Of a stretch of 64,000 nt of DNA, positions 1 through 64,000 are shown piece by piece. The DNA comes from Actinoplanes couchii. GTDB taxonomy: Bacteria > Actinomycetota > Actinomycetes > Mycobacteriales > Micromonosporaceae. How positions within the stretch are numbered: the stretch's first letter is position 1; every line of letters begins with the position of its first letter. The stretch is taken from assembly GCF_016862075.1 (NCBI RefSeq), contig NZ_BOMG01000032.1, positions 62,001 to 126,000 of the forward strand, read 5' to 3'. The notes below the pieces were generated by a model, which saw only the letters and a list, made by a program, of their open reading frames with translations, did no database searches and was not told the origin of the DNA. The position numbers and the translations under genes are program-made.

Positions 1-1766
1 CGGCGCAGCCGCTGCTCGAGGACCTGCTCGACGGTGACACCCTCGTAGCCCAGCTCGATGATGCTGCGCTGGTGCCGGCCGATGTCGAGGTCCCAGCTCT
101 CCTGGATGTGCTTCTCGCCGAGCTTGCGGCTGCCCATGATCGGGCGGACCGCGTTGTCCGGCAGCAGGTAGCGCAGCATCCAGAGCAGCTGGGAGCAGGC
201 GGCCAGCTCGGGCCGGGCGTTCAGGTCGAGCAGCGCGCGCTGGATGCTGCGCTGTTCGAGGTTGAGCCCGAGCGGTTCGAGCCGGTCGTGCACGTCCCGC
301 GCCAGCGGCGGCAGCGCCTCGTAGCCGACCTGGCCGACCCGGTCGCCGCCGAGCAGGATCTCGCACAGCCGGCGCACGTCGCGGCGGCCGGGCACGGTGT
401 CCTTCTCGATGCAGGTGACCGCGGCGTCCTGGAAGTCGTAGGGCGTCGGCCGGGCCCGGCCCCGCATGCCGGCCAGCAGGATCGACGTCTCGAAGACGGC
501 GATCGCGTCGGCGGTGCTGGACAGGTAACCGTTACGGCGGGCGAGCCGGACGATGTCCACACACCAGCCGCGCAGTTCCTCCTCGTCCAGCCCGTCCAGC
601 GCCGGCGGGCCGGCCAGATAGCCGGTCAGGTGGTCGGTGACCACCTCGCCGGTGACGACCGGGGCGGGCAGCGCCTTCTTCGACTTGCGGGCCGCGCCCT
701 TCTGCCCGTCCAGCCGGAACGGGGTGAGCCGGGACCGGCCTAGCTGTTTCTGCCAGGTGCCGGCGGCGATCGACACCGAGCCGGGCGCCAGCCCGAACTG
801 GGACTCGATCGCCGAGTGGCTGGACGGGATCAGCCCGTACAACCAGGTGGTGCCGGTCCGTGGGGTGATCACGAAGTCCGGGGTGCCGGGCGCGGAGCCG
901 GCCTCGGGCACCCGGCTCGCGGCGTGGAAGGCGCCGCAGATGTAGAGGCAGTCGGCCGGGTCGGCGCCGGACGCGGCGAGGTGCTCGCGGATCCGGGTCC
1001 ACATGTAGCGCTCGCGGTCCTCGTCACTGGCGAACCGCCGGGTGTCGTGCGGGGCCAGCCGCCGGAACAGGCTGCCGATCAGCACCATCACCTGCCGGTA
1101 GGTGTCGTGGTCGGCCCCGGCCAGCGGCTGCTCCACGTACTGGTCCCACCACTCCGACCAGTGCCGCACCCGGCCGTGGTGCAGCAGGTGCTCCTCCAGC
1201 TCGGCGAACCGTGGGCGCAGGTCGCCGATCTCCACCCCGACCGCGTCGCCGTGCAGGTCCTCCTCCGGCTCCGGGGTGTCGGCCGGCGACGCGACGTCGG
1301 GCTGCCACTGGAAGACGTGGTCGGTGGACCGGTCCACCAGGACCAGCTCGACGCCGGGAGTGTCCAGCGCGTACGAAATCGCCTGGTACTCCGCGGAGGC
1401 CTCGGTGATCGGCGCGATGACCGACAGCGGCGCCGACTCCTTGGGGAATCCGTCCAGCTCGGAGGCGAAGGCCTGCAGCGCCACCGGGAGCCGGCAGTTG
1501 CGCAGCTCGGTCAGCAGCGGCCGCATGTCCTCGCAGAGTTCCAGGTAGACGACCTTGGGCTGTTTCTCCCGCAGCCGCCGCAGCATGGCCAGGGCCGAGG
1601 CCGGCGAGTGGTGACAGACCGGGAAGATCTCCAGCGGCTCACGCAGGGCGTGGTCCACGTCGTCGACGATCCCGGCGAGGATCTCGGGCAGGGCCGCCGG
1701 GCCGTCCGCGAGAGCTTCCGCGGCGCCCAGCAACTGGTCCCGGAGCGGGTCGAAGGGACTGGTCAC
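1..1766 (-). CDS. DUF5682 family protein (3' end outside window)
   Basis: About 588 codons are visible; the C-terminus lies beyond the left edge. It begins at GTG 1766, sharing GTGA with the stop of the upstream AAA+ gene, so it is the last visible gene of the SWIM-DUF5691-vWA-AAA operon. The N-terminus carries CHHSPAS (residues 51-57), then a hydrophobic strand ending in YLELCEDM, and later YICGAFHAA. Histidine after strand 1, ELxxxM/R and a late glycine-histidine motif recall the TraB/ChaN/erythromycin-esterase fold, which is my inference from pattern only. The family assignment rests on overall character and neighbours. No signal peptide or membrane segment is seen. Biochemical function is unknown; it may be an effector or substrate partner of the MoxR/vWA pair. 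Confidence 0.8.
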   Translation of the reverse strand, partial: MTSPFDPLRDQLLGAAEALADGPAALPEILAGIVDDVDHALREPLEIFPVCHHSPASALAMLRRLREKQPKVVYLELCEDMRPLLTELRNCRLPVALQAFASELDGFPKESAPLSVIAPITEASAEYQAISYALDTPGVELVLVDRSTDHVFQWQPDVASPADTPEPEEDLHGDAVGVEIGDLRPRFAELEEHLLHHGRVRHWSEWWDQYVEQPLAGADHDTYRQVMVLIGSLFRRLAPHDTRRFASDEDRERYMWTRIREHLAASGADPADCLYICGAFHAASRVPEAGSAPGTPDFVITPRTGTTWLYGLIPSSHSAIESQFGLAPGSVSIAAGTWQKQLGRSRLTPFRLDGQKGAARKSKKALPAPVVTGEVVTDHLTGYLAGPPALDGLDEEELRGWCVDIVRLARRNGYLSSTADAIAVFETSILLAGMRGRARPTPYDFQDAAVTCIEKDTVPGRRDVRRLCEILLGGDRVGQVGYEALPPLARDVHDRLEPLGLNLEQRSIQRALLDLNARPELAACSQLLWMLRYLLPDNAVRPIMGSRKLGEKHIQESWDLDIGRHQRSIIELGYEGVTVEQVLEQRLR

Positions 1767-2875
1767 GACAGGGTCGCAATCGCCTGGCGGCCGCCCTCCA
1801 GGAAACCGGTCCACTCGCCGCTGTGCTCCTTGCTGCGCGGCTCGATCACGCCGTGCCAGTACTTGTTCAGAATCGCCAGGTCCTCCGGGCTGCGCCGGGC
1901 CAGCGAGCCGACCAGTGACGACGCCAGGGTCTGCGAGGTCAGGGTGGCGGCCCCGAAGAAGTTGCTGTGCAGGATCGCGTCCTCCAGCACACCGATCTGC
2001 TCGGCGGTGGAGAGCGCCGACTCCAGCCGCTCGTCGTCGCTGCCCGCCGAGGCGGACGCGGCCCGCAGGTCGGCGAAGCTCTGCAGCAGCACGTCGAGCA
2101 GGGTGGGCGGCACCTCCAGCTCGATGTTGTGCCGGCGCAGCAACTCCTCGGTGCGGAAGCGGACGATCTCCGCCTCGCTCTTCTTGTTGGTGACCACCGG
2201 GATGCGGACGAAGTTGAACCGCCGTTTCAGCGCCGAGGACAGGTCGTTGACACCCCGGTCCCGGCTGTTGGCGGTGGCGATGATGCTGAAGCCGGGCTTG
2301 GCGAAGACGATGTTGTCGTCGTCCAGCTCGGGGATCGACACGTACTTCTCGGAGAGGATCGAGATCAGCGCGTCCTGCACGTCGCTGGTGGAGCGGGTCA
2401 GCTCCTCGAACCGGCCGATCACCCCGTTCTCCATCGCGGTCATGATCGGCGAGGGGATCATCGAGGCCCGGGACTGGCCCTTGGCGATGACCATCGAGAC
2501 GTTCCAGGAGTACTTGATGTGGTCCTCGGTGGTGCCGGCGGTGCCCTGCACCACCAGCGTCGAGTTACGGCTGATCGCGGCGGAGAGCAGCTCGGCCAGC
2601 CAGCTCTTGCCGGTGCCCGGGTCGCCGATCAGCAGCAGGCCGCGGTCGGAGGCCAGGGTGACGATGGACCGCTCGACAAAACTGCGGTCGCCGAACCATT
2701 TCGGGGCGATCTCGCGGTCCAGGCCGTCGGCGCGCTCCGAACCGAGGACGAACAGTCGCACCATCTTGGGGCTGAGGCGCCAGGAGAACGGCTTGGGCCC
2801 GGTGTCCACCGACTCCAGCCAGTCCAGCTCCTCGGCGTACTTGACCTCGGCGGGGGCGCGCAGCATGTCACTCAT
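1763..2875 (-). CDS. MoxR-type AAA+ ATPase
   Basis: A 370-residue cytoplasmic ATPase. Walker A is GDPGTGKS (84-91). The Walker B region reads VIGRFEELTR (about 151-160), so the usual hhhhDE is EE-like. Sensor 1 is IIATANS (197-203), and LSSALKRRF (211-219) supplies candidate arginine-finger/sensor residues. MoxR ATPases usually remodel or load cofactor into partners together with a vWA protein, which here is the gene just upstream (26-base gap). ATG 2875 is preferred over longer in-frame options because AAGGAGA lies 9 bases upstream and the family-like sequence begins there. Its stop overlaps the DUF5682 start. The ATPase assignment is firm; the substrate is unknown. Confidence 0.92.
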   Translation of the reverse strand: MSDMLRAPAEVKYAEELDWLESVDTGPKPFSWRLSPKMVRLFVLGSERADGLDREIAPKWFGDRSFVERSIVTLASDRGLLLIGDPGTGKSWLAELLSAAISRNSTLVVQGTAGTTEDHIKYSWNVSMVIAKGQSRASMIPSPIMTAMENGVIGRFEELTRSTSDVQDALISILSEKYVSIPELDDDNIVFAKPGFSIIATANSRDRGVNDLSSALKRRFNFVRIPVVTNKKSEAEIVRFRTEELLRRHNIELEVPPTLLDVLLQSFADLRAASASAGSDDERLESALSTAEQIGVLEDAILHSNFFGAATLTSQTLASSLVGSLARRSPEDLAILNKYWHGVIEPRSKEHSGEWTGFLEGGRQAIATLS

Positions 2876-2901
2876 CGCGGAATGTCTCCTTGCGTGTCGA
2901 T

Positions 2902-4212
2902 CTAGACGAGGAAGTTCTTGAGCTCGGTGACGAGCTTCTTGATGTGGCCGGACAGGACCGGGGTGCCCTGGTCCTTGAAGCGCTGCCGGAACCACGGGTT
3001 GACGCTCTGGTGGCCGCCGCTGCTGACCGAGCCGACCGGGATGAACTTGACCCCGGACCGATGGATCGCCTGGAAGCCCTCCCAGCAGGCCTGCTCCTGC
3101 CACTCGTAGAAGTCGGAGATCCAGACGACGACGCTGTTCCGCGGATCAGTGATCTTGGGGCGGGCCAGGTCGAGCGCCACGGTGCCGTCGGTGCCGCCGC
3201 CGAGCTGGGTGTGCAGCAGCACCTCGAACGGGTCGTGCACCCACGGGGTGAGGTCCAGGGCGCGGGTGTCGTACGCCACCAGATGCACGTCGACCTTGGG
3301 CAGGCCGGCGAAGATCGAGGCGAGGATGGTGCAGTTGACCATCGCGTCCACCATCGACCCGGACTGGTCGACCACCACGATCAGGCGGGCCGGCTCGATC
3401 CGTTTCGCGGTCTGCCGGTAGTAGAGCCGGTCGACGTAGAGCCGCTCGTCCTCGGGGCTCCAGTTCGGCAGGTTCTTCCAGATCGTGCGGTCCAGGTCCA
3501 GGTTGCGGAAGACCCGTTTCGGCGGCACCGAGCGGTCGATCGTCCCGGCACTGGCCTGGGCGACCTGGGTGCGCAGCACCTCGGCCACCTCGTCGACGAA
3601 CCGGCGGATCAGCGCCTTGGCGTTGGCCAGCGCCAAACCGTCCAGGTTGTCCTTGTCGCGCAGCAGCTGCTCGATCAGCGACATGCTGGGGGTGAGCTGC
3701 TTGGCGAGCCGGTTGTCGGCGAGCACCTCGCGCAGCCGCATCCGCCCGACCAGATCACCCTCGATCCCGGCCAGGGTCTTGCCCAGGCCGGGGCCGTTGC
3801 CGGCGGACCGCCCGCGCAGCTCGCCCGGCTCGCAGCCCATCGCCCGCTCGAACCAGCCGGCATCGGACTGCCACCGCTGCAACTGCTCGGCGGTCACGTT
3901 GCCGGTGCCGGTGGCGAAGACGTTGAGCAGCAGTTTCGACACCAGCGCGGCCCGCCGGACCTCGCCTTCACGCTCCGCATCGGTCTCCGGCCGGTCCTCC
4001 GCCATCAGGCCGTCGAACTCCGCCTCCAGCTGCGGGAACCGCTGGACCACGGTGTCCACCGACACCGACGGGTCGAGCAGCGCGGCGGGCAGACCGAGGT
4101 CACCGACGATCGCCATGCTGCCCGCTTCCAGGCTCTCCTGCTCGTCCGGATCGAAGAGCCGGGCCAGCAACCGCCAGTACAGAACCTGACGGCGGGTCTC
4201 CGCAGCACTCAT
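2902..4212 (-). CDS. vWA domain protein with complete MIDAS (CoxE-like partner of MoxR)
   Basis: A 436-residue protein with a helical N-terminal region (1-270) and a C-terminal von Willebrand A domain (about 275-436). The metal-ion adhesion site is complete: DQSGS (282-286), Thr341 in GGGTDGT and Asp367 in WISDFYEW. vWA proteins next to MoxR ATPases act as substrate adaptors or metal-dependent scaffolds. ATG 4212 overlaps the DUF5691 stop (AATGA), indicating translational coupling, and the AAA+ gene follows 26 bases downstream. No signal peptide or TM helix is seen, so it should be cytoplasmic. Confidence 0.9.
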   Translation of the reverse strand: MSAAETRRQVLYWRLLARLFDPDEQESLEAGSMAIVGDLGLPAALLDPSVSVDTVVQRFPQLEAEFDGLMAEDRPETDAEREGEVRRAALVSKLLLNVFATGTGNVTAEQLQRWQSDAGWFERAMGCEPGELRGRSAGNGPGLGKTLAGIEGDLVGRMRLREVLADNRLAKQLTPSMSLIEQLLRDKDNLDGLALANAKALIRRFVDEVAEVLRTQVAQASAGTIDRSVPPKRVFRNLDLDRTIWKNLPNWSPEDERLYVDRLYYRQTAKRIEPARLIVVVDQSGSMVDAMVNCTILASIFAGLPKVDVHLVAYDTRALDLTPWVHDPFEVLLHTQLGGGTDGTVALDLARPKITDPRNSVVVWISDFYEWQEQACWEGFQAIHRSGVKFIPVGSVSSGGHQSVNPWFRQRFKDQGTPVLSGHIKKLVTELKNFLV

Positions 4213-5576
4213 TTGCGCAACAGCCTTCCCGCTCGCTCGCTGAGCACCTCGACCGCGGTGCCGGCCGCGGCCTCGGCTTTCGCCGCCTTGGCCTCGGTCG
4301 GGCCGAGCGCCCAGTCACCGGTGTGCGCGACGACCGGTTTCTTCCGGACCACCGCCTGCACGGCCAGCGGCTGCACCGCCCAGCGGCCGGACTCCCAGCG
4401 GAGCAGGCCGAGGCAGGCGGTGGAGGCGGCCACCAGGGCCGGGGTGATCGGCCCGGCCTCGGGCAGCCGGTCCAGGTCGACGGCGACCGTCACACCGCCC
4501 AGGTCGAACGACTCCGGCCCGGCGGTGTAGCCCTCCAGCAGCACCGGCTCGGCGATCACGGCCGGATGCCGGTCCAGCGGGGCGGCCGGCGCGGCGATCG
4601 CCGTGCCGAGCCGGACCCGGGCCACCGCGAACGGGTCGACGGCCTCGCCGGTGACCGCGCACGTCTCGTCCCACAGCAGGTCGCCGGTGGTGATGAGCGG
4701 CATGCCGGTGATCTCGATCGCGCGCCGCCCGGCCAGGGCGGCCCGGAACACCGGGAACGCGGCGAGCATCCGCCAGGCGGACGGCCCGCTGATGGTGTCC
4801 ACCTTGGCCGCGGCGACACTCGCCCGGACCAGCCGGACCTCGCCGCCGGGCGTCTCCAGCAGGCCGTGCGCCTGGGCCCGGAAGACCGTCGGGTGCTCGT
4901 GCAGGTCGACACCGAGCAGCAGGAACCGGCCGTCGGCCGGCGCGGCCGCCGGGACCGGGAAGCCCTCCTGGGCGAGCAGCAGGGCCCGCGACCACAGGTC
5001 GGCCCACCGGCGGACCGGGATCCGGTCGAGACCGGCGACCGGGGCGGAGGCCCGCAACTCGGCGGCGAACCCGTCGAGCAGCACCGCGAGACGGCGACCG
5101 GCCGGATCGGCGAGCAGGGCCTGCACGGTCTGGGCGCCGCCGCCGGCCACCTCGTGGTCGACCCCGCGCCAGCCGGCGATGGCCAGCTCGCGCAGCCACG
5201 AGCGGCCACCGGCCAGCAGCGGCCCGCTCGCCGCCGGGGCGGCCGGGACGCTCCACGGCGCACGGGTGCGGCCGTGGGCCTCGTCGAGCCCGCCGAGCAG
5301 CGCGTCGTGGACGGCGCCGAGCAGCGCGGACCGAGCACCGGCCAGCACGGCCAGGTGCTCGTCGGTGACGGTGCCCGCGACGATCTTGCCGATCGCGTCG
5401 GTGACCCGGGCGGCGAGCGGCGAGCCGGTGAACGCGGCGGCCAGCGACTCGAGGGCGGCGGCGCGCTCCTCGTCGATCCGGGCCAGGCCGTGGACCAGGG
5501 TGTCGTCCAGCCCGTCGATCAGGGCGAACGCCTCGTCGAGACCGGACGGGTGGGCGCGCAGGGCGTCGGCGATCAT
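4209..5576 (-). CDS. DUF5691 family protein
   Basis: A 455-residue alanine/leucine-rich soluble protein without recognisable catalytic motifs. ATG 5576 overlaps the SWIM stop as ATGA; the frame stays open further upstream but would run into the SWIM gene, so the short start is chosen. Its stop overlaps the vWA start. The family call rests on position between SWIM and vWA/MoxR genes, a recurrent actinobacterial arrangement, and on general sequence character. Function is unknown; it may be a scaffold of the MoxR/vWA complex. Confidence 0.65.
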   Translation of the reverse strand: MIADALRAHPSGLDEAFALIDGLDDTLVHGLARIDEERAAALESLAAAFTGSPLAARVTDAIGKIVAGTVTDEHLAVLAGARSALLGAVHDALLGGLDEAHGRTRAPWSVPAAPAASGPLLAGGRSWLRELAIAGWRGVDHEVAGGGAQTVQALLADPAGRRLAVLLDGFAAELRASAPVAGLDRIPVRRWADLWSRALLLAQEGFPVPAAAPADGRFLLLGVDLHEHPTVFRAQAHGLLETPGGEVRLVRASVAAAKVDTISGPSAWRMLAAFPVFRAALAGRRAIEITGMPLITTGDLLWDETCAVTGEAVDPFAVARVRLGTAIAAPAAPLDRHPAVIAEPVLLEGYTAGPESFDLGGVTVAVDLDRLPEAGPITPALVAASTACLGLLRWESGRWAVQPLAVQAVVRKKPVVAHTGDWALGPTEAKAAKAEAAAGTAVEVLSERAGRLLRK

Positions 5577-6076
5577 CCGCGCACCACCCCGGCGGCCGGG
5601 AACCACTGCAGGTCGGGCAGCGGATCGGTGGTCGGCGGAACCTCCAGGTAGGCCAGGTGGCGCAGGAAGCCGGAGAAGACCTCGGCGGCACGGTTGGGCG
5701 CGGTCGTCGTGTGCAGACCGGACCACAGGTCGCCGGCACCGTCGGGCAGTGCCGCCTTCAGGTATCGGGCGACACGGTCCAGACCGTACTGAGCGACCGC
5801 GGCGTCGGCCAGGGCCCGCAGGTGGCCGCAGGGGCGGGAGCCGCCGGAGAGACCGCCGCAGGGACGATTGTTGTTGGTGTTGCAGCTCAGCCCGTGGTCA
5901 CCGGCGGTGACGGACGAGACGTAGACCCGCTCGACGTCCGACCCGCTCGACACGACACCCTGGAGACGGCCCTCGGACAGCTCCACGAACGGCACCTTCG
6001 CCAGCTTGCGCGGCCGGACGGGCGCGATGACGGGTGCAGTGCTGCGCCGCTCGGCGGCGGCACCCTCGATGGTCAC
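5573..6076 (-). CDS. SWIM zinc-finger domain protein
   Basis: A 167-residue protein, first gene of the five-gene operon. A candidate zinc site is Cys-x7-Cys-x9-Cys-Gly-His (CNTNNNRPC, then SRPCGHL), a spacing variant of the SWIM CxCxnCxH pattern. GTG 6076 has an excellent ribosome site (GAGGAGG, 6 bases upstream), which rules out the longer ATG at 6136. SWIM fingers bind nucleic acid or protein. The operon promoter must lie in the 103-base gap shared with the divergent chemoreceptor gene. Confidence 0.8.
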   Translation of the reverse strand: MTIEGAAAERRSTAPVIAPVRPRKLAKVPFVELSEGRLQGVVSSGSDVERVYVSSVTAGDHGLSCNTNNNRPCGGLSGGSRPCGHLRALADAAVAQYGLDRVARYLKAALPDGAGDLWSGLHTTTAPNRAAEVFSGFLRHLAYLEVPPTTDPLPDLQWFPAAGVVRG

Positions 6077-6179
6077 AACAGACCTCCTCAGAACCAGGTG
6101 CGGAAGTTCTATCCCACGGGTACGACAAAACCGCATCGGCCCAGCTCAGAAGAGACGGGGGTAGGCCGATCGGGAAGAC

Positions 6180-8144
6180 GTGGCGGGTCTGGCTCGGGTG
6201 ACTATCAAGGTGCGCGTCATCGCGTCGATGACACTGATGCTGCTGGTGTCGATGGCGGTCGTGGTCGGCTGGATCGCGGTACGCAACGCGACCGAGGCCC
6301 GGGAGACCGGCTTCGCCTACACCGACGAGATGGCCAAGGGCAGCGCCTCCGACATCCAGGAGGTGATTCTGGGCGGGCTGAGCACCGCCCGGGACATGGC
6401 CCGGGTACTCGGCGCGGCCTCCGCCGGCGGCGGTGACCGGGTGCTGGCGAACGCCCAGCTCAAGGCGGTCCTGGAAGCCCACCCGGAGTATCTCGGCACG
6501 TGGACCGGATGGGCGGCGGGCGCGTTCGACGGCGCCGACCGGAAACACCGCGACGCCGGTCCCGGCGACGACGCGACCGGCCGGTTCGTGCCCTACTGGT
6601 TCCGCGACGGCGACAAGATCGGCCTGACCCCGCTGGTCGACTACGACAAGGCCGGGCCCGGCGACTACTACCAGGTGCCGCTGACCACCGGCCGGGAGAA
6701 GGTGGTCGAGCCCTACTTCTACGAGGTCGGTGGCGAGCAGACCCTGATCACGTCGGTGGCGGTGCCGATCGAACGTGGCGGGACGGTCGTCGGGATCTCC
6801 GGCATCGACATGTCGCTGGCCACGCTGCAGGGCCTGGTCGGCGCGGTGAAGCCGTTCGGCTCCGGGACCGCGGTGCTGCTCAGCACGGCCGGGACGGTGG
6901 TCAGCGGCGCCGGGGAGGCCGGGCAGGCCGCACCGGCGGACCTGGTCGCGCTCGCCGGGCGGACGGTCACCGCCGGAACCTCCTCCCGCGAGGTCACCGA
7001 GGTGGGCGGCGAGGAGACACTGCGGATCGCCGCGCCGCTGACCCTGGGCGGCAGCGACACCTGGACGCTGATCATCGAGGTGCCCACCGCCACCGTCCTG
7101 GCCGCCGCGAACAGCACGTTCTGGGCCAGTGTGCTGATCGGGCTGGTCGCCGCGGTGATCGCCGGGGTGGCCGCGTTCTTCCTGGCCCGGTCGGTCGTCG
7201 GCCCGATCGAACGGCTCCGCGACCGGATGGCCGAGATCGCCGACGGCGACGGCGACCTGACCCAGCGGGTGACCGCCGACCGCGACGACGAGGCCGGGCA
7301 GATGGCCGCCGCGTTCAACCGGTTCGTGGAGAAGGTGGCCGTCACGATCCGCGGCATCGCCGGGGCCAGCGGGACGCTGAGCACCGCCGCGCAGGAGCTC
7401 CAGGTGGTCAGCCGGCAACTGGAGAGCGGCGCGTCCACCGCGTCCAGCCAGGCCGGCAGCGCCAGTTCGGCGAGCGAGGAGGTCAACGCCGGGGTGCAGG
7501 CGATCGCCGCGGGCGCCGAGCAGATGAGCGCGTCGATCGCCGAGATCTCGTCCAACGCGACCCAGGCGGCGCAGGTGGCGTCCCAGGCGAAGCAGATCGC
7601 CGAGCGCACCAACGAGCAGGTCGCCGAGCTGGGCACGGCCAGCACCGAGATCGGCGAGGTGGTCCAGCTGATCACCTCGATCGCCGAACAGACGAACCTG
7701 CTCGCGCTGAACGCGACCATCGAGGCGGCGCGGGCCGGGGAACTCGGCAAGGGCTTCGCCGTGGTGGCCGGTGAGGTGAAGGATCTGGCGCAGCAGACCG
7801 CGAACGCGACCGAGCAGATCACCGCCCGGATCACCGCGATCCAGTCGTCCAGCGAGGCGGCGGCCCTCGCGATCGGGGAGATCGCGCAGGTGATCGAGCA
7901 GATCGGCGACTACACCACCACGATCGCGTCGGCCGTGGAGGAACAGACCGCGACGACCGCCGAGATGAGCCGTACCGTGACGGAGGCCGCCGGTAACAGT
8001 GGTGATGTCGCCCGTACCATCGTCGGGGTCGCCGGGGTGGCCTCGTCCACCGCCGACGGCGCCCGGACCACCCAGCAGGCCGCCGCGAACCTCACGCACC
8101 TGGCCGACCAGCTCACCGGCCTGGTCGGCGCCTTCCGCTACTGA
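6180..8144 (+). CDS. methyl-accepting chemotaxis-type receptor
   Basis: A 654-residue membrane receptor. TM1 is about residues 12-32; an extracellular Cache-type sensor follows, containing the YWFRDG and [10 protein letters not shown] stretches typical of dCache ligand pockets. TM2 is about 312-336, followed by HAMP (about 337-390) and a long coiled-coil signalling domain. The hairpin tip reads [19 protein letters not shown], the canonical CheA/CheW contact. It probably senses small ligands such as amino or organic acids and signals to a kinase array; no che genes are in this window. The GTG 6180 start is uncertain because GTG 6198 is also possible. The 3' end overlaps the convergent SARP gene by 7 bases. 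Confidence 0.9.
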
Positions 8145-11119
8145 CCGGCGACCCGGACGGCGGCGTCGTCGAGAGGGCCGGCGTCCGGGAGACCCAGTTC
8201 GGCGTACAGAGCCAGGGCCTGCTGGTGGTGGGTTTCCGCTTCGGGGTGACCGAGCGCCGTCAGGCTCCGGGTGATCCCCCGGAGGGCGTGGGCCCGGGCC
8301 GACCGGTACTCGACGTTCTCCGTCAGGTCGAGCGTCCGGCGGTAGTGCCCGGCCGCCACCTCGTACTCCCGGATGTCGTTGTGGATCGCGCCCAGCACGT
8401 TGTGGGTCTCGGCCAGGTCCACCGGGTCGGGGATGTCGTCGAGGATGGTCATGGCCTCGGTCGCGGGCGCCAGGGCCTCGCGCGGGCGGCCGGACCTCCG
8501 GATCGCCTCGGCCAGCCGGTGCAGGTAGTCGGCCTCGAAACGGCGGTCCTCACCCTGGCGGGCCAGCTCGAGGCTCTCGGTGAGCAGCCGGATCGCGACG
8601 TCGTGCTCGCCCAGCTGGCTGTGGGCGGTGCCGCGGCGGCTCAGGATGGCGCTCACCTGCCGCAGGTTGGCGAAACCGGCCAGCGGGAGCGCCGCCCGGT
8701 CGGCGACCCCGATCGCCTCCCGATCGCGTCCGAGCTGGCTCATCGCGTCCATCATGATGGTCAGGGCCACCGCAGCCCGCCACACGTCGCCCAGCTCCTG
8801 GTAAACCTCGAAACTGCGGGTGGCGTAGTCGATGGAGTCGGTGAACGCGCCGACCAGGTGGCTCAGGTCGGCCTTGTGGATCAGCGTGCGGGCGATGCTG
8901 TCGAGATCCCCCGCGACCGCGGCGTCGGCCGTCCCCTGCTCCAGGTACTCGAGGGCGAGCCGGTACCGGCCCATCACCTTGTGGATCAGGGAGACGTCCA
9001 CCTGGCAGGCGGACCGCACCGCGGGCGGGGTGTCCGGGCGGCACGCGGCCAGCGCGATCTTGAAGACCTCCAGGCCGGCCGAGAACTGACCGCTCTCGTA
9101 CAGCAGTGAGCCCACCTCGCGCGGCAGCTGCCAGCCCTCGCCGCCGGCCCGGTGCCGCGCCGCGAGCCGGGCCACCGCCACGAGATTGGCGTGTTCGGCG
9201 GCGGCCCAGGCCCGCACCTCCGCGGGCCGGGACATCCGGGGGACGGCGGCCGGCCGGTACCGCGGGCTCGCGCCGAGCCGGGGCCGTCGGGGATTGTCCA
9301 TCTCGGCGGCGATCCGCGTGACGTGTGTGTAGTAGTCCAGCAGGCGGTCGCGGGCGTCCGACCGGCCCGGGGCGGACTCGTCGGCCTCGACGGTGGCCCG
9401 GGCGAAATCGCGCACCAGGTCGTGCAGCCGGTACCGGCCGGGCCGGTACGCGATCAGCAGGTGCATGTCGCACAGGGCGTCCAGCAGGTGCTCCGCCTCG
9501 TCCAGCGGCAGCCCGGCCAGCGCCGCCGCGGCGAAGACGTCGACGTCCGCACCCGGATGCAGGCCGAGCAGCCGGAACATGCGCCGTTCGGCGTCGGCGA
9601 GATGCCGGTAGGACAGCGCGAACGCGGCGGTGATGCCCCAGTCGTCCGACTGCAGCAGCCGGGTCCGGCCCCGATCATCGCTCAGCCGGTCCACCAGATC
9701 GGACAACCCCCATTGCGGCCGTACGCGGAACCGGGCGGCCGCGATACCGATGGCCAGCGGCAGATGTCCGCAGAGCCGGACCACCTCGGCGACCGCCGTG
9801 GGCTCGGCCTCCCCCCGGTCCGGCCCGGCGACCGCCCGGAACAGGGCGACCGCGTCGTCGGTCGGCAGGGTGTCCAGGGACAGCACCTCCGCCCCGATCA
9901 GCCCGGTCAGCCGGCGCCGACTGGTGATCAGCACGGCGCACCCGGCCGACCCGGGCAGCAGCGGCTCGACCTGGGCGGAGTTCAGCGCGTTGTCGAGCAC
10001 CACCAGCACCCGGCGGCCGGCCAGCTCGCCCCGCCACATCGCCGACTTCTCGTCCGGGCTCTTCGGGATCCGGGCGTCGGAGACCCCGACCGCGCGCAGC
10101 AGCACGTCCAGGGCCTCGTCGGCGGTCAGCGGATCCCGGCCGGCGGTGTGCCCGTGCAGGTCGACGAAGAGCTGGCCGTCGGCGAACCGTCCGGCCAGCC
10201 GGTGGGCCGCGTGCACCGCCATGGCCGTCTTGCCGACCCCGCCCATGCCGTCGATGGCCTGGATCACCGTCACGCCGCCGCTGTCCGCGACCGACGAGAT
10301 CCGGTCCAGTTCGGCCGATCTGCCGGTGAAGTGCCCGACGTCGCGGGGCAGATGGTTGCGGGCCGGCCGGGCCCCGGGCCGGTGGTTCAGCTCCGGGTCG
10401 GCGGCCAGGATCCGCTGATAACGGCTCTGCAGCTCGGGACCGGGATCCACCCCGAGTTCCCCGGCGATCGTCCGGCGGATCCGCTCGTAACACACCAGCG
10501 ACTCGGCGGCCCGGCCCGCGCGGTACAGCGCCAGCATCTGCAGGCCGGCCAGCGGCTCGCACAGCGGGTACCTGTCGATCTCGGCGGGCAGCTCGTCGGC
10601 GACGGCGCCGTGCGATCCCAGCTCGAGCGCGATCTCGGCCCAGGCCAGGACCGCCGACAGCCGCCGGTCCTCGAGCTGTGCCGCGGCGGCCGACACGGTC
10701 CGGCCCCCGACACCGGCGAGAGCCGGCCCCCGCCAGATCGCCAGCCCGGCCCGCAGCAGCGCGGCCGCGTGCGCCGGATCCCGGGCGGTCCGGGCCGCGT
10801 GCGCCTCGGCCAGGAGCCTGTCGAACCGCCCGGCGTCCACCTGCTCGGCCGGAACCCGCAGCACGTAGCCGGGGCCCTCCGCCGCCAGCACCGCGCCGAC
10901 CGGGGTGCGCCGCAGCGCGGACACCGCGTTCTGCACCTGCTTGCGGGCGGTGGCCGGCGGCTCGCCATCCCAGACCGCGTCCACCAGCTGGCTCAGCGAG
11001 ACCACCCGGCCGGCGTGCAGCGCCAGCGTCGCGACGACACGGCGCTGCTTCGTCCCGCCGATCGCTGTCGGCCTGCCGTCCTGCCGGACTTCGAGCGGCC
11101 CCAGGATCCCGAACTCCAC
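8138..11119 (-). CDS. AfsR/SARP family regulator with NB-ARC and TPR domains
   Basis: A 993-residue regulator. The order is an OmpR-like winged helix (about 1-92), bacterial transcriptional activation domain (about 97-243), an NB-ARC ATPase module with Walker A GMGGVGKT (291-298), then TPR repeats (about 620-980). AfsR-type proteins activate secondary-metabolism genes, with ATP binding and the TPRs gating DNA binding. GTG 11119 is preceded by GAGGG and gives the exact SARP N-terminus [11 protein letters not shown]. No biosynthetic cluster is adjacent, so the target may be distant. It converges on the chemoreceptor gene. Confidence 0.93.
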
Positions 11120-11789
11120 GCCGCGCCCTCACCCTCATCAACGTCCGGAGCAGTGTACGAGGGGCAACCCGCCCGCGCCGGAGCAACCGAGGACAAAACG
11201 AGGACGGCACCGGTCACGATGACCAGGCGAGCGGAGTCCGGGCCAGGCGCCCGGCACGACCCGCGCGCGCACCGGGGCCGGTTTCATCGGGGGTCCGGTT
11301 CACCGGCGAGCTCCGGCGAACCGGGTAGGCATCCGGGGCGGGCGGAGGACGTGCGGCGCCGGCCTCACGTCTCGCGACCGGCACGGGCCGACGGGGGCCG
11401 TCACGTGCCAGAACCGGCGAGCGGCCGGCCGATCCAGGCCGGCCGCGCCGCTGTGCTTCCCCTCCGCCGCTGGCACCGCCGCGCCGCTGTTCCGCCGCGC
11501 CGCTGTTCCGCCGCGCCGTACTCGCCGCGCCAACAAATACGGACAATGGCCACACCGTTCCGCGAATCATCTGCATTCAATTATTTAAACCTACTGTGAT
11601 CCACGACATAGTATTCGGGAATGTCAGTGCCCGTCGAATTCCCCTACTATCCGTTGTAGACCATCGCCGAGAGTCACCGATTGGCGCCGATCGGTCGGAC
11701 GCGCCCGGATCCAGGCGCGAAAGAATTCGAACACTCTCGGCTCGGGCGTGCCCGGATAACGGTGGGCACATTGCACGGGGAGGAATTCA
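11120..11789. other. 670-base intergenic region upstream of SARP and matrixin genes
   Basis: No convincing gene is seen. The left 400 bases are very GC-rich and contain the 16-base tandem repeat listed separately. From about 11535 to 11700 the sequence turns AT-rich, including a run around ATTATTTAAACC near 11579, a likely promoter zone for the matrixin gene. A GGGAAT...ATTCCC inverted pair lies near 11617-11645. Divergent promoters for both flanking genes should lie here. Confidence 0.6.
11476..11518. repeat. 16-base tandem repeat, about 2.7 copies
   Basis: The unit CCGCCGCGCCGCTGTT occurs perfectly at 11476-11491 and 11492-11507. A partial third copy covers 11508-11518, and a decayed piece (CGCCGCGCC) follows near 11523. 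It is non-coding in context and too short and irregular for CRISPR. Confidence 0.85.
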
Positions 11790-12314
11790 GTGAGACTGAG
11801 AAGGCTTCTTGTCGTCCCGCTCGCGGTGACCGGACTGATCGCCGCCACGGGGGTGCCGGCACAGGCCACCTACTACAGCGGCGGCATGCCCAGCCGCACC
11901 TTCAACTACAAGACGGTCGGCATCAACTCGACCTGGGTGGCGTTCTACGACACCGGCAACATCCGCTGGAACCAGCGCGTGAACAGCCACATCGGCCGCA
12001 GCACATCGGCCGCGGCCGATGCCACGGCGGGCTCCTACTCGCAGAGCTGGTACGGCCAGTACACCCCGCACGGGGTCCGCGGGGTCAACCGCACGTTCAG
12101 CATCAAGGTCAACTCGCGAACCCTCCAGGCCAGCGCCGGGTCCAATTACACGGCCTGGATCACGAGCACGGTGACCCACGAGATCGGCCACGCCCTGAGC
12201 CTGGACGACAATCCGAACACCACCCAGGCGTCATTGATGAAACACAGCAGGAATCGCACCACGTCGCAATTGCCGACCGCGTACGACATCAGCGAAGTGG
12301 AGAGGATCTACTGA
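11790..12314 (+). CDS. secreted matrixin-like zinc metalloprotease
   Basis: A 174-residue exported protein. The signal peptide is about residues 1-27, ending APAQA-like (VPAQAT). The metzincin site is HEIGH (130-134) with the third ligand position at Asp140 (HExxHxxSxxD), and Met150 in ASLMKH is a plausible Met-turn. Metzincins normally have Gly at the position of Ser137. It is small, essentially a bare catalytic domain without a propeptide. GTG 11790 has GGGGAGG 7 bases upstream. The stop overlaps the next start (TGATG), so it is co-translated with the lipoprotein gene. It should act outside the membrane; the substrate is unknown. Confidence 0.85.
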   Translation: MRLRRLLVVPLAVTGLIAATGVPAQATYYSGGMPSRTFNYKTVGINSTWVAFYDTGNIRWNQRVNSHIGRSTSAAADATAGSYSQSWYGQYTPHGVRGVNRTFSIKVNSRTLQASAGSNYTAWITSTVTHEIGHALSLDDNPNTTQASLMKHSRNRTTSQLPTAYDISEVERIY

Positions 12315-12937
12315 TGGGCCGGAAAGGTGGAATCGCCGCCGGGGCGATTGTTTTCGCGCTGCTGTCAGGGTGCTCCGCGCAGCCGGCGACGGAAGACGCG
12401 AAGGTCGTCGAATACCACTTCGACTACCCGGTCTACGACAACGCCGAGCAGATCATCGGCACCGCGGACGTGATCGTGCGCGGCACGGCGGTGGCGTCGC
12501 GGGCCGAGTGGCTCTACCCGGAGACGTCGACCGAGACCGACCCGCTGCTCAACCCGCAGGCCGGGCTGTCGGCCGGGGAGATCGCGCAGTGGCGGGAGGA
12601 CGCCGCGGTCGCGGTGACCGTCTCCACGCTCGAGGTCACCGAGGTGCTCAAGGGCGAGGTCGCGGTCGGTGAGCGGGTCGAGGTGAGCCAGGTCGGCGGC
12701 ACGCTCGACGGGGTCACCTACACCGAGCAGCACACCACCGTGCTGCCGTCGGACGGCTCCGAGTTCGTCCTGCTGCTGGCCGACCACGGCGCCGGCAAGC
12801 CGTTCGACCTGCTCAACCCGGAGCAGGCGCTGTACGGGGCGAACGGCTCCGCACCGCTGGAGGCGGTCGCCGAGGACGCGCCGCTGGACAACGAGACGAC
12901 CGGGGACATCAGGGCCGAGGTCGCGGCGCAGAAGTGA
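12314..12937 (+). CDS. lipoprotein, paralogue of the facing anti-sigma-like ectodomain
   Basis: A 207-residue lipoprotein with signal peptide and lipobox LLSGC (Cys about 19). The mature part contains TADVIVRGTAVASR, a TVSTLEVTEVLKGE strand pair, GSEFVLLLAD and LLNPEQALYGANG. Each has a counterpart in the membrane protein encoded by the convergent gene ending at 12979. Translation is coupled to the matrixin gene. Function is unknown; a surface sensor, protease substrate or regulator of the facing sigma system is an inference. Confidence 0.8.
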   Translation: MGRKGGIAAGAIVFALLSGCSAQPATEDAKVVEYHFDYPVYDNAEQIIGTADVIVRGTAVASRAEWLYPETSTETDPLLNPQAGLSAGEIAQWREDAAVAVTVSTLEVTEVLKGEVAVGERVEVSQVGGTLDGVTYTEQHTTVLPSDGSEFVLLLADHGAGKPFDLLNPEQALYGANGSAPLEAVAEDAPLDNETTGDIRAEVAAQK

Positions 12938-12940
12938 GGG

Positions 12941-12976
12941 ACGTCGCCGGCCGGGGGGCGACCCGGCCGGCGACGT
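12941..12976. terminator. bidirectional stem-loop terminator
   Basis: Perfect 15-base arms (12941-12955 and 12962-12976) with a 6-base loop, centred between two convergent stops at 12937 and 12979. There is no U-tract on either side. Confidence 0.85.
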
Positions 12977-12978
12977 GT

Positions 12979-13608
12979 TCAGGACACCCCCAGCGACGAC
13001 GTCACGGCGGCACTGAGCGCGACCGTGTTGTCGACGGTGGGGGTGAGTTCGCCCCCCGCGACGGTGTAGTAGCCCTGGGTGGTGTTGACCAGGTTCCACG
13101 TCGTGGCGTCGCGGGACTGCAGGAGCAGCACGTACTCACCGCCCTTGCGGATGCCCTCGGCCTGCTCCGGGCCGGTGGACGAGTAGGCGATCTCGATCGA
13201 CGAGCCCGGCTTCGGGTCGCCCTTGGCCACCTTGCCCACCGAGACGGTGGCCACGGTCTCGGTGATGCCGTCCGCCGTCACCGTCCGGGTGGCGCTGACG
13301 GTGGCCCGGACGATCGCCTCGGCGTTCTCCTCCAACTCGGCCGTGTCGCGGTAGAACGGCTGGTCCGACATCGCCGGCGGCGCCGGGTCGCGCAGCACGA
13401 TCGCACCGGCCACCCCGACGCCGACCACGACCACCGCGGCGGCGGCCAGGCCCCACACCAGGGTGCGGCGGCGGGCGGGCGGGCGTTCGAACTCGGCCGG
13501 GCGGCTGCCCAGCAACTCGGCGAGCCTGGTCTCGGCCCGCTCCTCGCTCTCGACACGGTCGTTGCGCACCGGATTCGCCTCCTGCATCAGTCGCTTAACG
13601 CTTGGCAT
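12979..13608 (-). CDS. membrane anti-sigma-like protein with extracytoplasmic sensor domain
   Basis: A 209-residue single-pass protein. A charged cytoplasmic segment (1-48) is followed by one TM helix (about 49-71) and an outer domain. No zinc-binding anti-sigma HxxxCxxC motif is present. ATG 13608 has GGAGG 6 bases upstream and overlaps the ECF sigma stop by 14 bases, so they are coupled. Outer-domain segments (NAEAIVRATVSATR, TVSVGKVAKGD, GGEYVLLLQS, LVNTTQGYYTVAGG) match the lipoprotein at 12314-12937 in order. The likely role is to hold the sigma factor inactive until an envelope signal arrives; this rests on context. Confidence 0.75.
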   Translation of the reverse strand: MPSVKRLMQEANPVRNDRVESEERAETRLAELLGSRPAEFERPPARRRTLVWGLAAAAVVVVGVGVAGAIVLRDPAPPAMSDQPFYRDTAELEENAEAIVRATVSATRTVTADGITETVATVSVGKVAKGDPKPGSSIEIAYSSTGPEQAEGIRKGGEYVLLLQSRDATTWNLVNTTQGYYTVAGGELTPTVDNTVALSAAVTSSLGVS

Positions 13609-14101
13609 GACCGACCTCCGTGATGGCTTTGAAGGACCGCTTGAACGCCTGCCGGGCCCGGTGCAGCCGCACCCAGACGGCCGACACGGACAGGCCGGTG
13701 AGCGCGGCGATCTCGCTCGCGCCGAGGTCGTCCCAGTAGCGGTGGACCAGGACGTCGCGCTGCGCCTCGGGCAGCTGCTCCAGCACCTCGGACACCAGGT
13801 CGGCGGTCTCGCCGGCGGGTTGACCGCCCGGCGACGTGACGGCGAGTCTGCGGTACGCGAAATCACCGCGCTGCACCGACCGGCGATGGTTGCTCAGCAC
13901 ATGGCGTGCCGTCACGAACAGCCAGGCCGGTGTGAGCACCTCCCCCCGCACGCTCTTGTCCCACGCGATCCGGAAGACCTCCGCGGTCAGATCCTCCGCC
14001 TCGGCCTCCTCGCCGACCCGTCGCGCGACGAACCGCAGGACCCGCCCGTGGTTCGCCCGGTACAGGTCGGTGAATCCCTGCTCTGGTGGATCGTTGCCCA
14101 T
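13595..14101 (-). CDS. ECF-type RNA polymerase sigma factor
   Basis: A 168-residue sigma-70 family protein. Region 2 is near the N-terminus (DLYRANHGRVLRFVARRV ... DLTAEVFRIAWDK). Region 4 follows: LEQLPEAQRDVLVHRYW, then the HTH SEIAALTGLSVSAVWVRLHRAR. ATG 14101 is preceded by GAGGAGGG at good spacing. It is co-translated with the downstream membrane anti-sigma-like gene. It probably directs envelope-response genes; the facing protease/lipoprotein operon is an obvious candidate target, but I could not identify a matching promoter. Confidence 0.92.
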   Translation of the reverse strand: MGNDPPEQGFTDLYRANHGRVLRFVARRVGEEAEAEDLTAEVFRIAWDKSVRGEVLTPAWLFVTARHVLSNHRRSVQRGDFAYRRLAVTSPGGQPAGETADLVSEVLEQLPEAQRDVLVHRYWDDLGASEIAALTGLSVSAVWVRLHRARQAFKRSFKAITEVGHAKR

Positions 14102-14203
14102 CGGTCCCTCCTCGGCCTGTACATGTCGGCCGGTACCCGGATCCTTACCTCCGCGGAGAGAAACTTTTCGCCGGCGACGGCCGGGTGGGGCGATGACGAC
14201 AGA

Positions 14204-14236
14204 ACACCCGCTGCCATGATTCCTGGCAGCGGGTGT
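14204..14236 (-). terminator. stem-loop terminator after acyl-CoA dehydrogenase
   Basis: Perfect 13-base arms (14204-14216 and 14224-14236) with a 7-base loop, 44 bases downstream of the stop at 14281 on the minus strand. Only a weak T-run (TTCTGT) follows. Confidence 0.8.
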
Positions 14237-14280
14237 CTTCGCAGCTGGATGCCGGTGCCGTCCGGCTGTGCGGGGGGCCT

Positions 14281-15867
14281 CTACCGGAGCAGCGGGTCCG
14301 TCCGCCACTCCTCGGCCGGCCAGCGCCGCTGGTCCACGTCGCCGATGACGTCGGCGTAACCGGCGACGTGGTCGGTGAACTCCGCCAGGGTGGGCAGGCT
14401 CCGGTGCGAGGTCAGTTGTGCGTTGCGCAGCCGCTGCCGGAGCTGGTGCTCGGTCCAGGAGGCGGTGTAGGCGTCCATCGCGGAACGGTGCGCGGTCTCC
14501 CCCGTCACGACGGTCAGCAGGGTCCAGCACACCAGCTCGCCGACCAGGGCCGCGTGGATGTGCCGGGCGCCGGGATCCTCGGGCCGGTCGGCGCTGATCC
14601 GGGCGACCTGGTCGACCAGGTCGAGAATCGGCGCGGTGGGCCGGACCGGGCCGAGCAGGTCGGCGAACTCGTCCGGCTTCCGGGCGAACACGCTGCCGAG
14701 GTACACCGTGATGGCTTCGGTGGAACCCTCGAAGATGCGGAACAACCGGTAGTCCCGGAAGTGCTGGCCGACCGTGTTGGTGTCCAGGAAGCCCCGGGCG
14801 CCCAGCACCTGCAGAGCGTTGTCGATGGCGCTCCAGCCCAGCTCGCATCCCAGGATCTTTGCGCAGAAGAACCAGGCGTCCGGGACGTCCTCACCCGCGT
14901 CCTGCCAGGCCGCGATCCGGGCGAGCAGGGTTTCGGCGGCCTGGACACCGGCTCCGGACTCGGCGAGCAGCTCGCGTATTCGGCCGTTCTCCGCCATCGA
15001 GCCGGTGGCTATCTCGCGGCCGTTGGTGAACCGCTGGGCCAGCTCCAGCGACCGCATGGCCGCACCCAGCGTCATCGCGGCCAGCACCACCCGGCCGCTC
15101 GTGAACGCGGTCTTGGCGATGTCGAGTCCGGCGCCCTCCTGGCCCAGCAACGCGGACCGGGGAACCCGCAGATTCCGGAAACCGAGGTCGTACTGCGGCA
15201 CCGCGCGCAGCCCCAGGGTCAGCATTTCCGGGCCGATCTCAAATCCGGGCGTACGGCTGTCGACCAGGAATCCGGTTATTCCCTGGGGTCTGCCACGTTC
15301 GTCCCGGAGCTTGGCGAACACGTTCACGTATCGTGCGTCGCCGCCCAGTGAAATCCACTTCTTGGCCCCGTTGATGGTGAACGATCCGTCCGCGTTCCGG
15401 CTCGCGGTGGTGGCCATTCCGCGGACGTGCGAGCCGATGCCCGGTTCACTGATCGCGCTGGTGACCAGTGCCTGCCCGCCGGCCAGCCGGGGCAGCACCT
15501 CGTCCTTGACCGCGTCGGTGGCGGAGAACCTGATCGGCGGGATGCCCAGCGTGTTGTGGACCGCGCAGAACACCGCGAGATTGGCGTCGATGGCCCCGAG
15601 TTGGGTGAACACGCGCTTCATGTCGGCGTGGGACAGTTCCTGCCCGCCGTACCGCCGGGGGATCTGCAGGCCGAGCAGACCGGCCTCGGCGAATTCCGAA
15701 ATCAGTGCGGGCGGCAGCGAACGGCGCTCGTCCATCAACCGGGAATTGAGGAAGTTCCGGGCATATTCCCGCAGGAAGTCCTGCATCCGGCTGGTCCGTG
15801 ACGACGGCGGCGGGTCATCGGCCGGCGGCGGGACAACGGCATCGTGATTGAGGGTTTCCGTATCCAT
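14281..15867 (-). CDS. acyl-CoA dehydrogenase family flavoprotein
   Basis: A 528-residue FAD enzyme. An N-terminal helical domain (IPRRYGGQELSHAD) is followed by the FAD/substrate beta-domain (SAISEPGIGSH ... INGAKKWISLGGDA). The C-terminal helical domain contains YRLFRIFEGSTEAITVYLG, where Glu in EGSTEA occupies a typical catalytic-base region. The roughly 140-residue C-terminal extension makes it longer than standard short-chain dehydrogenases, like variants near secondary-metabolism genes. ATG 15867 has GAGGAG 7 bases upstream. It is transcribed alone. The substrate cannot be deduced. Confidence 0.87.
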   Translation of the reverse strand: MDTETLNHDAVVPPPADDPPPSSRTSRMQDFLREYARNFLNSRLMDERRSLPPALISEFAEAGLLGLQIPRRYGGQELSHADMKRVFTQLGAIDANLAVFCAVHNTLGIPPIRFSATDAVKDEVLPRLAGGQALVTSAISEPGIGSHVRGMATTASRNADGSFTINGAKKWISLGGDARYVNVFAKLRDERGRPQGITGFLVDSRTPGFEIGPEMLTLGLRAVPQYDLGFRNLRVPRSALLGQEGAGLDIAKTAFTSGRVVLAAMTLGAAMRSLELAQRFTNGREIATGSMAENGRIRELLAESGAGVQAAETLLARIAAWQDAGEDVPDAWFFCAKILGCELGWSAIDNALQVLGARGFLDTNTVGQHFRDYRLFRIFEGSTEAITVYLGSVFARKPDEFADLLGPVRPTAPILDLVDQVARISADRPEDPGARHIHAALVGELVCWTLLTVVTGETAHRSAMDAYTASWTEHQLRQRLRNAQLTSHRSLPTLAEFTDHVAGYADVIGDVDQRRWPAEEWRTDPLLR

Positions 15868-16438
15868 CGTTCGCTCCTCGCGAGCATTTCCGAACTGCAA
15901 ACGTTGGGGGTGTGCTGGGGCCTCGCCCGGCTCGCGATATTGTCGGCGCTCATGAATCTCGCGGAACATCGGGACGCGTGACACCCATTGGGAAAACCAT
16001 CGGAGCGCACGGAATTCGCGGCTCATCATTGATGCCGCCGACCATTTATCGACAGCTGCGATCGGGCGTTGTTAATCGCCCGACCCGACATGCGAAGTCG
16101 GCCGTTTCGCAATCGCGCTGCCAGTTTGTCGATCTCGACGGGACTCTACAGCAGACACGATGGTTCCTCAACGGGGTCACTTCGTGACTGAATGTAATGG
16201 ACCCTTTGAATGCGGGGTCCACACCCGGCATCCGTGGTGAACACCACTGCTACGGCGGGCCGAATGGAAAGCCCGGCCCGGCATCGGTCGGCGACGACAC
16301 GAACGATGCCGAGGGCAAGACGGGACAGTACCGCCGTTACGGCCGGAACGGTCGAATGGCGGCTCAGCGACGCCGCCGTTCGCGATCCCCGATTCTCCGG
16401 GGGACGATCCCCGATTCCTACGTGGAAGTAACAGGCTC
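15868..16438. other. 571-base intergenic region upstream of acyl-CoA dehydrogenase
   Basis: No supported gene. It is less GC-rich than its neighbours and contains short hairpins, including GGACCC...GGGTCC near 16199-16220 and GGGC...GCCC near 16259-16276. The second could end the conservon/GAF transcript, which runs leftward into this region. CGATCCCCGATTC-like words recur near 16385 and 16410. The acyl-CoA dehydrogenase promoter is expected in the left part. Confidence 0.5.
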
Positions 16439-16984
16439 CTATTTGCCCTCGCGGGCATGGATCTGCGCCACCAGTTCCGCGGCCAGAGTCTTGATGGTCT
16501 CCAGCCCCGGCCGGCCCCACGGGCGCGGTTCGGTGTCCACCACGCAGACCGTGCCGAGCGCGACCCCGGTCCGGTCGATCAGTGGAGCGCCCAGATAGGA
16601 GCGGATGCCGATCTCGTCGACCACCGGATTGCCGGCGAACCGGGGATAGTCGCAGACGTCGTCGAGGACGAGAGCCTTCCGCCGGACGACGACGTGCGGG
16701 CAGTACCCGTGCTCGCGCGAGAACGTACGGCCGGACAGTCCCATCCGGAGGGCGACCGGCAGCTCGGGTCCGGCGTACAGGCCGCCCAGGTACTGGTGGT
16801 CCTCCTGGATGAAGTTGACCATTGTCAACGGCGCCTTGGTGACTTCGCCCATCCGGCGCGCGAACTCGTCGAGCAGCGGATCCGGGCCGTCGCCCAGCCC
16901 GAGTTCCTTCAACCGGACGAGGCGGTTGGGCACCTCCGGATCCATCGGGGTCAGCGGGTGGTTTCCGGAGAGGTCGTAGATCAT
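16439..16984 (-). CDS. GAF domain sensor protein
   Basis: A 181-residue protein that is essentially one GAF domain (about 28-175). Recognisable elements are APLTMVNFIQEDHQYLGG, HGYCPHVV, VLDDVCDYPRFAGNP and IRSYLGAPLIDRTGVALGTVCVVD. GAF domains bind small ligands, haem or cyclic nucleotides; the ligand here is unknown. ATG 16984 has GGAG 8 bases upstream. It follows CvnD by 16 bases on the same strand and so is a fifth member of the conservon operon, where Streptomyces conservons often carry a P450. Confidence 0.88.
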   Translation of the reverse strand: MIYDLSGNHPLTPMDPEVPNRLVRLKELGLGDGPDPLLDEFARRMGEVTKAPLTMVNFIQEDHQYLGGLYAGPELPVALRMGLSGRTFSREHGYCPHVVVRRKALVLDDVCDYPRFAGNPVVDEIGIRSYLGAPLIDRTGVALGTVCVVDTEPRPWGRPGLETIKTLAAELVAQIHAREGK

Positions 16985-17000
16985 TCCGGATCTCCGTTCG

Positions 17001-17576
17001 TTATCGGGGGGCCTGTGAGGCGAGGAGATGGTGCATCAAACTGATCAGCACACCGGTCGCGGACCGCTGGTCCCGAGCGTCGCAGTGGACTATCGGGATG
17101 TCGGGCTTCAGGTCCAGGGCGCTGCGCAGGTCGTCCAGCTCGTACCGGATGCCGCTGTCGAACTCGTTGACCGCGACCAGGAACCGGATGCCGCGGGACT
17201 CGAAGAAGTCCACGGCCGGGAAACAGTCGGCCAGCCGGCGGGTGTCGGCCAGCACGACAGCACCCATCGCACCGCCGGACAACTCGTCCCACATGAACCA
17301 GAAACGCTCCTGGCCCGGCGTACCGAACAGATAGAGCACGTGGTCCCGGCTGATGGTGATGCGGCCGAAGTCCATCGCGACCGTGGTCGTCGACTTCTGC
17401 TCGACACCGGTCAGCCGGTCGGTGCCCACACTCGCGGTGGTGAGCAACTCCTCGGTACGCAGTGGCTCGATCTCGCTGACCGAGCCGACGAACGTCGTCT
17501 TGCCCACGCCGAATCCGCCCGCGATCAAGAGCTTGAGCGCGGACGGGAACCCGTCAGAGCCGTTGTTTGAGGGCAT
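17001..17576 (-). CDS. CvnD-type small GTPase-like protein
   Basis: A 191-residue Ras-like P-loop protein. Walker A is GGFGVGKTT, the switch II-equivalent is FGTPGQERF, and the base-recognition region reads VNEFDS in place of NKxD. It belongs to the conservon (Cvn) D family, which works with CvnA-C as a membrane-associated, G-protein-coupled-receptor-like module in actinomycete differentiation. The start (ATG 17576) lies inside the DUF742 gene, overlapping by 23 bases. Confidence 0.9.
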   Translation of the reverse strand: MPSNNGSDGFPSALKLLIAGGFGVGKTTFVGSVSEIEPLRTEELLTTASVGTDRLTGVEQKSTTTVAMDFGRITISRDHVLYLFGTPGQERFWFMWDELSGGAMGAVVLADTRRLADCFPAVDFFESRGIRFLVAVNEFDSGIRYELDDLRSALDLKPDIPIVHCDARDQRSATGVLISLMHHLLASQAPR

Positions 17577-17931
17577 AGATGATGGTCTCCAGTACCGCCG
17601 GGTTCGAATTGTCAGCCATCGGGTCGGGAGCCCGGGTGTCCACCGCGCCCCAGCCCGCGAGATCGGAGAGCAGGATCTTGGCGACCACCGCGGGCAACCT
17701 CAACCGCGCCGCGATCTCGGCGACCGTGGTGACGCCGCTGCAGAGATCGAGTGCCTGGGAGTGATCCGGCCCGAGGTGACCGTGCGGGCGGCGGCCGGTG
17801 GCGATCACCATCGACAGCAGCTCCATCCGGATGGACGGCTCGGTCCGCCCGTTGCTCACCGTGTACGGCCGGATGAGACGTCCCGCGGCGTCGTCGAACC
17901 AGTTGTCGTCGTCGGTCTCGGAGATTCTCAC
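17554..17931 (-). CDS. CvnC-type DUF742 protein
   Basis: A 125-residue DUF742 protein. It has the family hallmarks RLIRPYTVSNGRT near residue 18 and a winged-helix-like region with LDLCSGVTTVAEIAARLRLPAVVAKILLSDL. GTG 17931 overlaps the roadblock gene stop (GTGA). In conservons this component bridges the histidine-kinase-like and GTPase subunits. Confidence 0.92.
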   Translation of the reverse strand: MRISETDDDNWFDDAAGRLIRPYTVSNGRTEPSIRMELLSMVIATGRRPHGHLGPDHSQALDLCSGVTTVAEIAARLRLPAVVAKILLSDLAGWGAVDTRAPDPMADNSNPAVLETIIYALKQRL

Positions 17932-18362
17932 CGTCCGTGCGTACCGGGGAACTCAGCCTCGTGCCGGGTCGGCGTCGCCAGGTACGGCCGGACGCTCTTG
18001 ACCATCTGCGCCATCTCGTAACCGAGCACCCCCGGGTCGGCCGACTTGCCCGCGAGCACCGCGAGCACCGCCCCGGACCCGGCCGCCGACACGAACAGCA
18101 GCGAGGTGTCGAGCTCGGCCACCACCTGCCGGACCCCGTCGCTGCCGTCGAAACGGGTGGCGGCGCTGCGGGCCAGCGAGAACAGCCCCGAAGCGATCGC
18201 GGCCAGATGGTCCGCGCCGTCGTCGTCGAGCCCGTGGGCGGCCTTGCGCAAGCCGTCCGACGACAGCAGCAACGCGCTTCTGGTGTGCGGAACCCGGTCG
18301 ACCAGGCCGGACAACAGCCAAACGAGATCCTGGGACCGGTGGACGGAATCGATGCGTGACAT
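17928..18362 (-). CDS. CvnB-type roadblock/LC7 protein
   Basis: A 144-residue roadblock/LC7 domain protein (DLVWLLSGLVDRVPHTRSALLLSSDGL ... LLFVSAAGSGAVLAVLAG). Such proteins act as GTPase-activating or scaffold partners of the CvnD-type GTPase. ATG 18362 has AGGAAGG about 10 bases upstream. The gene sits between CvnA (36-base gap) and DUF742 (overlap). Confidence 0.92.
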   Translation of the reverse strand: MSRIDSVHRSQDLVWLLSGLVDRVPHTRSALLLSSDGLRKAAHGLDDDGADHLAAIASGLFSLARSAATRFDGSDGVRQVVAELDTSLLFVSAAGSGAVLAVLAGKSADPGVLGYEMAQMVKSVRPYLATPTRHEAEFPGTHGR

Positions 18363-18398
18363 GGAGCCGGGCCTTCCTGAGGAACAGACGGTGGGGAA

Positions 18399-19778
18399 TC
18401 AGCCGTGACTTTCGGGGCCGGACGCGTGGGCCTCGGCTTGCGAGACACCGTTCATGAACGATGCCATCAGGCCCGGGTTGTGCTCGCCGGCCAGGTCCTT
18501 GGCGGGCGCCGCCGGGCCGAGCTTCAACTGCGGGGCCATGTGGGTCTGACTGTGGCGGCGCGGGAGTGGGGGCCGCGCCGGCGTCGGTGGCGGTGGCGGT
18601 GGCGGTGCCTGCACGTAGTCGGGGACGATCGGGACGACCTGCGGGTACGCGGCGGTCGGCCCGGCGTCACCGTGCCCGGTGTAGGCGAGATCGGAACGCG
18701 CCGGGGCAGCGGGCGCCGTCAGGACCGGGGCGGACACGACGTGGTCCGGCACGGTCTCGGCCGTCGGGAGACGGAACGGCGCCTGCGGTGGCGACGGAGG
18801 CTGCTCGTGCACCGGGGCCGGGGTTCCCGGCCCGGTCATGGCCGGCGCGATCTCCGGCGGTGTGCCGATCAGCAGGCGCGGCAGGATGACCACCGCCTGG
18901 GTGCCGCCGTAGATGTTCGTCTGCAGCTGCACGATGATGCCGTGCTGCCGGGCGATCATCGAGACCACGTAGAGCCCGATCCGCCCGTCCCGCAGCAGGT
19001 CGTCCAGGTCGACCGACTGCGGATCGGCCAGCAGCCGGTTGACCCGGTCCTGGTCGGCGCGCTGGATGCCCAGACCGCGGTCCTCGATCTCGACCGCCGC
19101 CCCGGCGGTGACCTGCTGGGTGCGCAGCAGCACCTGGGTGTGCGGTGGCGCGAACATCGTCGCGTTCTCGATCAGCTCGGCGATCAGGTGGATGACGCTG
19201 GCGACGGCGTGCCCGGGCACGGTGCCCTCGATCGGCGGCACCAGCTTGACCCGCGAGTAGTACTCCACCTCGGCGATCGCCGAACGCAGCACCTCGGTCA
19301 GGGCGACCGGGCGGCTCCACTGCCGGCGCGACACCGAACCACCGAGCACCGCCAGGTTCTCCGCGTGCCGCCGGATCCGGGTGGCCAGGTGGTCGACCTG
19401 GAAGAGACCCTTCAACAGGTCGGGGTCCTCGACCTCGTTCTCCAGCGCGTCGAGCAACTTGATCTCCCGGTGCACCAGCGACTGCAGCCGCCGGGAGAGG
19501 TTGACGAAGACCTCGACGTGGCGGTCGTCGGCGTGCGTGGCCGATTTCCGGACGGTCTCCATCTCGGTGTGCAACAGCCCGAGCCGCTCGGTGAGCCGGC
19601 CGACATCGGAACGTGCCGCGGTCAACTGGGACCGCGTCTCGGCGAGCTCGGTGCGAGCCTGCTCGGCCAGGGCCCGCTGCTCGTTCGACCGGGCGTCGCC
19701 GCGCCGGTTCGCCCAGACCGCGAAGACGACCGCGGCCAGCACCGCGATAGCGGCGACCAGATATGGGGTGTCGGGCAT
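18399..19778 (-). CDS. CvnA-type sensor histidine-kinase-like protein
   Basis: A 459-residue membrane protein. One N-terminal TM helix (about 6-24) is followed by a coiled coil (30-85), a dimerisation region and an ATPase domain with N-box LIAELIENATMFAPP and G-region DRGLGI and GRIGLYVVS. A long proline-rich tail (about 310-440, including a PPPPPPP run) is typical of conservon kinases and nitrate/sulfonate-sensor-like relatives. ATG 19778 is chosen over ATG 19784 because AAGGA lies 5 bases upstream. It is the first gene of the conservon operon. Confidence 0.88.
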   Translation of the reverse strand: MPDTPYLVAAIAVLAAVVFAVWANRRGDARSNEQRALAEQARTELAETRSQLTAARSDVGRLTERLGLLHTEMETVRKSATHADDRHVEVFVNLSRRLQSLVHREIKLLDALENEVEDPDLLKGLFQVDHLATRIRRHAENLAVLGGSVSRRQWSRPVALTEVLRSAIAEVEYYSRVKLVPPIEGTVPGHAVASVIHLIAELIENATMFAPPHTQVLLRTQQVTAGAAVEIEDRGLGIQRADQDRVNRLLADPQSVDLDDLLRDGRIGLYVVSMIARQHGIIVQLQTNIYGGTQAVVILPRLLIGTPPEIAPAMTGPGTPAPVHEQPPSPPQAPFRLPTAETVPDHVVSAPVLTAPAAPARSDLAYTGHGDAGPTAAYPQVVPIVPDYVQAPPPPPPPTPARPPLPRRHSQTHMAPQLKLGPAAPAKDLAGEHNPGLMASFMNGVSQAEAHASGPESHG

Positions 19779-20268
19779 AAGCATCCTTGTTCTTGGTGAT
19801 GCGGCAATGTCCGGTATGGAGGCTCAGTCACTCTAGTGGCCCCGGCGGCTCGTGGCCAAGGTGAGAAATCGGTTCCTGGTATTAACGCCAGGAAGCCGAG
19901 ACCCGGGACGCCGACTGACGCCCGTCACTGCTTGTCCCCGGCCGTTCGCAGTCCGTTTCGACAGGCCCGTCACCAGCGACTTCACCGCAGCTCCGGCCGA
20001 GTCGTCCACCCTGTCCGTCCTAATAGCCACCGACGACATGGGCGAGTTTTGGGGGATTAGGGGATTAACGCCCGCCGAAAGTTAGGGATGACCGGGAGCC
20101 ATCCGATGAATTGACTCGGGCTCCCGCTCCGGTCCGGCTCCACACACATAGGAACGGAATCTTCACTAATCAATCGCCGCACCGCCAATGAGCACGGCGG
20201 CCGGCGGGTAAAGACGGTGCGATGGCCCCACCCCGCTGGAACGGGAACTCGAAGAGGCGGCGCGATGG
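19779..20268. other. 490-base intergenic region upstream of the conservon
   Basis: No supported gene. It contains short duplications (GGGGGATTAGGGGATTAA at about 20050-20067; GACGCC words near 19900-19920) and the presumed conservon promoter near its left end. The right part borders the degenerate BNR-type sequence. Confidence 0.45.
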
Positions 20269-20530
20269 TCAGGGGAGGCGGAGTTCGCGCCAGGTTCGGC
20301 CGTCGGCGGAGTACCGCACGTCGAACACGTCGTCCGCGCGGTAGATCAGGACGTAGACCCCGGGGCCGGCGCCGGAGACCACCTTCGGCAGATACATCGA
20401 CGCGATGATCCCCACCAAGCTGGTCTCGGCCGCAGGCGCGTCGGCCAAGACGCGGGTATGCCAGGCCCGGCCGGCGTCGGTACTTTCCACACGTACCCGA
20501 ACAGCCTGGTTTGCGAGACCGAACCTCAAC
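20269..20530 (-). pseudogene. C-terminal remnant of a BNR/Asp-box repeat protein
   Basis: The minus-strand frame ending at 20269 encodes about 85 residues that look like real protein: ESTDAGRAWHT, then VYVLIYRADDVFDVRYSADGRTW. STDAGRAW and SADGRTW are Asp-box (BNR) motifs, as in sialidase-like beta-propellers. Upstream of about 20530 the frame runs into repeat-rich DNA and no plausible N-terminus or ribosome site is seen. The open frame continues to 20730 only by translating repeats and terminator sequence. I therefore call a truncated remnant; a very short intact gene cannot be excluded. Confidence 0.5.
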
Positions 20531-20540
20531 CCGAGGACCA

Positions 20541-20653
20541 CCGCAACGGGCCGCCCGACAGCGCCCACCGCGAGGCGGGCGGGGTTTGCCGAAACCGGAA
20601 CCGGCGACAACCGCAACGGGGCAGCAGACAGCGCCCACCGTGATGCGGGGTTT
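20541..20653. repeat. imperfect direct repeat with 70-base period
   Basis: Two copies start at 20541 and 20611, both with CCGCAACGGG followed after a variable stretch by GACAGCGCCCACCG and a G-rich tail. They lie between the BNR remnant and the tRNA terminator. A separate hairpin (CCGGGGG...CCCCCGG, 20654-20672) follows at once. Confidence 0.75.
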
Positions 20654-20685
20654 CCGGGGGCTCGGCCCCCGGAGCAGACAAGACG

Positions 20686-20725
20686 AGGGGCCGCGGTCTG
20701 CGCTTTCCGCAGACACACGGCCCCT
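20686..20725 (-). terminator. stem-loop terminator of tRNA-Val
   Basis: A long hairpin with outer arms AGGGGCCG/CGGCCCCT and inner arms TCTGCG/CGCAGA around a GAAA-type loop. It lies 9 bases beyond the tRNA 3' end and is followed by TCGTCTTGTC on the minus strand. Confidence 0.8.
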
Positions 20726-20734
20726 GCCATCTCG

Positions 20735-20806
20735 TGGGCGATACTGGGATCGAACCAGTGACCTCTCCGGTGTGAACGGAGCGCTCTCCCGCTGAGCTAA
20801 TCGCCC
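20735..20806 (-). tRNA. tRNA-Val (anticodon CAC)
   Basis: On the minus strand the cloverleaf is clear: acceptor GGGCGAT/ATCGCCC, D-stem GCTC/GAGC, anticodon stem CTCCG/CGGAG with loop TTCACAC (anticodon CAC), T-stem ACTGG/CCAGT with TTCGATC, and discriminator A. CCA is not encoded. I see no integrase or second attachment-site copy nearby. Confidence 0.97.
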
Positions 20807-20858
20807 TCAACGAGATGGAACTCTACTAGACGGCCATCCCGCTGTGCGAATCAGGGGG

Positions 20859-21233
20859 TCAACGCCACCCGAGGAAGTCGAGGGTCCAGGTGAAGAGGTT
20901 GAGGTGGAAGGTGAGCAGGACGCTCAGCCAGACCACCGCGCTGATGAAGATCATGCCGACCAGCCCGACGAGGGCCCGGATCGGGAGAGACTGAGCGGCG
21001 ATCCAGTGCGTCCAGCTCTGGACGTGCCGCTTGGTGAAGGCGAGAAGCGCTCGGGCCCAGTGGAACTCGACGGCCAGGATGGCCAGGCCGAGGATCACGA
21101 TGGCCCAGCCGGGACCGGGGAGCGGGATCAGGACGATCCCGACCGCGGTGACCAGGGTGCCGAGGATGCCGACACCGATCTTCAGAGCGAGCCGGCCAGT
21201 GGAGTTGGACCGGATACGGTCAAGCACACGCAC
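20859..21233 (-). CDS. PGPGW-type small membrane protein (TIGR02611-like)
   Basis: A 124-residue protein with four hydrophobic segments in two hairpins. The first pair surrounds the signature LIPLPGPGWAIVILGL (about 36-51). This family of short actinobacterial membrane proteins has no established function. The GTG 21233 start is uncertain because no strong ribosome site is seen and GTG 21227 is in frame. It sits just upstream of the tRNA on the same strand, with its own promoter expected in 21234-21543. Confidence 0.85.
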   Translation of the reverse strand: MRVLDRIRSNSTGRLALKIGVGILGTLVTAVGIVLIPLPGPGWAIVILGLAILAVEFHWARALLAFTKRHVQSWTHWIAAQSLPIRALVGLVGMIFISAVVWLSVLLTFHLNLFTWTLDFLGWR

Positions 21234-21543
21234 GTCGCAGAACCCCGTCGTCCGGTTTTAGGGCCATTTCATCCCCCAGTGTCCGGGGGCCCCGTCACTA
21301 CCCGGGAGGAATGGACGTTACCGGAGTAAGTCAACTGCTGGACCATCCGATGCCGGGTGGAACCGGGTACTTGGGCGGAACGGGACAAGATATCTCATTG
21401 TGTCTCGCTTGGAACCGTTTTCGGAACCGCCTTCCCACTACTGGGTGAGATCAGCGTATGGCGGAGCGTAACGACAGGGATCACCTGAGTATGGGAAACG
21501 CGGGGTTCACCAGCCTCGCAGCGGTGCCGGGGGGAGTTCGTCC
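21234..21543. other. 310-base divergent promoter region (PGPGW / SsgA-family genes)
   Basis: No gene is seen. A CCCCC-AGTGTCC-GGGGG hairpin lies near 21272-21288. The DNA is relatively AT-rich around 21390-21440, compatible with a promoter for the SsgA-family gene, whose ribosome site GGGGGGAG is at about 21530. Confidence 0.5.
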
Positions 21544-21975
21544 ATGAGTACCATTCGTCCAACGACCGTCGAGGTCGAAACCTCGCTGCGGCTCGTAGCG
21601 CCTGACGCGACGGCACTGCCCGTGCGCGCCAGTCTGCGTTACGACCCAGCCGACCCCTATGCGGTTCACGTGTTGTTCCATGCAGAATCAGCCGGTGGGG
21701 AAGCCGTGAGCTGGTCTTTTGCGCGGGAACTGCTCGTGACCGGGCTCGATGAGCCGGCCGGGATCGGCGACGTCCGGGTGTGGCCGTGGGCCACCCCGCG
21801 GGGCGACTTCGTCGCTCTGGCGCTCTCGTCACCCGACGGGAACGCGCTGTTCGAGGTTCCGCGCAGCGTCCTGGTCCGGTTCCTGCGGCGCACCTACGTG
21901 GTGGTGCCCCGCGGACGGGAGTCCGATCACCTGGACGTCGACGCGGCGGTCAACCGGCTGCTGGCCGGGCGTTAA
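21544..21975 (+). CDS. SsgA/SsgB family sporulation and cell-division regulator
   Basis: A 143-residue SsgA-like protein. Diagnostic stretches are ALPVRASLRYDPADPYAVHVLFH, VSWSFARELLVTGLDEPAGIGDVRVWP and LFEVPRSVLVRFLRRTYVVVP. In sporulating actinomycetes SsgB-like members recruit FtsZ to septation sites. At roughly the size of SsgB and without fused domains it looks like a core member, but SsgB orthology is not proven. ATG 21544 has GGGGGGAG upstream. The gene is monocistronic, ending in a strong terminator. Confidence 0.93.
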   Translation: MSTIRPTTVEVETSLRLVAPDATALPVRASLRYDPADPYAVHVLFHAESAGGEAVSWSFARELLVTGLDEPAGIGDVRVWPWATPRGDFVALALSSPDGNALFEVPRSVLVRFLRRTYVVVPRGRESDHLDVDAAVNRLLAGR

Positions 21976-21982
21976 GCGAGAT

Positions 21983-22027
21983 AAGGGCGACCCGCTCGGA
22001 CACTGCCGGTCCGCGCGGGTCGCCCTT
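21983..22027 (+). terminator. stem-loop terminator of the SsgA-family gene
   Basis: Perfect 13-base arms AAGGGCGACCCGC (21983-21995) and GCGGGTCGCCCTT (22015-22027), a 19-base loop, and a short TAT tail. Confidence 0.85.
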
Positions 22028-22165
22028 TATCCGGAAAAGCAATCGATCTCCGAAAAGAAATCGGAATCGGACGTATAGCGAATCCCGAGCCATAAAACGG
22101 ACATTTAGTTCAGTCGGTGCGCTAGTGGATGCGAAGGAACGCATCGACGACTACCGTCAGGCGCG

Positions 22166-23044
22166 ATGTCAGCACTCATTCAATACACCGAGCCGGCACC
22201 CGCCGCCCGTCCACCGGACTGGTCGGGCATCGGGAGCAGCATCCTGCCGGTGGCCGCCGGCGCCACCACCGACCTACTGAACTGTCACGCGCTCGTGCTC
22301 AGCACCGGCGGACCGCTGCTCACCGAGATCGATTTCGACGAGCATCCGGCCGCCGCGGGCACACTGCTCTGGGTCCGGCCCGGGCAGGCGGTGCGGTTCG
22401 CCGAAGCACCGGACGATCCGGTGACGATCGTCTTCCGGCCGGGACTTTTCGGTCCGGGCGAGCTGCCGGGGGTGAATCCCGACGCTCCGGCCGGGCCCGC
22501 CCGTACGCCGCTGGCCCTGCCCGATCCCGAGGTCTTCCGGACCGCGTTCGCCCACCTGGCCGCCGACACCGCCGGGCCGTCCGGCTCGGTCACCGCCGCG
22601 CTGTTACGCCACCAGCTGGCCGCGCTGCTGCTGCGGATCCGGGCGATCGATCCGGCCGACGAGACGCTGGACCACGTCGAGGGCCGGACGTTCGAGCGGT
22701 TCCGGATCCGGCTGGAGGAGGGTTACCCGCACACCCGGCGGGTCGAGGACTACGCCTCGGAGCTGGGCTGTTCGGTGCGTACCCTGACCCGGGCCAGTCT
22801 GGCGCTGACCGGGCGTACCGCCAAGCAGGTGGTCGACGACCGGGTGGCGCTGCAGGCCAGGCGCCTGCTCGCGGCGACCGCGCTGTCGGTCGCCGAGGTG
22901 GGCCGCATCCTGGGATTCGGGGAGCCGACCAACTTCGGCCGGTTCTTCCACCGGGAGACCGGACTGAGTCCCGGTCAGTTCCGCGGCCGGTACGGGGACG
23001 ACCGTCCAGGCGGGATTCCGGCTCCCCGGGATCCCAGCGACTGA
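22166..23044 (+). CDS. AraC family transcriptional regulator
   Basis: A 292-residue regulator. The N-terminal ligand-binding region (1-185) has the cupin-like segment GGPLLTEIDFDEHPAAAGTL. The C-terminal double HTH covers about 190-285: RVEDYASELGCSVRTLTRASLALTGRTAKQVVDDR, then LSVAEVGRILGFGEPTNFGRFFHRETGLSPGQFR, the canonical AraC signature. ATG 22166 lacks a strong Shine-Dalgarno. It is probably an autonomous regulator; no adjacent target is evident. Confidence 0.92.
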   Translation: MSALIQYTEPAPAARPPDWSGIGSSILPVAAGATTDLLNCHALVLSTGGPLLTEIDFDEHPAAAGTLLWVRPGQAVRFAEAPDDPVTIVFRPGLFGPGELPGVNPDAPAGPARTPLALPDPEVFRTAFAHLAADTAGPSGSVTAALLRHQLAALLLRIRAIDPADETLDHVEGRTFERFRIRLEEGYPHTRRVEDYASELGCSVRTLTRASLALTGRTAKQVVDDRVALQARRLLAATALSVAEVGRILGFGEPTNFGRFFHRETGLSPGQFRGRYGDDRPGGIPAPRDPSD

Positions 23045-23121
23045 ACACTCACCCACCGTTAATTCCCATAAAACCCTGGGGTATGTGCATCCGGATTGCG
23101 TGGCCGGGGCAGAATAGTCGG

Positions 23122-23577
23122 GTGCAGATCTCCGCGCGCGGCGACTACGCGGTCCGGGCCGCCCTCAGCTTGGCGCAGGCATACCCGGCGCTGATGTCCG
23201 CCCAGGCCATCGCTCAAGACCAAGAGATGCCCCGGAAGTTCCTCGAGGCAGTGCTCGCCGACCTGCGTCGTGCCGGTGTGGTGCGCGCACAACGTGGTGC
23301 CGAGGGCGGCTACACGCTGTCGCACCCACCCCGGGACGTGACGATCGGCCAGATCCTGCGGGCCGTCGACGGCCCGCTCGCCGGGGTGCGCGGCCTCCGT
23401 CCGGAGGAGACGCAGTACACCGGCGCCGCCGAGAACCTGCCGAACCTGTGGGTCGCGGTGCGTGCCGCCGTGCGCGAAGTGGTCGACGAGGTGAGTCTCG
23501 CCGAGCTGATCAGCGGGCGGATGCCGGCCCACGTCCGCAAGCTGACCACCCGCCCGGACGCCTGGCAGCCACGCTGA
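23122..23577 (+). CDS. Rrf2 family transcriptional regulator without Fe-S cysteines
   Basis: A 151-residue Rrf2-type winged-helix protein (MQISARGDYAVRAALSLA, RKFLEAVLADLRRAGVVRAQRGAEGGYTLSHPPRDVTIGQILRAVDGPL). It contains no cysteine, so it cannot bind an Fe-S cluster as IscR and NsrR do and resembles cluster-free members such as CymR. GTG 23122 has almost no leader and no Shine-Dalgarno, so the mRNA may be leaderless. The DUF4236 gene follows 64 bases later. Confidence 0.9.
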   Translation: MQISARGDYAVRAALSLAQAYPALMSAQAIAQDQEMPRKFLEAVLADLRRAGVVRAQRGAEGGYTLSHPPRDVTIGQILRAVDGPLAGVRGLRPEETQYTGAAENLPNLWVAVRAAVREVVDEVSLAELISGRMPAHVRKLTTRPDAWQPR

Positions 23578-23599
23578 CGTTTGTGAATCGGCGCCATCG

Positions 23600-23640
23600 G
23601 GAACCGTGCTCCCATCAGCAACGTCGATGGGAGTGGTTCC
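23600..23640 (+). promoter_or_regulatory. hairpin covering the ribosome site of the DUF4236 gene
   Basis: GGAACC (23600-23605) pairs with GGTTCC (23635-23640) and CTCCCATC (23609-23616) with GATGGGAG (23626-23633). The GGGAG Shine-Dalgarno of the next gene lies in the 3' arm. It could be the Rrf2 terminator, a translational switch, or both. Confidence 0.6.
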
Positions 23641-23641
23641 G

Positions 23642-23824
23642 ATGGGCATCGTTTTCCGCAAGCGTAAGAAGATCGGGCCGCTGGTCCTGAACTTCACCGA
23701 GAACGGCTACTCCTCGTTCAGCTTCAAAATCGGCAAGTGGTCGTGGAACTCCAAGACCCGCGCGCACCGTTACGACCTGCCCGGCCCGATCTCCTGGAAG
23801 CAGGACAAGAGCCGCTCGTCCTAG
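23642..23824 (+). CDS. DUF4236 family small protein
   Basis: A 60-residue basic, aromatic-rich protein: GIVFRKRKKIGPLVLNFT, then GYSSFSFKIGKWSWNSKTR. The FRKRxKxGPLxLNxT opening fits DUF4236, small proteins of unknown function found in bacteria and phage. ATG 23642 has GGGAG 8 bases upstream inside the hairpin; ATG 23627 would add five residues. The stop is 2 bases from the convergent TcmP-like stop. Confidence 0.75.
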   Translation: MGIVFRKRKKIGPLVLNFTENGYSSFSFKIGKWSWNSKTRAHRYDLPGPISWKQDKSRSS

Positions 23825-23825
23825 G

Positions 23826-24614
23826 TCAGAGACTGATCACGACGTCGCCGCCGAGCCGGCCCTCCGCCGGCTTGCGGGCGACCTCCCCGGTGTCGATCAG
23901 GTCGTAGAGCACCGGGGTGACGTCGGCGGACCGGTAATCGGTCCAGGTCAGGGCGAAGGTGCGCAGTTCGGTCACCGTCGAGGGCCCCTCGGCGGCCAGG
24001 TGACCGAGCAGCGCCCGCCGCAGCTCGCCCTCCTCCACCGGCCGGTCCGGCTCGGCCGCCCACAGCGCGTCCTTGAAACTCTCCAGACTCTTGGCCGACG
24101 TGGTCGCGAAGACCACCACCTCGCCGTTCGCCAACGCGGCCGACGAGACGAGCGGGAAACCCGGCCCCTGGTACACACCGCCCGGCGGCAGCACCAGCAG
24201 CACCTCGGCCGGTTTGCCCCCGGTGATCGCGCGGATGGTGGTCGCCGCGGGCGGTTCGCTCGCGGCCGACGCGTCCAGATAGGCCAGCAGCGGTACGTTC
24301 GACGCACCGGCCGCTTTCAGCGCGACGGCCAGCCGCTCGTCGGTCCCGCCACCGATCGGCAGCACCGGGAATCCGGCCCGCACCGCGGTCAGCCGCTTCC
24401 CCACCTCGTCCATGTCCCGGCCGACGGCCACCATGGACAGTTCCCGGCCCCGTGCAAGATCGGGCAATTCGCTCAGAACACGTGCCGCCGTCTCCGCTCC
24501 GGCACCTCCGTCGTCGTCGGCGTATCCATGCACATAGGTCACCCGGCGGGACCGGCGCAACGCCGACTCCGCCCAGGTGTGCAGGTGATGAGCGAGTAGA
24601 TCAAGCTTGGACAT
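23826..24614 (-). CDS. degenerate TcmP-like (three-Cys-motif partner) protein
   Basis: A 262-residue soluble protein. The N-terminus (LLAHHLHTWAESALRRSRRVTYVHGYADDDGG) aligns in pattern with TcmP proteins, where RxxYVDGFAGPGxY begins a methyltransferase-like fold; here the glycine motif is GYADDDG. The C-terminus (FKDALWAAEP ... STVTELRTFALTWTDYRSADVTPVLYDLIDTGEVARK) resembles the TcmP winged helix. The central PLLAYLDASAASEPP replaces the usual DPFG. No three-Cys-motif partner gene is adjacent. This is family recognition by pattern only, and function is unknown. Confidence 0.5.
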   Translation of the reverse strand: MSKLDLLAHHLHTWAESALRRSRRVTYVHGYADDDGGAGAETAARVLSELPDLARGRELSMVAVGRDMDEVGKRLTAVRAGFPVLPIGGGTDERLAVALKAAGASNVPLLAYLDASAASEPPAATTIRAITGGKPAEVLLVLPPGGVYQGPGFPLVSSAALANGEVVVFATTSAKSLESFKDALWAAEPDRPVEEGELRRALLGHLAAEGPSTVTELRTFALTWTDYRSADVTPVLYDLIDTGEVARKPAEGRLGGDVVISL

Positions 24615-24670
24615 ATCGCAGTTCTACCGTGTCCACTTCGCTACCGGAAACTTGTACCGAGGGTGTTCAG

Positions 24671-26224
24671 TTGAGCACTATGGGATACATGGCCCCTCCG
24701 CTCGCCGAAGTCACCGCCCAGGCGCAGACCCTGTCGTCGTCGGGCGATCTCGCGGGCGCCCGGGCCGTTCTGGACGATCTGCTCCGCACCGCCGACGCCG
24801 ACCCCCGCCGCGCCACCGCCGACCTCGCGGTCGCCGCCACCCTGCACGCCCGCGTCCTCATCGCCCTCGGCGACCCGGAAACCGCCCGGCTCTCGGCCGC
24901 CTTCGCGCACTCCGCCGACGAGCGCCTGCACGGCCGCCGGGACGAGCGCACCATCGCCGCCGCCGCCCTGCACGCCGCGGTGCTCCAGCGGATCGGCCAG
25001 CACGGCCGGGCCGTCTCCGTCTACCACGACCTGATCGGCGAACTCGCCCTGCTGGACGGCCCCGACTCCCCCCGGGTCCTGGCCGCCGAAGCCGACCTGG
25101 CCACCGCCGAACACGCCGCCGGCCACTGCGCCACCGCCCGCTCCCGGCTGGCCCGGGCCTGGCGGCGGCACCGCCGGGTGCACGGCGACGCCAGCCCGGC
25201 CGGCATCAAGATGCTGGCCCGGCTCGGCGCGATGGAACGCGACTGCGGCCACGACGACGAGTCCCGCGAGCACCTGACCCTGGCCGGTGAGCTGAGCGCG
25301 CGCTACCTGCCGGCCGACCATCCGCTGGCCCGGCAGACCGCCGCCCTGGTCGCCGGCGCCACCGCCGGGCGGCACACCTGCGGCAGCCGCGACACCTCCG
25401 GCGGCACCCCGTTCCGGCCCTTCCCCCGCCGCCCCACGGTGCCCGACCCGGCCGGCTCCCGGCCGTCACCGTTCCCCGCCGACGCACCCGGCCAGCCGCC
25501 ACCCGACGACCGGCCCACCGACCCGGCCGGCACGGTCTACCCGGTGCCGCCCGAGGACTTCTACGACGATCTGCCCCCGGCCGACAACCGGGCCACCGAC
25601 CCCAACGGCAACGTCTACCAGCAGCCGCTCTACCTGGCCGACCTCGGGCTGCCCGGCGACCCGACCGGCCGGCACGCCCGCGCCGACACCCCGCCACCCC
25701 TGCCCGGCAACCGCGCCCCCGACTACGGCGAGGACGGCAAACCACTTCCCGTCGGTACGGCCCGGACCGGCACCCGCACCGATCCGCCCAACTCACGGCG
25801 CCTGCCGGTGCGTACCGGCAAGCCCGGAAGATCTCGCACCGGCCACCAACTGCTCCTCGCCGCGCTGCTGGCCGGTGGGGTCGCCGGCGCCGCGGCCCTG
25901 GTCATCCTCACCCTGCCCGGCGCCGACGGGGCGAAGCGGCCGGCCGACTCCCCCGCCCCACCGGCCGCCTCGCCGAACGTCCTGCTGCGCGACGGCGGCG
26001 ACAGCATCGCCCTCCAGTGGGCCTACCCGCGCGGTGCCACCGGCGACGTGCTGATCACCGGCGGACGGGACGGACAGCCCCCGGTGAAGATCGCCGACCT
26101 GCCCCGCGGAGCCGCCGACTACGTCGTCTACAGCCTCAACCCCGACCTGGACTACTGCTTCACCGTCGCGATCCGGGGCGCGGACACCACCACGGAGGCC
26201 GGCACGGCGTGCACCAGGCGGTGA
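24671..26224 (+). CDS. TPR protein with one TM helix and C-terminal fibronectin III-like domain
   Basis: A 517-residue protein. N-terminal alanine-rich TPR-like helices (1-235) carry the SGDLAGARAVLDDLL and GDPETARLSAAFAHSADERLHGRRD repeats. A proline-rich disordered linker (about 245-390) follows, then a TM helix (LLLAALLAGGVAGAAALVILTL, about 392-413) and an extracytoplasmic FN3-like domain (SIALQWAYPRGATGDVLITGG ... LDYCFTVAIR). The TTG 24671 start is preferred because GAGGG is 7 bases upstream; ATG 24680 and 24689 are alternatives. The type is common in Micromonosporaceae, of unknown role. Confidence 0.75.
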   Translation: MSTMGYMAPPLAEVTAQAQTLSSSGDLAGARAVLDDLLRTADADPRRATADLAVAATLHARVLIALGDPETARLSAAFAHSADERLHGRRDERTIAAAALHAAVLQRIGQHGRAVSVYHDLIGELALLDGPDSPRVLAAEADLATAEHAAGHCATARSRLARAWRRHRRVHGDASPAGIKMLARLGAMERDCGHDDESREHLTLAGELSARYLPADHPLARQTAALVAGATAGRHTCGSRDTSGGTPFRPFPRRPTVPDPAGSRPSPFPADAPGQPPPDDRPTDPAGTVYPVPPEDFYDDLPPADNRATDPNGNVYQQPLYLADLGLPGDPTGRHARADTPPPLPGNRAPDYGEDGKPLPVGTARTGTRTDPPNSRRLPVRTGKPGRSRTGHQLLLAALLAGGVAGAAALVILTLPGADGAKRPADSPAPPAASPNVLLRDGGDSIALQWAYPRGATGDVLITGGRDGQPPVKIADLPRGAADYVVYSLNPDLDYCFTVAIRGADTTTEAGTACTRR

Positions 26225-26312
26225 TGCAACCGTTCCGCAACCGGCTGCGACCCGGGCCGCTCCCCCCACCCCGGACCGTAGGGCGTCACGGCCACGACAG
26301 GGAAGAGGCACA

Positions 26313-27875
26313 GTGACGACCCTCGTCCCCAGCGAGCAGACCCGGCAGCTCACCGAACTCGAGACCGCCGTGACGGAACTCGAGGCGCGTACCCCGTCCC
26401 AGTTCCGGACCGTGTGGGCGCCCGCCGCCGCGCTCCGCCAGCGGGCCGAGGAGGTCGGCGACACCGAAGTGGTCCAGCGGGCCGTCCTGCTCCAGGCCGG
26501 CGTCCTGCTCCGGGAAGGACAGACCGGCGAAGGCGGCCAGCTCGCGCTCCAGGTGAAGGTCTGGGCCGAGGAGAACGAGGCCCGGTACGTGCTGGCCCGC
26601 GCCCACCGGGAACTCGCCGTCTTCTACCGGCACGTCGGCGACTTCTCCGACGCCCTCACCCATGCCGTGCAGAGTGTCGCCTTCCTCAGCGACGACGTGC
26701 CCGCCCACCTGCGGGCCCGGCACCTGATGACCCTCGCCGTCTCCCTGTCCGACACCGGCTCGCACGCCGACGGCAAACGCCGCGGCCGGGAGGCACTCGC
26801 GCTGTCCGCCCAGGCCGGCGACCACGAGATGGTCCTCGCCATGCTCAACAACATGGCGTACAGCGCCGCCGAGCTCGGCGACGAGACCGAGGCCCGCGCC
26901 CTCGTCGCCCAGATGCGCGACGTCCAGCAGCGCAACGGACACCGGTTCACCGCCAACGAACTCGACACCATGGCCCAGGTCGAACTGATGAGCCATCGGT
27001 ACGCCGCCGTCGAGGAACTGCTCACCCCGGTACTCGCCGACCTCGTCGTCGCCACCGAAGGCGACGCCGTCGCCGAGTGCCGGCTCACCCTCGCCCGGGC
27101 CCGGCGGCTCGACCGCCGGTACGCGGCCGCCCAGGACGCCCTCGACGCGGCCCGGGCCACCTGCGCCGAACGGCAACTCGGCGCCATCGGGGCCCGGGTC
27201 CGCCAGGAACAGGCCGCCCTCTACGCCGACACCGGGCGCTACGCGGAGGCGTACGAGGAACACCGCAGTTTCCACGCCGACATGACCGCCCTGCAATCGG
27301 TGCAGCGCGACGCCCGGGCCCGCGCCCTGCAGGCCGTCTTCGAAGCCAACGAAGCCCGCCGGGCCAGCGAACACTTCCGGGAGATGGCCCACCGGGACGC
27401 CCTCACCGGACTGCACAACCGGCGGTATGTCAACGAACGGCTGCCCGCACTGATGGTCGAGTCCGCGGAACGGGGCCGGCCGCTGTCCGTGGCGATCGTC
27501 GACCTCGACCACTTCAAACGCATCAACGACACGCTGTCGCACGCCACCGGCGACACCGTCCTGCAGCACGTCGCCGAACTGCTCGAAGAAGCCGCGCCGG
27601 GAGCGGCCATCGCGGCCCGGATGGGCGGGGAGGAGTTCCTGCTCGCCTTTCCCGGAGTGGACGCGGAGGAGGCGGCGATGCGCTGCGAACGGCTACGGCT
27701 GCGGATCCGGGCACACGGCTGGGAACCGGTCACCGGAACCCTCCAGGTGACCACCAGCATCGGGGTGACCACCGTGGAACCCGGCGAGACCAGCCTGTCG
27801 GCCCTGCTGTCCACCGCCGACCGCAACCTGTACGCCGCCAAACGCTCCGGCCGCGACCGCGTCGTCGCCGGCTGA
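26313..27875 (+). CDS. TPR-GGDEF diguanylate cyclase
   Basis: A 520-residue soluble protein. A TPR-rich sensor/adaptor region (about 1-345) is followed by a GGDEF domain (about 355-520) beginning HRDALTGLHNRRYVNERL. The active site is GGEEF (438-442), and metal/substrate residues appear in IVDLDHFKRINDTLSHATGD. No RxxD inhibitory site precedes GGEEF (that stretch reads PGAA), so product inhibition through the I-site is unlikely. It should make cyclic di-GMP, which controls development in actinomycetes. GTG 26313 lies 88 bases after the TPR-FN3 gene, a probable operon. Confidence 0.92.
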   Translation: MTTLVPSEQTRQLTELETAVTELEARTPSQFRTVWAPAAALRQRAEEVGDTEVVQRAVLLQAGVLLREGQTGEGGQLALQVKVWAEENEARYVLARAHRELAVFYRHVGDFSDALTHAVQSVAFLSDDVPAHLRARHLMTLAVSLSDTGSHADGKRRGREALALSAQAGDHEMVLAMLNNMAYSAAELGDETEARALVAQMRDVQQRNGHRFTANELDTMAQVELMSHRYAAVEELLTPVLADLVVATEGDAVAECRLTLARARRLDRRYAAAQDALDAARATCAERQLGAIGARVRQEQAALYADTGRYAEAYEEHRSFHADMTALQSVQRDARARALQAVFEANEARRASEHFREMAHRDALTGLHNRRYVNERLPALMVESAERGRPLSVAIVDLDHFKRINDTLSHATGDTVLQHVAELLEEAAPGAAIAARMGGEEFLLAFPGVDAEEAAMRCERLRLRIRAHGWEPVTGTLQVTTSIGVTTVEPGETSLSALLSTADRNLYAAKRSGRDRVVAG

Positions 27876-27897
27876 TCCCTCGGTGCAGAATCCAGGT

Positions 27898-28419
27898 ATG
27901 GCCGATGACTCGACGATCCCGTTCCCCTCGCCCATGACCCCTGCCGCCGGGCGGGCCGAGGTCTTCGTCCGGTACCTGGACTTCTACCGGGAGACCGTCC
28001 TGGCCAAGGCCGCCGGCCTACCCGAGGCCGAGCTGCGGTCCAGCCGCCTGCCATCCGGGTGGACACCACTTGAGCTGCTCAAGCATCTACGGTTCGTGGA
28101 GTTGCGCTGGCTGGAATGGGGTTTTCAGGGCCGTGACGTCGCCGAGCCGTGGGGCGACCGCAAGGACGACCGCTGGCACGTCGATCCGTCGGAGAGCCTG
28201 GCCGATCTGACTGCCGCGCTCCGGGCGCAGGGTGTCCGCACCACAGCGGTGATCACCGGGAACGACCTGGAGGCGGTGGGCCGGCCCGGCCCACGCTGGG
28301 CCGGCGACGATCCAGCCGGTCTGGAGCGGATCTGCTTCCACCTGCTCCAGGAATACGCCAGGCACGCCGGCCACCTCGACGTCGTCGTCGAACTGGCCGG
28401 AGGCCCCGTCGGCGAGTGA
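27898..28419 (+). CDS. DinB-like DUF664 family protein
   Basis: A 173-residue four-helix DinB/YfiT-like protein. Conserved segments are WTPLELLKHLRFVELRWLEWGF and FHLLQEYARHAGHLDVVVELAGG, with histidines placed for the family metal site. Relatives include mycothiol-dependent transferases and proteins of unknown activity. ATG 27898 is chosen; GTG 27883 is possible and neither has a clear Shine-Dalgarno. It ends 4 bases from the convergent EEP gene. Confidence 0.85.
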   Translation: MADDSTIPFPSPMTPAAGRAEVFVRYLDFYRETVLAKAAGLPEAELRSSRLPSGWTPLELLKHLRFVELRWLEWGFQGRDVAEPWGDRKDDRWHVDPSESLADLTAALRAQGVRTTAVITGNDLEAVGRPGPRWAGDDPAGLERICFHLLQEYARHAGHLDVVVELAGGPVGE

Positions 28420-28423
28420 CCGG

Positions 28424-29200
28424 TCAGAGGTCGGCGTCGGCGCGGACCGGGTAGTGGTCGGAAGCTGTCGCGGTGGTCTCGTCCCGGACGGACCAGACGC
28501 GCTCGGTCCGAGCTGCCAGAGCGGGGCTCGCCATCATGTAGTCCAGTCGGACGGCGCCGAACTCGCGGCCCGCGTAATCGGTGGGGACGGTCCGGCCGTC
28601 ACCGTCGCCGGCGGTGTGCCACAGGTCGGTGTACCCCTGTTCGTGGAAGGCCGCGATGGCCCTGGTGTCGGCGGTACCGTCCGGGGCCAGGTGGCGCTGC
28701 CGGTAGAGCGATGGCAGGGCGGCGAGTTCCCGTTCGTGATCGCCGCGGGGGTCGAGCCCGTTCATGTCTCCGGCGATCAACGCCAGCCCACCGCGAGAAG
28801 CGTAGCGAGCGGCGAGCCAGCGGGCCTCTCGGTAGCGGCGGGTCGGGGAGAACGGGTTCAGGTGGGTGCTCACCACCGTCAGGGGGCCGGCGGTGGTCTC
28901 GGTGCGGACCACGGCTGCCGCGTGGTGCAGACGCCATGTCACCGACGTGCGGTGGGTGATGTGTAGTGGTGGGCGGATCAGGACCGCCACCGGCTGGGCG
29001 AACGCCGACGGGGCCATGTGGGCTTCCATGCCCACTGCCGCCGCCAGCTGGTGGAGGCGGCGGCGGCCGTAGGCGCGGTAGTTCAGCAGCTCCTGCAGGC
29101 ACAGGACGTCGGGTTGCTCGGTGCGGATCACCTGGATGATCGACGGGAGACGGTCACCGCCGCCGTGTTTGATGTTCCAGGTCATCAGGCGCAACGTCAT
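28424..29200 (-). CDS. endonuclease/exonuclease/phosphatase family protein
   Basis: A 258-residue EEP-fold hydrolase. Motifs are MTWNIKHGG, DVLCLQEL (metal Glu), STHLNPFSPTRRYREARWL, LIAGDMNGLD (Asp-x-Asn), RLDYMMAS and ASDHYPVRAD (catalytic Asp-His). Such enzymes cleave DNA/RNA, inositol phosphates or sphingomyelin-like lipids. ATG 29200 overlaps the stop of the double PAP2 gene (ATGA), so a phospholipid- or phosphate-directed role is favoured by context. No signal peptide is seen. Confidence 0.88.
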   Translation of the reverse strand: MTLRLMTWNIKHGGGDRLPSIIQVIRTEQPDVLCLQELLNYRAYGRRRLHQLAAAVGMEAHMAPSAFAQPVAVLIRPPLHITHRTSVTWRLHHAAAVVRTETTAGPLTVVSTHLNPFSPTRRYREARWLAARYASRGGLALIAGDMNGLDPRGDHERELAALPSLYRQRHLAPDGTADTRAIAAFHEQGYTDLWHTAGDGDGRTVPTDYAGREFGAVRLDYMMASPALAARTERVWSVRDETTATASDHYPVRADADL

Positions 29201-30675
29201 CCGACCTTCTCCAGGTCGCGGGAGCGGGTGGCCTTCTCCGCCTCGGCCGCGGCCTCGGACAGCGTCTCGGCGTGTGCGTTGGGGCGGATCACCCACCACA
29301 GGACGCCGATCCAGGCCGTGGTCAGCAGCAGCGCGCCCATCACGTCGGTGGGGTGGTGCATGCCGCGGTACATGCGGGACAGGGCGACGATCGCCGGCAT
29401 GATCACGGCCAGGGCCGGGAAGATCCAGCGCCACGGCTGCCGGACCCGGGCCATCACGATGATCGCGATCGCCACCCATAGGCACATGGTGGCGGCGATG
29501 TGCCCGGACGGGAACGACGAGGTCGGCATCTGACCGTCGATCTGTTCGACGGACGGGCGTTCCCGGCCGACCGAGGCGGCCGCGCAGAGGAAGAGGGTCA
29601 GCTCGCCGATCATGGTGAGGGCCAGGAAGAGGACCGGCCGCCACTGCCGCCACGCGGCCAGGGCCAGCGGGCAGAAGATCAGCGAGATGATCAGGATGGC
29701 GTGTGTGTCGCCGGCTTTGCTGGCGAGCCAGCTCAGGTGGTCGAGGTCGGGGGTCCGGAAGGTCTGGAGCCAGCGCGGGACGGCGTCGTCGAACGGCGGC
29801 TCCCACCTGTTCACCGAGTAGCCGACCAGGTAGAGCAGGCCGAACACGAAGACCCAGCCGACCAGGATCTCGGCGCCCTTGGCCCACGGGTGCGGCAGCA
29901 CGGCCTCCTCGGCGGGGGCGGGGCGCAGGTCGGGGCCGGCTTCCGGGTCGAGGCCGTCGGTGATCGGCGGCGTCTCGTGGCCGGCTTCGCGGCGCCAGAT
30001 CCGGAAGGCGTACGCGGTGACGCTGATCCAGGCGATCCCGAGCAGCCAGCCGCCGAGCACGTCGGAGAGGAAGTGCACGCCGAGGGCGATCCGGGTGAAC
30101 CCGACGGCGGCGACGATCAGCGCGGCCAGCCCGATGAACCAGGGCCGCCACGCGCGCCGCATCGCGGGCAGGAAGACCAGCACGAGCATCCCGTAGACGA
30201 CCATCGAGCCGAGCGCGTGCCCGCTGGGGAAGCTGTTGCCGGGCGCGGAGGCGACCGGGATCTCGACGACCGGCCGGAGCCGCCCGATCAGCGCTTTCAG
30301 CGACGGGTCGAGGATCAGCGCGCCGGCGCCGGTGACCAGCAGGTAGATCGCCGGCCGGGGCAGTCTGCGCAGGAACAGCAGGGCGGCGGCGAGGACCACC
30401 AGCGGGAGGAGTACGCCGCGGCCACCGAACGAGGAGATCTGCTGGAGCACCGCCACCGTCGTCTCGGATCCGGCGGCCCAGGAGTTCAGCCCGTGCGCCA
30501 CCGACTGGTCGAGGTCGAGCAGTGGCCGCCAGTGGAACCGGACCAGCAGCAACAAGACGCCGAAGGTGAGCCCGATCGCGGCGACCACGATCAGTCCCAG
30601 CACACTGCGTTCGGCGAAATGCCGCACGGGCGCCCAGCCGGTGCGTTCCACCACTCGGTTCTCGTCGGTCGTCAC
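29197..30675 (-). CDS. tandem double PAP2 phosphatase membrane protein
   Basis: A 492-residue membrane protein with two complete PAP2-fold units. Unit 1 has KALIGRLRP (127-135), FPSGH (149-153) and TRIALGVHFLSD (194-205). Unit 2 has GRERP (370-374), FPSGH (388-392) and SRMYRGMHHPTD (433-444). In unit 2 the motif-1 lysine is missing (AAASVGRERP), so the units may differ in activity. About 12 TM helices are expected. PAP2 enzymes dephosphorylate phosphatidate, undecaprenyl pyrophosphate and similar lipids. GTG 30675 has GGAG 6 bases upstream. It lies in the operon DagK - BrkB - PAP2x2 - EEP. Confidence 0.9.
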   Translation of the reverse strand: MTTDENRVVERTGWAPVRHFAERSVLGLIVVAAIGLTFGVLLLLVRFHWRPLLDLDQSVAHGLNSWAAGSETTVAVLQQISSFGGRGVLLPLVVLAAALLFLRRLPRPAIYLLVTGAGALILDPSLKALIGRLRPVVEIPVASAPGNSFPSGHALGSMVVYGMLVLVFLPAMRRAWRPWFIGLAALIVAAVGFTRIALGVHFLSDVLGGWLLGIAWISVTAYAFRIWRREAGHETPPITDGLDPEAGPDLRPAPAEEAVLPHPWAKGAEILVGWVFVFGLLYLVGYSVNRWEPPFDDAVPRWLQTFRTPDLDHLSWLASKAGDTHAILIISLIFCPLALAAWRQWRPVLFLALTMIGELTLFLCAAASVGRERPSVEQIDGQMPTSSFPSGHIAATMCLWVAIAIIVMARVRQPWRWIFPALAVIMPAIVALSRMYRGMHHPTDVMGALLLTTAWIGVLWWVIRPNAHAETLSEAAAEAEKATRSRDLEKVG

Positions 30676-30713
30676 TGCGCGCTCCAACTCTCGGGGAGGG
30701 GGTGCGCGGTGAC

Positions 30714-31727
30714 TTACCCGGCGGGCTCGGTCGTCACACCGGGGTCGCGCGGTGACGGGATCTCCGGCTGTTCCTCCGGCTCCCAGCGGTCCTCCTGGGC
30801 GGGCTTGGGCACACCGACCCGGCGGGCCTCCAGCTGGGCGGCGAAGGCGAGCCCGAGGAAGAGGGCGATTCCGGTCAGGTTGGCCCAGAGCAGCAGCGCC
30901 ATCATCGCGGTGAGCGGCCCGTAGGTGGCACCGAAGGCGTCGCTGAACCGGATGTACCCGGCCAGCAGCAGACTGGCCAGCCACCACAGCACGGTCGACA
31001 CCACCGCCCCGAACAGCAGCCAGGAGAGGGCGGGCTGGTTCCGGCGTACCGAATGGCGGAAGAGAAGGGCCACCGCGAAGATGATCAGGACCAGGCTCAG
31101 TGGCCACCGCACCACGTCCCAGGCCACCCGCAACCCGCCGGAGATGCCGAAATGTTGCTCGGCCGAGTCGCCGGCGGCCTTGCCGGCCACCAGGATCAGG
31201 AAGCCGAAGAGCGCGGGCAGCCCGGCGACCAGGGCGAGGACCGCGGCGCGGAAGTATTTGCGCAGGGCCGGCCGGTCGCGTTCGACGCCGTAGATGCGGT
31301 TGGCGCCGCGTTCGATCTGGGCCATCGCGCTGGTCAGTGCGAACAGTCCGGTGACCATACCGAGGGCGAGAGCGAGTTCCCCGGCGTCCTCGGTGCGGTC
31401 GTCGTCCATCAGCAGCTCGGTGACCAGTGGTGCGCTGGCGCCGGGGGTGAGTGCGATGACGGTGTCCGCGACGACCTGGCCGCCGTCCTCCACGCCGAGG
31501 TCGGTGGCGAGGCCGGAGAGGGCGATCAGGAACGGGACGATGGCCAGGCAGAGCTGGAAGCCGAAGGCCCGGGCGTGGCTGAAGCCGTCGCCGTAGCGGA
31601 ACCGGACGAACGCGTCGTGCAGCAGGGGCCAGCGCCCGTAGTGCAGCAACGCGAGGAAGGCGTCGTCGGCGGAGAGCTTGTCCCCGGCCATCATCCGGGT
31701 CTCGGGGACCGGTTCGGTACTGCTCAA
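30714..31727 (-). CDS. YihY/BrkB family inner membrane protein
   Basis: A 337-residue protein with about six TM helices and the family pattern FSHARAFGFQLCLAIVPFLIALSG near residue 50, plus GATYGPLTAMMALLLWANLTGIALFLGLAFAAQLE near 290. A basic/acidic hydrophilic tail follows. YihY/BrkB proteins are membrane proteins, possibly transporters, of unsettled function. TTG 31727 is supported by GAGGAG 7 bases upstream and overlaps the kinase stop (TTGA). Confidence 0.9.
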   Translation of the reverse strand: MSSTEPVPETRMMAGDKLSADDAFLALLHYGRWPLLHDAFVRFRYGDGFSHARAFGFQLCLAIVPFLIALSGLATDLGVEDGGQVVADTVIALTPGASAPLVTELLMDDDRTEDAGELALALGMVTGLFALTSAMAQIERGANRIYGVERDRPALRKYFRAAVLALVAGLPALFGFLILVAGKAAGDSAEQHFGISGGLRVAWDVVRWPLSLVLIIFAVALLFRHSVRRNQPALSWLLFGAVVSTVLWWLASLLLAGYIRFSDAFGATYGPLTAMMALLLWANLTGIALFLGLAFAAQLEARRVGVPKPAQEDRWEPEEQPEIPSPRDPGVTTEPAG

Positions 31728-32695
31728 GCCTTCTCCTCGGCCGCTTTCTTGATCGGCTCCGCACGCTCGGCGACCGCCGACGCGTCGTACGCCAGGTCCG
31801 GGTCGGCGTCCGGCTGGGGCACGCAGAGCAGCAGCGCCCGGTGCCGGACCCCGATCTTCATGACCTTGCCCGGGGTGATCGTGTCGCCGTCGAGCTGGCG
31901 GGCCTGTGCCCGGTTGCTGTAGATCTCAACCCGCTGTGCGGTGAACGTCTCCATCAGCGGCACCCGTTTGCGGCGGCTCATCACGGCCCAGACCAGGGCC
32001 GCCCAGTGCGCCAGGTTGGTCGGGCTGAGGATGGCCACGTCGAGCCGGCCGTCGGCGGGATCGGCCTTGCTGAGCAGTTTCACCCCGCCCTGCAGCCGGC
32101 CCACGTTACCGACGATCACGGCGGCCGGGCGGCGCGGCATGGGCGGGCCGCCGTCCAGCCGGATCCGGGCCCGCATCGGCCGGTCGAGCAGGTGTTTGGC
32201 GGCGCCGCCGAGGTAGGCGGGCCAGCCGATGTGCTTCTTCGCCCGCTCCGAGGTGTCCTCCAGCATCTGGGCGTCGAAGCCCATGCCGGCCATCACCACG
32301 AAGCACTTGTCACCGAGCGTGCCGACGTCGATGCGCCGGCGGCCACCCTCCAGGGCGACCTGCAGCCCGGCGGCCGGGTCGTTGCCGAGACCCAGGTTGG
32401 CGGCGAGCAGGTTGCCGGTGCCGGCGGGCAGGACGGCCAGGGCCACGTCGCTGCCGGTCAGGGCGGTGACGACCGCGGTCACGGTGCCGTCGCCACCGCA
32501 CGCGAAGACCAGCTCGGCGCCCTCACCGATGGCCTGCTTGGCCTGACCTCGGCCGGGATCGTCGGGCGTCGTCTCGTACCAGGACGGCTCCGGCCACCCG
32601 GCCCGGCGCAACGCCTCGTGGACGGTGCGCCGCAGGTGATCGGGATCGGCCACTTTGCTGGGGTTGAACACGATGGCGGAGCGGGGTCCAGTCAC
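31724..32695 (-). CDS. diacylglycerol kinase-like lipid kinase
   Basis: A 323-residue DAGK-catalytic-domain protein (YegS/DgkB type). ATP-site motifs are CGGDGTV (66-72) and PAGTGN (90-95); the second domain includes VIVGNVGRLQGGVKLL, PADGRLDVAIL and RQLDGD. It probably phosphorylates diacylglycerol or a related lipid to phosphatidate, a potential substrate of the PAP2 protein encoded two genes downstream. GTG 32695 is 80 bases from the divergent DUF1990 gene. Confidence 0.9.
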   Translation of the reverse strand: MTGPRSAIVFNPSKVADPDHLRRTVHEALRRAGWPEPSWYETTPDDPGRGQAKQAIGEGAELVFACGGDGTVTAVVTALTGSDVALAVLPAGTGNLLAANLGLGNDPAAGLQVALEGGRRRIDVGTLGDKCFVVMAGMGFDAQMLEDTSERAKKHIGWPAYLGGAAKHLLDRPMRARIRLDGGPPMPRRPAAVIVGNVGRLQGGVKLLSKADPADGRLDVAILSPTNLAHWAALVWAVMSRRKRVPLMETFTAQRVEIYSNRAQARQLDGDTITPGKVMKIGVRHRALLLCVPQPDADPDLAYDASAVAERAEPIKKAAEEKA

Positions 32696-32775
32696 GTCGC
32701 TCAGTGTGCCGGAGACATGTCACGGCAGCGACTCGACGGGCGCAGTCGTGCACTCTCCGGGGGCACACTGGTCGG

Positions 32776-33276
32776 GTGACCGACTTGACCTACCCCCATG
32801 TGGGTGCGACCCGGACCGGGCGGCTGCCCGGTGGTTACCGGCATCTGCGCCACCGCGCCCGGATCGGCACCGGCCAGGAGGTGCTGGACCGGGCCGGTGC
32901 CGCGGTCCTGGCCTTCCGGATGCACCGGGCGATCGGCGCCGGTGTCACCGCCGACGCCGGGCGGGCCGCGCCGGGGGTGCTGCTCACCGTGCGGATCGGG
33001 CCGCTGCGGGCGCCGTGCGAGGTGGTCTGGACGCTGGAGGAGGGTGACCGGATCGGGTTCGCGTACGGCACCCGTCCGGGGCATCCGGCCAGCGGTGAGG
33101 AGGCGTTCGTGGTGGAGCGCGACGAGCACGACCGGGTGTGGCTGACGGTGACCGCGTTCAGTCGCCCGGCGAGCACCCTGATGCGGGTGGTGGGCCCGTT
33201 CGGGGTCGCCTTCCAGCACGTGTTCGCGCGCCTCTGCGGGTTGGCCCTGCGCCGTCTGGGTACCGTGAAACGGTGA
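32776..33276 (+). CDS. DUF1990 family protein
   Basis: A 166-residue protein with the DUF1990 pattern: LTYPHVGATRTGRLPGGY at the N-terminus, FRMHRAIGAGVTADAGRAAPG, IGFAYGTRPGHPASGEEAFVVE and FSRPASTLMRVVGPFGVAFQ. Function is unknown; an SRPBCC-like lipid-binding fold has been suggested for the family. GTG 32776 starts a three-gene coupled operon with the MBL and DedA genes (GTGA overlaps). Confidence 0.88.
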   Translation: MTDLTYPHVGATRTGRLPGGYRHLRHRARIGTGQEVLDRAGAAVLAFRMHRAIGAGVTADAGRAAPGVLLTVRIGPLRAPCEVVWTLEEGDRIGFAYGTRPGHPASGEEAFVVERDEHDRVWLTVTAFSRPASTLMRVVGPFGVAFQHVFARLCGLALRRLGTVKR

Positions 33277-34040
33277 GAGTGACCTGGTGGGGACACAGCA
33301 CGGCGTGGATCGAGGACTCCGGCACCGGGCTGCTGACCGACCCGGTGCTGACCGGCCGGCTCGCCCATCTCCGGCGGATGGCCGGCCCGGCGCCCCGGCT
33401 TCCCGGCGCCCCGGACGCGATCCTGCTGTCGCACCTGCACGCTGATCACTTCCACTGCGCGTCACTTCGTGCCGTACCGGGAAATCCGCTGTTGATCGTG
33501 CCGAAGGGGGCCCGGGAGTTCACCGCCCGCGCCCTGGGCCGGGAGGCGGCCGGCCGTTGTGTGGAGCTGGCGCCGGGTGAACAGACCGAGGTGGGCGCGG
33601 TCCGGGTGCGGGCGGTGCCGGCCCGGCACGACGGCACCCGGGGTCCGTGGTCGCGGGATCGGGCGATGGCCGTCGGGTTCGTGGTGGAGGGACAGGCCCG
33701 GGCGTGGTACGCCGGGGACACCGGCCTGTTCGACGAGATGTCCGATCTGGGGCCGCTGGACCTGGCGCTGATCCCGGTCGGCGGCTGGGGCCCGACCCTG
33801 GGCGCGCACGGGCATCTGGACGCCCGGGACGGCGCCGAGGCGCTGCGCCGGGTGAAGGCGTCGTGGGCGGTGCCGGTGCACTACGGGACGCTGTGGCCGA
33901 TCGGGATGGGCCGGGTGCGGCGGCACATGTTCGACGAGCCGGGCGCCCGGTTCGCCGAGTTCGCGGCGCAGGCCGCACCGGACAGCCGGGTGCGGGTGCT
34001 GGCCCACGGCGAGACCCTGGACCTGGGCGCCGCCGCGTGA
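33273..34040 (+). CDS. MBL-fold metal-dependent hydrolase
   Basis: A 255-residue metallo-beta-lactamase-fold protein of the UlaG/N-acyl-phosphatidylethanolamine phospholipase D-like type. It has RVTWWGHSTAWIE at the start, HLHADH (54-59) as the metal site, the later YAGDTGLFDEM, and IPVGGWGPTLGAHGHLD. NAPE-PLD relatives act on lipids, in line with the neighbourhood. The start overlaps the DUF1990 stop and the stop overlaps the DedA start. Confidence 0.9.
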   Translation: MRVTWWGHSTAWIEDSGTGLLTDPVLTGRLAHLRRMAGPAPRLPGAPDAILLSHLHADHFHCASLRAVPGNPLLIVPKGAREFTARALGREAAGRCVELAPGEQTEVGAVRVRAVPARHDGTRGPWSRDRAMAVGFVVEGQARAWYAGDTGLFDEMSDLGPLDLALIPVGGWGPTLGAHGHLDARDGAEALRRVKASWAVPVHYGTLWPIGMGRVRRHMFDEPGARFAEFAAQAAPDSRVRVLAHGETLDLGAAA

Positions 34041-34615
34041 TCGACCTGCTGGGCGCGCTCGGCTGGTTGGTGCTGGTGGTGTCGTTCGGTGCGGTGGTGC
34101 CGATCGTGCCGACCGGGGCCGCGGTGAGCGGGACGGCGGCGCTGATGTTCCACGAGCACCCGTTCTCGATCGCGCTGGTGGTGGCGGCGGGCGCGGCCGG
34201 GGCTTACCTGGGCGATCTGGTGATGTACGCGATGTGCCGGTTCGGCGGGGAGAAACTGGCCCGCCGGTTGCGCTGGCTGCGCGACGAGGAGCACCTGGCC
34301 GGGGTGAAACAGCGGCTGACCCGGCGGCAGGTGCCGGTGCTGCTGGTGTCCCGGCTGATCCCGGGCGGCCGCGTCCCGGTGCTTCTCGCGGCCGCCTTCG
34401 CCGGGATCCCCTGGCGTACGTTCGTCGTCGCCAACCTGCCGGCCTGCGCGCTGTGGTCGCTGGTCTACGCCGCGATCGGGCTGGCCGGCGGGTCGATCTT
34501 CCCGGAGCCGTGGCAGGGCGTGGTCGCCGCGGTGGTGGCGATCCTGCTGGTCAACCAGGCCCTGACGTGGTGGGAACGACGACGGGCGATCAGTACTTCA
34601 GGTGCGTCCGGGTGA
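34037..34615 (+). CDS. DedA family membrane protein
   Basis: A 192-residue DedA/VTT-domain protein. It has re-entrant-loop-like elements (VPIVPTGAAVSGTAALMF; VLLVSRLIPGGRVPVLLAAAFAGIPWRTF) with the conserved SRxIPGxR core, and four or more TM helices. DedA proteins include lipid-carrier (undecaprenyl phosphate) and phospholipid translocases. The GTG 34037 start overlaps the MBL stop. The 3' end overlaps the convergent serine hydrolase by 26 bases. Confidence 0.9.
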   Translation: MIDLLGALGWLVLVVSFGAVVPIVPTGAAVSGTAALMFHEHPFSIALVVAAGAAGAYLGDLVMYAMCRFGGEKLARRLRWLRDEEHLAGVKQRLTRRQVPVLLVSRLIPGGRVPVLLAAAFAGIPWRTFVVANLPACALWSLVYAAIGLAGGSIFPEPWQGVVAAVVAILLVNQALTWWERRRAISTSGASG

Positions 34616-35507
34616 GCTTGGCGACCCGCTCCACCATGCTGATGCCGCTGGTCATGGTCTTGTTGGTGTGCGAGAGCACGGCGATCGACACGTCGGTCTC
34701 GTCGCCGGTGACCTGACCGACCGTGTTGATGATCCACAGGTTCTTCTCGGTGGAGCGCTGCAGCCAGCCGTTCTTCACGGCGGCGTCCTCGTCCTCGCCG
34801 GCCACGGCCGGGACACCCCAGTCCTGGTCGGTGGCGACGGTGGTCATCAGCTTGTGGGCGTACGCCCGGGAGGTTTCGTTCAGCTCGCCCTTCTCGTCCT
34901 CGATCGCGGCGAGCAACTTCACCTGGTCCTTCACCGTGGTCCTGGTGAGCCCCCAGGAGCTGCTGACCTTGGTCTGGGTGAGGCCGAGGCGCTTGTTGCA
35001 GGCGCTGAGCCCGGTGTAGCGGCCGATCTTGCCGAACAGCGACGTGGTGGCGGCGTTGTCGCTGTACCGGATCATCTTGTCGGCCAGCGCCTTCTCGCTG
35101 CTGGTGACCTTGCGGTCGTCGTCCTGCGCGGTCATCAGCAGGCAGGCGAGCACCTGCACCTTGACGATGCTGGCGGTCTCGTACTTCTCGTCGCCACGGA
35201 ACGCGTAGGTCTCGCCGGTCTTCTTGTCGAAGACGGCGACGGAGAACTCCGGCTTGTCGGCGGCGTACTTCTTCAGAGCCGCGTCGAGGGTCTTGACACG
35301 CTTGGCACGCTCGATGGCGGCCAGCTCCTCGGGGGTGGGGCCGGTCGGCGTGGGGGACGCCTTGGCCGCGGGCACGTCGCTGAAGGATCCGGCCAGCGAG
35401 CCGGTCCCACCGGAGCCGCCGCCCAGCATGCCCTGGGCGACCAGCACCGAACCACCCAGGATGCCCACCGCGGCGGCTACGAGGATCAGGTTTCGGGGAT
35501 TAGGCAC
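34590..35507 (-). CDS. exported class-A beta-lactamase-like serine hydrolase
   Basis: A 305-residue protein with an N-terminal TM or signal segment (about 7-27), a low-complexity S/P/T linker and a penicillin-binding-fold domain. The nucleophile motif is SIVK (113-116), SDN is at 149-151, and the third motif reads KNG. No Glu166-type ExxLN motif is evident in the omega-loop region, so true beta-lactamase activity is doubtful; a peptidoglycan- or ester-directed hydrolase is likelier. GTG 35507 starts just before the TM segment. Confidence 0.82.
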   Translation of the reverse strand: MPNPRNLILVAAAVGILGGSVLVAQGMLGGGSGGTGSLAGSFSDVPAAKASPTPTGPTPEELAAIERAKRVKTLDAALKKYAADKPEFSVAVFDKKTGETYAFRGDEKYETASIVKVQVLACLLMTAQDDDRKVTSSEKALADKMIRYSDNAATTSLFGKIGRYTGLSACNKRLGLTQTKVSSSWGLTRTTVKDQVKLLAAIEDEKGELNETSRAYAHKLMTTVATDQDWGVPAVAGEDEDAAVKNGWLQRSTEKNLWIINTVGQVTGDETDVSIAVLSHTNKTMTSGISMVERVAKLTRTHLKY

Positions 35508-35652
35508 CCATGCATACTGCCGTGTCGGCGGCCTCTGTGACACGCCAGAGGCCTGTGTATTCCGGACTTTCGACGCTCGGCTGCGCCGCCCGTACGTTGC
35601 GTCACCCCGGAGGAGCCGGGTGCGGGGTGCGCGCGCGGCGCACAATGGAGGC

Positions 35653-36369
35653 ATGTTCAATCTTCTGTCCGGCGCCGTTCAGCTCACCTCCGCAGCGGTC
35701 GGCAAGGTGATCGAGACGGCGGCCACCGCGGCGACGATCCCGGTGCGCGCGGTCGGGCTGATCGGGCAGAGCGAGCTTTTGCTGAACCGGGCGACGGTGG
35801 CGGTCTCGCAGGTGGAGAGCCTGATCAACCGGGTCTCCGCGGTGGTGACCGCGGTCGAGGCGACGGTGGCCGAGACCCGGGCGGTGGCGGACGTCGCGGC
35901 GCTGACCGTGCGGGAGGTGGCCGTCACCTCGGCCACCGCGGCCGATCTGGTTCGACGGGCGTCGATCACCGCCGAGGCGGCCGGCGTGCTCGTCGGCGAC
36001 GCCTCCACGGCTGTGAGCGAGGTCACGGCCATCGCGAACCGGGCCGGCGCCGTAGCCGGCGAGGTCGAGACTCTTGTCGGCGACTACGCGCCGACGCTGC
36101 GTGATGCCGCTCCGCTGGCCGCCCGGTTCGTCGCCGAGCTGACGCCGGACGAGGTGACCGCCGCGATCCGGATGATCGACGAGCTGCCGGCCCTGCAGCA
36201 CCACCTGGTCACCGACGTGATGCCGCTGCTGGGCAAGCTCGACCAGGTCGGCCCGGACCTGCACAAGCTCCTCGAGGTCACCGAGGACCTGCACCTGGCC
36301 ATCGCGGGCCTGCCCGGTCTGAAGATGCTGCGCCGCCGCGGCGAGGAGCGGGTGCACGAGAACGGATGA
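35653..36369 (+). CDS. alanine/valine-rich helical protein, unrecognised
   Basis: A 238-residue protein with no known domain that I can name. Residues 1-170 are almost entirely Ala/Val/Thr/Glu in long predicted helices (AVSQVESLINRVSAVVTAVEATVAETRAVAD and similar), suggesting coiled-coil or apolipoprotein-like amphipathic helices. The C-terminal part (ELTPDEVTAAIRMIDELPALQHHLV ... LLEVTEDLHLAIAGLPGLKMLRRRGEER) is more globular. ATG 35653 has GGAGG immediately upstream. The initial hydrophobic stretch (FNLLSGAVQLTSAAVGKVIETAATAATIPV) could associate with membrane. Similar proteins occur in actinobacteria without assigned role. Confidence 0.7.
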   Translation: MFNLLSGAVQLTSAAVGKVIETAATAATIPVRAVGLIGQSELLLNRATVAVSQVESLINRVSAVVTAVEATVAETRAVADVAALTVREVAVTSATAADLVRRASITAEAAGVLVGDASTAVSEVTAIANRAGAVAGEVETLVGDYAPTLRDAAPLAARFVAELTPDEVTAAIRMIDELPALQHHLVTDVMPLLGKLDQVGPDLHKLLEVTEDLHLAIAGLPGLKMLRRRGEERVHENG

Positions 36370-36378
36370 CGGACGCGC

Positions 36379-36412
36379 GCCGGCCCCCGATCCGCGTGGA
36401 TCGGGGGCCGGC
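36379..36412. terminator. bidirectional stem-loop terminator
   Basis: Perfect 15-base arms (36379-36393 and 36398-36412) with loop GCGT, between convergent stops at 36369 and 36433. There is no U-tract. Confidence 0.88.
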
Positions 36413-36432
36413 GTGCCCGTGACGGGGTGGGA

Positions 36433-37440
36433 TCAGAAGATCGACACGCCGTAGGCGTTGAGCGCCTCGGTGACCGGCTGGAAGTAGGTCACGCCACCGG
36501 AGGAGCAGTTGCCACTGCCGCCGGAGGTGAGACCGTAGGCCGCGGAGCCACGGTAGAGCGGGCCGCCGCTGTCGCCCGGCTCGGCGCAGACGGTGGTGCG
36601 GATCAGGCCGGAGACCGAACCCTGCGAGTAGTTCACCGTGGCGTTGAGCTGGGTGACCGAGCCGGTGCGGGTACCGGTGGTGGAGCCGCGCCGGGTGACG
36701 GCGGTGCCGACCGCCGGGGTGGAGGCCGAGGTGAAGCCGCCGGTCTTGGCGATGGTGGTGTTGGTGTAGCGGACGATGCCGTAGTCGTTGCCCGGGAAGC
36801 TGGTGCCCGACCGGGTGCCGAGGGTCGCCGAGCCGTTGGTCCAGGTGGTGCCGGCGTTGGTGCAGTGACCCGCGGTCAGGAAGTAGTTCGTGCTGCCGCT
36901 GCGCACGTTGAAGCCGAGCGAGCAGCGGCTGCCACCGGTGTAGATGGCGTCACCGGCGGCGATCAGGGGGCTCAGCGTGCCGGGGATGCTCTCCAGGCGG
37001 GCGGCGTCGCCGAGCTTGGCGACGGTGGCCTGGACGGCGGCGAGCTCAGCGCCGGTGACGCTCTCGTCGACGCTGACCACGACCTTGTTGGAGACCGGGT
37101 CGACACTGAACGCGGTGCCCGGAACCCGCATGGTGGTCTTGAGGTTCGCGTCGGCGGCGGCCAGTGTGGCACCGCTGTTGGCGACGTAACGGACGGTGGC
37201 GCCGGCGGCCCGCGCCTCGGCGGCGGTCGCCGCGTCGGTCACGTTGACGACGAGCTTGCCGTCCTGCACGAACGAGCCGGCGTCGCGGTCGCCGAGTTTG
37301 GCGTCCAGCGAGCTGGCGAGAGCCGAGTGGTCGGCGCTGATCAGGGGGGCGGCCGAGGCGGGGGACGCGGCCAGGCCACTGGCGACGAGAACGCCCACCG
37401 CGAGGCCGACGATCGGTCGGCGAAGCATCGGGTTGAGCAC
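36433..37440 (-). CDS. secreted S1 family (streptogrisin/alpha-lytic-like) protease
   Basis: A 335-residue pre-pro-protease. Signal peptide is 1-31 (SPASA cleavage). The propeptide runs to about 163 and contains the Pro_Al_protease-like stretch [19 protein letters not shown]. The mature chymotrypsin-like domain has His192 in TAGHC, Asp219 in GNDYGIV and Ser291 in EPGDSGGPL, plus disulfide-type cysteines 173/193 and 285/315. Streptogrisin relatives act as extracellular nutritional or developmental proteases. GTG 37440 has GGGAGG 5 bases upstream. It is monocistronic, with a promoter in 37441-37700. Confidence 0.94.
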
Positions 37441-37700
37441 GTTTCCTCCCAGGGGGAACGGGTGGGGTACACCGATCCGGCGTACCGCGTGCTCGAAGTA
37501 TTCAAATTGTTCGATCTAAGGGCAAGGCTCGTGAACGATCACCAAAAATCGATCAACATGATGGTGACCAGCGAAAACATCTGCGTCATATCGTGAGCCT
37601 ATGACCCTTTCGGGATGAAAATACCGAGAAGCGTAACCGGCCGGCAACATTTCGTCGCCGGCCGGCACAGCTCCTACATCGACACACCTCGACGACCCGC

Positions 37701-38252
37701 CTACCGCTCGACGACGACGATCGGAGCGTCGTCCGCGAGCCGGTAGCCGAGGCCGTACACCGTGGTGATCAGCTCCGGGTCGTCGAGCTTGGTGCGCAGG
37801 CGGCTGACGTGCACGTCGACCGTCCGGTTGGTGGTGTGCCGGTGGCCCCAGACGTGGGTGAGCAGCTGGGCGCGGCTGAACACCTGGCGCGGATGGCGGG
37901 CCAGGAAGAGGAGCAGGTCGTACTCCAGGCGGCTCAGCTCGAGCAGGCGGCCGCCCCGGAACGCGGTGCGCGCCCGCGGGTCGAGGCGGATCTCCGCGAC
38001 CCCCTCGGGCCGGGAGGCGGACTCGGTGGCGCCCACCTCCACCGCGGCGGTGGCGCCGGCGGCGTCGACCAGCTCACGGAGAGCGGCCAGCACGCGCTCC
38101 CGGCCGCCGGCACCCCCGGCGATGCTGATCGTCACGGTCACGGGGGCCTGATCGTCGTCCAACTGCTGCTCCGGCGGCGGCTCGGGCACCGGCCTCAGCA
38201 GGACCGGGCGGGGGTATGTGGCGTGCGGATGCGCGACGGCGAGAACGGACAC
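37701..38252 (-). CDS. OmpR/PhoB-type winged-helix regulator lacking a receiver domain
   Basis: A 183-residue protein whose C-terminal half (about 87-175) is a Trans_reg_C DNA-binding domain: LELSRLEYDLLLFLARHPRQVFSRAQLLTHVWG, then RTVDVHVSRLRTKLDDP, TVYGLGYRL. The N-terminal half has no phospho-acceptor aspartate pattern; a short beta-rich stretch (APVTVTISIAGGAGGRERVLAALREL) might bind a ligand. GTG 38252 is selected because AAGGAG sits 6 bases upstream. It is divergent from the flavin-reductase gene across paired palindromes. Confidence 0.88.
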   Translation of the reverse strand: MSVLAVAHPHATYPRPVLLRPVPEPPPEQQLDDDQAPVTVTISIAGGAGGRERVLAALRELVDAAGATAAVEVGATESASRPEGVAEIRLDPRARTAFRGGRLLELSRLEYDLLLFLARHPRQVFSRAQLLTHVWGHRHTTNRTVDVHVSRLRTKLDDPELITTVYGLGYRLADDAPIVVVER

Positions 38253-38306
38253 GGCTGCTCCTTCTGACTCCTGGATCGGGGGGTGGCGCCCCGCAAGGAT
38301 ACATTT

Positions 38307-38388
38307 CCTATCAGTTAGATAGGCATATCCGATCGTAGTGGCGGGCATCATATCCCCGCCAGTGACAATCCCCTATCGGTTAACTAGG
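38307..38388. promoter_or_regulatory. paired palindromic operators in divergent promoter
   Basis: CCTATCAGTTAGATAGG (38307-38323) and CCTATCGGTTAACTAGG (38372-38388) are near-identical 17-base palindromes with centres 65 bases apart, about six helical turns. CATATCC also repeats at 38324-38330 and 38349-38355. The divergent regulator at 38252 is the likely ligand, inferred from position. Confidence 0.7.
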
Positions 38389-38456
38389 ATATATGCAGCG
38401 CCATAGCTGGGCTTTCCCAGGGAGTGGACCGTCGACAGAGAGAGGCGCACACCGAT

Positions 38457-38939
38457 ATGACGGGAATCGTGGTGGTGTCCGGCAACCCGCGTGCCGGGTC
38501 GCGGACGTCCGCGCTGGCCGTGGCCGTCGGCGAGGCGATCGCCGAGCGGCTCGGCTCGCCACAGCCGCACGTGATCGAGGTCGGTTCCCTCGGCACCGGC
38601 CTGCTGGCCCCCGGCGACGAGTCCACCGAGACCGCGCGCGCCATCATCCGCGAGGCGAACCTGCTGGTGGTGGCGACCCCCACTTTCAAGGGCAGCTACT
38701 CCGGCGTGCTCAAGGTGCTGCTCGATCCGCTCCCCGCGCAGGCGCTGGCCGGCAAGCTGGCCGTGCCGGTGGTGACCGCCGGCTCCGCCACCCAGGCGAC
38801 CGCCGCCGAGGCGCTGCTCCGGCAACTGCTGGTCGAGCTGGGCGCCATCGTGGTCCGGCCCGGCCTGCCGGTGCTGGAGGCCGACCTGCCCGAGTCGACC
38901 GCGATAGCCCAGAAATACGCGGCGGCCATGGACTGGTGA
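38457..38939 (+). CDS. NADPH-dependent FMN reductase-like flavoprotein
   Basis: A 160-residue flavodoxin-like reductase of the SsuE/ChrR superfamily: VVVSGNPRAGSRTSALA (FMN phosphate loop), LVVATPTFKGSYSGVLKVLLDPLP (isoalloxazine loop), VPVVTAGSATQATAAE. It should reduce FMN or quinone-type substrates with NAD(P)H. ATG 38457 is used. The stop codon lies inside the downstream stem-loop. It is probably regulated by the divergent winged-helix protein through the paired operators. Confidence 0.9.
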   Translation: MTGIVVVSGNPRAGSRTSALAVAVGEAIAERLGSPQPHVIEVGSLGTGLLAPGDESTETARAIIREANLLVVATPTFKGSYSGVLKVLLDPLPAQALAGKLAVPVVTAGSATQATAAEALLRQLLVELGAIVVRPGLPVLEADLPESTAIAQKYAAAMDW

Positions 38940-38955
38940 TCCGGTCCATGGCCGC
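38922..38955. terminator. bidirectional stem-loop overlapping the reductase stop
   Basis: Perfect 12-base arms (38922-38933 and 38944-38955) with a 10-base loop containing the TGA stop of the reductase. It lies 18 bases before the convergent subtilase stop. Confidence 0.82.
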
Positions 38956-38972
38956 GCGATTCAACATCAAGA

Positions 38973-40586
38973 TCAACTGACGGTCATCGTGTACGCCCGG
39001 GTCGCGCTCTGCCCGGCGGCGTCGGTGAACCGCACGGTGAAGGTGAAATCGCCGGCCGTGGTGGCGGTGCCGCCGATCATCCCGGAGCCGGCCAGGACCA
39101 GCCCGTCCGGCAGCGCGCCGGAATCGATCGTCCAGGTCCCGGCCCGGGCGCCGGCCACCGCGAGCCACTGCTCGTAGTCGTCACCGGCGGTCGGTCCGGG
39201 CAGCGTCGCGGTGGTGATCACCGGGGTGGAGGCGAGCACCGGGATCACGATCCTCTTCGTCACGACCTGCGGCACGTAGTCGGTGAACCGGACGGTCACC
39301 GTGTACCGGCCCGCCTTCCTCGGCGTGCCGGACAGGACACCGGCTGCCGACAGCGACAGACCGGGCGGCAGCGAACCCGAGTTCAGCTTCCAGGCGCCCC
39401 GGCGCGACGTCTTGAGCGCCAGCCGCGTGGAGTACGCGACACCCGCCGCGGCGTTGGGGGTCTGACCGGTAGCGATCACCACGGGCTTCGGCGGCGCCGG
39501 GACGTACAGCAGGCGGTTCGGGCTGCCCCTACGGTCGGTGACCTTGCCCTTGGTCGAGTCGGCGATCAGTTTCGCCTGCACCCGGGCCGGGGACCACGCC
39601 GGGTACGCGTCCAGGATCAACGCCGCCGCGCCGGTCACGTGCGGGGTGGCCATCGAGGTGCCGCTGTACGTCGCGGTCGCGGTGTTGCTCTTCTGGACCG
39701 ACGACTTGATCCCCACCCCCGGCGCGAACAGGTCCACACCCTTGCCGTAGTTGGAGAACTTCGCCCGCCTGCCGGTACGGTCGCTCGCCGCCACGGTGAC
39801 CGTCTGCGGCAGGTCGGCCGGGCTGCTCAGGGACGCGTTGACGTTCTCGTTGCCGGCCGCCACCACGTAGGTGACACCGGAGGCGATCGAGTCGGCGACC
39901 GCGTAGTCCAGCGCCGCGCTGCGGCCGCCGCCGATGCTCATGTTGGCGACCGCCGGGCGGACGGCGTGCCCGGTCACCCAGTCGACGCCCTCGATCACGT
40001 CGGAGACGTAACCCTCGCCCCGGCAGTCCAGCACCCGCACGGACACCAGCTTGACCTTCTTCGCCACCCCGTAGGTGGAGCCGCCGATGGTGCCGGCCAC
40101 GTGGGTGCCGTGCCCGTTGCAGTCGCCGGCGGACCCGTTGCCGTCGACGAAGTCGTAGCCGTACGACGCGCGTCCGCCGAACTGGGTGTGACCGATCCGG
40201 ATCCCGGTGTCGATCACGTAGGCGTGCACCGCGTCACCGTCGGCGGACGGCCGGTAGCTCTTCGAGAGCTTCACCGAACGCTGGTCGATCCGGTCCAGGC
40301 CCCAGACCGGGTTCTTCTGGACGGCGGCCAGCGAGACCACCCGGTCCACCTCGACGGACCGCACGTTCGGGTCGGCGGCCACCCGGCGGGCCTGCGCCGC
40401 GGTCATCGACGAGACGAACCCGGGGAAGCTGCCGAAACTGCGCAGCAGTGCCCCCGCGGCGACCACACGCGCGCCCGGCTCCGTCATCGTCACGATGTAA
40501 CGGTCCTGCGGTGCCGCGGCCCGCGCCGGTGACGGTGCCACGAGAGCGGAGGCGGCCACCACGGTGGCCAGGATCGTCTTGAACAT
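38973..40586 (-). CDS. secreted S8 subtilisin-like protease with two Ig-like C-terminal domains
   Basis: A 537-residue pre-pro-enzyme. Signal peptide is about 1-24; an I9-type propeptide (RYIVTMTEPGARVV ... VRSVEVDRVVSL) follows. The catalytic domain has Asp126 (VIDTGI), His159 (GHGTHVAG), oxyanion Asn246 (AAGNEN) and Ser311 (GTSMATPH). Two C-terminal putative-Ig domains (about 367-450 and 455-537) share LPPGLSLSAAGVLSGTP / LPDGLVLAGSGMIGGTA motifs. Proteinase-K/aqualysin-like extracellular protease. ATG 40586 is close behind the two-component operon but probably separately transcribed. Confidence 0.94.
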   Translation of the reverse strand: MFKTILATVVAASALVAPSPARAAAPQDRYIVTMTEPGARVVAAGALLRSFGSFPGFVSSMTAAQARRVAADPNVRSVEVDRVVSLAAVQKNPVWGLDRIDQRSVKLSKSYRPSADGDAVHAYVIDTGIRIGHTQFGGRASYGYDFVDGNGSAGDCNGHGTHVAGTIGGSTYGVAKKVKLVSVRVLDCRGEGYVSDVIEGVDWVTGHAVRPAVANMSIGGGRSAALDYAVADSIASGVTYVVAAGNENVNASLSSPADLPQTVTVAASDRTGRRAKFSNYGKGVDLFAPGVGIKSSVQKSNTATATYSGTSMATPHVTGAAALILDAYPAWSPARVQAKLIADSTKGKVTDRRGSPNRLLYVPAPPKPVVIATGQTPNAAAGVAYSTRLALKTSRRGAWKLNSGSLPPGLSLSAAGVLSGTPRKAGRYTVTVRFTDYVPQVVTKRIVIPVLASTPVITTATLPGPTAGDDYEQWLAVAGARAGTWTIDSGALPDGLVLAGSGMIGGTATTAGDFTFTVRFTDAAGQSATRAYTMTVS

Positions 40587-40625
40587 GACCGCCGTGATCG
40601 GCCGGGACCGGCCCGGCCTGAGAGT

Positions 40626-41252
40626 TCAGGCCCGGTGCGCGAGCAGCGCCAGGCGCACCCGGTTCGGGCTGCCCGTCTTGGTCATCAGCGCGGTGATGTG
40701 CGTCTTCACCGTGGTCACCCCGATGTGCATCCGCTCGGCGATCTCGGCGTTGCTCAGCCCCTCCGCGACCAGGGCGAGCACCTCCTGCTCGCGGCCGGTC
40801 AGCCCGCCCACCGCCGGGCGCGTCTCCGGCCGGGCGTCCACCGCGCGGCGGACCAGCCGGCGCAGCACGTCCTGACTGAACGGGCTCTCCCCCGCGGCCG
40901 CCTGCCGGATCCCGTGCAGCAGCTCCTCCGGCGGCGCGTCCTTGAGCAGGAAGCCGCACGCGCCGGCCTGCAGCGCCGGATAGAGGTGGTCGTCGTCGCC
41001 GAACGTGGTCAGCACCAGCACCCGGGCCGCCGGACGGGCCGCGACGATGCGGCTGGTCGCGGTGATCCCGTCGACACCGGGCATGCGCAGATCCATCACG
41101 ATCACATCCGGTACGAGCCGGGACGCGGACTCCACCGCCGTACGCCCGTCCCCGGCCTCGCCGACCACCTCGATGTCCGGCGCGGCCTCGCACAGCATCC
41201 GCAGCCCGGCCCGGATCAGTTGCTGGTCGTCGACCAGCAGCACCCGGATCAC
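40626..41252 (-). CDS. NarL/LuxR-type response regulator
   Basis: A 208-residue response regulator. Receiver 1-120 has the acidic pair DD (8-9), phospho-acceptor Asp54 (VIVMDLRMPG) and a late Lys in LLKDAPPEE. The LuxR HTH follows: LTGREQEVLALVAEGLSNAEIAERMHIGVTTVKTHITALMTK. GTG 41252 overlaps the histidine kinase stop (GTGA). A GGCCTGA-GAGT-TCAGGCC hairpin (40615-40632) overlaps its stop and may end the operon. The subtilase directly downstream is a possible target. Confidence 0.93.
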   Translation of the reverse strand: MIRVLLVDDQQLIRAGLRMLCEAAPDIEVVGEAGDGRTAVESASRLVPDVIVMDLRMPGVDGITATSRIVAARPAARVLVLTTFGDDDHLYPALQAGACGFLLKDAPPEELLHGIRQAAAGESPFSQDVLRRLVRRAVDARPETRPAVGGLTGREQEVLALVAEGLSNAEIAERMHIGVTTVKTHITALMTKTGSPNRVRLALLAHRA

Positions 41253-42397
41253 GCGGTCTCCCCCGGCAGCATGGTGGCCACCCGCCAGCCCTTCCCTTCT
41301 CCCCCGGACGGCCCGGCGGACAGCGTCCCGCCCAGCACCTCGACCCGTTCCCGCATGCCGGTCAGGCCGTGCCCGCCCCCGGACGGTACCTCCCGGCTGC
41401 CCGGCAGACCGCCGTCGTCGGCGACCTCCCACTCCACATCGGAGCCGGACAGCGCCACCCGCAGCCGGGCGGTGGCCGACGGGCCGGCGTGTTTGGCCAC
41501 GTTCGTCAGCCCCTCCTGGGTGAGCCGGAGCACGGCCAGGCCCCGGACCGCGTCCAGCCCGCCGACCGCCGGATCGATCTCGGCCTCCACGTTCACCCCG
41601 GCCAGGCGGGCCTTCTCCACGGCGCCGGCCAGCGCGGCGGGCAGCGCGGACGGCTCGATGGCGGTCAGCGAGGCGTCCCGGCGTACCTCATCGGGGTCCC
41701 GCAGGACCGCGACCAGCCGCCGCAGGTCGGCCAGCGCGTCCGACCCGGTCCGGTGAACGTCGTCGAGGATCTCCCGGGCCTTCGGGTCGAGATCGGGCAG
41801 CACGTGCCGGCCCACGCCGGCCCGCAGCACCATCGACGCGATGTGGTGGGCGACCACGTCGTGCAACTCCCGGGCGATCGCGCTGCGCTCGTCGGCGCGG
41901 GCCGCACGCTGCTCCGACTCCACCCGTCGGGCCTCCTGCACACCCAACTCCGCGGTCTTGCGCCCGACCGTGCCGAGCAGCACCGGCACGGCCAGGTTCG
42001 CGATCAGGCCGGCCAGACCCTCGCCCAGGCTGTCCGCGTGCGGCAGGCCGAAGATCAGGTAGGTCGCCGCGACCAGCCCGGTGGCGCCTGCGGTCCAGAC
42101 CGGGCGCGGCGCCCAGAACGCCAGCTCACCGAGCGCCCACGCGGTGCCCACCTGGCTGATCGTCGGGTCCTCCAGGACGGCCAGGGAGATGCCGAACAGC
42201 ACCGTCTGGACGGCCAGGTTGACCGGCTGCCGGTTGTGCAGCAGCAGTCCGCAGCCGAACGTGATCACCGCGAGCACCCACTGCGGCACGGTCGGCGGGC
42301 TCTGGGTTCCACAGACCACCAGCAGGTACACCAGACCGCTGGAGATGAGCAGCAGCATCCGCGGCAGCGTCTCCCGAGCGTTGAAGAGCCGGGCCAT
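41249..42397 (-). CDS. NarL-family sensor histidine kinase
   Basis: A 382-residue membrane kinase. An N-terminal block of about four to five TM helices (14-150) is followed by HisKA_3 with AIARELHDVVAHHIASMVL (phospho-His in ELHD) and a HATPase domain (N-box LRLTQEGLTNVAKHAG, D-box EVADDGG, G-box GGGHGLTGMRERV). There is no extracellular sensor domain, so it may sense through the membrane or its partner proteins. ATG 42397 lies 5 bases after the ABA4-like stop, and the response regulator overlaps downstream. Confidence 0.92.
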   Translation of the reverse strand: MARLFNARETLPRMLLLISSGLVYLLVVCGTQSPPTVPQWVLAVITFGCGLLLHNRQPVNLAVQTVLFGISLAVLEDPTISQVGTAWALGELAFWAPRPVWTAGATGLVAATYLIFGLPHADSLGEGLAGLIANLAVPVLLGTVGRKTAELGVQEARRVESEQRAARADERSAIARELHDVVAHHIASMVLRAGVGRHVLPDLDPKAREILDDVHRTGSDALADLRRLVAVLRDPDEVRRDASLTAIEPSALPAALAGAVEKARLAGVNVEAEIDPAVGGLDAVRGLAVLRLTQEGLTNVAKHAGPSATARLRVALSGSDVEWEVADDGGLPGSREVPSGGGHGLTGMRERVEVLGGTLSAGPSGGEGKGWRVATMLPGETA

Positions 42398-42402
42398 GCG
42401 CG

Positions 42403-42828
42403 TCAGCTTAGGTTCTTCCGCCACCACTGGCGCACCGCCAGGTAGGCGGCGAACCCGATCGGGCCGAGCAGAATGGTCAGCAGCAGCACCGGGGCCATCA
42501 GCAGCGCCGGAACCCCGCGCTCCCGGCTGTCCAGGTAGGACCACCGGCCGACGAACAGGTCGAAGGCGATCATGTGGGCCCAGCCGGCCGCCGCGCCCTC
42601 CGGGGTGCCGAGCAGCGCCCGCATCCCGTCCAGGGTCGGGCTGGTCACGGCCGGCCACACGTCGCCGAAGGAACCGGCGATCAGCACCGCGTAGATCGCC
42701 ACGATCGGCAGCGCGATCAGCGGGCTGGACACGATCCGGTGCGTCCACGACCACTTCGGCAGCAGGATCATCAGCGCCCAGAACGGGGCGGCCAGCGCGA
42801 ACGTCAGCTCGAACAGGATCCCGGTCAT
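42403..42828 (-). CDS. ABA4-like (DUF4281) membrane protein
   Basis: A 141-residue protein with four TM helices. FELTFALAAPFWALMILLPKWSWTHRIVSSPLIALP and GWAHMIAFDLFVGRWSYLDSRERGVP fit the ABA4-like family, whose plant member affects neoxanthin synthesis; the bacterial role is unknown. ATG 42828 overlaps the upstream stop (ATGA) and the kinase follows 5 bases later, tying it to the two-component pair. Confidence 0.82.
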   Translation of the reverse strand: MTGILFELTFALAAPFWALMILLPKWSWTHRIVSSPLIALPIVAIYAVLIAGSFGDVWPAVTSPTLDGMRALLGTPEGAAAGWAHMIAFDLFVGRWSYLDSRERGVPALLMAPVLLLTILLGPIGFAAYLAVRQWWRKNLS

Positions 42829-43739
42829 GACGAGCGGCCCCGGATCACCGCGGTGGCCGCGCCGGCGGTCAGCACGGCCAGGCCGGCGAACGCGGCCAGC
42901 GTGATCGGGTCGGGGGCGGTGAACGGCTGCGCACGCAGCGCCTGCCAGGTCAGCAACAGCACGAGTCCGGCATACGCGATCCCGCCGACCAGCACCAGCC
43001 CGGCACGCACCCGCTCGGCGAACCCGGTCCAGCGGCCCAGCGCGTACGCCAGCAGGGGTAGCGCCTGCAGGGCGTGCAGCCCGACGAAGTGGCTGATCCG
43101 CAGATCCCCGCCGGTGGTGCTCCAGCCGGTGATCGGCATCCCCGGGCCACCGTCCGGCACCCCGACCGAGTGCGCCCCGATCAGCCCGTCCGCGGTCTGC
43201 TGCGAGGTCATCAGGAACGCGACGGCCATGCCGAGCAGCGAGACCCCCAGCCCGAGCCGGATCGCGAAGGCGGCCGGGCGGTCCGGGATCCGCTGCCGCA
43301 GCGCGACCACGGCGATCACCACCTGGGCGATGAACAGCACCATGATCGAGGTGCCCATCGCCGACCAGAGCAGCGCGTTCAGCGGGGTGCTCATGTTGTA
43401 GTGGCTGGTCTGGCCGCGGAGCACCTGGCCGACGATGACCGCCAACTCGATCACCGACATCCCGACCATGATCACCCCGGACCACTCGGCGGCCCGGCTG
43501 CGGCGGGGCAGGAGCGCCAGGATCCAGGCGAGGGTCCAGGCGTAGAAGATGAACGAGACGGCGAACTTGAACGGTTTGAGCCAGATCGGGACACCGGTCA
43601 GGACCCGGTCGTCGAAGAGGATCCCGGCGCCGGAGATCACGGTCAGGATCACGGCGGCCCCGGTGAGCCAGAGCAGCGGTCGGTTCCAGCGGGCCCCGGA
43701 GCGGGATTCGGGTAGCGGCGGCGCGACGGTGGCGGTCAT
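42825..43739 (-). CDS. polytopic membrane protein, unrecognised
   Basis: A 304-residue protein with about eight TM helices and short loops. Notable polar motifs in otherwise hydrophobic sequence are KPFKFAVSFIFYAWTLAW, GQTSHYNMSTPLNALLWSAMGTSIMV and LRISHFVGLHALQALPLLAY. The histidines in SHYN and SHFVGLHALQ recall haem- or metal-coordinating membrane proteins, but I cannot name the family. It is first gene of the operon with ABA4-like, kinase and regulator genes; ATG 43739 follows GAGGAC. Confidence 0.8.
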   Translation of the reverse strand: MTATVAPPLPESRSGARWNRPLLWLTGAAVILTVISGAGILFDDRVLTGVPIWLKPFKFAVSFIFYAWTLAWILALLPRRSRAAEWSGVIMVGMSVIELAVIVGQVLRGQTSHYNMSTPLNALLWSAMGTSIMVLFIAQVVIAVVALRQRIPDRPAAFAIRLGLGVSLLGMAVAFLMTSQQTADGLIGAHSVGVPDGGPGMPITGWSTTGGDLRISHFVGLHALQALPLLAYALGRWTGFAERVRAGLVLVGGIAYAGLVLLLTWQALRAQPFTAPDPITLAAFAGLAVLTAGAATAVIRGRSS

Positions 43740-43850
43740 GTCCTCACCGTCCCTTTTCGAACGGCCCGGATCGCCCGACCGGGGGCCGCATCGCCGGCCG
43801 CGCGAAGGAGGGCTTCTCCTCCTCTGGTAGGAGGCGGCGATACTGACCCG

Positions 43851-45278
43851 GTGGATCACACCGCCCCCCTGATCGATTTCCCCGCCGACGAGTCCGGACG
43901 GCGCTCCAGCACCGCTTTCGGGCGGGCCGTCGTCGCCGACGCGCTCCGGTCCGTCGACCCGGCCGCCGCGGCCGCCGCCGAACGCGAGACCGACTGGCGC
44001 GCCGGCTACCCGCGCCACTTCCGGGCCCTGCTCGAGGCCGGGCTGGCCGCCGACGGGGCGGCCGGGTACCGGATCGCCGAGGCCGGGCTCGCCTCGGTGC
44101 AGGCGCGCATCCGGCACCGGCGCGACGACGGCGACGTCACCCTGGCCCAGGCGCTGACGGCGGCGCCCGGGCAGCCGCTGGAGACCGTCGAGGTGAAGGG
44201 GACGGCCCGGCCGGAGACCGAGGTGGTCCTGCCGTACAAGAAGGAACTGCTCCGCGGCGACGCCCTGCGGCGGCAGCTGGACGCCTGGGTGACCGCCGGG
44301 GTGATCGAGGAGTCCGGCGCCGAGGCCGTCGGTGCGGTGGCCGCCTCCCCGGACTGGCTGGACCTCAGCGACCAGACCCTGGTCGCCGCGGGCGCCGGCA
44401 CCGAGATGGGCCCGGTCGCCTCGATCCTCGGCTGGGGCGGCACCGTCCTCGCCCTGGACCTGCCCCGCCGACCGGTCTGGGAGCGGGTGGAGGGCCTCGC
44501 GACCGCGGGCGCCGGGCGGCTGCTCGCCCCGGTGCGCGGCGAGACCCCGGGCGCCGACCTGCTCAACGACCTGAGCGCGACCGCCCAATGGGTGCTCGGA
44601 TTCGACGGGCGGCTGATCCTCGGCAACTACGTCTACGCCCCCGGTGGCGCCTACACGCTGCTGGCCGCCGCGGTCGACGCGCTCGGCAGCCACCTGCGGC
44701 ACCACCGGCACGACACGGCGCTCGCGTTCCTGGGCACCCCCACCGACGTGTACGCCGTCCCGGAGGCCGCCGTCACCGACTCCCGGTCCCGCTATGCCGG
44801 CCGGCCGGCGCGGGCGAAGGCGGGGGCACTGCTCACCGGTGGCCGGATGCTGCGCCCGAACTACCCGTACCCGGGTGAGCCCGGGATCAACGACAGCCTG
44901 GTGCCGCAGCAGGGCCCGAACTACGCCCTGGCCAAACGGATCCACCGGTGGCGGGCCACGGTCGCCCGCCGGGACGCCACCGTCGCCTTCACCGTGGCGC
45001 CGCCGACCAACACCCGTTCGGTGGTCAGCAACAGGTGGCTGGCCGCCGCGTACGCCGGTGCGCACCTGTTCGACGTGGAGATCTTCGAACCGGAGACGGC
45101 GAGCAAGCTGATGGCTCTGCTGCTGGTGCACCAGATCCGCAAGCCCCGGTCGGCGGCGCCGGCCGCGTGGCGGGACGAGGCGTTCGCCGCCACCCACGGT
45201 GGTCTGTGGCGGATCGGCTACCAGCTGCGTACCGCGCTGCCGCTGGCCGCCGTCCCCGGGCTGGTGCTGTCGCGATGA
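43851..45278 (+). CDS. unrecognised 475-residue protein with Rossmann-like motif
   Basis: A large soluble protein I cannot assign to a named family. An N-terminal helical region (1-90) precedes TVEVKGTARPETEVVLPYKKELLRG. A glycine-rich stretch GAGTEMGPVASILGWGGTVLALDLPRR (about 183-209) resembles a nucleotide-binding beta-alpha-beta turn, followed by GADLLNDLSATAQWVLGFDGRLILGNYVYAPGG. Later segments are YPYPGEPGINDSLVPQQGPNYALAKRIHRWRA and TRSVVSNRWLAAAYAGAHLFDVEIFEPETASKLMALLLVHQIR. GTG 43851 has AGGAGG only at a long 16-base spacing. The stop overlaps the MobA-like start, so the two are co-translated. Confidence 0.75.
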   Translation: MDHTAPLIDFPADESGRRSSTAFGRAVVADALRSVDPAAAAAAERETDWRAGYPRHFRALLEAGLAADGAAGYRIAEAGLASVQARIRHRRDDGDVTLAQALTAAPGQPLETVEVKGTARPETEVVLPYKKELLRGDALRRQLDAWVTAGVIEESGAEAVGAVAASPDWLDLSDQTLVAAGAGTEMGPVASILGWGGTVLALDLPRRPVWERVEGLATAGAGRLLAPVRGETPGADLLNDLSATAQWVLGFDGRLILGNYVYAPGGAYTLLAAAVDALGSHLRHHRHDTALAFLGTPTDVYAVPEAAVTDSRSRYAGRPARAKAGALLTGGRMLRPNYPYPGEPGINDSLVPQQGPNYALAKRIHRWRATVARRDATVAFTVAPPTNTRSVVSNRWLAAAYAGAHLFDVEIFEPETASKLMALLLVHQIRKPRSAAPAAWRDEAFAATHGGLWRIGYQLRTALPLAAVPGLVLSR

Positions 45279-45802
45279 CCACCGCGGGGCTGGTGCTGGC
45301 GGCCGGGGCGGGCCGCCGGTACGGCATGCCGAAAGCCCTCGTCCGGTACGAGGGACAACTGCTGGTGGAACGGGCCGTCGCCGTGCTGGAGTCGGCCGGC
45401 TGCCCGGCCACCGTGGTGCTCGGCGCGGCGGAGGTGCCCGGTCTGGCATCCACCGTGGTCAACCCCGACTGGGAGTCCGGGATGGGCTCGTCGTTGCGGG
45501 CCGGGCTGCGCCACCTGGCCGGGACCGAAGCCACCGCGGCCGTGATCCTGCTGGTGGACATGCCCGGGGTGACCGCCGCGGCGGTGCGCCGGATCGTCGC
45601 CGGCGCGGGCGCCTCGTCTCTGGTGATGGGCGGTTACGGCAATCGGCGGGGCCATCCGGTGCTGATCGGCCGCGACCACTGGGACGGGGTCGTCGCCGTC
45701 ACCACCGGGGATCGCGGGGCCCGCGACTATCTGCGCGCCAATCCGGTGACGGTGATTCCGGTCGATGACGTCGCCGACGACACCGACATGGACTTTCCGT
45801 AG
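45275..45802 (+). CDS. MobA-like NTP transferase (molybdenum cofactor nucleotidyltransferase type)
   Basis: A 175-residue nucleotidyltransferase: LVLAAGAGRRYGMPKALVRYEG is the NTP-binding loop with catalytic Lys, VNPDWESGMGSSLRAGL is the substrate loop, ILLVDMPGVTAAAVRRI holds the metal Asp, and GNRRGHPVLIGRDHW follows. This pattern is typical of MocA/MobA relatives that attach CMP or GMP to molybdopterin, sometimes near xanthine-dehydrogenase genes, which are absent here. ATG 45275 overlaps the previous stop. The partner protein may define a different substrate. Confidence 0.88.
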   Translation: MTTAGLVLAAGAGRRYGMPKALVRYEGQLLVERAVAVLESAGCPATVVLGAAEVPGLASTVVNPDWESGMGSSLRAGLRHLAGTEATAAVILLVDMPGVTAAAVRRIVAGAGASSLVMGGYGNRRGHPVLIGRDHWDGVVAVTTGDRGARDYLRANPVTVIPVDDVADDTDMDFP

Positions 45803-45805
45803 TCG

Positions 45806-45891
45806 GCTCGTAGCGGAAAATTACGAGCAACCTTTCGGTCGGGGCGGCCCACTTCCGCAGTGGAAACGCAACACCCGTTCCTACGAAAGGT
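45806..45891 (+). promoter_or_regulatory. structured leader upstream of pectate lyase
   Basis: GCTCGTA (45806-45812) pairs with TACGAGC (45822-45828), CCACT (45849-45853) with AGTGG (45859-45863), and ACCTTTCG (45830-45837) is an exact complement of CGAAAGGT (45884-45891), which contains the Shine-Dalgarno. The first hairpin may instead terminate the preceding operon. Confidence 0.5.
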
Positions 45892-45896
45892 CGCTC

Positions 45897-46700
45897 GTGT
45901 TCAAGACTGTGAAGAAGCGTTGGCGTGCCGGTGTCGTGGCGGTCGCCGCCCTCAGCCTCGGCATGGGCGCACTGGTCTACACACAGGGCGCTTCCGCGGC
46001 GACCTTCCCGACCGCCACCGGCACCACCAAACTGACCGCGACCAAGGCGGTCTCCGGCAGCTTCGACGGCGGCCTGAAGCGTTTCGTCGGCAGCGGCGCG
46101 CTCGGCACCAGCGGTCAGGACGAGGGCCAGGATCCACTGTTCACCCTCGCCGACGGCGCCACCCTGAAGAACGTGATCATCGGTTCGCCGGCCGCCGACG
46201 GCGTGCACTGCCTCGGCTCCTGCACGATCTCCAACGTGTGGTGGGAGAACGTCGGTGAGGACGCCGCCACGTTCAAGGGCGGCGCGAACGCCAAGTACAC
46301 GGTCACCGGCGGTGCCGCCAACGGCGCCGACGACAAGGTCTTCCAGCACAACGGCGGCGGCGCGCTCACCGTCAGCAACTTCGCGGTCAGCGACTTCGGC
46401 AAGCTGTACCGCTCCTGCGGCAACTGCAAGACCCAGTTCAAGCGCAACGTGGTCCTGAAGAACATCACCGCCACCGCGCCCGGCTCGGTCCTGGCCGGCA
46501 TCAACTCCAACCTCGGCGACACCGCCACCCTCTCCGGCATCACCATCACCGGCGACAGCAAGAAGAAGATCGCCGTCTGCGTGACCTTCAAGGGCAACAA
46601 GACCGGCGCCGAGCCCGCCAAGCTCACCACCCAGACCGCAGCCACCGGCGGCGACGGCACCAACTGCAAGTTCAGCACCTCGAACATCACCTACAAGTGA
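45897..46700 (+). CDS. secreted pectate lyase, polysaccharide lyase family 3-like
   Basis: A 267-residue exported protein. Signal peptide is about 1-35 (ends GASAAT). The mature part forms a right-handed beta-helix with PL3 hallmarks: DPLFTLADGATLKNVIIG, ADGVHCLGSCTISNVWWENVGEDAATFKGG, GADDKVFQHNGGG, and LYRSCGNCKTQFKRNVVLKN (Cys pairs). PL3 enzymes cleave de-esterified polygalacturonate with calcium. It ends with a strong U-tailed terminator. GTG 45897 has AAAGG 7 bases upstream. The product chemistry fits the KDG kinase/KDPG aldolase operon 6 kb away. Confidence 0.92.
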   Translation: MFKTVKKRWRAGVVAVAALSLGMGALVYTQGASAATFPTATGTTKLTATKAVSGSFDGGLKRFVGSGALGTSGQDEGQDPLFTLADGATLKNVIIGSPAADGVHCLGSCTISNVWWENVGEDAATFKGGANAKYTVTGGAANGADDKVFQHNGGGALTVSNFAVSDFGKLYRSCGNCKTQFKRNVVLKNITATAPGSVLAGINSNLGDTATLSGITITGDSKKKIAVCVTFKGNKTGAEPAKLTTQTAATGGDGTNCKFSTSNITYK

Positions 46701-46781
46701 CCCGCTGACCTCGCTGACCCGCCTTCGCCTCACTGAAGCGCGACCCCGGCGCTTTCCCCCAGCGAGTCGTAGGCCCGAAAG

Positions 46782-46820
46782 GAAACGGCCGGACCCGGTG
46801 CCAGACGGGCCGGCCGTTTC
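46782..46820 (+). terminator. intrinsic terminator of pectate lyase
   Basis: Arms GAAACGGCCGG (46782-46792) and CCGGCCGTTTC (46810-46820), followed by TTTTTC, the clearest U-tailed terminator in the window. Confidence 0.93.
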
Positions 46821-46853
46821 TTTTTCGTACGCTGAACGAAAGGCCCCGCGGCC

Positions 46854-47213
46854 TCAGGAGACGTAGTCGAACTGGACGTTCTTCGGCCGGAAGTCCGTGT
46901 CGGCGGAACCAGCGGGATCAGACGGCCAATGCGGCGTCGACGCGCCGATGGCATGGATCGCCGTCCGGCACAGGTTCAGGGCGGCGCCGACCGCCTCGGT
47001 GTCACTCTCGGCGGCGACGAGCAGGTCGATCGTCACCTCGCTGAGGTCCGCATCGCTCGACGTCGCGGGATCCCGCAGGCCGTCGTTACAGGCCTCCAGG
47101 TCGAGCAGCGCCGCCATGAGCTGCTCACCCACCTTGTGGAGTCGCTCGGGCGGCAACGGTCGCCCGCCACGGTCACCGACGGCAAACGAAAGCTCCAACT
47201 GCAGCTCCACCAT
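46854..47213 (-). CDS. acidic 119-residue protein, unrecognised (pair with upstream small gene)
   Basis: A soluble acidic protein (VELQLELSFAVGDRGGRPLP ... KVGEQLMAALLDLEACNDGLRDPATSSDADLSEVTIDLLVAAESDTEAV ... CRTAIHAIGA). The alternating pattern suggests a ferredoxin-like alpha/beta fold. ATG 47213 follows AGAAGGGGA and lies 17 bases after the small Cys/His-rich gene on the same strand, so they form a two-gene operon. I cannot assign a family; an antitoxin or partner role is only contextual. Confidence 0.7.
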   Translation of the reverse strand: MVELQLELSFAVGDRGGRPLPPERLHKVGEQLMAALLDLEACNDGLRDPATSSDADLSEVTIDLLVAAESDTEAVGAALNLCRTAIHAIGASTPHWPSDPAGSADTDFRPKNVQFDYVS

Positions 47214-47230
47214 CAGTCGTCCCCTTCTCC

Positions 47231-47440
47231 CTACCAACAGGGCTTGTTCCGTGCCCACTGCACCACGTGGTTCGCGTAGTGCGCACTGCTCGGCGTCAGA
47301 TGCACCTGCCGCTGGTGAGCACCGCAGGAACAACGAACGGTGTAGTACTTCGGCGGGTTCAGGATCTGGTATCCGTGTTCGTGGAGCGTCTGCAGAACGT
47401 CCTCCAGATCCTTTTTCGGGTGCCTCGCCCAGTAACCCAA
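47231..47440 (-). CDS. small Cys/His protein, weakly HicA-like
   Basis: A 69-residue basic protein: HPKKDLEDVLQTLHEHGYQI, then YYTVRCSCGAHQRQVHLTPSSAHYANHVVQWARNKPCW. The N-terminal helix plus beta-strand and histidine layout recall the dsRBD-like HicA mRNA-interferase fold, and the CSCG...H...TPS pattern could bind metal. The TTG 47440 start is supported by GGAGGG 5 bases upstream. It is first of a two-gene operon with the acidic protein. HicA assignment is tentative; a HicB partner is not recognisable. Confidence 0.6.
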   Translation of the reverse strand: MGYWARHPKKDLEDVLQTLHEHGYQILNPPKYYTVRCSCGAHQRQVHLTPSSAHYANHVVQWARNKPCW

Positions 47441-47554
47441 TACTGCCCTCCGATCGACCCGTCAGGCCAGCTGATGCCGAACGAGCCACCTCGCGCCGGC
47501 GCCACCTCAGGTCAGAAATTCAACCGGTAACCGCATCAGATGTCTCTTACCGGA

Positions 47555-47571
47555 CCGAACGCCATGTTCGG
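47555..47571. promoter_or_regulatory. CCGAAC-N5-GTTCGG inverted repeat
   Basis: Perfect 6-base arms (47555-47560 and 47566-47571) upstream of the small operon and just beyond the GlxA stop; CCGAAC recurs near 47595. It could be an autoregulatory operator for the small operon or a weak terminator. Confidence 0.4.
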
Positions 47572-47637
47572 CATGATCAGAGCGCGGAACCGGCCGAACA
47601 GGGACAAGGGCGAATCCGGGCGGCGGAGGGCGACTGC

Positions 47638-48534
47638 CTACTGCCCGGCGGGGGTGGGGCGGGATCGGAGGCGGCGGAGCATGCGGGCGTCGGTGAAACC
47701 GACGGCTCGGGCCGCGGTTTCGGTGGTGGCTCCGTGGCTCAGCAGGTGTTCGGCTCGTTCCACCCGTAACAGCTGCTGGTAGCGCAGTGGGGTTCGGCCG
47801 GTCGCTGTGGTGAAGAGGCGGGTCAGGGTTCGTTCGCTCACCCCGGCACCGGCCGCCAGAGCGGACAGCGGGAGGGTGGCCGTGAAGTCGGCGTCTATCC
47901 GGTCCTGGACCCGGTGGACCACGTCGTTCAGGTGGGCCCGGTGGCGCAGCATCGCACTGTCCTGGTGGTCGTCGCCGTTGCGGCGGGCGTAGACCACCAT
48001 CTCGCGGGCCACCAGCGCCGCCTCGGCCGGGCCGTGGCGCTGGGCCACCAGGTGCAGGGCCAGGTCGATGCCGCTGGCGATGCCGGCCGACGTGACCACC
48101 CGGTCGTCGCTGACGTAGAGGACGTCGCGGACCACGGTGGCCGCCGGATGGGTGCGGGCCAGCAGGTCCTGCAGACCGTGGTGGGTGGTGCAGCGACGGC
48201 CGTCGAGCAGACCGGCCCGGCCCAGGGCGTCGGCCCCGGCACAGACACTGGCTACTGTGCCGCCACGCCGGTGGTGGGCGGCGATCCGGTCCAGGGTGCC
48301 GGCGGTGAAGTAGCCGTAGCCGCTGCGCCAGCCGGGCACCACCACCAGGTCACCGGGATCCAGCTCCGGCCAGGTCGTCGAGGCGACCAGCGGCACCCCC
48401 TGCCAGGTCGGCACCGGGGACGCCTCGGCGTAGTAGAGCAGCTGGTAGCCCGGCGCGGTGGAGAACACCTGCGCCGGGCCGGCCAGGTCGAGCAGGTGCA
48501 CCTGCGGGGTCAGCACGAACAGCACCCTGCTCAC
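47638..48534 (-). CDS. GlxA family transcriptional regulator (DJ-1/PfpI + AraC HTH)
   Basis: A 298-residue protein. The N-terminal class-I glutamine amidotransferase-like domain (1-185) has DLVVVPGWRSG and a nucleophile-elbow cysteine in VASVCAGADALGRAGLLDGRRCTTHH, followed by an AraC double HTH (LPLSALAAGAGVSERTLTRLFTTATGRTPLRYQQLLRVERAEHLLS). GlxA regulators control catabolic genes. GTG 48534 begins 7 bases after the isochorismatase-like stop, so the two form an operon. Confidence 0.92.
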   Translation of the reverse strand: MSRVLFVLTPQVHLLDLAGPAQVFSTAPGYQLLYYAEASPVPTWQGVPLVASTTWPELDPGDLVVVPGWRSGYGYFTAGTLDRIAAHHRRGGTVASVCAGADALGRAGLLDGRRCTTHHGLQDLLARTHPAATVVRDVLYVSDDRVVTSAGIASGIDLALHLVAQRHGPAEAALVAREMVVYARRNGDDHQDSAMLRHRAHLNDVVHRVQDRIDADFTATLPLSALAAGAGVSERTLTRLFTTATGRTPLRYQQLLRVERAEHLLSHGATTETAARAVGFTDARMLRRLRSRPTPAGQ

Positions 48535-48541
48535 GATCCGG

Positions 48542-49126
48542 TCACTCCCCGATGATCTCCGCGACGGTTCTGACCGTGGCGAACCGGCCGGCCAGCGCGT
48601 AGACGGTGCGGGCCACCACGTCTTCGGCCGCCAGCGTACGGGGATCGGCCAGCAGCTCCGCCACGGTCTGGCCGGCGGGGGCGTCCGGGTGCGGGATCGG
48701 GTTGGTGGCGGTGGCGTCGATCGCGAAGGTGACCTGATAACCGAGGTCGGAGGCGAACCGGGCGGTGGTCTCCACACACTGTTCGGTGCGCAGTCCGGCG
48801 ACCGTGATCGACCGGACCCCGGCGACGGTGAGCAGATGCTGCAGGTTGGTGGTGGTGAACGCGTTGTGCACCGTCTTGACCAGCAGCGGCTCGCCGTCGG
48901 CGGGGGTCAGCTCGTCGACGACCCGGACGTGCCCGTTGACCGGGTCGAAGGTGTTGCCCGAGCCGGGCTCCGAGTGCACCACCCAGATCACCTGGTCACC
49001 GGCGGCGCGGGCGGCGTCGACGAGACGGCCGACGTTCTTGATCACGTCGGGGTTGCTGGTGGTGGCCCAGAGCGGCCGGGCCCGGAACGATTCCTGGACG
49101 TCGATGACGATCAGCGCGTTGGTCAT
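48542..49126 (-). CDS. isochorismatase-like cysteine hydrolase
   Basis: A 194-residue alpha/beta hydrolase with the family triad Asp9 (LIVIDVQESF), Lys84 (LLVKTVHNAF) and Cys117 (LRTEQCVETTARFASDLGYQV), the latter preceded by the usual cis-peptide region. Substrates of relatives include nicotinamide, N-carbamoylsarcosine and isochorismate. The downstream GlxA regulator suggests an inducible amide or N-compound role. ATG 49126 is supported by the strand-first N-terminus. Confidence 0.9.
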   Translation of the reverse strand: MTNALIVIDVQESFRARPLWATTSNPDVIKNVGRLVDAARAAGDQVIWVVHSEPGSGNTFDPVNGHVRVVDELTPADGEPLLVKTVHNAFTTTNLQHLLTVAGVRSITVAGLRTEQCVETTARFASDLGYQVTFAIDATATNPIPHPDAPAGQTVAELLADPRTLAAEDVVARTVYALAGRFATVRTVAEIIGE

Positions 49127-49195
49127 ACCTTGAATCCAACGCTCGTGCGGGCCCGGGCAGAAGGCATCATCGGGACCGGCCCCGGAACGATCCGG

Positions 49196-50770
49196 TCAGC
49201 GCTGGCGGGCCCGGGACCGGGCTCGGGCGTACTCCAGCAGACCGTCGAGGGCCTCCGCCGTCGACGGCCCGGGATTCACCACACTGGCCCAGCCCTGGAC
49301 CGCGTAGGCCGGGTGGGGCATGAGTGTGTCGGTGGCGGTGAAGTCGATCTCCTCCTGACGGGTGCTGAACTCTTCCGGCCCGTACCCGAAAAGGGTCTTG
49401 AACCTGTCTCTGCCCACCTCGACGTTGACCCGGTAGCGGCCCGGCTCGGACAGACGGGACCGCTGATCGAAATCGGGCACGTCGTGCAGGACGATGGTGG
49501 CGAACGGCCGCATCCGGTCCGCACCGGCAAAGAAGAAACGGTCACCCCAGGTGTAGGGCGGCATCTCGGAGTCGGCGGCGATCGACGTCTCGGTCACCCC
49601 GGGCAGCCCGGCGATCCGGGCCGCGTCGGCGGCGCCCGGACCATGGCCGACGTGCAGGATCGCGTCGGCGCCCGCGGCCAGCGCGCCGGTCAGCGGAAAG
49701 TGCCCGAGCACCTCGGTCCGCCTGTCGTGCAGGTCGCCGGAGGGTGGCGGGAAGATGCCGGTCACCGGGCCCAGGCTTGCCTCGTACGTGCCGGGCTCCG
49801 GCTCGCCGAGACCGGCCGGGCCGCTGGCGCCCAGACTGCCGGCGACGAACACGTACCGTTCGCCGAGCAGCGCGGACACGATCGAACCGGCGCCGGACCA
49901 CTCGGCGGCCATGTCCACCCCCTCCCAGCGGGTCTCCCAGCTGCTCGAACCCCGCTGCAGGTGGGTGTTGTGCGCCCAGACCAGGACCGGGCCGCGATCC
50001 CGCTCGTGGCCGAGGATGTCGAGCAGGTTGCGGGCCATGATCGCGTCCCGGGTGCTGAGCAGACGGCCGATCCGCTCGGACTGAGTGCCCGGGTCGGCCA
50101 TCGCCGCGTGATAGGCCAGCAGGCCGACGGCGGTGGAGGCGTGCACCGCGGCCCGATGCCAGGCGGCCCGCGAAGAGCCTTCGACGAGGCGCGGCGCGTC
50201 GGCGTACAACCGCGTCTGGAGATCCTCCGCCAGGCCGCGCAGCGCGAGGGCCTCCGGTGACCGGCCGGGAGATCGCGACGCGTCGTACATGATCTCCGGC
50301 GCGGTCCACCGGGCCTCGTCACCGGCGGCGCGCAAGGTGTCGAGGTCCGGGTCGACGCCCAGGTAGACGCAGAGTTCCCGCAGGTAGCGGACCGGGCTGG
50401 GGGCGGCCTGGATCTCGGTGGGGGCGTCGAAGCCGTGGAAGGCGATCTGCTCGCCCTCGGGACGGCCGGTGTTGTGGGCGCGCAGCCAGTCGACGAGTTC
50501 GCGGGTGGCCGGGCGGGAGCCCCAGTCGTGGCTGACGCCGGTGGACAGGTCGAGATCGTCGGTGCGGCCCCGGACGTAGTCGTCGACGGCGAGGGCGGCG
50601 ACCCGGTCCGACTCGATGACGATCGACCGGAACCCGTGCCCGGCCAGGGTCTCCAGGATCCGGTTGCGGAGCCGGGCGAACGCCGGTTCGCCGTGGTAGG
50701 GCTCGCCCAGCGCGAGCAGGTGCGGCCGATGCTCGGAGATCAGTGCGGACAGCTCGGTGTCGAATGCCAT
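49196..50770 (-). CDS. erythromycin esterase-like protein fused to a DUF6194 domain
   Basis: A 524-residue fusion. Residues 1-370 resemble EreA-type esterases: HLLALGEPYHGEPAF, FRSIVIESDR, FHGFDAPTE, and VLVWAHNTHLQRGSSSW, covering the conserved His/Glu positions. From about 375 a second domain matches DUF6194: IAGLPGVTETS, TWGDRFFFAG, PFATIVLHDVPDFDQRSRLSEPGRYRVNVEVG, DFTATDTLMPHPAYAVQGWASVVNPG. Macrolide hydrolysis is not assured, because many such proteins have other substrates. ATG 50770 abuts an operator-like repeat shared with the divergent TioE-like gene. Confidence 0.88.
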   Translation of the reverse strand: MAFDTELSALISEHRPHLLALGEPYHGEPAFARLRNRILETLAGHGFRSIVIESDRVAALAVDDYVRGRTDDLDLSTGVSHDWGSRPATRELVDWLRAHNTGRPEGEQIAFHGFDAPTEIQAAPSPVRYLRELCVYLGVDPDLDTLRAAGDEARWTAPEIMYDASRSPGRSPEALALRGLAEDLQTRLYADAPRLVEGSSRAAWHRAAVHASTAVGLLAYHAAMADPGTQSERIGRLLSTRDAIMARNLLDILGHERDRGPVLVWAHNTHLQRGSSSWETRWEGVDMAAEWSGAGSIVSALLGERYVFVAGSLGASGPAGLGEPEPGTYEASLGPVTGIFPPPSGDLHDRRTEVLGHFPLTGALAAGADAILHVGHGPGAADAARIAGLPGVTETSIAADSEMPPYTWGDRFFFAGADRMRPFATIVLHDVPDFDQRSRLSEPGRYRVNVEVGRDRFKTLFGYGPEEFSTRQEEIDFTATDTLMPHPAYAVQGWASVVNPGPSTAEALDGLLEYARARSRARQR

Positions 50771-50790
50771 GACCTCAACCGTATCGTTGA
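50771..50790. promoter_or_regulatory. MerR-type operator candidate between esterase and TioE-like genes
   Basis: TCAAC (50775-50779) and GTTGA (50786-50790) form an inverted repeat in GACCTCAACC-N6-TTGA, directly adjacent to the esterase ATG. The same GACCTCAACC word recurs at 54276. Confidence 0.5.
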
Positions 50791-50798
50791 ACCAGCGT

Positions 50799-51578
50799 GT
50801 GAAACTTTCCTCGCGAAATCCCAGGGAGAGTGCTCTGAAGTCTCAAATCGGGGTTCACCGGCCGGTGGATCTGGCGCGGGCGCACGGGCTGTCCGCGCAG
50901 GCGATCCGCAACTACGAGCAGGCCGGAGTGATCCCGCCGGCGGGGCGCACCGAAAGCGGTTACCGGGTCTACACCGACGATCATGCGCATGCGTTGTCCG
51001 CCTACCTCGGGCTGCTGCCGGGCTTCGGCTATGCGGCCGCTGGAACGATCATGCGAGCCGTGCTCCGGGATGATCTCGACGGCGGGCTGGCGGTGATCAC
51101 CGCGGCCCACGTCCGACTGCAGCGCGACCGGGAGACGGTGACCCGGGTGGCGGCCGCGGCTCACGCGCTGGCCGCATCCGAAAGATCCGAAAAATCCGAA
51201 AAGCCAATTGCCGTCGGTACGCTGGCCCACCGGCTCGACGTCACCCCGGCCACTCTGCGCAAGTGGGAACGCGCCGGCATCCTCACCCCGGCCCGCGCGA
51301 ACAAGGCCCGCGTCTACTCCCCCGACGACGTCCGCGACGCCGAGCTGGCCCATCTGCTGCGCCGTGGCGGTTACCGGCTGGACCACATCGCGACCGTCAT
51401 CGAACAGGTCCGGGCCGCCGGTGGCCCCGGTCCGCTGGCCGCGTCGATCGACCAGTGGCGGGACCGGATCACCGCACGCGGCCGGGCCATGCTCACCGGC
51501 GCCGCCCGGCTGTCGGACTTCCTGGAAACACGCGCCGCCCCGCCCGTGGGGGATACGGGCGGGGCGGCGGGCCTGTGA
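50799..51578 (+). CDS. TioE-like regulator with two MerR-type HTH domains
   Basis: A 259-residue protein. HTH 1 (about 20-65) reads RPVDLARAHGLSAQAIRNYEQAGVIPPAGRTESGYRVYT. HTH 2 (about 137-205) reads AVGTLAHRLDVTPATLRKWERAGILTPARANKARVYSPDDVRDAELAHLLRRGGY. A variable linker lies between. Tandem MerR domains with the RPVDLAR start match TioE-type regulators. The GTG 50799 start is uncertain because no Shine-Dalgarno is seen; initiation further in, near 50835, is possible. Probably autoregulates and controls the divergent esterase fusion. Confidence 0.85.
   Translation: MKLSSRNPRESALKSQIGVHRPVDLARAHGLSAQAIRNYEQAGVIPPAGRTESGYRVYTDDHAHALSAYLGLLPGFGYAAAGTIMRAVLRDDLDGGLAVITAAHVRLQRDRETVTRVAAAAHALAASERSEKSEKPIAVGTLAHRLDVTPATLRKWERAGILTPARANKARVYSPDDVRDAELAHLLRRGGYRLDHIATVIEQVRAAGGPGPLAASIDQWRDRITARGRAMLTGAARLSDFLETRAAPPVGDTGGAAGL
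51534..51568. terminator. bidirectional stem-loop inside the TioE-like gene end
   Basis: Perfect 14-base arms (51534-51547 and 51555-51568) with a 7-base loop. It lies within the last codons of the TioE-like gene and 14 bases beyond the convergent PRC-barrel stop at 51582. Confidence 0.82.
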
Positions 51579-51581
51579 TGA

Positions 51582-52022
51582 TCAGCGAGGGAAGTCGCGG
51601 TAACTACCGGTGTAGTAGTCACCCACCTGCTGACGGTATTCCGAGGTCTCGAAGGTCTCCTTGTCGTACTCCGGAGACTCCTTGATCTGGTCCTTCGTAC
51701 GGTCGACGTAGACCTTCTTCTCGGAGTGGTCGAACGTCTGGACCGTGCCGGCCGGGAGGAGGACCTTCCGTCCGAAGATCCACGGCCCGGTGTCGACGAC
51801 GAGGAACGAGTCGCCGACGTCGTGGCTGGCCTTGTCGATCGAGCCGATGTGACCATCGGTGGCCTCGACCTTGTAGCCGACCAGGTCCACACCGGCCAGA
51901 TCAGTGCCGGTCCGGTCCACGCCGGTCGTGCCGTACTCGTCGGTGCTCTCCGCCGTCACCGGGTCACTGCCCTGGTTCGACGGTTCGCGCCATGCCCACG
52001 GGGTGAACGGCGTCGGTTGCAT
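51582..52022 (-). CDS. PRC-barrel domain protein
   Basis: A 146-residue soluble protein with a PRC-barrel (about 45-110): LAGVDLVGYKVEATDGHIGSIDKASHDVGDSFLVVDTG, PWIFGRKVLLPAGTVQTFDHSEKKVYVDRTKDQIKESP. The tail is rich in Tyr/Glu/Asp (EYDKETFETSEYRQQVGDYYTGSY). Such stand-alone PRC-barrel proteins are common in actinobacteria and linked to stress or surface adaptation. ATG 52022 has GAGGAG 6 bases upstream. Confidence 0.9.
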   Translation of the reverse strand: MQPTPFTPWAWREPSNQGSDPVTAESTDEYGTTGVDRTGTDLAGVDLVGYKVEATDGHIGSIDKASHDVGDSFLVVDTGPWIFGRKVLLPAGTVQTFDHSEKKVYVDRTKDQIKESPEYDKETFETSEYRQQVGDYYTGSYRDFPR

Positions 52023-52096
52023 AACGGTCTCCTCAAATAGTTGACTTGTCCGTCGAACAATCGGTTACCCGGTCTCCCCGTGGGCTAACCAAACTT

Positions 52097-53029
52097 CTAC
52101 CGATTGATGTCCCCACCGGACAGTGCGCCCAGCTCAGCGCGGTCCGGCAGACCTTCGCAGTCACCCGGGACGGTGACCGCGAACGCTCCCGCGGCGATCG
52201 CCGTGCGCAGCCGCTGCCCGGCGTCCACACCGGCCAGACGGTCGGCGAGATAACCGGCCACGAAGGCGTCCCCGGCGCCGACCGGGTCGACCGCCGTCAC
52301 CGGCAGCGCGGGCACCTCGTGCCGGGCGCCGTCGATCAGGGCGACACAACCGCGCGCGCCGTCCTTGACGATCACCTCGGACGGGCCCAGCCCGGCCAGA
52401 CCGTCCACCGGGTCCTTCGAATCCACGAAGATCGCCGCCTCGTCCGGGCCGGCGAAGACCACGTCGGCCCGGCTCACCAGATCGCGCAGAACCGGGGCCG
52501 CGTCGGTGCGGGACCACAGCTTGCTCCGGTAGTTGACGTCCACCGACACCGGCACCCCGGCGGCGCGGGCCTCCTCCACCGCCGAGAAGACGGCCGCCCG
52601 GCAGGAGGCGCTGAGGGCCGGGGTGATGCCGGTGACGTGCACGATCCCGGCCGCGCGGATCTCGTCGGCCGGGAGGTCGTCCGGGCCGAGACGGGAACCG
52701 GCGCTGCCGGCCCGGTGGTAGTCGGCCTGGATGAACTGGGCCGACCGCTGGTAACGGATCATCAGACCGGTGTGGGCGGTATCGGTCACCTTGATCACCC
52801 GTACCCCGGCGGCAGTGAGTCTGGTGGTGATCAGACCGCCGGCCGCGTCGGGACCGAGACGCCCGGCCCACGTCGCGGAACCGCCCAGCCGGGCCACGCC
52901 GATCGCGACGTTGCTCTCCGCGCCCGCGACGCCGAGGGTGAAACCGCGGGCGTGCTCGACCGGGCCGATCCCGTCCGCGACGAAGATCCCCATCGACTCG
53001 CCGAAGGTGAAGAGGCCGGACCGGCTCAT
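52097..53029 (-). CDS. PfkB-family 2-keto-3-deoxygluconate kinase-like sugar kinase
   Basis: A 310-residue ribokinase-fold kinase. Substrate-side segments are TFGESMGIFV, GVAGAESNVAIGVARLG and VSVDVNYRSKLWS; the anion-hole/catalytic motif is VDPVGAGDAFVAGYLADRLAG with catalytic Asp in GAGD. The overlap (ATGA) with KDPG aldolase identifies the likely substrate as 2-keto-3-deoxygluconate, giving KDPG. Role: uronate/gluconate catabolism in the cytoplasm. Confidence 0.88.
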   Translation of the reverse strand: MSRSGLFTFGESMGIFVADGIGPVEHARGFTLGVAGAESNVAIGVARLGGSATWAGRLGPDAAGGLITTRLTAAGVRVIKVTDTAHTGLMIRYQRSAQFIQADYHRAGSAGSRLGPDDLPADEIRAAGIVHVTGITPALSASCRAAVFSAVEEARAAGVPVSVDVNYRSKLWSRTDAAPVLRDLVSRADVVFAGPDEAAIFVDSKDPVDGLAGLGPSEVIVKDGARGCVALIDGARHEVPALPVTAVDPVGAGDAFVAGYLADRLAGVDAGQRLRTAIAAGAFAVTVPGDCEGLPDRAELGALSGGDINR

Positions 53030-53664
53030 GACCGGGCGAACCGGACGGCGTCCACCGCGTGCCGGGCCCGGGCGGCCAGCGCGGTGAGGCTGCCGCCGGT
53101 GGCCGCGTCACCGACCAGCGGGCTGCCGACACCGACCGCGACGGCACCCGCGACCAGCCATTTCGAGATGTCCTCCAGGCCGATGCCACCGGTCGGCATG
53201 ATCCGCACGTCCGGCAGCGGAGCCCTGAGGTCCTTGAGGTACGCCGGACCCAGCCCGCCCGCCGGGAACAGCTTGATCAGCGGGGCGCCGGCCCGGTGCG
53301 CCGCGTGCACCTCGGTCGGGCTGAACGCGCCCGGGTAGTACGGCACCGGCTGCGGGCCGAGGCCGCTGACCGGCGACACCAGGAAGGCGGCGCCGGCGTC
53401 GACGGCGGCTTTCGCGTCGTCCTCGGTGAGCACGGTGCCCGCGCCGACCAGCACCGAGCCGGACAGTTGCCGCCGCAGGCCGGAGATCGCCTCCAGGGCG
53501 CCCTGCGAGGTGAGAGTGACCTCCATCGCGGTGATCCCGGCGGCGACCAGGACGTCGGCGACCGCGGCGAACCCGTCGGAGGTGGGTGCGCGGAGGACAG
53601 CGACGATGCCACTGTCGGAGATGGCGGCGGAGACAGGATCGAGGGAAGTGAGTTGATCGGTCAC
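53026..53664 (-). CDS. eda: KDPG/KHG aldolase
   Basis: A 212-residue class I aldolase. Arg25 (VAVLRA), Glu48 (MEVTLTSQGA), the GAGTVL loop and Schiff-base Lys131 (PLIKLFPAGGLG) are all present, followed by the phosphate-binding PTGGIGLEDISKWL. It cleaves 2-keto-3-deoxy-6-phosphogluconate to pyruvate and glyceraldehyde-3-phosphate. It overlaps the kinase gene downstream, together completing the last steps of pectin-derived KDG use; the pectate lyase lies at 45.9-46.7 kb. Confidence 0.92.
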   Translation of the reverse strand: MTDQLTSLDPVSAAISDSGIVAVLRAPTSDGFAAVADVLVAAGITAMEVTLTSQGALEAISGLRRQLSGSVLVGAGTVLTEDDAKAAVDAGAAFLVSPVSGLGPQPVPYYPGAFSPTEVHAAHRAGAPLIKLFPAGGLGPAYLKDLRAPLPDVRIMPTGGIGLEDISKWLVAGAVAVGVGSPLVGDAATGGSLTALAARARHAVDAVRFARS

Positions 53665-53681
53665 CCCGTCGATCCTGCCCT

Positions 53682-54221
53682 CTAGTTCTCGAGTTGCCTA
53701 CGGCTGCCGTTCAGCGAGGGCTGTGACTTCGGTGGGGTGTCCATGATCCCCAGTTCGTCCCGGACTGCCGCCTCGAACTGCTGCATCACCAGCGGCACCT
53801 GGGCGAGCAGCTCCCGGAAGTGGGTCTGCGGCTGCACACCGACCACGCCGGCCGGGTTCATCTCGCCGTGCAGGCGCTCCAGCTGCAGGTGCACCGCCAG
53901 GGCGGCACTGCGCACCGGGCCGGAGGCGAGCAGGCGCACCGGCATCAGCGCCGGGCCGATCTGGTCGACGTAGTTCAGGGCGGTCGGCGGCTTCTCACCG
54001 GCGTCGAAGGTCACCCGCAGACGGTGCGTGGCATGTTCGAAAGCGGCCAGCAGCCGGGTGTACGCCTCCTTGCGTTCGTCATACCACCGCCGGTCGCGGA
54101 TTGTCCGGTTGAGTAGTTCACTGTTACGGGCGAAGACCAGGTGCGCCGCCAAGGCGCCGGCGAGTGCGAACACCACCGCCACCAGGGGCAGTCCCCACCA
54201 CGGGATCTGAGACACCCGCAT
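53682..54221 (-). CDS. single-pass membrane protein, unrecognised
   Basis: A 179-residue protein with one N-terminal TM helix (about 9-29, LPLVAVVFALAGALAAHLVF) and a long cytoplasmic helical domain (RTIRDRRWYDERKEAYTRLLAAFEHATHRLRV ... ALAVHLQLERLHGEM ... HFRELLAQVPLVMQQFEAAVRDELGI). The WYDERKEAYTRLLAA pattern recurs in many actinobacterial membrane proteins of unknown role. ATG 54221 is chosen at the first hydrophobic block. It precedes the aldolase gene by 17 bases, so it may lead that transcript. Confidence 0.72.
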   Translation of the reverse strand: MRVSQIPWWGLPLVAVVFALAGALAAHLVFARNSELLNRTIRDRRWYDERKEAYTRLLAAFEHATHRLRVTFDAGEKPPTALNYVDQIGPALMPVRLLASGPVRSAALAVHLQLERLHGEMNPAGVVGVQPQTHFRELLAQVPLVMQQFEAAVRDELGIMDTPPKSQPSLNGSRRQLEN

Positions 54222-54275
54222 ACCGTATCGAGCCGTCCGCGGGCGGGCTGTCAACAGCTCCCCCTTCGAGTGCTT

Positions 54276-54293
54276 GACCTCAACCTTTCTTGA
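54276..54293. promoter_or_regulatory. candidate MerR-type promoter/operator of the oxidoreductase gene
   Basis: GACCTCAACC (54276-54285) followed by TTGA (54290-54293), overlapping TTGACC and TTGACA hexamers. GACCTCAACC-N-TTGA is shared with 50771-50790 in front of the TioE-like gene. Confidence 0.45.
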
Positions 54294-54310
54294 CATTCGA
54301 GACTTCGGTC

Positions 54311-55207
54311 ATGAGAGCCGCCGTGTTCGAGAGCTACGGTCCGCCGGACGTCCTGCACCTCACCGACCTGCCCGATCCGGTGCCCGGGCCCGGCGAGGTG
54401 CTGGTCCGGGTGCATGCCGCCGGGGTTCAGCCGTTCGACGTCGCGGTCCGGCAGGGCCGCATGCCGTGGGTCGAGGCGTCCTTCCCGCAACAGATCGGGC
54501 AGGAGTACGCCGGGGTGGTCGAAGCCCTGGGCGAGGGTGTCACCGGCCTCACGATCGGTGCTCCGGTGCTGGGCTCGACGATGCTGAACGGCGCCGCCGA
54601 GCTGCTGACGGCGCCCGCAGGAAACGTCGTCGCCAAGCCCGCCGAGCTGGACTTCCCGACCGCGGCGGCCCTGGTCGCCGCGGCGCAGACGGCGTCCGGC
54701 GCGCTGGCCGAGCTGGCGGTGAGCGCCGGGGACGTGCTGCTGATCCACGCCGGGGCGGGCAGTGTCGGCACCGTCGCCGCGCAGCTCGCGGGTGTCCCGG
54801 TGATCGGCACCGCCAGCCCGCGCAACCACGACCATCTGCGGAGCCTGGGGATGGTCCCGGTGGAGTACGGGCCGGACCTGGTGGCGAACGTGCGTGCCAC
54901 CGGACTGCGGCCGACGGTGGCCCTGGACGCCGCCGGCGGGGAGGCCATCGCCCAGTCGGTCGCCCTCGGCATCGCCCCGGAGCGGATCGGCACGATCGTC
55001 GACGACAAGGCCGCCGCCGAGCACGGCGCCGCCGTGGTCCGGGCCGGCCGGTCCCCGCAGCGGCTCGCCGCGGTGGTCGCCCGGGCCGCCGCCGGTGGGA
55101 TCCGGATGCGGGTCCGCCCGTTCCCGCTGGACCGGATCGCCGAGGCGCACGCCGAGGTGGAGTCCCGCCATAGCCGGGGAAAAGTGGTCCTGATGATCAG
55201 CGAGTGA
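54311..55207 (+). CDS. zinc-independent NADP-dependent quinone oxidoreductase-like MDR protein
   Basis: A 298-residue medium-chain dehydrogenase/reductase: AAVFESYGPPDVLHLTDLPDPVPGPGEVLVRVHAAGVQPFDVAVRQG, IGQEYAGVVEALGEGV, then the Rossmann region LLIHAGAGSVGTVAAQLAG. Zinc ligands of alcohol dehydrogenases are lacking, which fits the quinone oxidoreductase group. ATG 54311 is used. It overlaps the convergent GntR-TetR gene by 11 bases and is probably controlled through the MerR-type element upstream. Confidence 0.9.
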   Translation: MRAAVFESYGPPDVLHLTDLPDPVPGPGEVLVRVHAAGVQPFDVAVRQGRMPWVEASFPQQIGQEYAGVVEALGEGVTGLTIGAPVLGSTMLNGAAELLTAPAGNVVAKPAELDFPTAAALVAAAQTASGALAELAVSAGDVLLIHAGAGSVGTVAAQLAGVPVIGTASPRNHDHLRSLGMVPVEYGPDLVANVRATGLRPTVALDAAGGEAIAQSVALGIAPERIGTIVDDKAAAEHGAAVVRAGRSPQRLAAVVARAAAGGIRMRVRPFPLDRIAEAHAEVESRHSRGKVVLMISE

Positions 55208-56081
55208 TCCAGACCGTCAGGCCGTCCAGGAAGCGGGCCAGGCCGAACTCGAACAGGACGTTCAGGTCGAAGTCGAAGTCCAGATCGCCGCCGAACAGCT
55301 GCTGGTAGTGCGGCGCCGGGTTCTGCGCGGCGAACCTGGCGAACGCACCGGCCTGCCGCTCCATCCACTCGTCGTCGGTGATCCCGGTGTCCCGGACCGC
55401 GAGCGCCTCCGGCTCCAGGCCGCTGGCCACCCCGCGGACGAAACTGAAGAGCAGCACCTGCACCAGCATCCGGTCGGTGACGCCGAGCCCGGTCGGCCCC
55501 AGCGCGCCCATCAGCCACTCGCCGAGACGCAGCGCGTTGGGCGCCGGCTGCGGCCGGGTCACCGACATCGACGGCCCGAGCCACGGGTGCCGCTGGAAGA
55601 CCTCCCACAGGGCGCGGGCGCACCGGTCCAGGTCGGTGCGCCAGTCGCCGGAGTACCGGGCCGGCACCCGCAGGTCGCCGAGCGCCGCGTCGATCATGGC
55701 GAGGACAAGGTCGTCCCGGCTGGGCACGTGCCGGTAGAGGGACATGGTGGCGACGTTCAGCCCGGCGGCGATCCGGCGCATCGAGACGTCGGCGATCCCG
55801 TCCCGGGCGGCGATGGTGATGGCCTCGGCGACGATGCGGTCCAGCCCGAGGTCGGTCTCCCGGGGCGGGACCGGTCCGGCCACCACGGTTCCGACGCCGG
55901 GGCGGGCGGTGGTCAGCCCCTCCTCGCGCAGGGCGGCGTGCGCCTTGGTGGCGGTGGCGATCGCGACACCCCACTCGCGGGTGATGGCGCGGGCCGACGG
56001 CACCCGGTCGCCGGGCCGTAGCTCGCCGGACTCGATGCGGTGGCGGATGGCGGTGACGATCTGCCGGTACGGCGCCTCCAC
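55197..56081 (-). CDS. GntR-TetR hybrid transcriptional regulator
   Basis: A 294-residue regulator with two DNA-binding modules. A GntR winged helix is at 1-68 (PYRQIVTAIRHRIESGELRPGDRVPSARAITREWGVAIATATKAHAALREEG). A TetR HTH follows at about 75-125 (IVAEAITIAARDGIADVSMRRIAAGLNVATMSLYRHVPSRDDLVLAM), then a TetR C-terminal ligand domain. GTG 56081 is used. It is divergent from the FAD monooxygenase gene, with TAGTAC repeats and a palindrome in the 102-base gap, suggesting it represses that gene and itself. Confidence 0.92.
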   Translation of the reverse strand: MEAPYRQIVTAIRHRIESGELRPGDRVPSARAITREWGVAIATATKAHAALREEGLTTARPGVGTVVAGPVPPRETDLGLDRIVAEAITIAARDGIADVSMRRIAAGLNVATMSLYRHVPSRDDLVLAMIDAALGDLRVPARYSGDWRTDLDRCARALWEVFQRHPWLGPSMSVTRPQPAPNALRLGEWLMGALGPTGLGVTDRMLVQVLLFSFVRGVASGLEPEALAVRDTGITDDEWMERQAGAFARFAAQNPAPHYQQLFGGDLDFDFDLNVLFEFGLARFLDGLTVWITR

Positions 56082-56083
56082 GG

Positions 56084-56168
56084 TAGTACACCTGCCTTCC
56101 CGTACTAGTGCGGTTTGCCCTTTTCAGCAACGCTTTCTAGCGTCTAGTACATCGATGTACAGGGTACG
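56084..56168. promoter_or_regulatory. TAGTAC/GTACTA operator cluster and 14-base palindrome
   Basis: TAGTAC at 56084-56089, its complement GTACTA at 56102-56107, TAGTAC at 56145-56150 and the perfect palindrome GTACATCGATGTAC at 56147-56160, with a further GTAC at 56165. All lie between the divergent GntR-TetR and monooxygenase genes. Confidence 0.7.
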
Positions 56169-56183
56169 CAGGAGGGTGGGGAG

Positions 56184-57371
56184 ATGCGTGTACTGATTTC
56201 CGGGGCCGGGATCGCCGGACCCGCGCTGGCGTTCTGGCTGCACCGGGCCGGCGCCGAGGTGACGGTGGTCGAGCGGGCCCGCGCACCGCGGCCGGGCGGG
56301 CACGCGGTCGACATCCGCGGGACGGCCGCGCGGACCGTGGTCGGGCGGATGGGGCTGCGCGAGCCGATCCGCGCCCACCAGGTCGACGAGCGGGGGTTCG
56401 CCATGGTGGACCGCGCCGGGCGGCGGCTCGCCGAGGTCCCGGCGACCGCGTTCGGCGGGGAGGGCATCGTCGCCGAGATCGAGATCGCCCGTGGTGACCT
56501 GGCCCGGGTCCTGCTGGACGCCACCGAGGGGGTCGGCTACCGGTTCGGTGACCGGATCACCGCGATCGACGGCGGCCGGGTGACGTTCGCGAGCGGCGAC
56601 GCCGGTGAGTACGACGTGATCGTCGGCGCCGACGGGGTGCACTCGGCGACCCGGCGGCTGGTGTTCGGCCCGGACCAGCGGTTCGTCCGCTACCTGGGCG
56701 GCTACACGTCCTATTTCACCGTGCCCGATCCCGGCGATCTGGACCACTGGATGCTGATGCACAACGCCACCGGCGGCCGGGTCGCGATGATCCGCCCGGA
56801 GACCGGCGGCACCGCCAAGGCCTCGCTCTCCTTCATGCACCCGGACCCGGGTTTCGACCGGCTGTCCCGCCCGGACGCCGAGCGGGTGATCACCGATCGG
56901 CTGGCCGGGGCCGGGTGGCGGGTGCCGGAGCTGCTGGCCGCGATGCCGTCGGCGGGTGACTTCTACTTCGACTCGGTCAACCAGGTTCGGGTGGACCGCT
57001 GGTGGTCCGGCCGGGTGGTCCTGCTCGGCGACGCCGGCTGGTGCGGGTCACCGCTGGCTGGGCAGGGCACCAGCATGAGCCTGGTCGGGGCGTACGTCCT
57101 CGCCGGTGAGCTGGCCGCGGCCGGTGATCCGGAGCAGGCGTTCGCGGCCTACCAGCGGGAGATGGCCGATTATGTGCGGAGCGGTCTCGAACTGCCGCCC
57201 GGCGGGATGCGGATGCTCGCGCCCCGGTCCCGGGCCGGGATCGGGCTGCGGGTGCTGTCGGCGCGGATGATGACCCGCTGGCCGGCCCGGCAGATCATGG
57301 CGAAGCAGTTCACCAAGGGTGAGCGGATCACCCTGCGCGACTATCCGGCGCTTGCCGTTCAGCGCAGGTAG
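56184..57371 (+). CDS. FAD-dependent aromatic-type monooxygenase
   Basis: A 395-residue flavoprotein of the p-hydroxybenzoate hydroxylase fold. The N-terminal dinucleotide site is ISGAGIAGPALAFWLHRAG, the DG motif is VIVGADGVHSATRR, and the GD motif is VVLLGDAGWCGSPLAGQGTSMSLVGAYVLAGEL. TetX-like and secondary-metabolite-modifying enzymes share this architecture; the substrate may be a drug or aromatic inducer recognised by the divergent regulator. ATG 56184 has GGTGGGGAG upstream. The 3' end overlaps the convergent amidase by 13 bases. Confidence 0.92.
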   Translation: MRVLISGAGIAGPALAFWLHRAGAEVTVVERARAPRPGGHAVDIRGTAARTVVGRMGLREPIRAHQVDERGFAMVDRAGRRLAEVPATAFGGEGIVAEIEIARGDLARVLLDATEGVGYRFGDRITAIDGGRVTFASGDAGEYDVIVGADGVHSATRRLVFGPDQRFVRYLGGYTSYFTVPDPGDLDHWMLMHNATGGRVAMIRPETGGTAKASLSFMHPDPGFDRLSRPDAERVITDRLAGAGWRVPELLAAMPSAGDFYFDSVNQVRVDRWWSGRVVLLGDAGWCGSPLAGQGTSMSLVGAYVLAGELAAAGDPEQAFAAYQREMADYVRSGLELPPGGMRMLAPRSRAGIGLRVLSARMMTRWPARQIMAKQFTKGERITLRDYPALAVQRR

Positions 57372-59407
57372 ACCAGACCGTCCAGCACCACCGACGGGCG
57401 GCCCGTGGTGCCCTCGGCCTGCACCCGGATGGTGTGCGTGCCGCTGCTGCGCCAGGTGCGCGTCCACACCGCGCGGGCGTACTGCGGTGACGCCGACCGC
57501 AGATCGACCACCCCCTGGAACTGCTCGTCCACATAGATGCGCACCCGTCCCGAGGCCGCCGTCCGGCCCGCCACCACGGCTGCCGAACTGCCGGTGAAGG
57601 TCCAGCTCAGCGACGCTCCGGCGGCCGCGGTGACGACGGCTTCGCCGCCGAGATGCCCCTGGTCCCGGACCGGCCGCCAGGTTCCGGTCCGCGGCGCCTC
57701 GGCCTCGGTCAGCAACACGGGTGTACGGGTGACCGAAGCGGCCGACGCGTTCCCGGCCCGGTCGGTGGCCCGCACGTCCCAGGTCACCGGGTCGCCGAGC
57801 CGGGCGGTACCGGCCACCGAGCGGGCCGTCCTGGGCAGGTTCCCGGAGGCGGCGCCGGTCACCCGTACCGCGGCGAGCCCGGTCTTGTCGGTGACCGACC
57901 AGCTCACCCGGACCGGAGCGGTGGCGCCGACCCCGCCCTCGCGCAACGACACCAGCGGCGTCCCGGCGAACTTCGGCGCCACCGGATCGGCGATCACGTC
58001 GGCGGTGGTGGTGGCGATCCGGCCGGACAGGTGGACCGCCCGCACGGTGACCCGGTGCCGTCCGGGGGCCAGCCGGATCCCGGCCTGCCGGTGCCCGGAC
58101 GGCGCGGCGGCGGCCGGGCGGCCGTCCACGTAGACGTCGAACCGGTCCAGCATCCGGGTCGGGGTGTCCAGATCCCAGGCCGGTCCGGCCGCGCCCCGGG
58201 TGTAGTACGTCCCGGCGTATTCACGAGCGCCGTTGACCCCGCGGTACCGCAGCCCGGCCGGGGCGGCGCCGGCCACCGCCCGGATCCCCGGCAGCTGCGC
58301 GTACAGCGAGTTCCCCGGGCACTCGGTCCGGCCGGCGTCGCGGTGGCCGGAGATCCGGTTCAGCACCGCGACGCTCCCCTTCGGGTACCTGTTGCTGCCG
58401 CCGGAGGTCAGTCCGGCCCGGCCCAGCGGCGGATTCCCCCACGCGCCCAGTTTCCAGGCGGCCAGTTGCGCCACCGCCGCCCGGGCCGCCTGCGGAATCC
58501 CGGCGGACCGGTAGTCGCCGATCACCGCGATGGCACTGGCGTTCTCGTTGAAGCCCATGGTGTGCGCGCCGAGCACCGAGCGGTTGATCCCACCGGCCCG
58601 GCCTTCGAAGATCTGCCCGCACTTGTCGACGAGGAAGTTGTAGCCGATGTCGTTCCAGCCCTTGCTGCGGACGTGGAAGCCCTCGATGCCGCGGACGACG
58701 GCTGGCGATTCGGCACAGTCGTAGTCGTTGCCGCTGGCGGTGTGGTGCACGAACACGACGTGGACCGCGCCGGTGTACTCGGGCGCCTCCTTGACGATCG
58801 CCTCGTCGGCGCGCCATCCGCCCCGGCTGACCATCCGGGGCACCGGCCGGGCCGGGCGCGCCAGACCCGGTGCCGTCACCGTGACCGCCCCGACCGCCTG
58901 CCGTGCGACATCCGGCCGGTCGGCCTCGGCCCGGTCGGCCTCCGGGTTGATCAGGTCGACCCGGAGATCCTCCGGGAACGGGCCGGCGGCTCGGGTCTGG
59001 ACGCCGTCGGACGGGCCCACCCAGAGCGGATCACTGGCGCCACGGAGCGCCGCGCCACCGGAGGCGTCCGGGTTGTCGATCTCCATCGACCGCCAGGACG
59101 TCCAGGTTCCGGTCCCGGCGACCCGGGTCCGCACCTCGATCACCCCGGCCGGCACCGTCCGCGGATCGGCCCAGGTCACGCCGACCAGGCTGAACGGTTC
59201 GGTGACCCGGGCCGAAGTCTCGGCCACCCGCAACGCCGATCGGGCCCAGACCGTGCTCTGTGTCATGGGGAACGTCTGCAGGGCCGGCGCCGGGCGGCGC
59301 ACCACGGCGGCGGCCTCACCGGCGGCCACGCCCGGACCGGTCACGGGCGTGTGCACGACGGCGAGCGTCCCGGTGGTGGCCACCAGGGCGGCGAACAGGC
59401 GGTACAT
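57359..59407 (-). CDS. secreted PGRP-type N-acetylmuramoyl-L-alanine amidase
   Basis: A 682-residue exported protein. Signal peptide is about 1-30. An N-terminal beta-rich region (60-180) precedes the PGRP/amidase_2 domain (about 195-375) with zinc ligands His221/222 (VFVHHTASGNDYDC), His355 and Cys363 (GHRDAGRTECPG). The KPGD-like N-terminus SRGGWRADEA is typical. C-terminal Ig/FN3-like segments (about 430-580) and a CBM-like tail (RPSVVLDGLVYL) follow. It probably cleaves peptidoglycan stem peptides outside the cell. ATG 59407 is used. Confidence 0.92.
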   Translation of the reverse strand: MYRLFAALVATTGTLAVVHTPVTGPGVAAGEAAAVVRRPAPALQTFPMTQSTVWARSALRVAETSARVTEPFSLVGVTWADPRTVPAGVIEVRTRVAGTGTWTSWRSMEIDNPDASGGAALRGASDPLWVGPSDGVQTRAAGPFPEDLRVDLINPEADRAEADRPDVARQAVGAVTVTAPGLARPARPVPRMVSRGGWRADEAIVKEAPEYTGAVHVVFVHHTASGNDYDCAESPAVVRGIEGFHVRSKGWNDIGYNFLVDKCGQIFEGRAGGINRSVLGAHTMGFNENASAIAVIGDYRSAGIPQAARAAVAQLAAWKLGAWGNPPLGRAGLTSGGSNRYPKGSVAVLNRISGHRDAGRTECPGNSLYAQLPGIRAVAGAAPAGLRYRGVNGAREYAGTYYTRGAAGPAWDLDTPTRMLDRFDVYVDGRPAAAAPSGHRQAGIRLAPGRHRVTVRAVHLSGRIATTTADVIADPVAPKFAGTPLVSLREGGVGATAPVRVSWSVTDKTGLAAVRVTGAASGNLPRTARSVAGTARLGDPVTWDVRATDRAGNASAASVTRTPVLLTEAEAPRTGTWRPVRDQGHLGGEAVVTAAAGASLSWTFTGSSAAVVAGRTAASGRVRIYVDEQFQGVVDLRSASPQYARAVWTRTWRSSGTHTIRVQAEGTTGRPSVVLDGLVYLR

Positions 59408-59508
59408 GTGAACTCCCCCGGCCGCCGCTTCGGACGACCGGCGACCACCAGAACACCTTGCCGAATGTCAGCAGGGCGGGTGGGGAGTTCGGTGAAAAAA
59501 GCTCAGAT

Positions 59509-60000
59509 CTATCGGTTGAGCAGCCAGATCGCGGCGTTCAAGGCCGTCGCGAAGGTGACCCATGCCCAGTAGGGCAGCAGCAGGCCGGCCGCGAGCTTGG
59601 AGACGGGCCGGAACTTCCAGACCGTCACTCCGATCAGGATCCAGAGAACCACGATGTCGATCAGCGCGAGCCCGTATCGCCCGAACCCGAAGAAGATCGG
59701 GGTCCAGATCGCGTTGAGGACGAGCTGGGCGGCGTACCAGTTCAGCGCGGGCGACCAGCCGGTCCGGCGCCACACCAGCCAGCCGCTGACCGCGATCATC
59801 ACGTACAGCACGGTCCAGACCGGGCCGAACACCGACGACGGTGGCGCCCAGCTCGGCTGCTGCAGACTCCGGTACTCCTCGACGGTCCCGGCCACCCCGA
59901 GCCCGCCGAGCAGCGCGGCCACCGCCACCGCCAGCAGGAACCCGCCCAGCGCGAGCCAGCCGGGAACCGAACCGCGCCTGTGCACCACATGACTGGTCAT
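59509..60000 (-). CDS. TspO/MBR family tryptophan-rich membrane protein
   Basis: A 163-residue protein with five TM helices and TspO hallmarks: LQQPSWAPPSSVFGPVWTVLYVMIAVSGWLVWRR, LNWYAAQLVLNAIWTPIFFGFGRYGLALIDI, LPYWAWVTFATALNAAIWLLN. TspO proteins bind porphyrins or isoprenoids. Helix order and WxPP loop are intact. ATG 60000 is close to the divergent SDR start (38 bases), so the two genes share a promoter region. Confidence 0.94.
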   Translation of the reverse strand: MTSHVVHRRGSVPGWLALGGFLLAVAVAALLGGLGVAGTVEEYRSLQQPSWAPPSSVFGPVWTVLYVMIAVSGWLVWRRTGWSPALNWYAAQLVLNAIWTPIFFGFGRYGLALIDIVVLWILIGVTVWKFRPVSKLAAGLLLPYWAWVTFATALNAAIWLLNR

Positions 60001-60037
60001 GACCACCCCAGTACCCGGAAGGCCTACTGTGCCAATC

Positions 60038-60829
60038 ATGGCCGTCGACTACCGCAACCAGACCACGCTGATCACCGGCGCCAGCTCCGGGCTGGGCGCC
60101 CTGTTCGCCCGGCGACTGGCCGCCCGCGGCTCGAACCTGATCCTCGTCGCCCGGCGTACCGACCGGCTGGAGAGCCTGGCCGCCTCGCTGCCCCAGGTGC
60201 GGGTCACCACGATCGGCATGGATCTGGCCCAGCCCGGCGCGGGCGCGAAACTGGCCGCCGAGACCGCCGAGCGGGGCCTCACCGTGACCAGCCTGATCAA
60301 CAACGCCGGTTTCGGCACGCACACGCTGTTCCACGAGGCCGATCCGCAGCGGATCACCGACGAGATCACCCTCAACGTGACCAGCCTGACCGAGATCACC
60401 CGGGAGTTCATCGGGCCGCTGCGCGCCCACGGCGGCGGGGTCCTGGTCAACGTGGCGAGCATCGCCGCCTACCACCCGGGGCCGACGCTGGCGGTCTACG
60501 CGGCGACCAAGGCGTACGTGCTGAGTTTCACCGAGGCGCTCTGGGCCGAGGCGCACGGCACCGGGCTGCGGGTGATGGCGCTGTCCCCCGGCCCGACGAA
60601 GACCGAGTTCTTCGAGGTGGCCGGGGAGAACGCGGACGGTGGCATGCCCCGGATGAGCGCCGACCGGGTCGTCGACCTGGCGATGCGGGCCCTGGACCGG
60701 CGTAACCCGCCGCCCAGCCTGGTCACCGGCCTGCCCAACCGGATCGCGGTCGGGACGGGCCGGCTGGCCGGGCGGCGGTTCACGATCCGCGCCATGGGGA
60801 CGCTGATGCGTCAGAGCATCCGGCGGTAG
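60038..60829 (+). CDS. short-chain dehydrogenase/reductase
   Basis: A 263-residue classical SDR. Cofactor site TLITGASSGLGALFARRLAARG (TGxxxGxG), NNAG in LINNAGFGTHTLF, catalytic Ser in NVASIAAYHP, and YxxxK in YAATKAY are all present. The DltE/YqjQ-like LRVMALSPGPTKTEFF follows. NADP preference is suggested by basic residues after strand 2 (VARRTDRLE). ATG 60038 is divergent from TspO. The 3' end overlaps the convergent glucosidase by 19 bases. Confidence 0.93.
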   Translation: MAVDYRNQTTLITGASSGLGALFARRLAARGSNLILVARRTDRLESLAASLPQVRVTTIGMDLAQPGAGAKLAAETAERGLTVTSLINNAGFGTHTLFHEADPQRITDEITLNVTSLTEITREFIGPLRAHGGGVLVNVASIAAYHPGPTLAVYAATKAYVLSFTEALWAEAHGTGLRVMALSPGPTKTEFFEVAGENADGGMPRMSADRVVDLAMRALDRRNPPPSLVTGLPNRIAVGTGRLAGRRFTIRAMGTLMRQSIRR

Positions 60830-62520
60830 ATCACGGCCTGCCAGGGGGCCAGTGTCAGGACCCCCGTCGGGCTCGCCACCTTGGTCAGGTTGGTCAGCAC
60901 AAGCTCGGCGCCGTCCCAGCCGTCGATCTCGGCGCGGACCGTCTCGCCGGTGAAGTTGCCGATCACCAGCAGTTCGGTGCGGTCCAGGCGGCGGGTGAAG
61001 GCGTACAGGCGCTCGTCGTGCGGCAGCAGCATGGTGAAGTCGCCGTCGGCGACCGCCGGTTCGGTCCGGCGCAGCTCGATCAGCCGCCGGTAATAGTGGA
61101 AGACCGAGTCCGGGTCGGCCCGCTGCGCCGCCGCGTTGATCTCGGTGTGGTTCGGGTTGACCGGCAGCCACGGTGTGCCGGTGGTGAACCCGGCGTGCGG
61201 CGAGTCGTCCCACTGCATCGGGGTGCGCGCGTTGTCCCGCCCCTGGGCCCGCAGGAACGTCAGGACGTCCTCCGGGTCACGGCCCTCCTGCTCGACCGCC
61301 TGCCGGTACATGCCGAGCGCCTCGATGTCCTGGAACTCGTCGATGCCCCGGAACGGGTGGTTCGTCATGCCGAGTTCCTCGCCCTGGTAGACGTAGGGCG
61401 TGCCGCGGTGCAGGTGCAGGACGGTGCCGAGCATCTTGGCCGACGCCACCCGGTGCTCCGGGCTGTCGTCGCCGTACCGGGAGACCACCCGCGGCTGGTC
61501 GTGGTTGTTCCAGTAGAGGCTGTTCCAGCCCTTCTCCGCGAGCCCGGCCTGCCACCGGCCGAGGATCGCCTTGAGCTTGGTGAGCTGCAGCGGGACGAGC
61601 CGCCACGGTTCGCTCCCGCGGTCCACCCAGACGTGGTCGAACTGGAAGACCATGTCGATCTCGTGCTGGTCCGGGTCGGTGTGCCGGATCGCCTCGTCGA
61701 CCGTGACGCCGGGCATCTCACCGACGGTGAGCAGGCCCTCCCGGCCGGCGAAGACCTCCCGGTGCATCTCCTGGAGGAACTCGTGCAGGCGGGGTCCGGC
61801 GAGAAAACCCGAGGACCCGTCGGCGTACGCGGAACCGACGGGCAGCTGGCCGTCGAGCAGGGCACCGTCCGGCCCGAACGTCTTGGAGATCATGTTGATG
61901 ACGTCCATCCGGAAGCCGTCCACACCCCGGTCCAGCCACCAGCGCATCATCGCGTAGACGGCCTGCCGGACCTCCGGGTTCTCCCAGTTCAGGTCGGGCT
62001 GCTTGCGGGAGAACAGGTGCAGGTAGTACTCGCCGGTGGCCTGGTCGAACTCCCAGGTGGAGCCACCGAAGACGGAGCCCCAGTTGGTCGGCTCGGCGCC
62101 CGGCGCACCGGGTTCCATGCCGTCGCGGGCGGGCCGCCACCAGTACCAGTCGCGTTTCGGGTCGTCCTTGGACGACCGGCTGGCCAGGAACCACGGGTGC
62201 TCGTCGGAGCTGTGGTTCACCACCAGGTCCATCACGATCTTCAGGCCGCGCTCGTGGGCGCCGGCCAGCAGCTCGTCGAACGTCTTCAGATCACCGAAGA
62301 GCGGCTCGATGTCCTGGTAGTCGCTGATGTCGTAACCGTTGTCGTCCTGCGGCGAGGGGTAGACCGGGGACAGCCAGAGCACGTCGACACCCAGCTCGGC
62401 CAGGTGGTCCAGGTGGTCGATGACGCCCCGCAGGTCGCCCATGCCGTCACCGTCGGCGTCCGCGAAGCTGCGCGGGTAGATCTGGTACACGACCGACTTC
62501 TTCCACCACGAATCCGTCAT
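60811..62520 (-). CDS. GH13 alpha-glucosidase (oligo-1,6-glucosidase type)
   Basis: A 569-residue GH13 enzyme: WWKKSVVYQIYPRSFADADGDGMGDLRGV at the N-terminus, DLVVNHSSDEHPWF (region I), catalytic Asp206 in GFRMDVINM, acid/base Glu268 in TVGEMPG, Asp341 in NNHDQPR, and the C-terminal beta domain. Val after the nucleophile (DVIN) is the usual mark of alpha-1,6-specific oligo-1,6-glucosidases. No signal peptide is seen, so it is intracellular. ATG 62520 is divergent from the glycosyltransferase at 62603. Confidence 0.93.
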   Translation of the reverse strand: MTDSWWKKSVVYQIYPRSFADADGDGMGDLRGVIDHLDHLAELGVDVLWLSPVYPSPQDDNGYDISDYQDIEPLFGDLKTFDELLAGAHERGLKIVMDLVVNHSSDEHPWFLASRSSKDDPKRDWYWWRPARDGMEPGAPGAEPTNWGSVFGGSTWEFDQATGEYYLHLFSRKQPDLNWENPEVRQAVYAMMRWWLDRGVDGFRMDVINMISKTFGPDGALLDGQLPVGSAYADGSSGFLAGPRLHEFLQEMHREVFAGREGLLTVGEMPGVTVDEAIRHTDPDQHEIDMVFQFDHVWVDRGSEPWRLVPLQLTKLKAILGRWQAGLAEKGWNSLYWNNHDQPRVVSRYGDDSPEHRVASAKMLGTVLHLHRGTPYVYQGEELGMTNHPFRGIDEFQDIEALGMYRQAVEQEGRDPEDVLTFLRAQGRDNARTPMQWDDSPHAGFTTGTPWLPVNPNHTEINAAAQRADPDSVFHYYRRLIELRRTEPAVADGDFTMLLPHDERLYAFTRRLDRTELLVIGNFTGETVRAEIDGWDGAELVLTNLTKVASPTGVLTLAPWQAVIYRRML

Positions 62521-62602
62521 TCGTCTTCTCTAACACGAGAACCGCGCGCCCACCCGGGATGCATACTGAGCACGTGGTTATGGGCGAAAATTCGGCTTTG
62601 TC

Positions 62603-63604
62603 ATGAAGATCGCACTGTTGGGGCCGATCGCGTGGCGCACCCCGCCCCGGCACTACGGCCCGTGGGAGCTGATCACCGGCCTGCTCGCCGAGGGCCTGAC
62701 CGCGCGCGGCGTCGACGTCACCCTCTTCGCCACCCTCGACTCGGTGACAAAAGCGGCGCTGGACGGGGTGGTCCAGACCGGCTACGAGGAGGACGACCGG
62801 ATCGACGGCCGGGTGTGGGAGGCGATCCACGTCAGCCACGCGCTCGCCCGCTCCGGCGAGTTCGACCTGGTCCACAATCATCTCGACTGGCTGCCGCTGG
62901 CCTTCTCCCAGCACTGCGCCGCTCCGATGCTGACCACCGTGCACGGCTTCTCCGGGATCAACATCCTTCCCGCGTACGAGCGATCGAGGTCGAGTTTCGT
63001 GTCGATCTCCGACGCCGACCGCTGCCAGGATCTGGACTACCTGGCCACCGTTCACCACGGCGTGGATCTGTCCGGGCTCCCGTTCCACGCCGACGGTGGC
63101 GACGATCTGATCCTGTTCGGCCGGATCCACCCGGACAAGGGAACCGACATCGCCATCGAGATCGCGCGCCGGGCCGGCCGCCGACTGGTGATCTGCGGAA
63201 TCGTGCAGGACCGCGTTTATTTCGCCGAACACGTGGAACCCGCCATCGACGGGGACAGGGTCGTCTATCTCGGTTCGGTCGGCCCGGAGGAACGGGGAAC
63301 GATCCTCGGATCAGGAGCCGCACTCCTGCATCCGATCCGGTTCGCGGAACCGTTCGGCCTTTCCGTGGTCGAGTCGATGGCCTGCGGGACTCCGGTCGTC
63401 GCGTACCGGAAAGGGTCGATGCCCGAAGTGGTGGACGAGGGGGTGACGGGACGCCTGGCCGACTCGGTGGACGAGGCTGTTGCCGCAGTTCACGGGATCG
63501 CCGAGATCGACCGGGCGGCCTGCTCGGCCCGGGCCCGGGAACGCTTCTCGGCCGAACGCATGGTCGATGACTACCTGGCGATTTACCGAAAAATCATCAG
63601 TTGA
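62603..63604 (+). CDS. GT4-type glycosyltransferase
   Basis: A 333-residue GT-B enzyme: [66 protein letters not shown], then [31 protein letters not shown] and the nucleotide-sugar motif [35 protein letters not shown] (EX7E-like). Intact and shorter than usual GT4. It begins an apparent glycan-related tract with the partial gene downstream. ATG 62603 is used. Confidence 0.92.
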
Positions 63605-63618
63605 ATACCTGGATCTTG

Positions 63619-63647
63619 TTAACGTCGCAATGTGAATTGCGCGTTAA
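63619..63647 (+). terminator. stem-loop after glycosyltransferase
   Basis: TTAACG and CGCAAT pair with ATTGCG and CGTTAA around a GTGA loop, with a one-base bulge (63625), starting 15 bases after the stop at 63604. Unusually AT-rich for the window. Confidence 0.6.
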
Positions 63648-63739
63648 ACGGGCCGATTTTCCGGTGACTTTGTGCCGTCCAGACGCGCGCTGAGTCCGTG
63701 CTGCGGGTTAGCAGCCCGGCCGAAGAGAAAGGCCTGGTC

Positions 63740-64000
63740 ATGCCCGCGACATACGGGTTTTTGAGCACTTATCCCCCCAGCCAATGCGGTTTGGCGACAT
63801 TCAATGCGGCCCTCGCGACCCATCTGGCCGGGAGCGCCGGGACATCGGGGGTGGTACGCCTTCTCGACGGCGACAACACCAGCGGTGGGATAGCACTCGA
63901 CCGGGCCGCGCCGCGCGTCGTGCACACCTGGAACACCGACCGGCCCGGCGGCTGGGTGTCCGCCGCCACCGCGCTCAACCGCTACGACGTGGCGATCGTC
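63740..64000 (+). CDS. glycosyltransferase N-terminal fragment (runs off right edge)
   Basis: 87 codons are visible. The N-terminus YGFLSTYPPSQCGLATFNAALATHLAG matches the opening of actinobacterial GT4 enzymes, whose TYPP-x-x-CGLATF signature forms the first Rossmann strand and acceptor loop. ATG 63740 is preceded by GAAAGG. It is co-oriented with the preceding glycosyltransferase, separated by a stem-loop. Confidence 0.75.
   Translation, partial: MPATYGFLSTYPPSQCGLATFNAALATHLAGSAGTSGVVRLLDGDNTSGGIALDRAAPRVVHTWNTDRPGGWVSAATALNRYDVAIV

What the first reader, a model, noticed from the sequence alone, without database searches (positions are those of the whole stretch)
11790..14101. Matrixin protease and lipoprotein facing an ECF sigma/anti-sigma pair that share a paralogous outer domain
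The lipoprotein (12314-12937) and the membrane anti-sigma-like protein (12979-13608) align along four ordered motifs (xADxIVRxT, TVSxxxVxKG, GxEFVLLL, LLNxxQxxY). The lipoprotein is co-translated with a minimal secreted metzincin. A plausible system: the protease clips the anti-sigma ectodomain or the lipoprotein acts as decoy or competitor, releasing the sigma factor. I know of no described system with this composition.
Basis: partly seen in the sequence, partly recalled or inferred. Interest (0 to 1): 0.7.

Follow-up and report, generated by a model that had tools for sequence, protein, structure and literature searches.

The report
Metzincin, TIMP-like lipoprotein, TIMP-like anti-sigma
An actinobacterium carries genes for a secreted zinc protease and for a surface lipoprotein shaped like the animal inhibitors of such proteases, next to a gene-switch pair whose membrane sensor carries a related outer domain, which suggests, but does not show, that some bacteria read protease activity at their surface this way.

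Summary
A small secreted metzincin (11790-12314) and a lipoprotein (12314-12937) face an anti-sigma/ECF-sigma pair (12979-13608, 13595-14101). Lipoprotein and anti-sigma ectodomain are homologous (profile-profile E 4.7e-17). The lipoprotein model (pLDDT 88.7) has the TIMP/netrin (NTR) fold: the first 13 Foldseek rows are TIMP/NTR proteins (best E only 2e-3), best aligner Z 11.2. The metzincin/TIMP-fold pair recurs in Actinomycetota and one Bacillota genome, and by layout and fold matches a published Listeria pair, Mtz-Tim, in which Mtz cuts Tim near its N-terminus (PMC8235301). So the pair is not new. What I did not find in print is the ECF sigma/anti-sigma arm with a Tim-like ectodomain. All four genes, convergent, occur in 8 of 8 Streptomyces loci of one scan. 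The modules are separable: 5 of 9 sampled Streptomyces genomes with the anti-sigma have no Tim match. A two-box site precedes sigma in 9 of 9 four-gene loci, not the metzincin. Best reading: Mtz engages or cuts the anti-sigma at its Tim-like tether and so frees sigma, with Tim competing. Binding, cleavage and sigma release are inferred, not shown.

The parts
11790..12314 (+). small secreted metzincin (Mtz-like): signal peptide (by eye) then catalytic domain, no room for a prodomain
   Evidence: ORF and translation; homologues aligned (H130, E131, G133, H134, M150 invariant in 14 rows); PDB profile hits are nearly all metzincins, weak; Pfam below cut-off
12177..12209 (+). zinc-binding motif HEIGHALSLDD (metzincin HExxHxxGxxH/D with S for G), residues 130-140
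   Evidence: sequence; alignment
12314..12937 (+). TIMP/NTR-fold lipoprotein (Tim-like), one-base overlap with the metzincin stop
   Evidence: AlphaFold2 model; fold searches
12362..12373 (+). lipobox LSGC; the Cys is invariant in all 24 rows of A4
12419..12853 (+). NTR/TIMP-like domain (about residues 36-180), with the conserved DYPxY at residue 37
12979..13608 (-). membrane anti-sigma factor with Tim-like ectodomain (cytoplasmic about 50 aa, one membrane span, tether, NTR-type domain)
   Evidence: gene overlaps the sigma gene
13393..13449 (-). membrane span, residues 54-72 of the anti-sigma
   Evidence: hydropathy
12982..13365 (-). Tim-like ectodomain of the anti-sigma, from DQPFY (residue 82)
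   Evidence: fold not predicted, by homology
13595..14101 (-). ECF sigma factor (regions 2 and 4)
   Evidence: Pfam Sigma70_r2 5.8e-10 and Sigma70_r4_2 4.5e-16, above cut-off
14120..14148 (-). two-box, promoter-like site GTAAGGA-N15-ACATNTA before the sigma gene; read as self-regulation (inference)
   Evidence: 0 mismatches in 9 of 9 four-gene loci; only exact copy found in the genome

Best explanation
This is an actinobacterial Mtz-Tim pair (secreted metzincin plus TIMP-fold lipoprotein) wired to an ECF sigma factor through an anti-sigma whose ectodomain is itself Tim-like. Both Tim-like proteins have the same plan: membrane anchor, short tether, conserved DxPxY, NTR-type domain. In Listeria, Mtz cuts its Tim near the N-terminus and sheds the TIMP-like part. 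I propose that Mtz likewise engages and cuts the anti-sigma tether outside the membrane as a site-1 protease, starting regulated proteolysis that frees sigma, while Tim on the surface is the competing substrate or inhibitor that sets the threshold. Sigma then acts at its own promoter. Shown: gene anatomy, homology, NTR fold of the lipoprotein model, recurrence of the layout, the two-box site. Inferred: binding, cleavage, competition, sigma release, self-regulation, and what else the regulon holds.
For: Ectodomain and lipoprotein homologous. TIMP/NTR fold of the lipoprotein model: TIMP-2 first in Foldseek (E 2.1e-3, prob 1.00), agrin NtA Z 11.2, N-TIMP-3 Z 10.9 over 117 residues at 3.0 A. Metzincin directly upstream of a Tim-domain gene: 18 of the 19 metzincin-motif genes among 617 genes called in 53 loci, most chosen for a Tim-type gene and some repeating one genomic place. 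Metzincin-seeded search: 5 of 394 genomes matched, the window's own among them, and 5 of 5 have a Tim-domain gene next downstream. Four genes in 8 of 8 Streptomyces loci of the scan and in 4 of the 9 genomes with a Tim match in a 246-genome Streptomyces sample; two of those four repeat scan loci. In that sample 9 of 246 have a Tim match, 9 of 246 the anti-sigma, 4 both, and in those 4 the two are adjacent and convergent. Anchor, tether, DxPxY plan in both proteins. Listeria Mtz cuts Tim and needs its catalytic Glu (PMC8235301, section 4.3 read).
Against: 5 of 9 Streptomyces genomes with the anti-sigma have no Tim match, 4 of them with a recognisable sigma gene, so the sensor can live without this pair. 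The metzincin has no such two-box site upstream, so no feedback loop is visible. Pairs found outside Streptomyces, the window apart, lack the sigma genes beside them. DxPxY is also conserved in lipoproteins without a neighbouring protease, so it may only be structural. No complex could be modelled, the anti-sigma was not folded, and the metzincin model failed (pLDDT 47.7). Foldseek E-values are above 0.001 and its TM-scores low (0.27-0.37 by query over ranks 1-20 apart from one at 0.28 to a membrane protein). Homology to the Listeria proteins themselves was not tested by sequence.
Confidence: 0.42

Rival explanations
1. Non-cleaving sensor: Tim is a true inhibitor of Mtz (TIMP-like), and the anti-sigma ectodomain binds free Mtz, or Tim, reversibly; binding rather than cutting changes anti-sigma activity.
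For: TIMP fold beside a metzincin that is too short for a prodomain; bacterial metzincin-inhibitor pairs with another fold exist (alkaline protease and its inhibitor, named in PMC8235301, passage seen).
Against: TIMPs inhibit with a free N-terminal Cys (recalled); here the only Cys is the lipidated one, 16 residues before DYPVY. In Listeria the shown relation is cleavage of Tim, not inhibition.
Confidence: 0.23
2. Independent neighbours: the NTR-type domain is a general surface module in these bacteria; the sigma/anti-sigma pair senses something else (for example cell-wall state) and is near mtz-tim by history.
For: 10 of the 24 scan loci (Asanoa, Dactylosporangium, Micromonospora and kin) have the lipoprotein without a metzincin beside it; sigma/anti-sigma without Tim in 5 of 9 Streptomyces genomes that have the anti-sigma; the anti-sigma proteins form one clade of their own on a long branch, 14 rows, support 100/100.
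Against: Same convergent order in 8 of 8 Streptomyces scan loci; Tim and anti-sigma are both rare (9 of 246 each), yet 4 genomes have both, adjacent in all 4.
Confidence: 0.25
3. Tim is a membrane-held steric chaperone or surface anchor for the prodomain-less protease, as lipase foldases are for lipases (recalled); the anti-sigma reads unused protease or chaperone.
For: Downstream, overlapping, membrane-anchored partner of a prodomain-less secreted enzyme.
Against: In Listeria, tagged Mtz is reported in the culture supernatant from strains expressing tagged Mtz, and Tim is cut when both are made (section 4.3).
Confidence: 0.1

Closest known systems
Mtz-Tim pair of Listeria monocytogenes (Boichis et al. 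2021, PMC8235301; abstract, passages, and sections 4.1 and 4.3 read)
   Same: Secreted metzincin gene directly followed by a lipoprotein gene with TIMP-like fold; the authors report the pair in other Gram-positives too
   Different: The Listeria pair is run by a CI/Cro-like switch and is phage-associated; the paper's text has no 'anti-sigma', and its two hits for 'sigma' are a supplier's name. Here a Tim-like ectodomain sits on an ECF anti-sigma facing the pair
Animal TIMPs and other NTR domains (agrin NtA, PCOLCE, C345C of C3, C4, C5)
   Same: Fold of the lipoprotein model
   Different: No sequence match at Pfam threshold (best: the Aquibacillus member, 11.5 bits against 23.1, E 0.26); one Cys only, lipidated, so no disulfides and no free Cys1
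Anti-sigma factors released by a site-1 protease (RseA/DegS, passages of PMC8103513; RsiV/lysozyme, search listing of PMC4183432)
   Same: Membrane anti-sigma whose outer part controls release of an ECF sigma
   Different: Ectodomain family and the co-encoded metzincin/Tim pair; cleavage is not shown here

Membership tests
Mtz-Tim pair | secreted metzincin gene with HExxHxxGxxH/D and Met-turn, directly upstream | tested here: met
   HEIGHALSLDD (S at the Gly place) and SLM; signal peptide by eye; one-base overlap with the next gene
Mtz-Tim pair | downstream lipoprotein with TIMP-like fold | tested here: met
   lipobox LSGC, Cys invariant in A4; TIMP/NTR at the top of both fold searches
Mtz-Tim pair | sequence homology to the Listeria proteins | not tested
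   Listeria sequences were not at hand; phage, plasmid and viral-contig searches with the Aquibacillus pair found nothing
Mtz-Tim pair | Mtz cleaves Tim near its N-terminus | not testable with these tools
   needs proteins; shown for Listeria only
TIMP (PF00965) | NTR/OB fold | tested here: met
TIMP (PF00965) | Pfam TIMP model above cut-off | tested here: not met
   no TIMP hit for P0002; 1 of 24 members touches it, E 0.26, below cut-off
TIMP (PF00965) | free N-terminal Cys1 and disulfides (recalled) | tested here: not met
   the only Cys is C20 of the lipobox
Matrixin M10 | Pfam matrixin model above cut-off | tested here: not met
   P0001 scores 14.5 against 24; 11 of 14 members match PF00413 at E up to 1, best 4.5e-6
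Matrixin M10 | matrixin catalytic-domain fold | tested here: inconclusive
   model too poor, pLDDT 47.7; no fold search run on it
ECF sigma factor | regions 2 and 4 above cut-off | tested here: met
ECF anti-sigma factor | gene overlaps the sigma gene; single membrane span with positive side inside | tested here: met
ECF anti-sigma factor | binds and inhibits its sigma | not testable with these tools
   no complex modelling or assay; NCBIfam anti-sigma model only 20.5 bits against 100
Zinc-binding anti-sigma (ZAS) | HxxxCxxC in the N-terminal part (recalled) | tested here: not met
   no His or Cys in residues 1-46

The most novel reading that the evidence does not exclude
A bacterial protease-meter: an anti-sigma factor carries a TIMP-like ectodomain with which it competes with a surface TIMP-fold lipoprotein for a co-encoded metzincin, so that transcription by the ECF sigma reports free metzincin activity at the cell surface.
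Probability: 0.35. Interest if true: 0.82.

Novelty: new variant of a known kind. Interest (0 to 1): 0.62.

Why it matters
TIMPs are best known as partners of animal metalloproteases (recalled). A TIMP-like domain used both as the partner of a bacterial metzincin and as the sensor of an anti-sigma factor would give a direct route from extracellular protease activity to transcription, and would show the metzincin/TIMP-fold partnership in free-standing actinobacterial loci as well as in phage-linked Listeria ones. It also gives a fold and a candidate ligand to a domain for which the Pfam scans gave no consistent family (one of 24 members touched DUF7311 at E 5e-5, not followed up).

Tried and rejected
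Matrixin as a family label: rejected for the window protein. Metzincin structure: the model was too poor, so no fold search was run on it. Sigma-type box before the metzincin: none, best 4 to 6 mismatches in the 9 loci, not better than shuffles. Sigma regulon in the own genome: 14 sites with up to 2 mismatches (1 exact) against 24 for the reversed control, so no regulon can be read. Solved relatives of the lipoprotein family by sequence: none at E up to 10. Phage or plasmid carriage: no relatives of the lipoproteins or metzincins queried in viral contigs, phages or plasmids; the Listeria report says that the pair is phage-linked there, so this is a negative for my queries only. CarG, a myxobacterial regulator with a dead metzincin motif (passages), is a different thing. 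PHROGs: only weak hits, best E 0.008. Papers: searches listed the Listeria pair, and no row shown was a TIMP-like anti-sigma; some lists were cut (47: 15 of 193; 68: 12 of 279; 81: 10 of 13), and only open-licence PMC papers are held.

Counts and their limits: the scan used one short pattern near the lipoprotein C-terminus, so its 24 loci are a biased sample; 14 have a metzincin upstream (8 with the sigma genes) and 10 do not. In one search, 17 of 250 family genomes have a lipoprotein match, 6 of 250 have a metzincin match, and the 3 weak places (2 genomes, E above 1e-4) have no Tim gene marked beside them. One search counts 42 of 250 for the anti-sigma; many of the weak hits cover only its N-terminal and membrane part and were not followed up. 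The genome searches score only a few candidates per genome, so their counts are lower bounds. Anti-sigma-only Streptomyces loci: the two-box site is exact in 3 of 5 and was not found in 2 (L158, L159).
Full report
What is there. The metzincin (174 aa) has a signal peptide (by eye) followed at once by a catalytic domain with HEIGHALSLDD and a SLM turn; HExxH starts at residue 130, which leaves no room for a prodomain. The lipoprotein starts on the last base of the metzincin stop codon. Its lipobox Cys is invariant in 24 aligned relatives and is its only Cys. The anti-sigma gene overlaps the ECF sigma gene; the protein has about 50 cytoplasmic residues, one membrane span (54-72) with the positive side inside, a 9-residue tether and the ectodomain. 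The sigma factor passes Pfam for regions 2 and 4; the other three proteins pass no Pfam cut-off. The contig that holds the pair in G028 has the length of a Spirilliplanes record that carries the same proteins, so the window's family is Micromonosporaceae.

The two outer domains are related. One pairwise BLASTP gives E 1e-4. Smith-Waterman against shuffled ectodomains gives 2 of 2000 as high. Profile against profile gives probability 98.8, E 4.7e-17 over 127 columns. An HMM made from 24 lipoproteins alone finds the anti-sigma-type ectodomains of three loci not used in it (L075, L078, L080) at E 1.4e-12 to 4.5e-14 in a small database. The window anti-sigma by itself finds 12 lipoproteins among 277 genes of loci L088-L111 at E 1e-5 or better, besides the 8 Streptomyces anti-sigmas. 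A tree of 43 full-length proteins puts the 14 anti-sigma-type rows in one clade (100/100) on a long branch; this suggests an old split rather than a recent duplication in this genome, though the tree is rooted only at its midpoint.

The fold. The lipoprotein model from the window protein and 23 relatives has mean pLDDT 88.7; its first 30 residues are low-confidence. Foldseek against the PDB gives TIMP-2, agrin NtA, PCOLCE NTR and TIMP-1 as its first 13 rows; rank 14 is a membrane protein complex. The best E is 2.1e-3 and none is below 0.001, with TM-scores by query of about 0.3-0.37, so Foldseek alone is suggestive. The structural aligner, which re-aligns Foldseek's own matches, gives agrin NtA Z 11.2, N-TIMP-3 Z 10.9 (117 residues, 3.0 A), TIMP-1 Z 10.4, and C345C domains of complement C3, C4 and C5 at about 8.3 to 10.5; the tool's note gives 7 to 8 as a typical best Z for models without a clear match. 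The 50 rows shown are NTR-type proteins or complement components. The start of TIMP aligns near residue 36-38, at the conserved DYPxY. The anti-sigma was not folded. The metzincin model failed (pLDDT 47.7); by sequence profile its nearest solved relatives are metzincins of several families, all weak (best E 0.006), and 11 of 14 members touch the Pfam matrixin model.

The protease and the TIMP-fold protein travel together. Of 250 genomes of the window's family, 17 have a lipoprotein match and 6 a metzincin match. In the four genomes with strong metzincin matches (window, G028, G133, G229) the lipoprotein gene is next downstream; the two others, G042 (two places) and G109, match weakly and have no Tim gene marked beside them. 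Two further family genomes, G214 and G024, have a different metzincin beside a divergent Tim-domain gene. In a class-wide sample, 5 of 394 genomes have a strong metzincin match (G000 itself, G490, G379, G571, G583), and 5 of 5 have a Tim-domain gene next downstream. The genome-contig scan returned 24 loci: 14 have a metzincin directly upstream, namely 8 Streptomyces, 4 Nonomuraea (one labelled Actinomadura parvosata), Spirilliplanes, and the Bacillota Aquibacillus; 10 (Asanoa, Dactylosporangium, Micromonospora and kin) have none beside the lipoprotein. In 53 fetched loci with 617 called genes, 19 genes carry the metzincin motif and 18 of these lie directly before a Tim-domain gene; most of these loci were chosen for a Tim-type gene and some repeat one genomic place, so this is an enrichment inside the loci, not a set of independent counts.

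The four-gene layout. In 8 of 8 Streptomyces loci of that scan the metzincin-lipoprotein pair faces the anti-sigma/sigma pair as in the window; window sigma, anti-sigma and metzincin each find their counterpart in all 8. In a 246-genome Streptomyces sample, 9 have a Tim-domain match; 7 of these have a metzincin beside it, 4 of them with the sigma genes too (G490, G707, G740, G780; the first two carry the same lipoprotein as scan loci L100 and L102), one a pair without them (G696) and two with a divergent metzincin (G816, G840); G688 and G741 have neither in the 1.5 kb held on each side. In the same sample 9 genomes have the anti-sigma: the same 4, plus 5 (G645, G667, G796, G811, G850) with no Tim match at the limit used and no mtz or tim remnant in the stretch held; G645 is decayed, the other 4 have a recognisable sigma gene. 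So the modules are linked but separable. In the window's own genus, G174, G158, G226, G176 and G198 have the anti-sigma-type protein without a match for the pair. G174 keeps its sigma whole; in G226 only the first residues are left, in G158 it is in broken pieces, and none was found in the stretches of G176 and G198. The sigma thus seems to decay in some, not all, relatives that lack the pair.

Regulation. A two-box site GTAAGGA-N15-ACATNTA lies just before the sigma gene in 9 of 9 four-gene loci; the shorter form GTAAGGA-N15-ACAT also stands before the sigma genes or remnants of G174, G158 and G226 and in 3 of the 5 anti-sigma-only Streptomyces loci. The window copy (14120-14148) is the only exact one in the genome. 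No such box stands before the metzincin. I read it as self-regulation; that is inference.

Prior work. Boichis et al. 2021 (PMC8235301; abstract, passages and two sections read) describe in Listeria a secreted metzincin, Mtz, followed by a lipoprotein, Tim, TIMP-like by Phyre2. Mtz cuts Tim, the catalytic Glu is needed, the released form lacks about 50 N-terminal residues, and similar pairs occur in other Gram-positives. [quoted passage not shown] The pair in the window is therefore an actinobacterial case of a known kind by layout and fold; homology to the Listeria proteins by sequence was not tested. No row shown by my paper searches (some lists cut) was a TIMP-like domain on an anti-sigma factor.

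Mechanism. Lipoprotein and anti-sigma have the same plan: membrane anchor, short tether, DxPxY (in the anti-sigmas D[EQ]PxY/F, once DEIQY), NTR-type domain. In Listeria the cut that frees Tim is about 50 residues in, and the remainder was the part that Phyre2 called TIMP-like with more confidence. Shown here: anatomy, homology, fold of one domain, recurrence. Not shown: any interaction. Against it: the anti-sigma persists in genomes without a Tim match, and DxPxY is conserved in lone lipoproteins too.

Verdict. A real, recurrent, partly described system with a regulatory arm that I did not find described. Interest 0.62; new variant of a known kind.

Noticed in passing
own genome G000:C39:146509-147624 (locus L116): A second ECF sigma/anti-sigma pair whose anti-sigma ectodomain has weak NTR-type similarity (hhalign E 8e-6 over 43 columns; found by the A1 model, which holds anti-sigmas, but not by the lipoprotein-only A4 model), with a 2-mismatch copy of the same two-box site just before its sigma gene.
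   Followed up: partly
loci L077 (G226) and L076 (G158): The sigma gene is a remnant or in pieces in relatives that keep the anti-sigma but have no match for the metzincin-lipoprotein pair.
   Followed up: partly
loci L138 (G816), L139 (G840), L137 (G741): Streptomyces with a divergent metzincin (HEVGHFTGLAH) plus Tim-domain lipoprotein beside a putative FKBP-type gene; in G741 no metzincin is seen and a pafA-like gene stands beside the Tim gene (names recalled).
   Followed up: partly
locus L081 (G028, contig 14), about 6118-6573 (-): A lipoprotein-like reading frame with the anti-sigma type of NTR domain and no sigma seen beside it, in a genome whose metzincin-Tim pair lies on another contig.
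   Followed up: partly
loci L098, L099, L106, L109, L110 (Dactylosporangium): Lone Tim-domain lipoproteins at one conserved place beside a DNA polymerase III gamma/tau-like gene (name recalled); role unknown.
   Followed up: no
window 16439-19784 (-): A run of GAF-like, small GTPase-like, DUF742-like, roadblock-like and histidine-kinase-like genes that looks like a conservon (gene; names by eye).
   Followed up: no
locus L129 (G583): Metzincin-Tim pair in a 3.5 Mb genome of the class with transposase-like ORFs close by (by eye), in line with the mobile-element link that the Listeria paper reports for Firmicutes.
   Followed up: no
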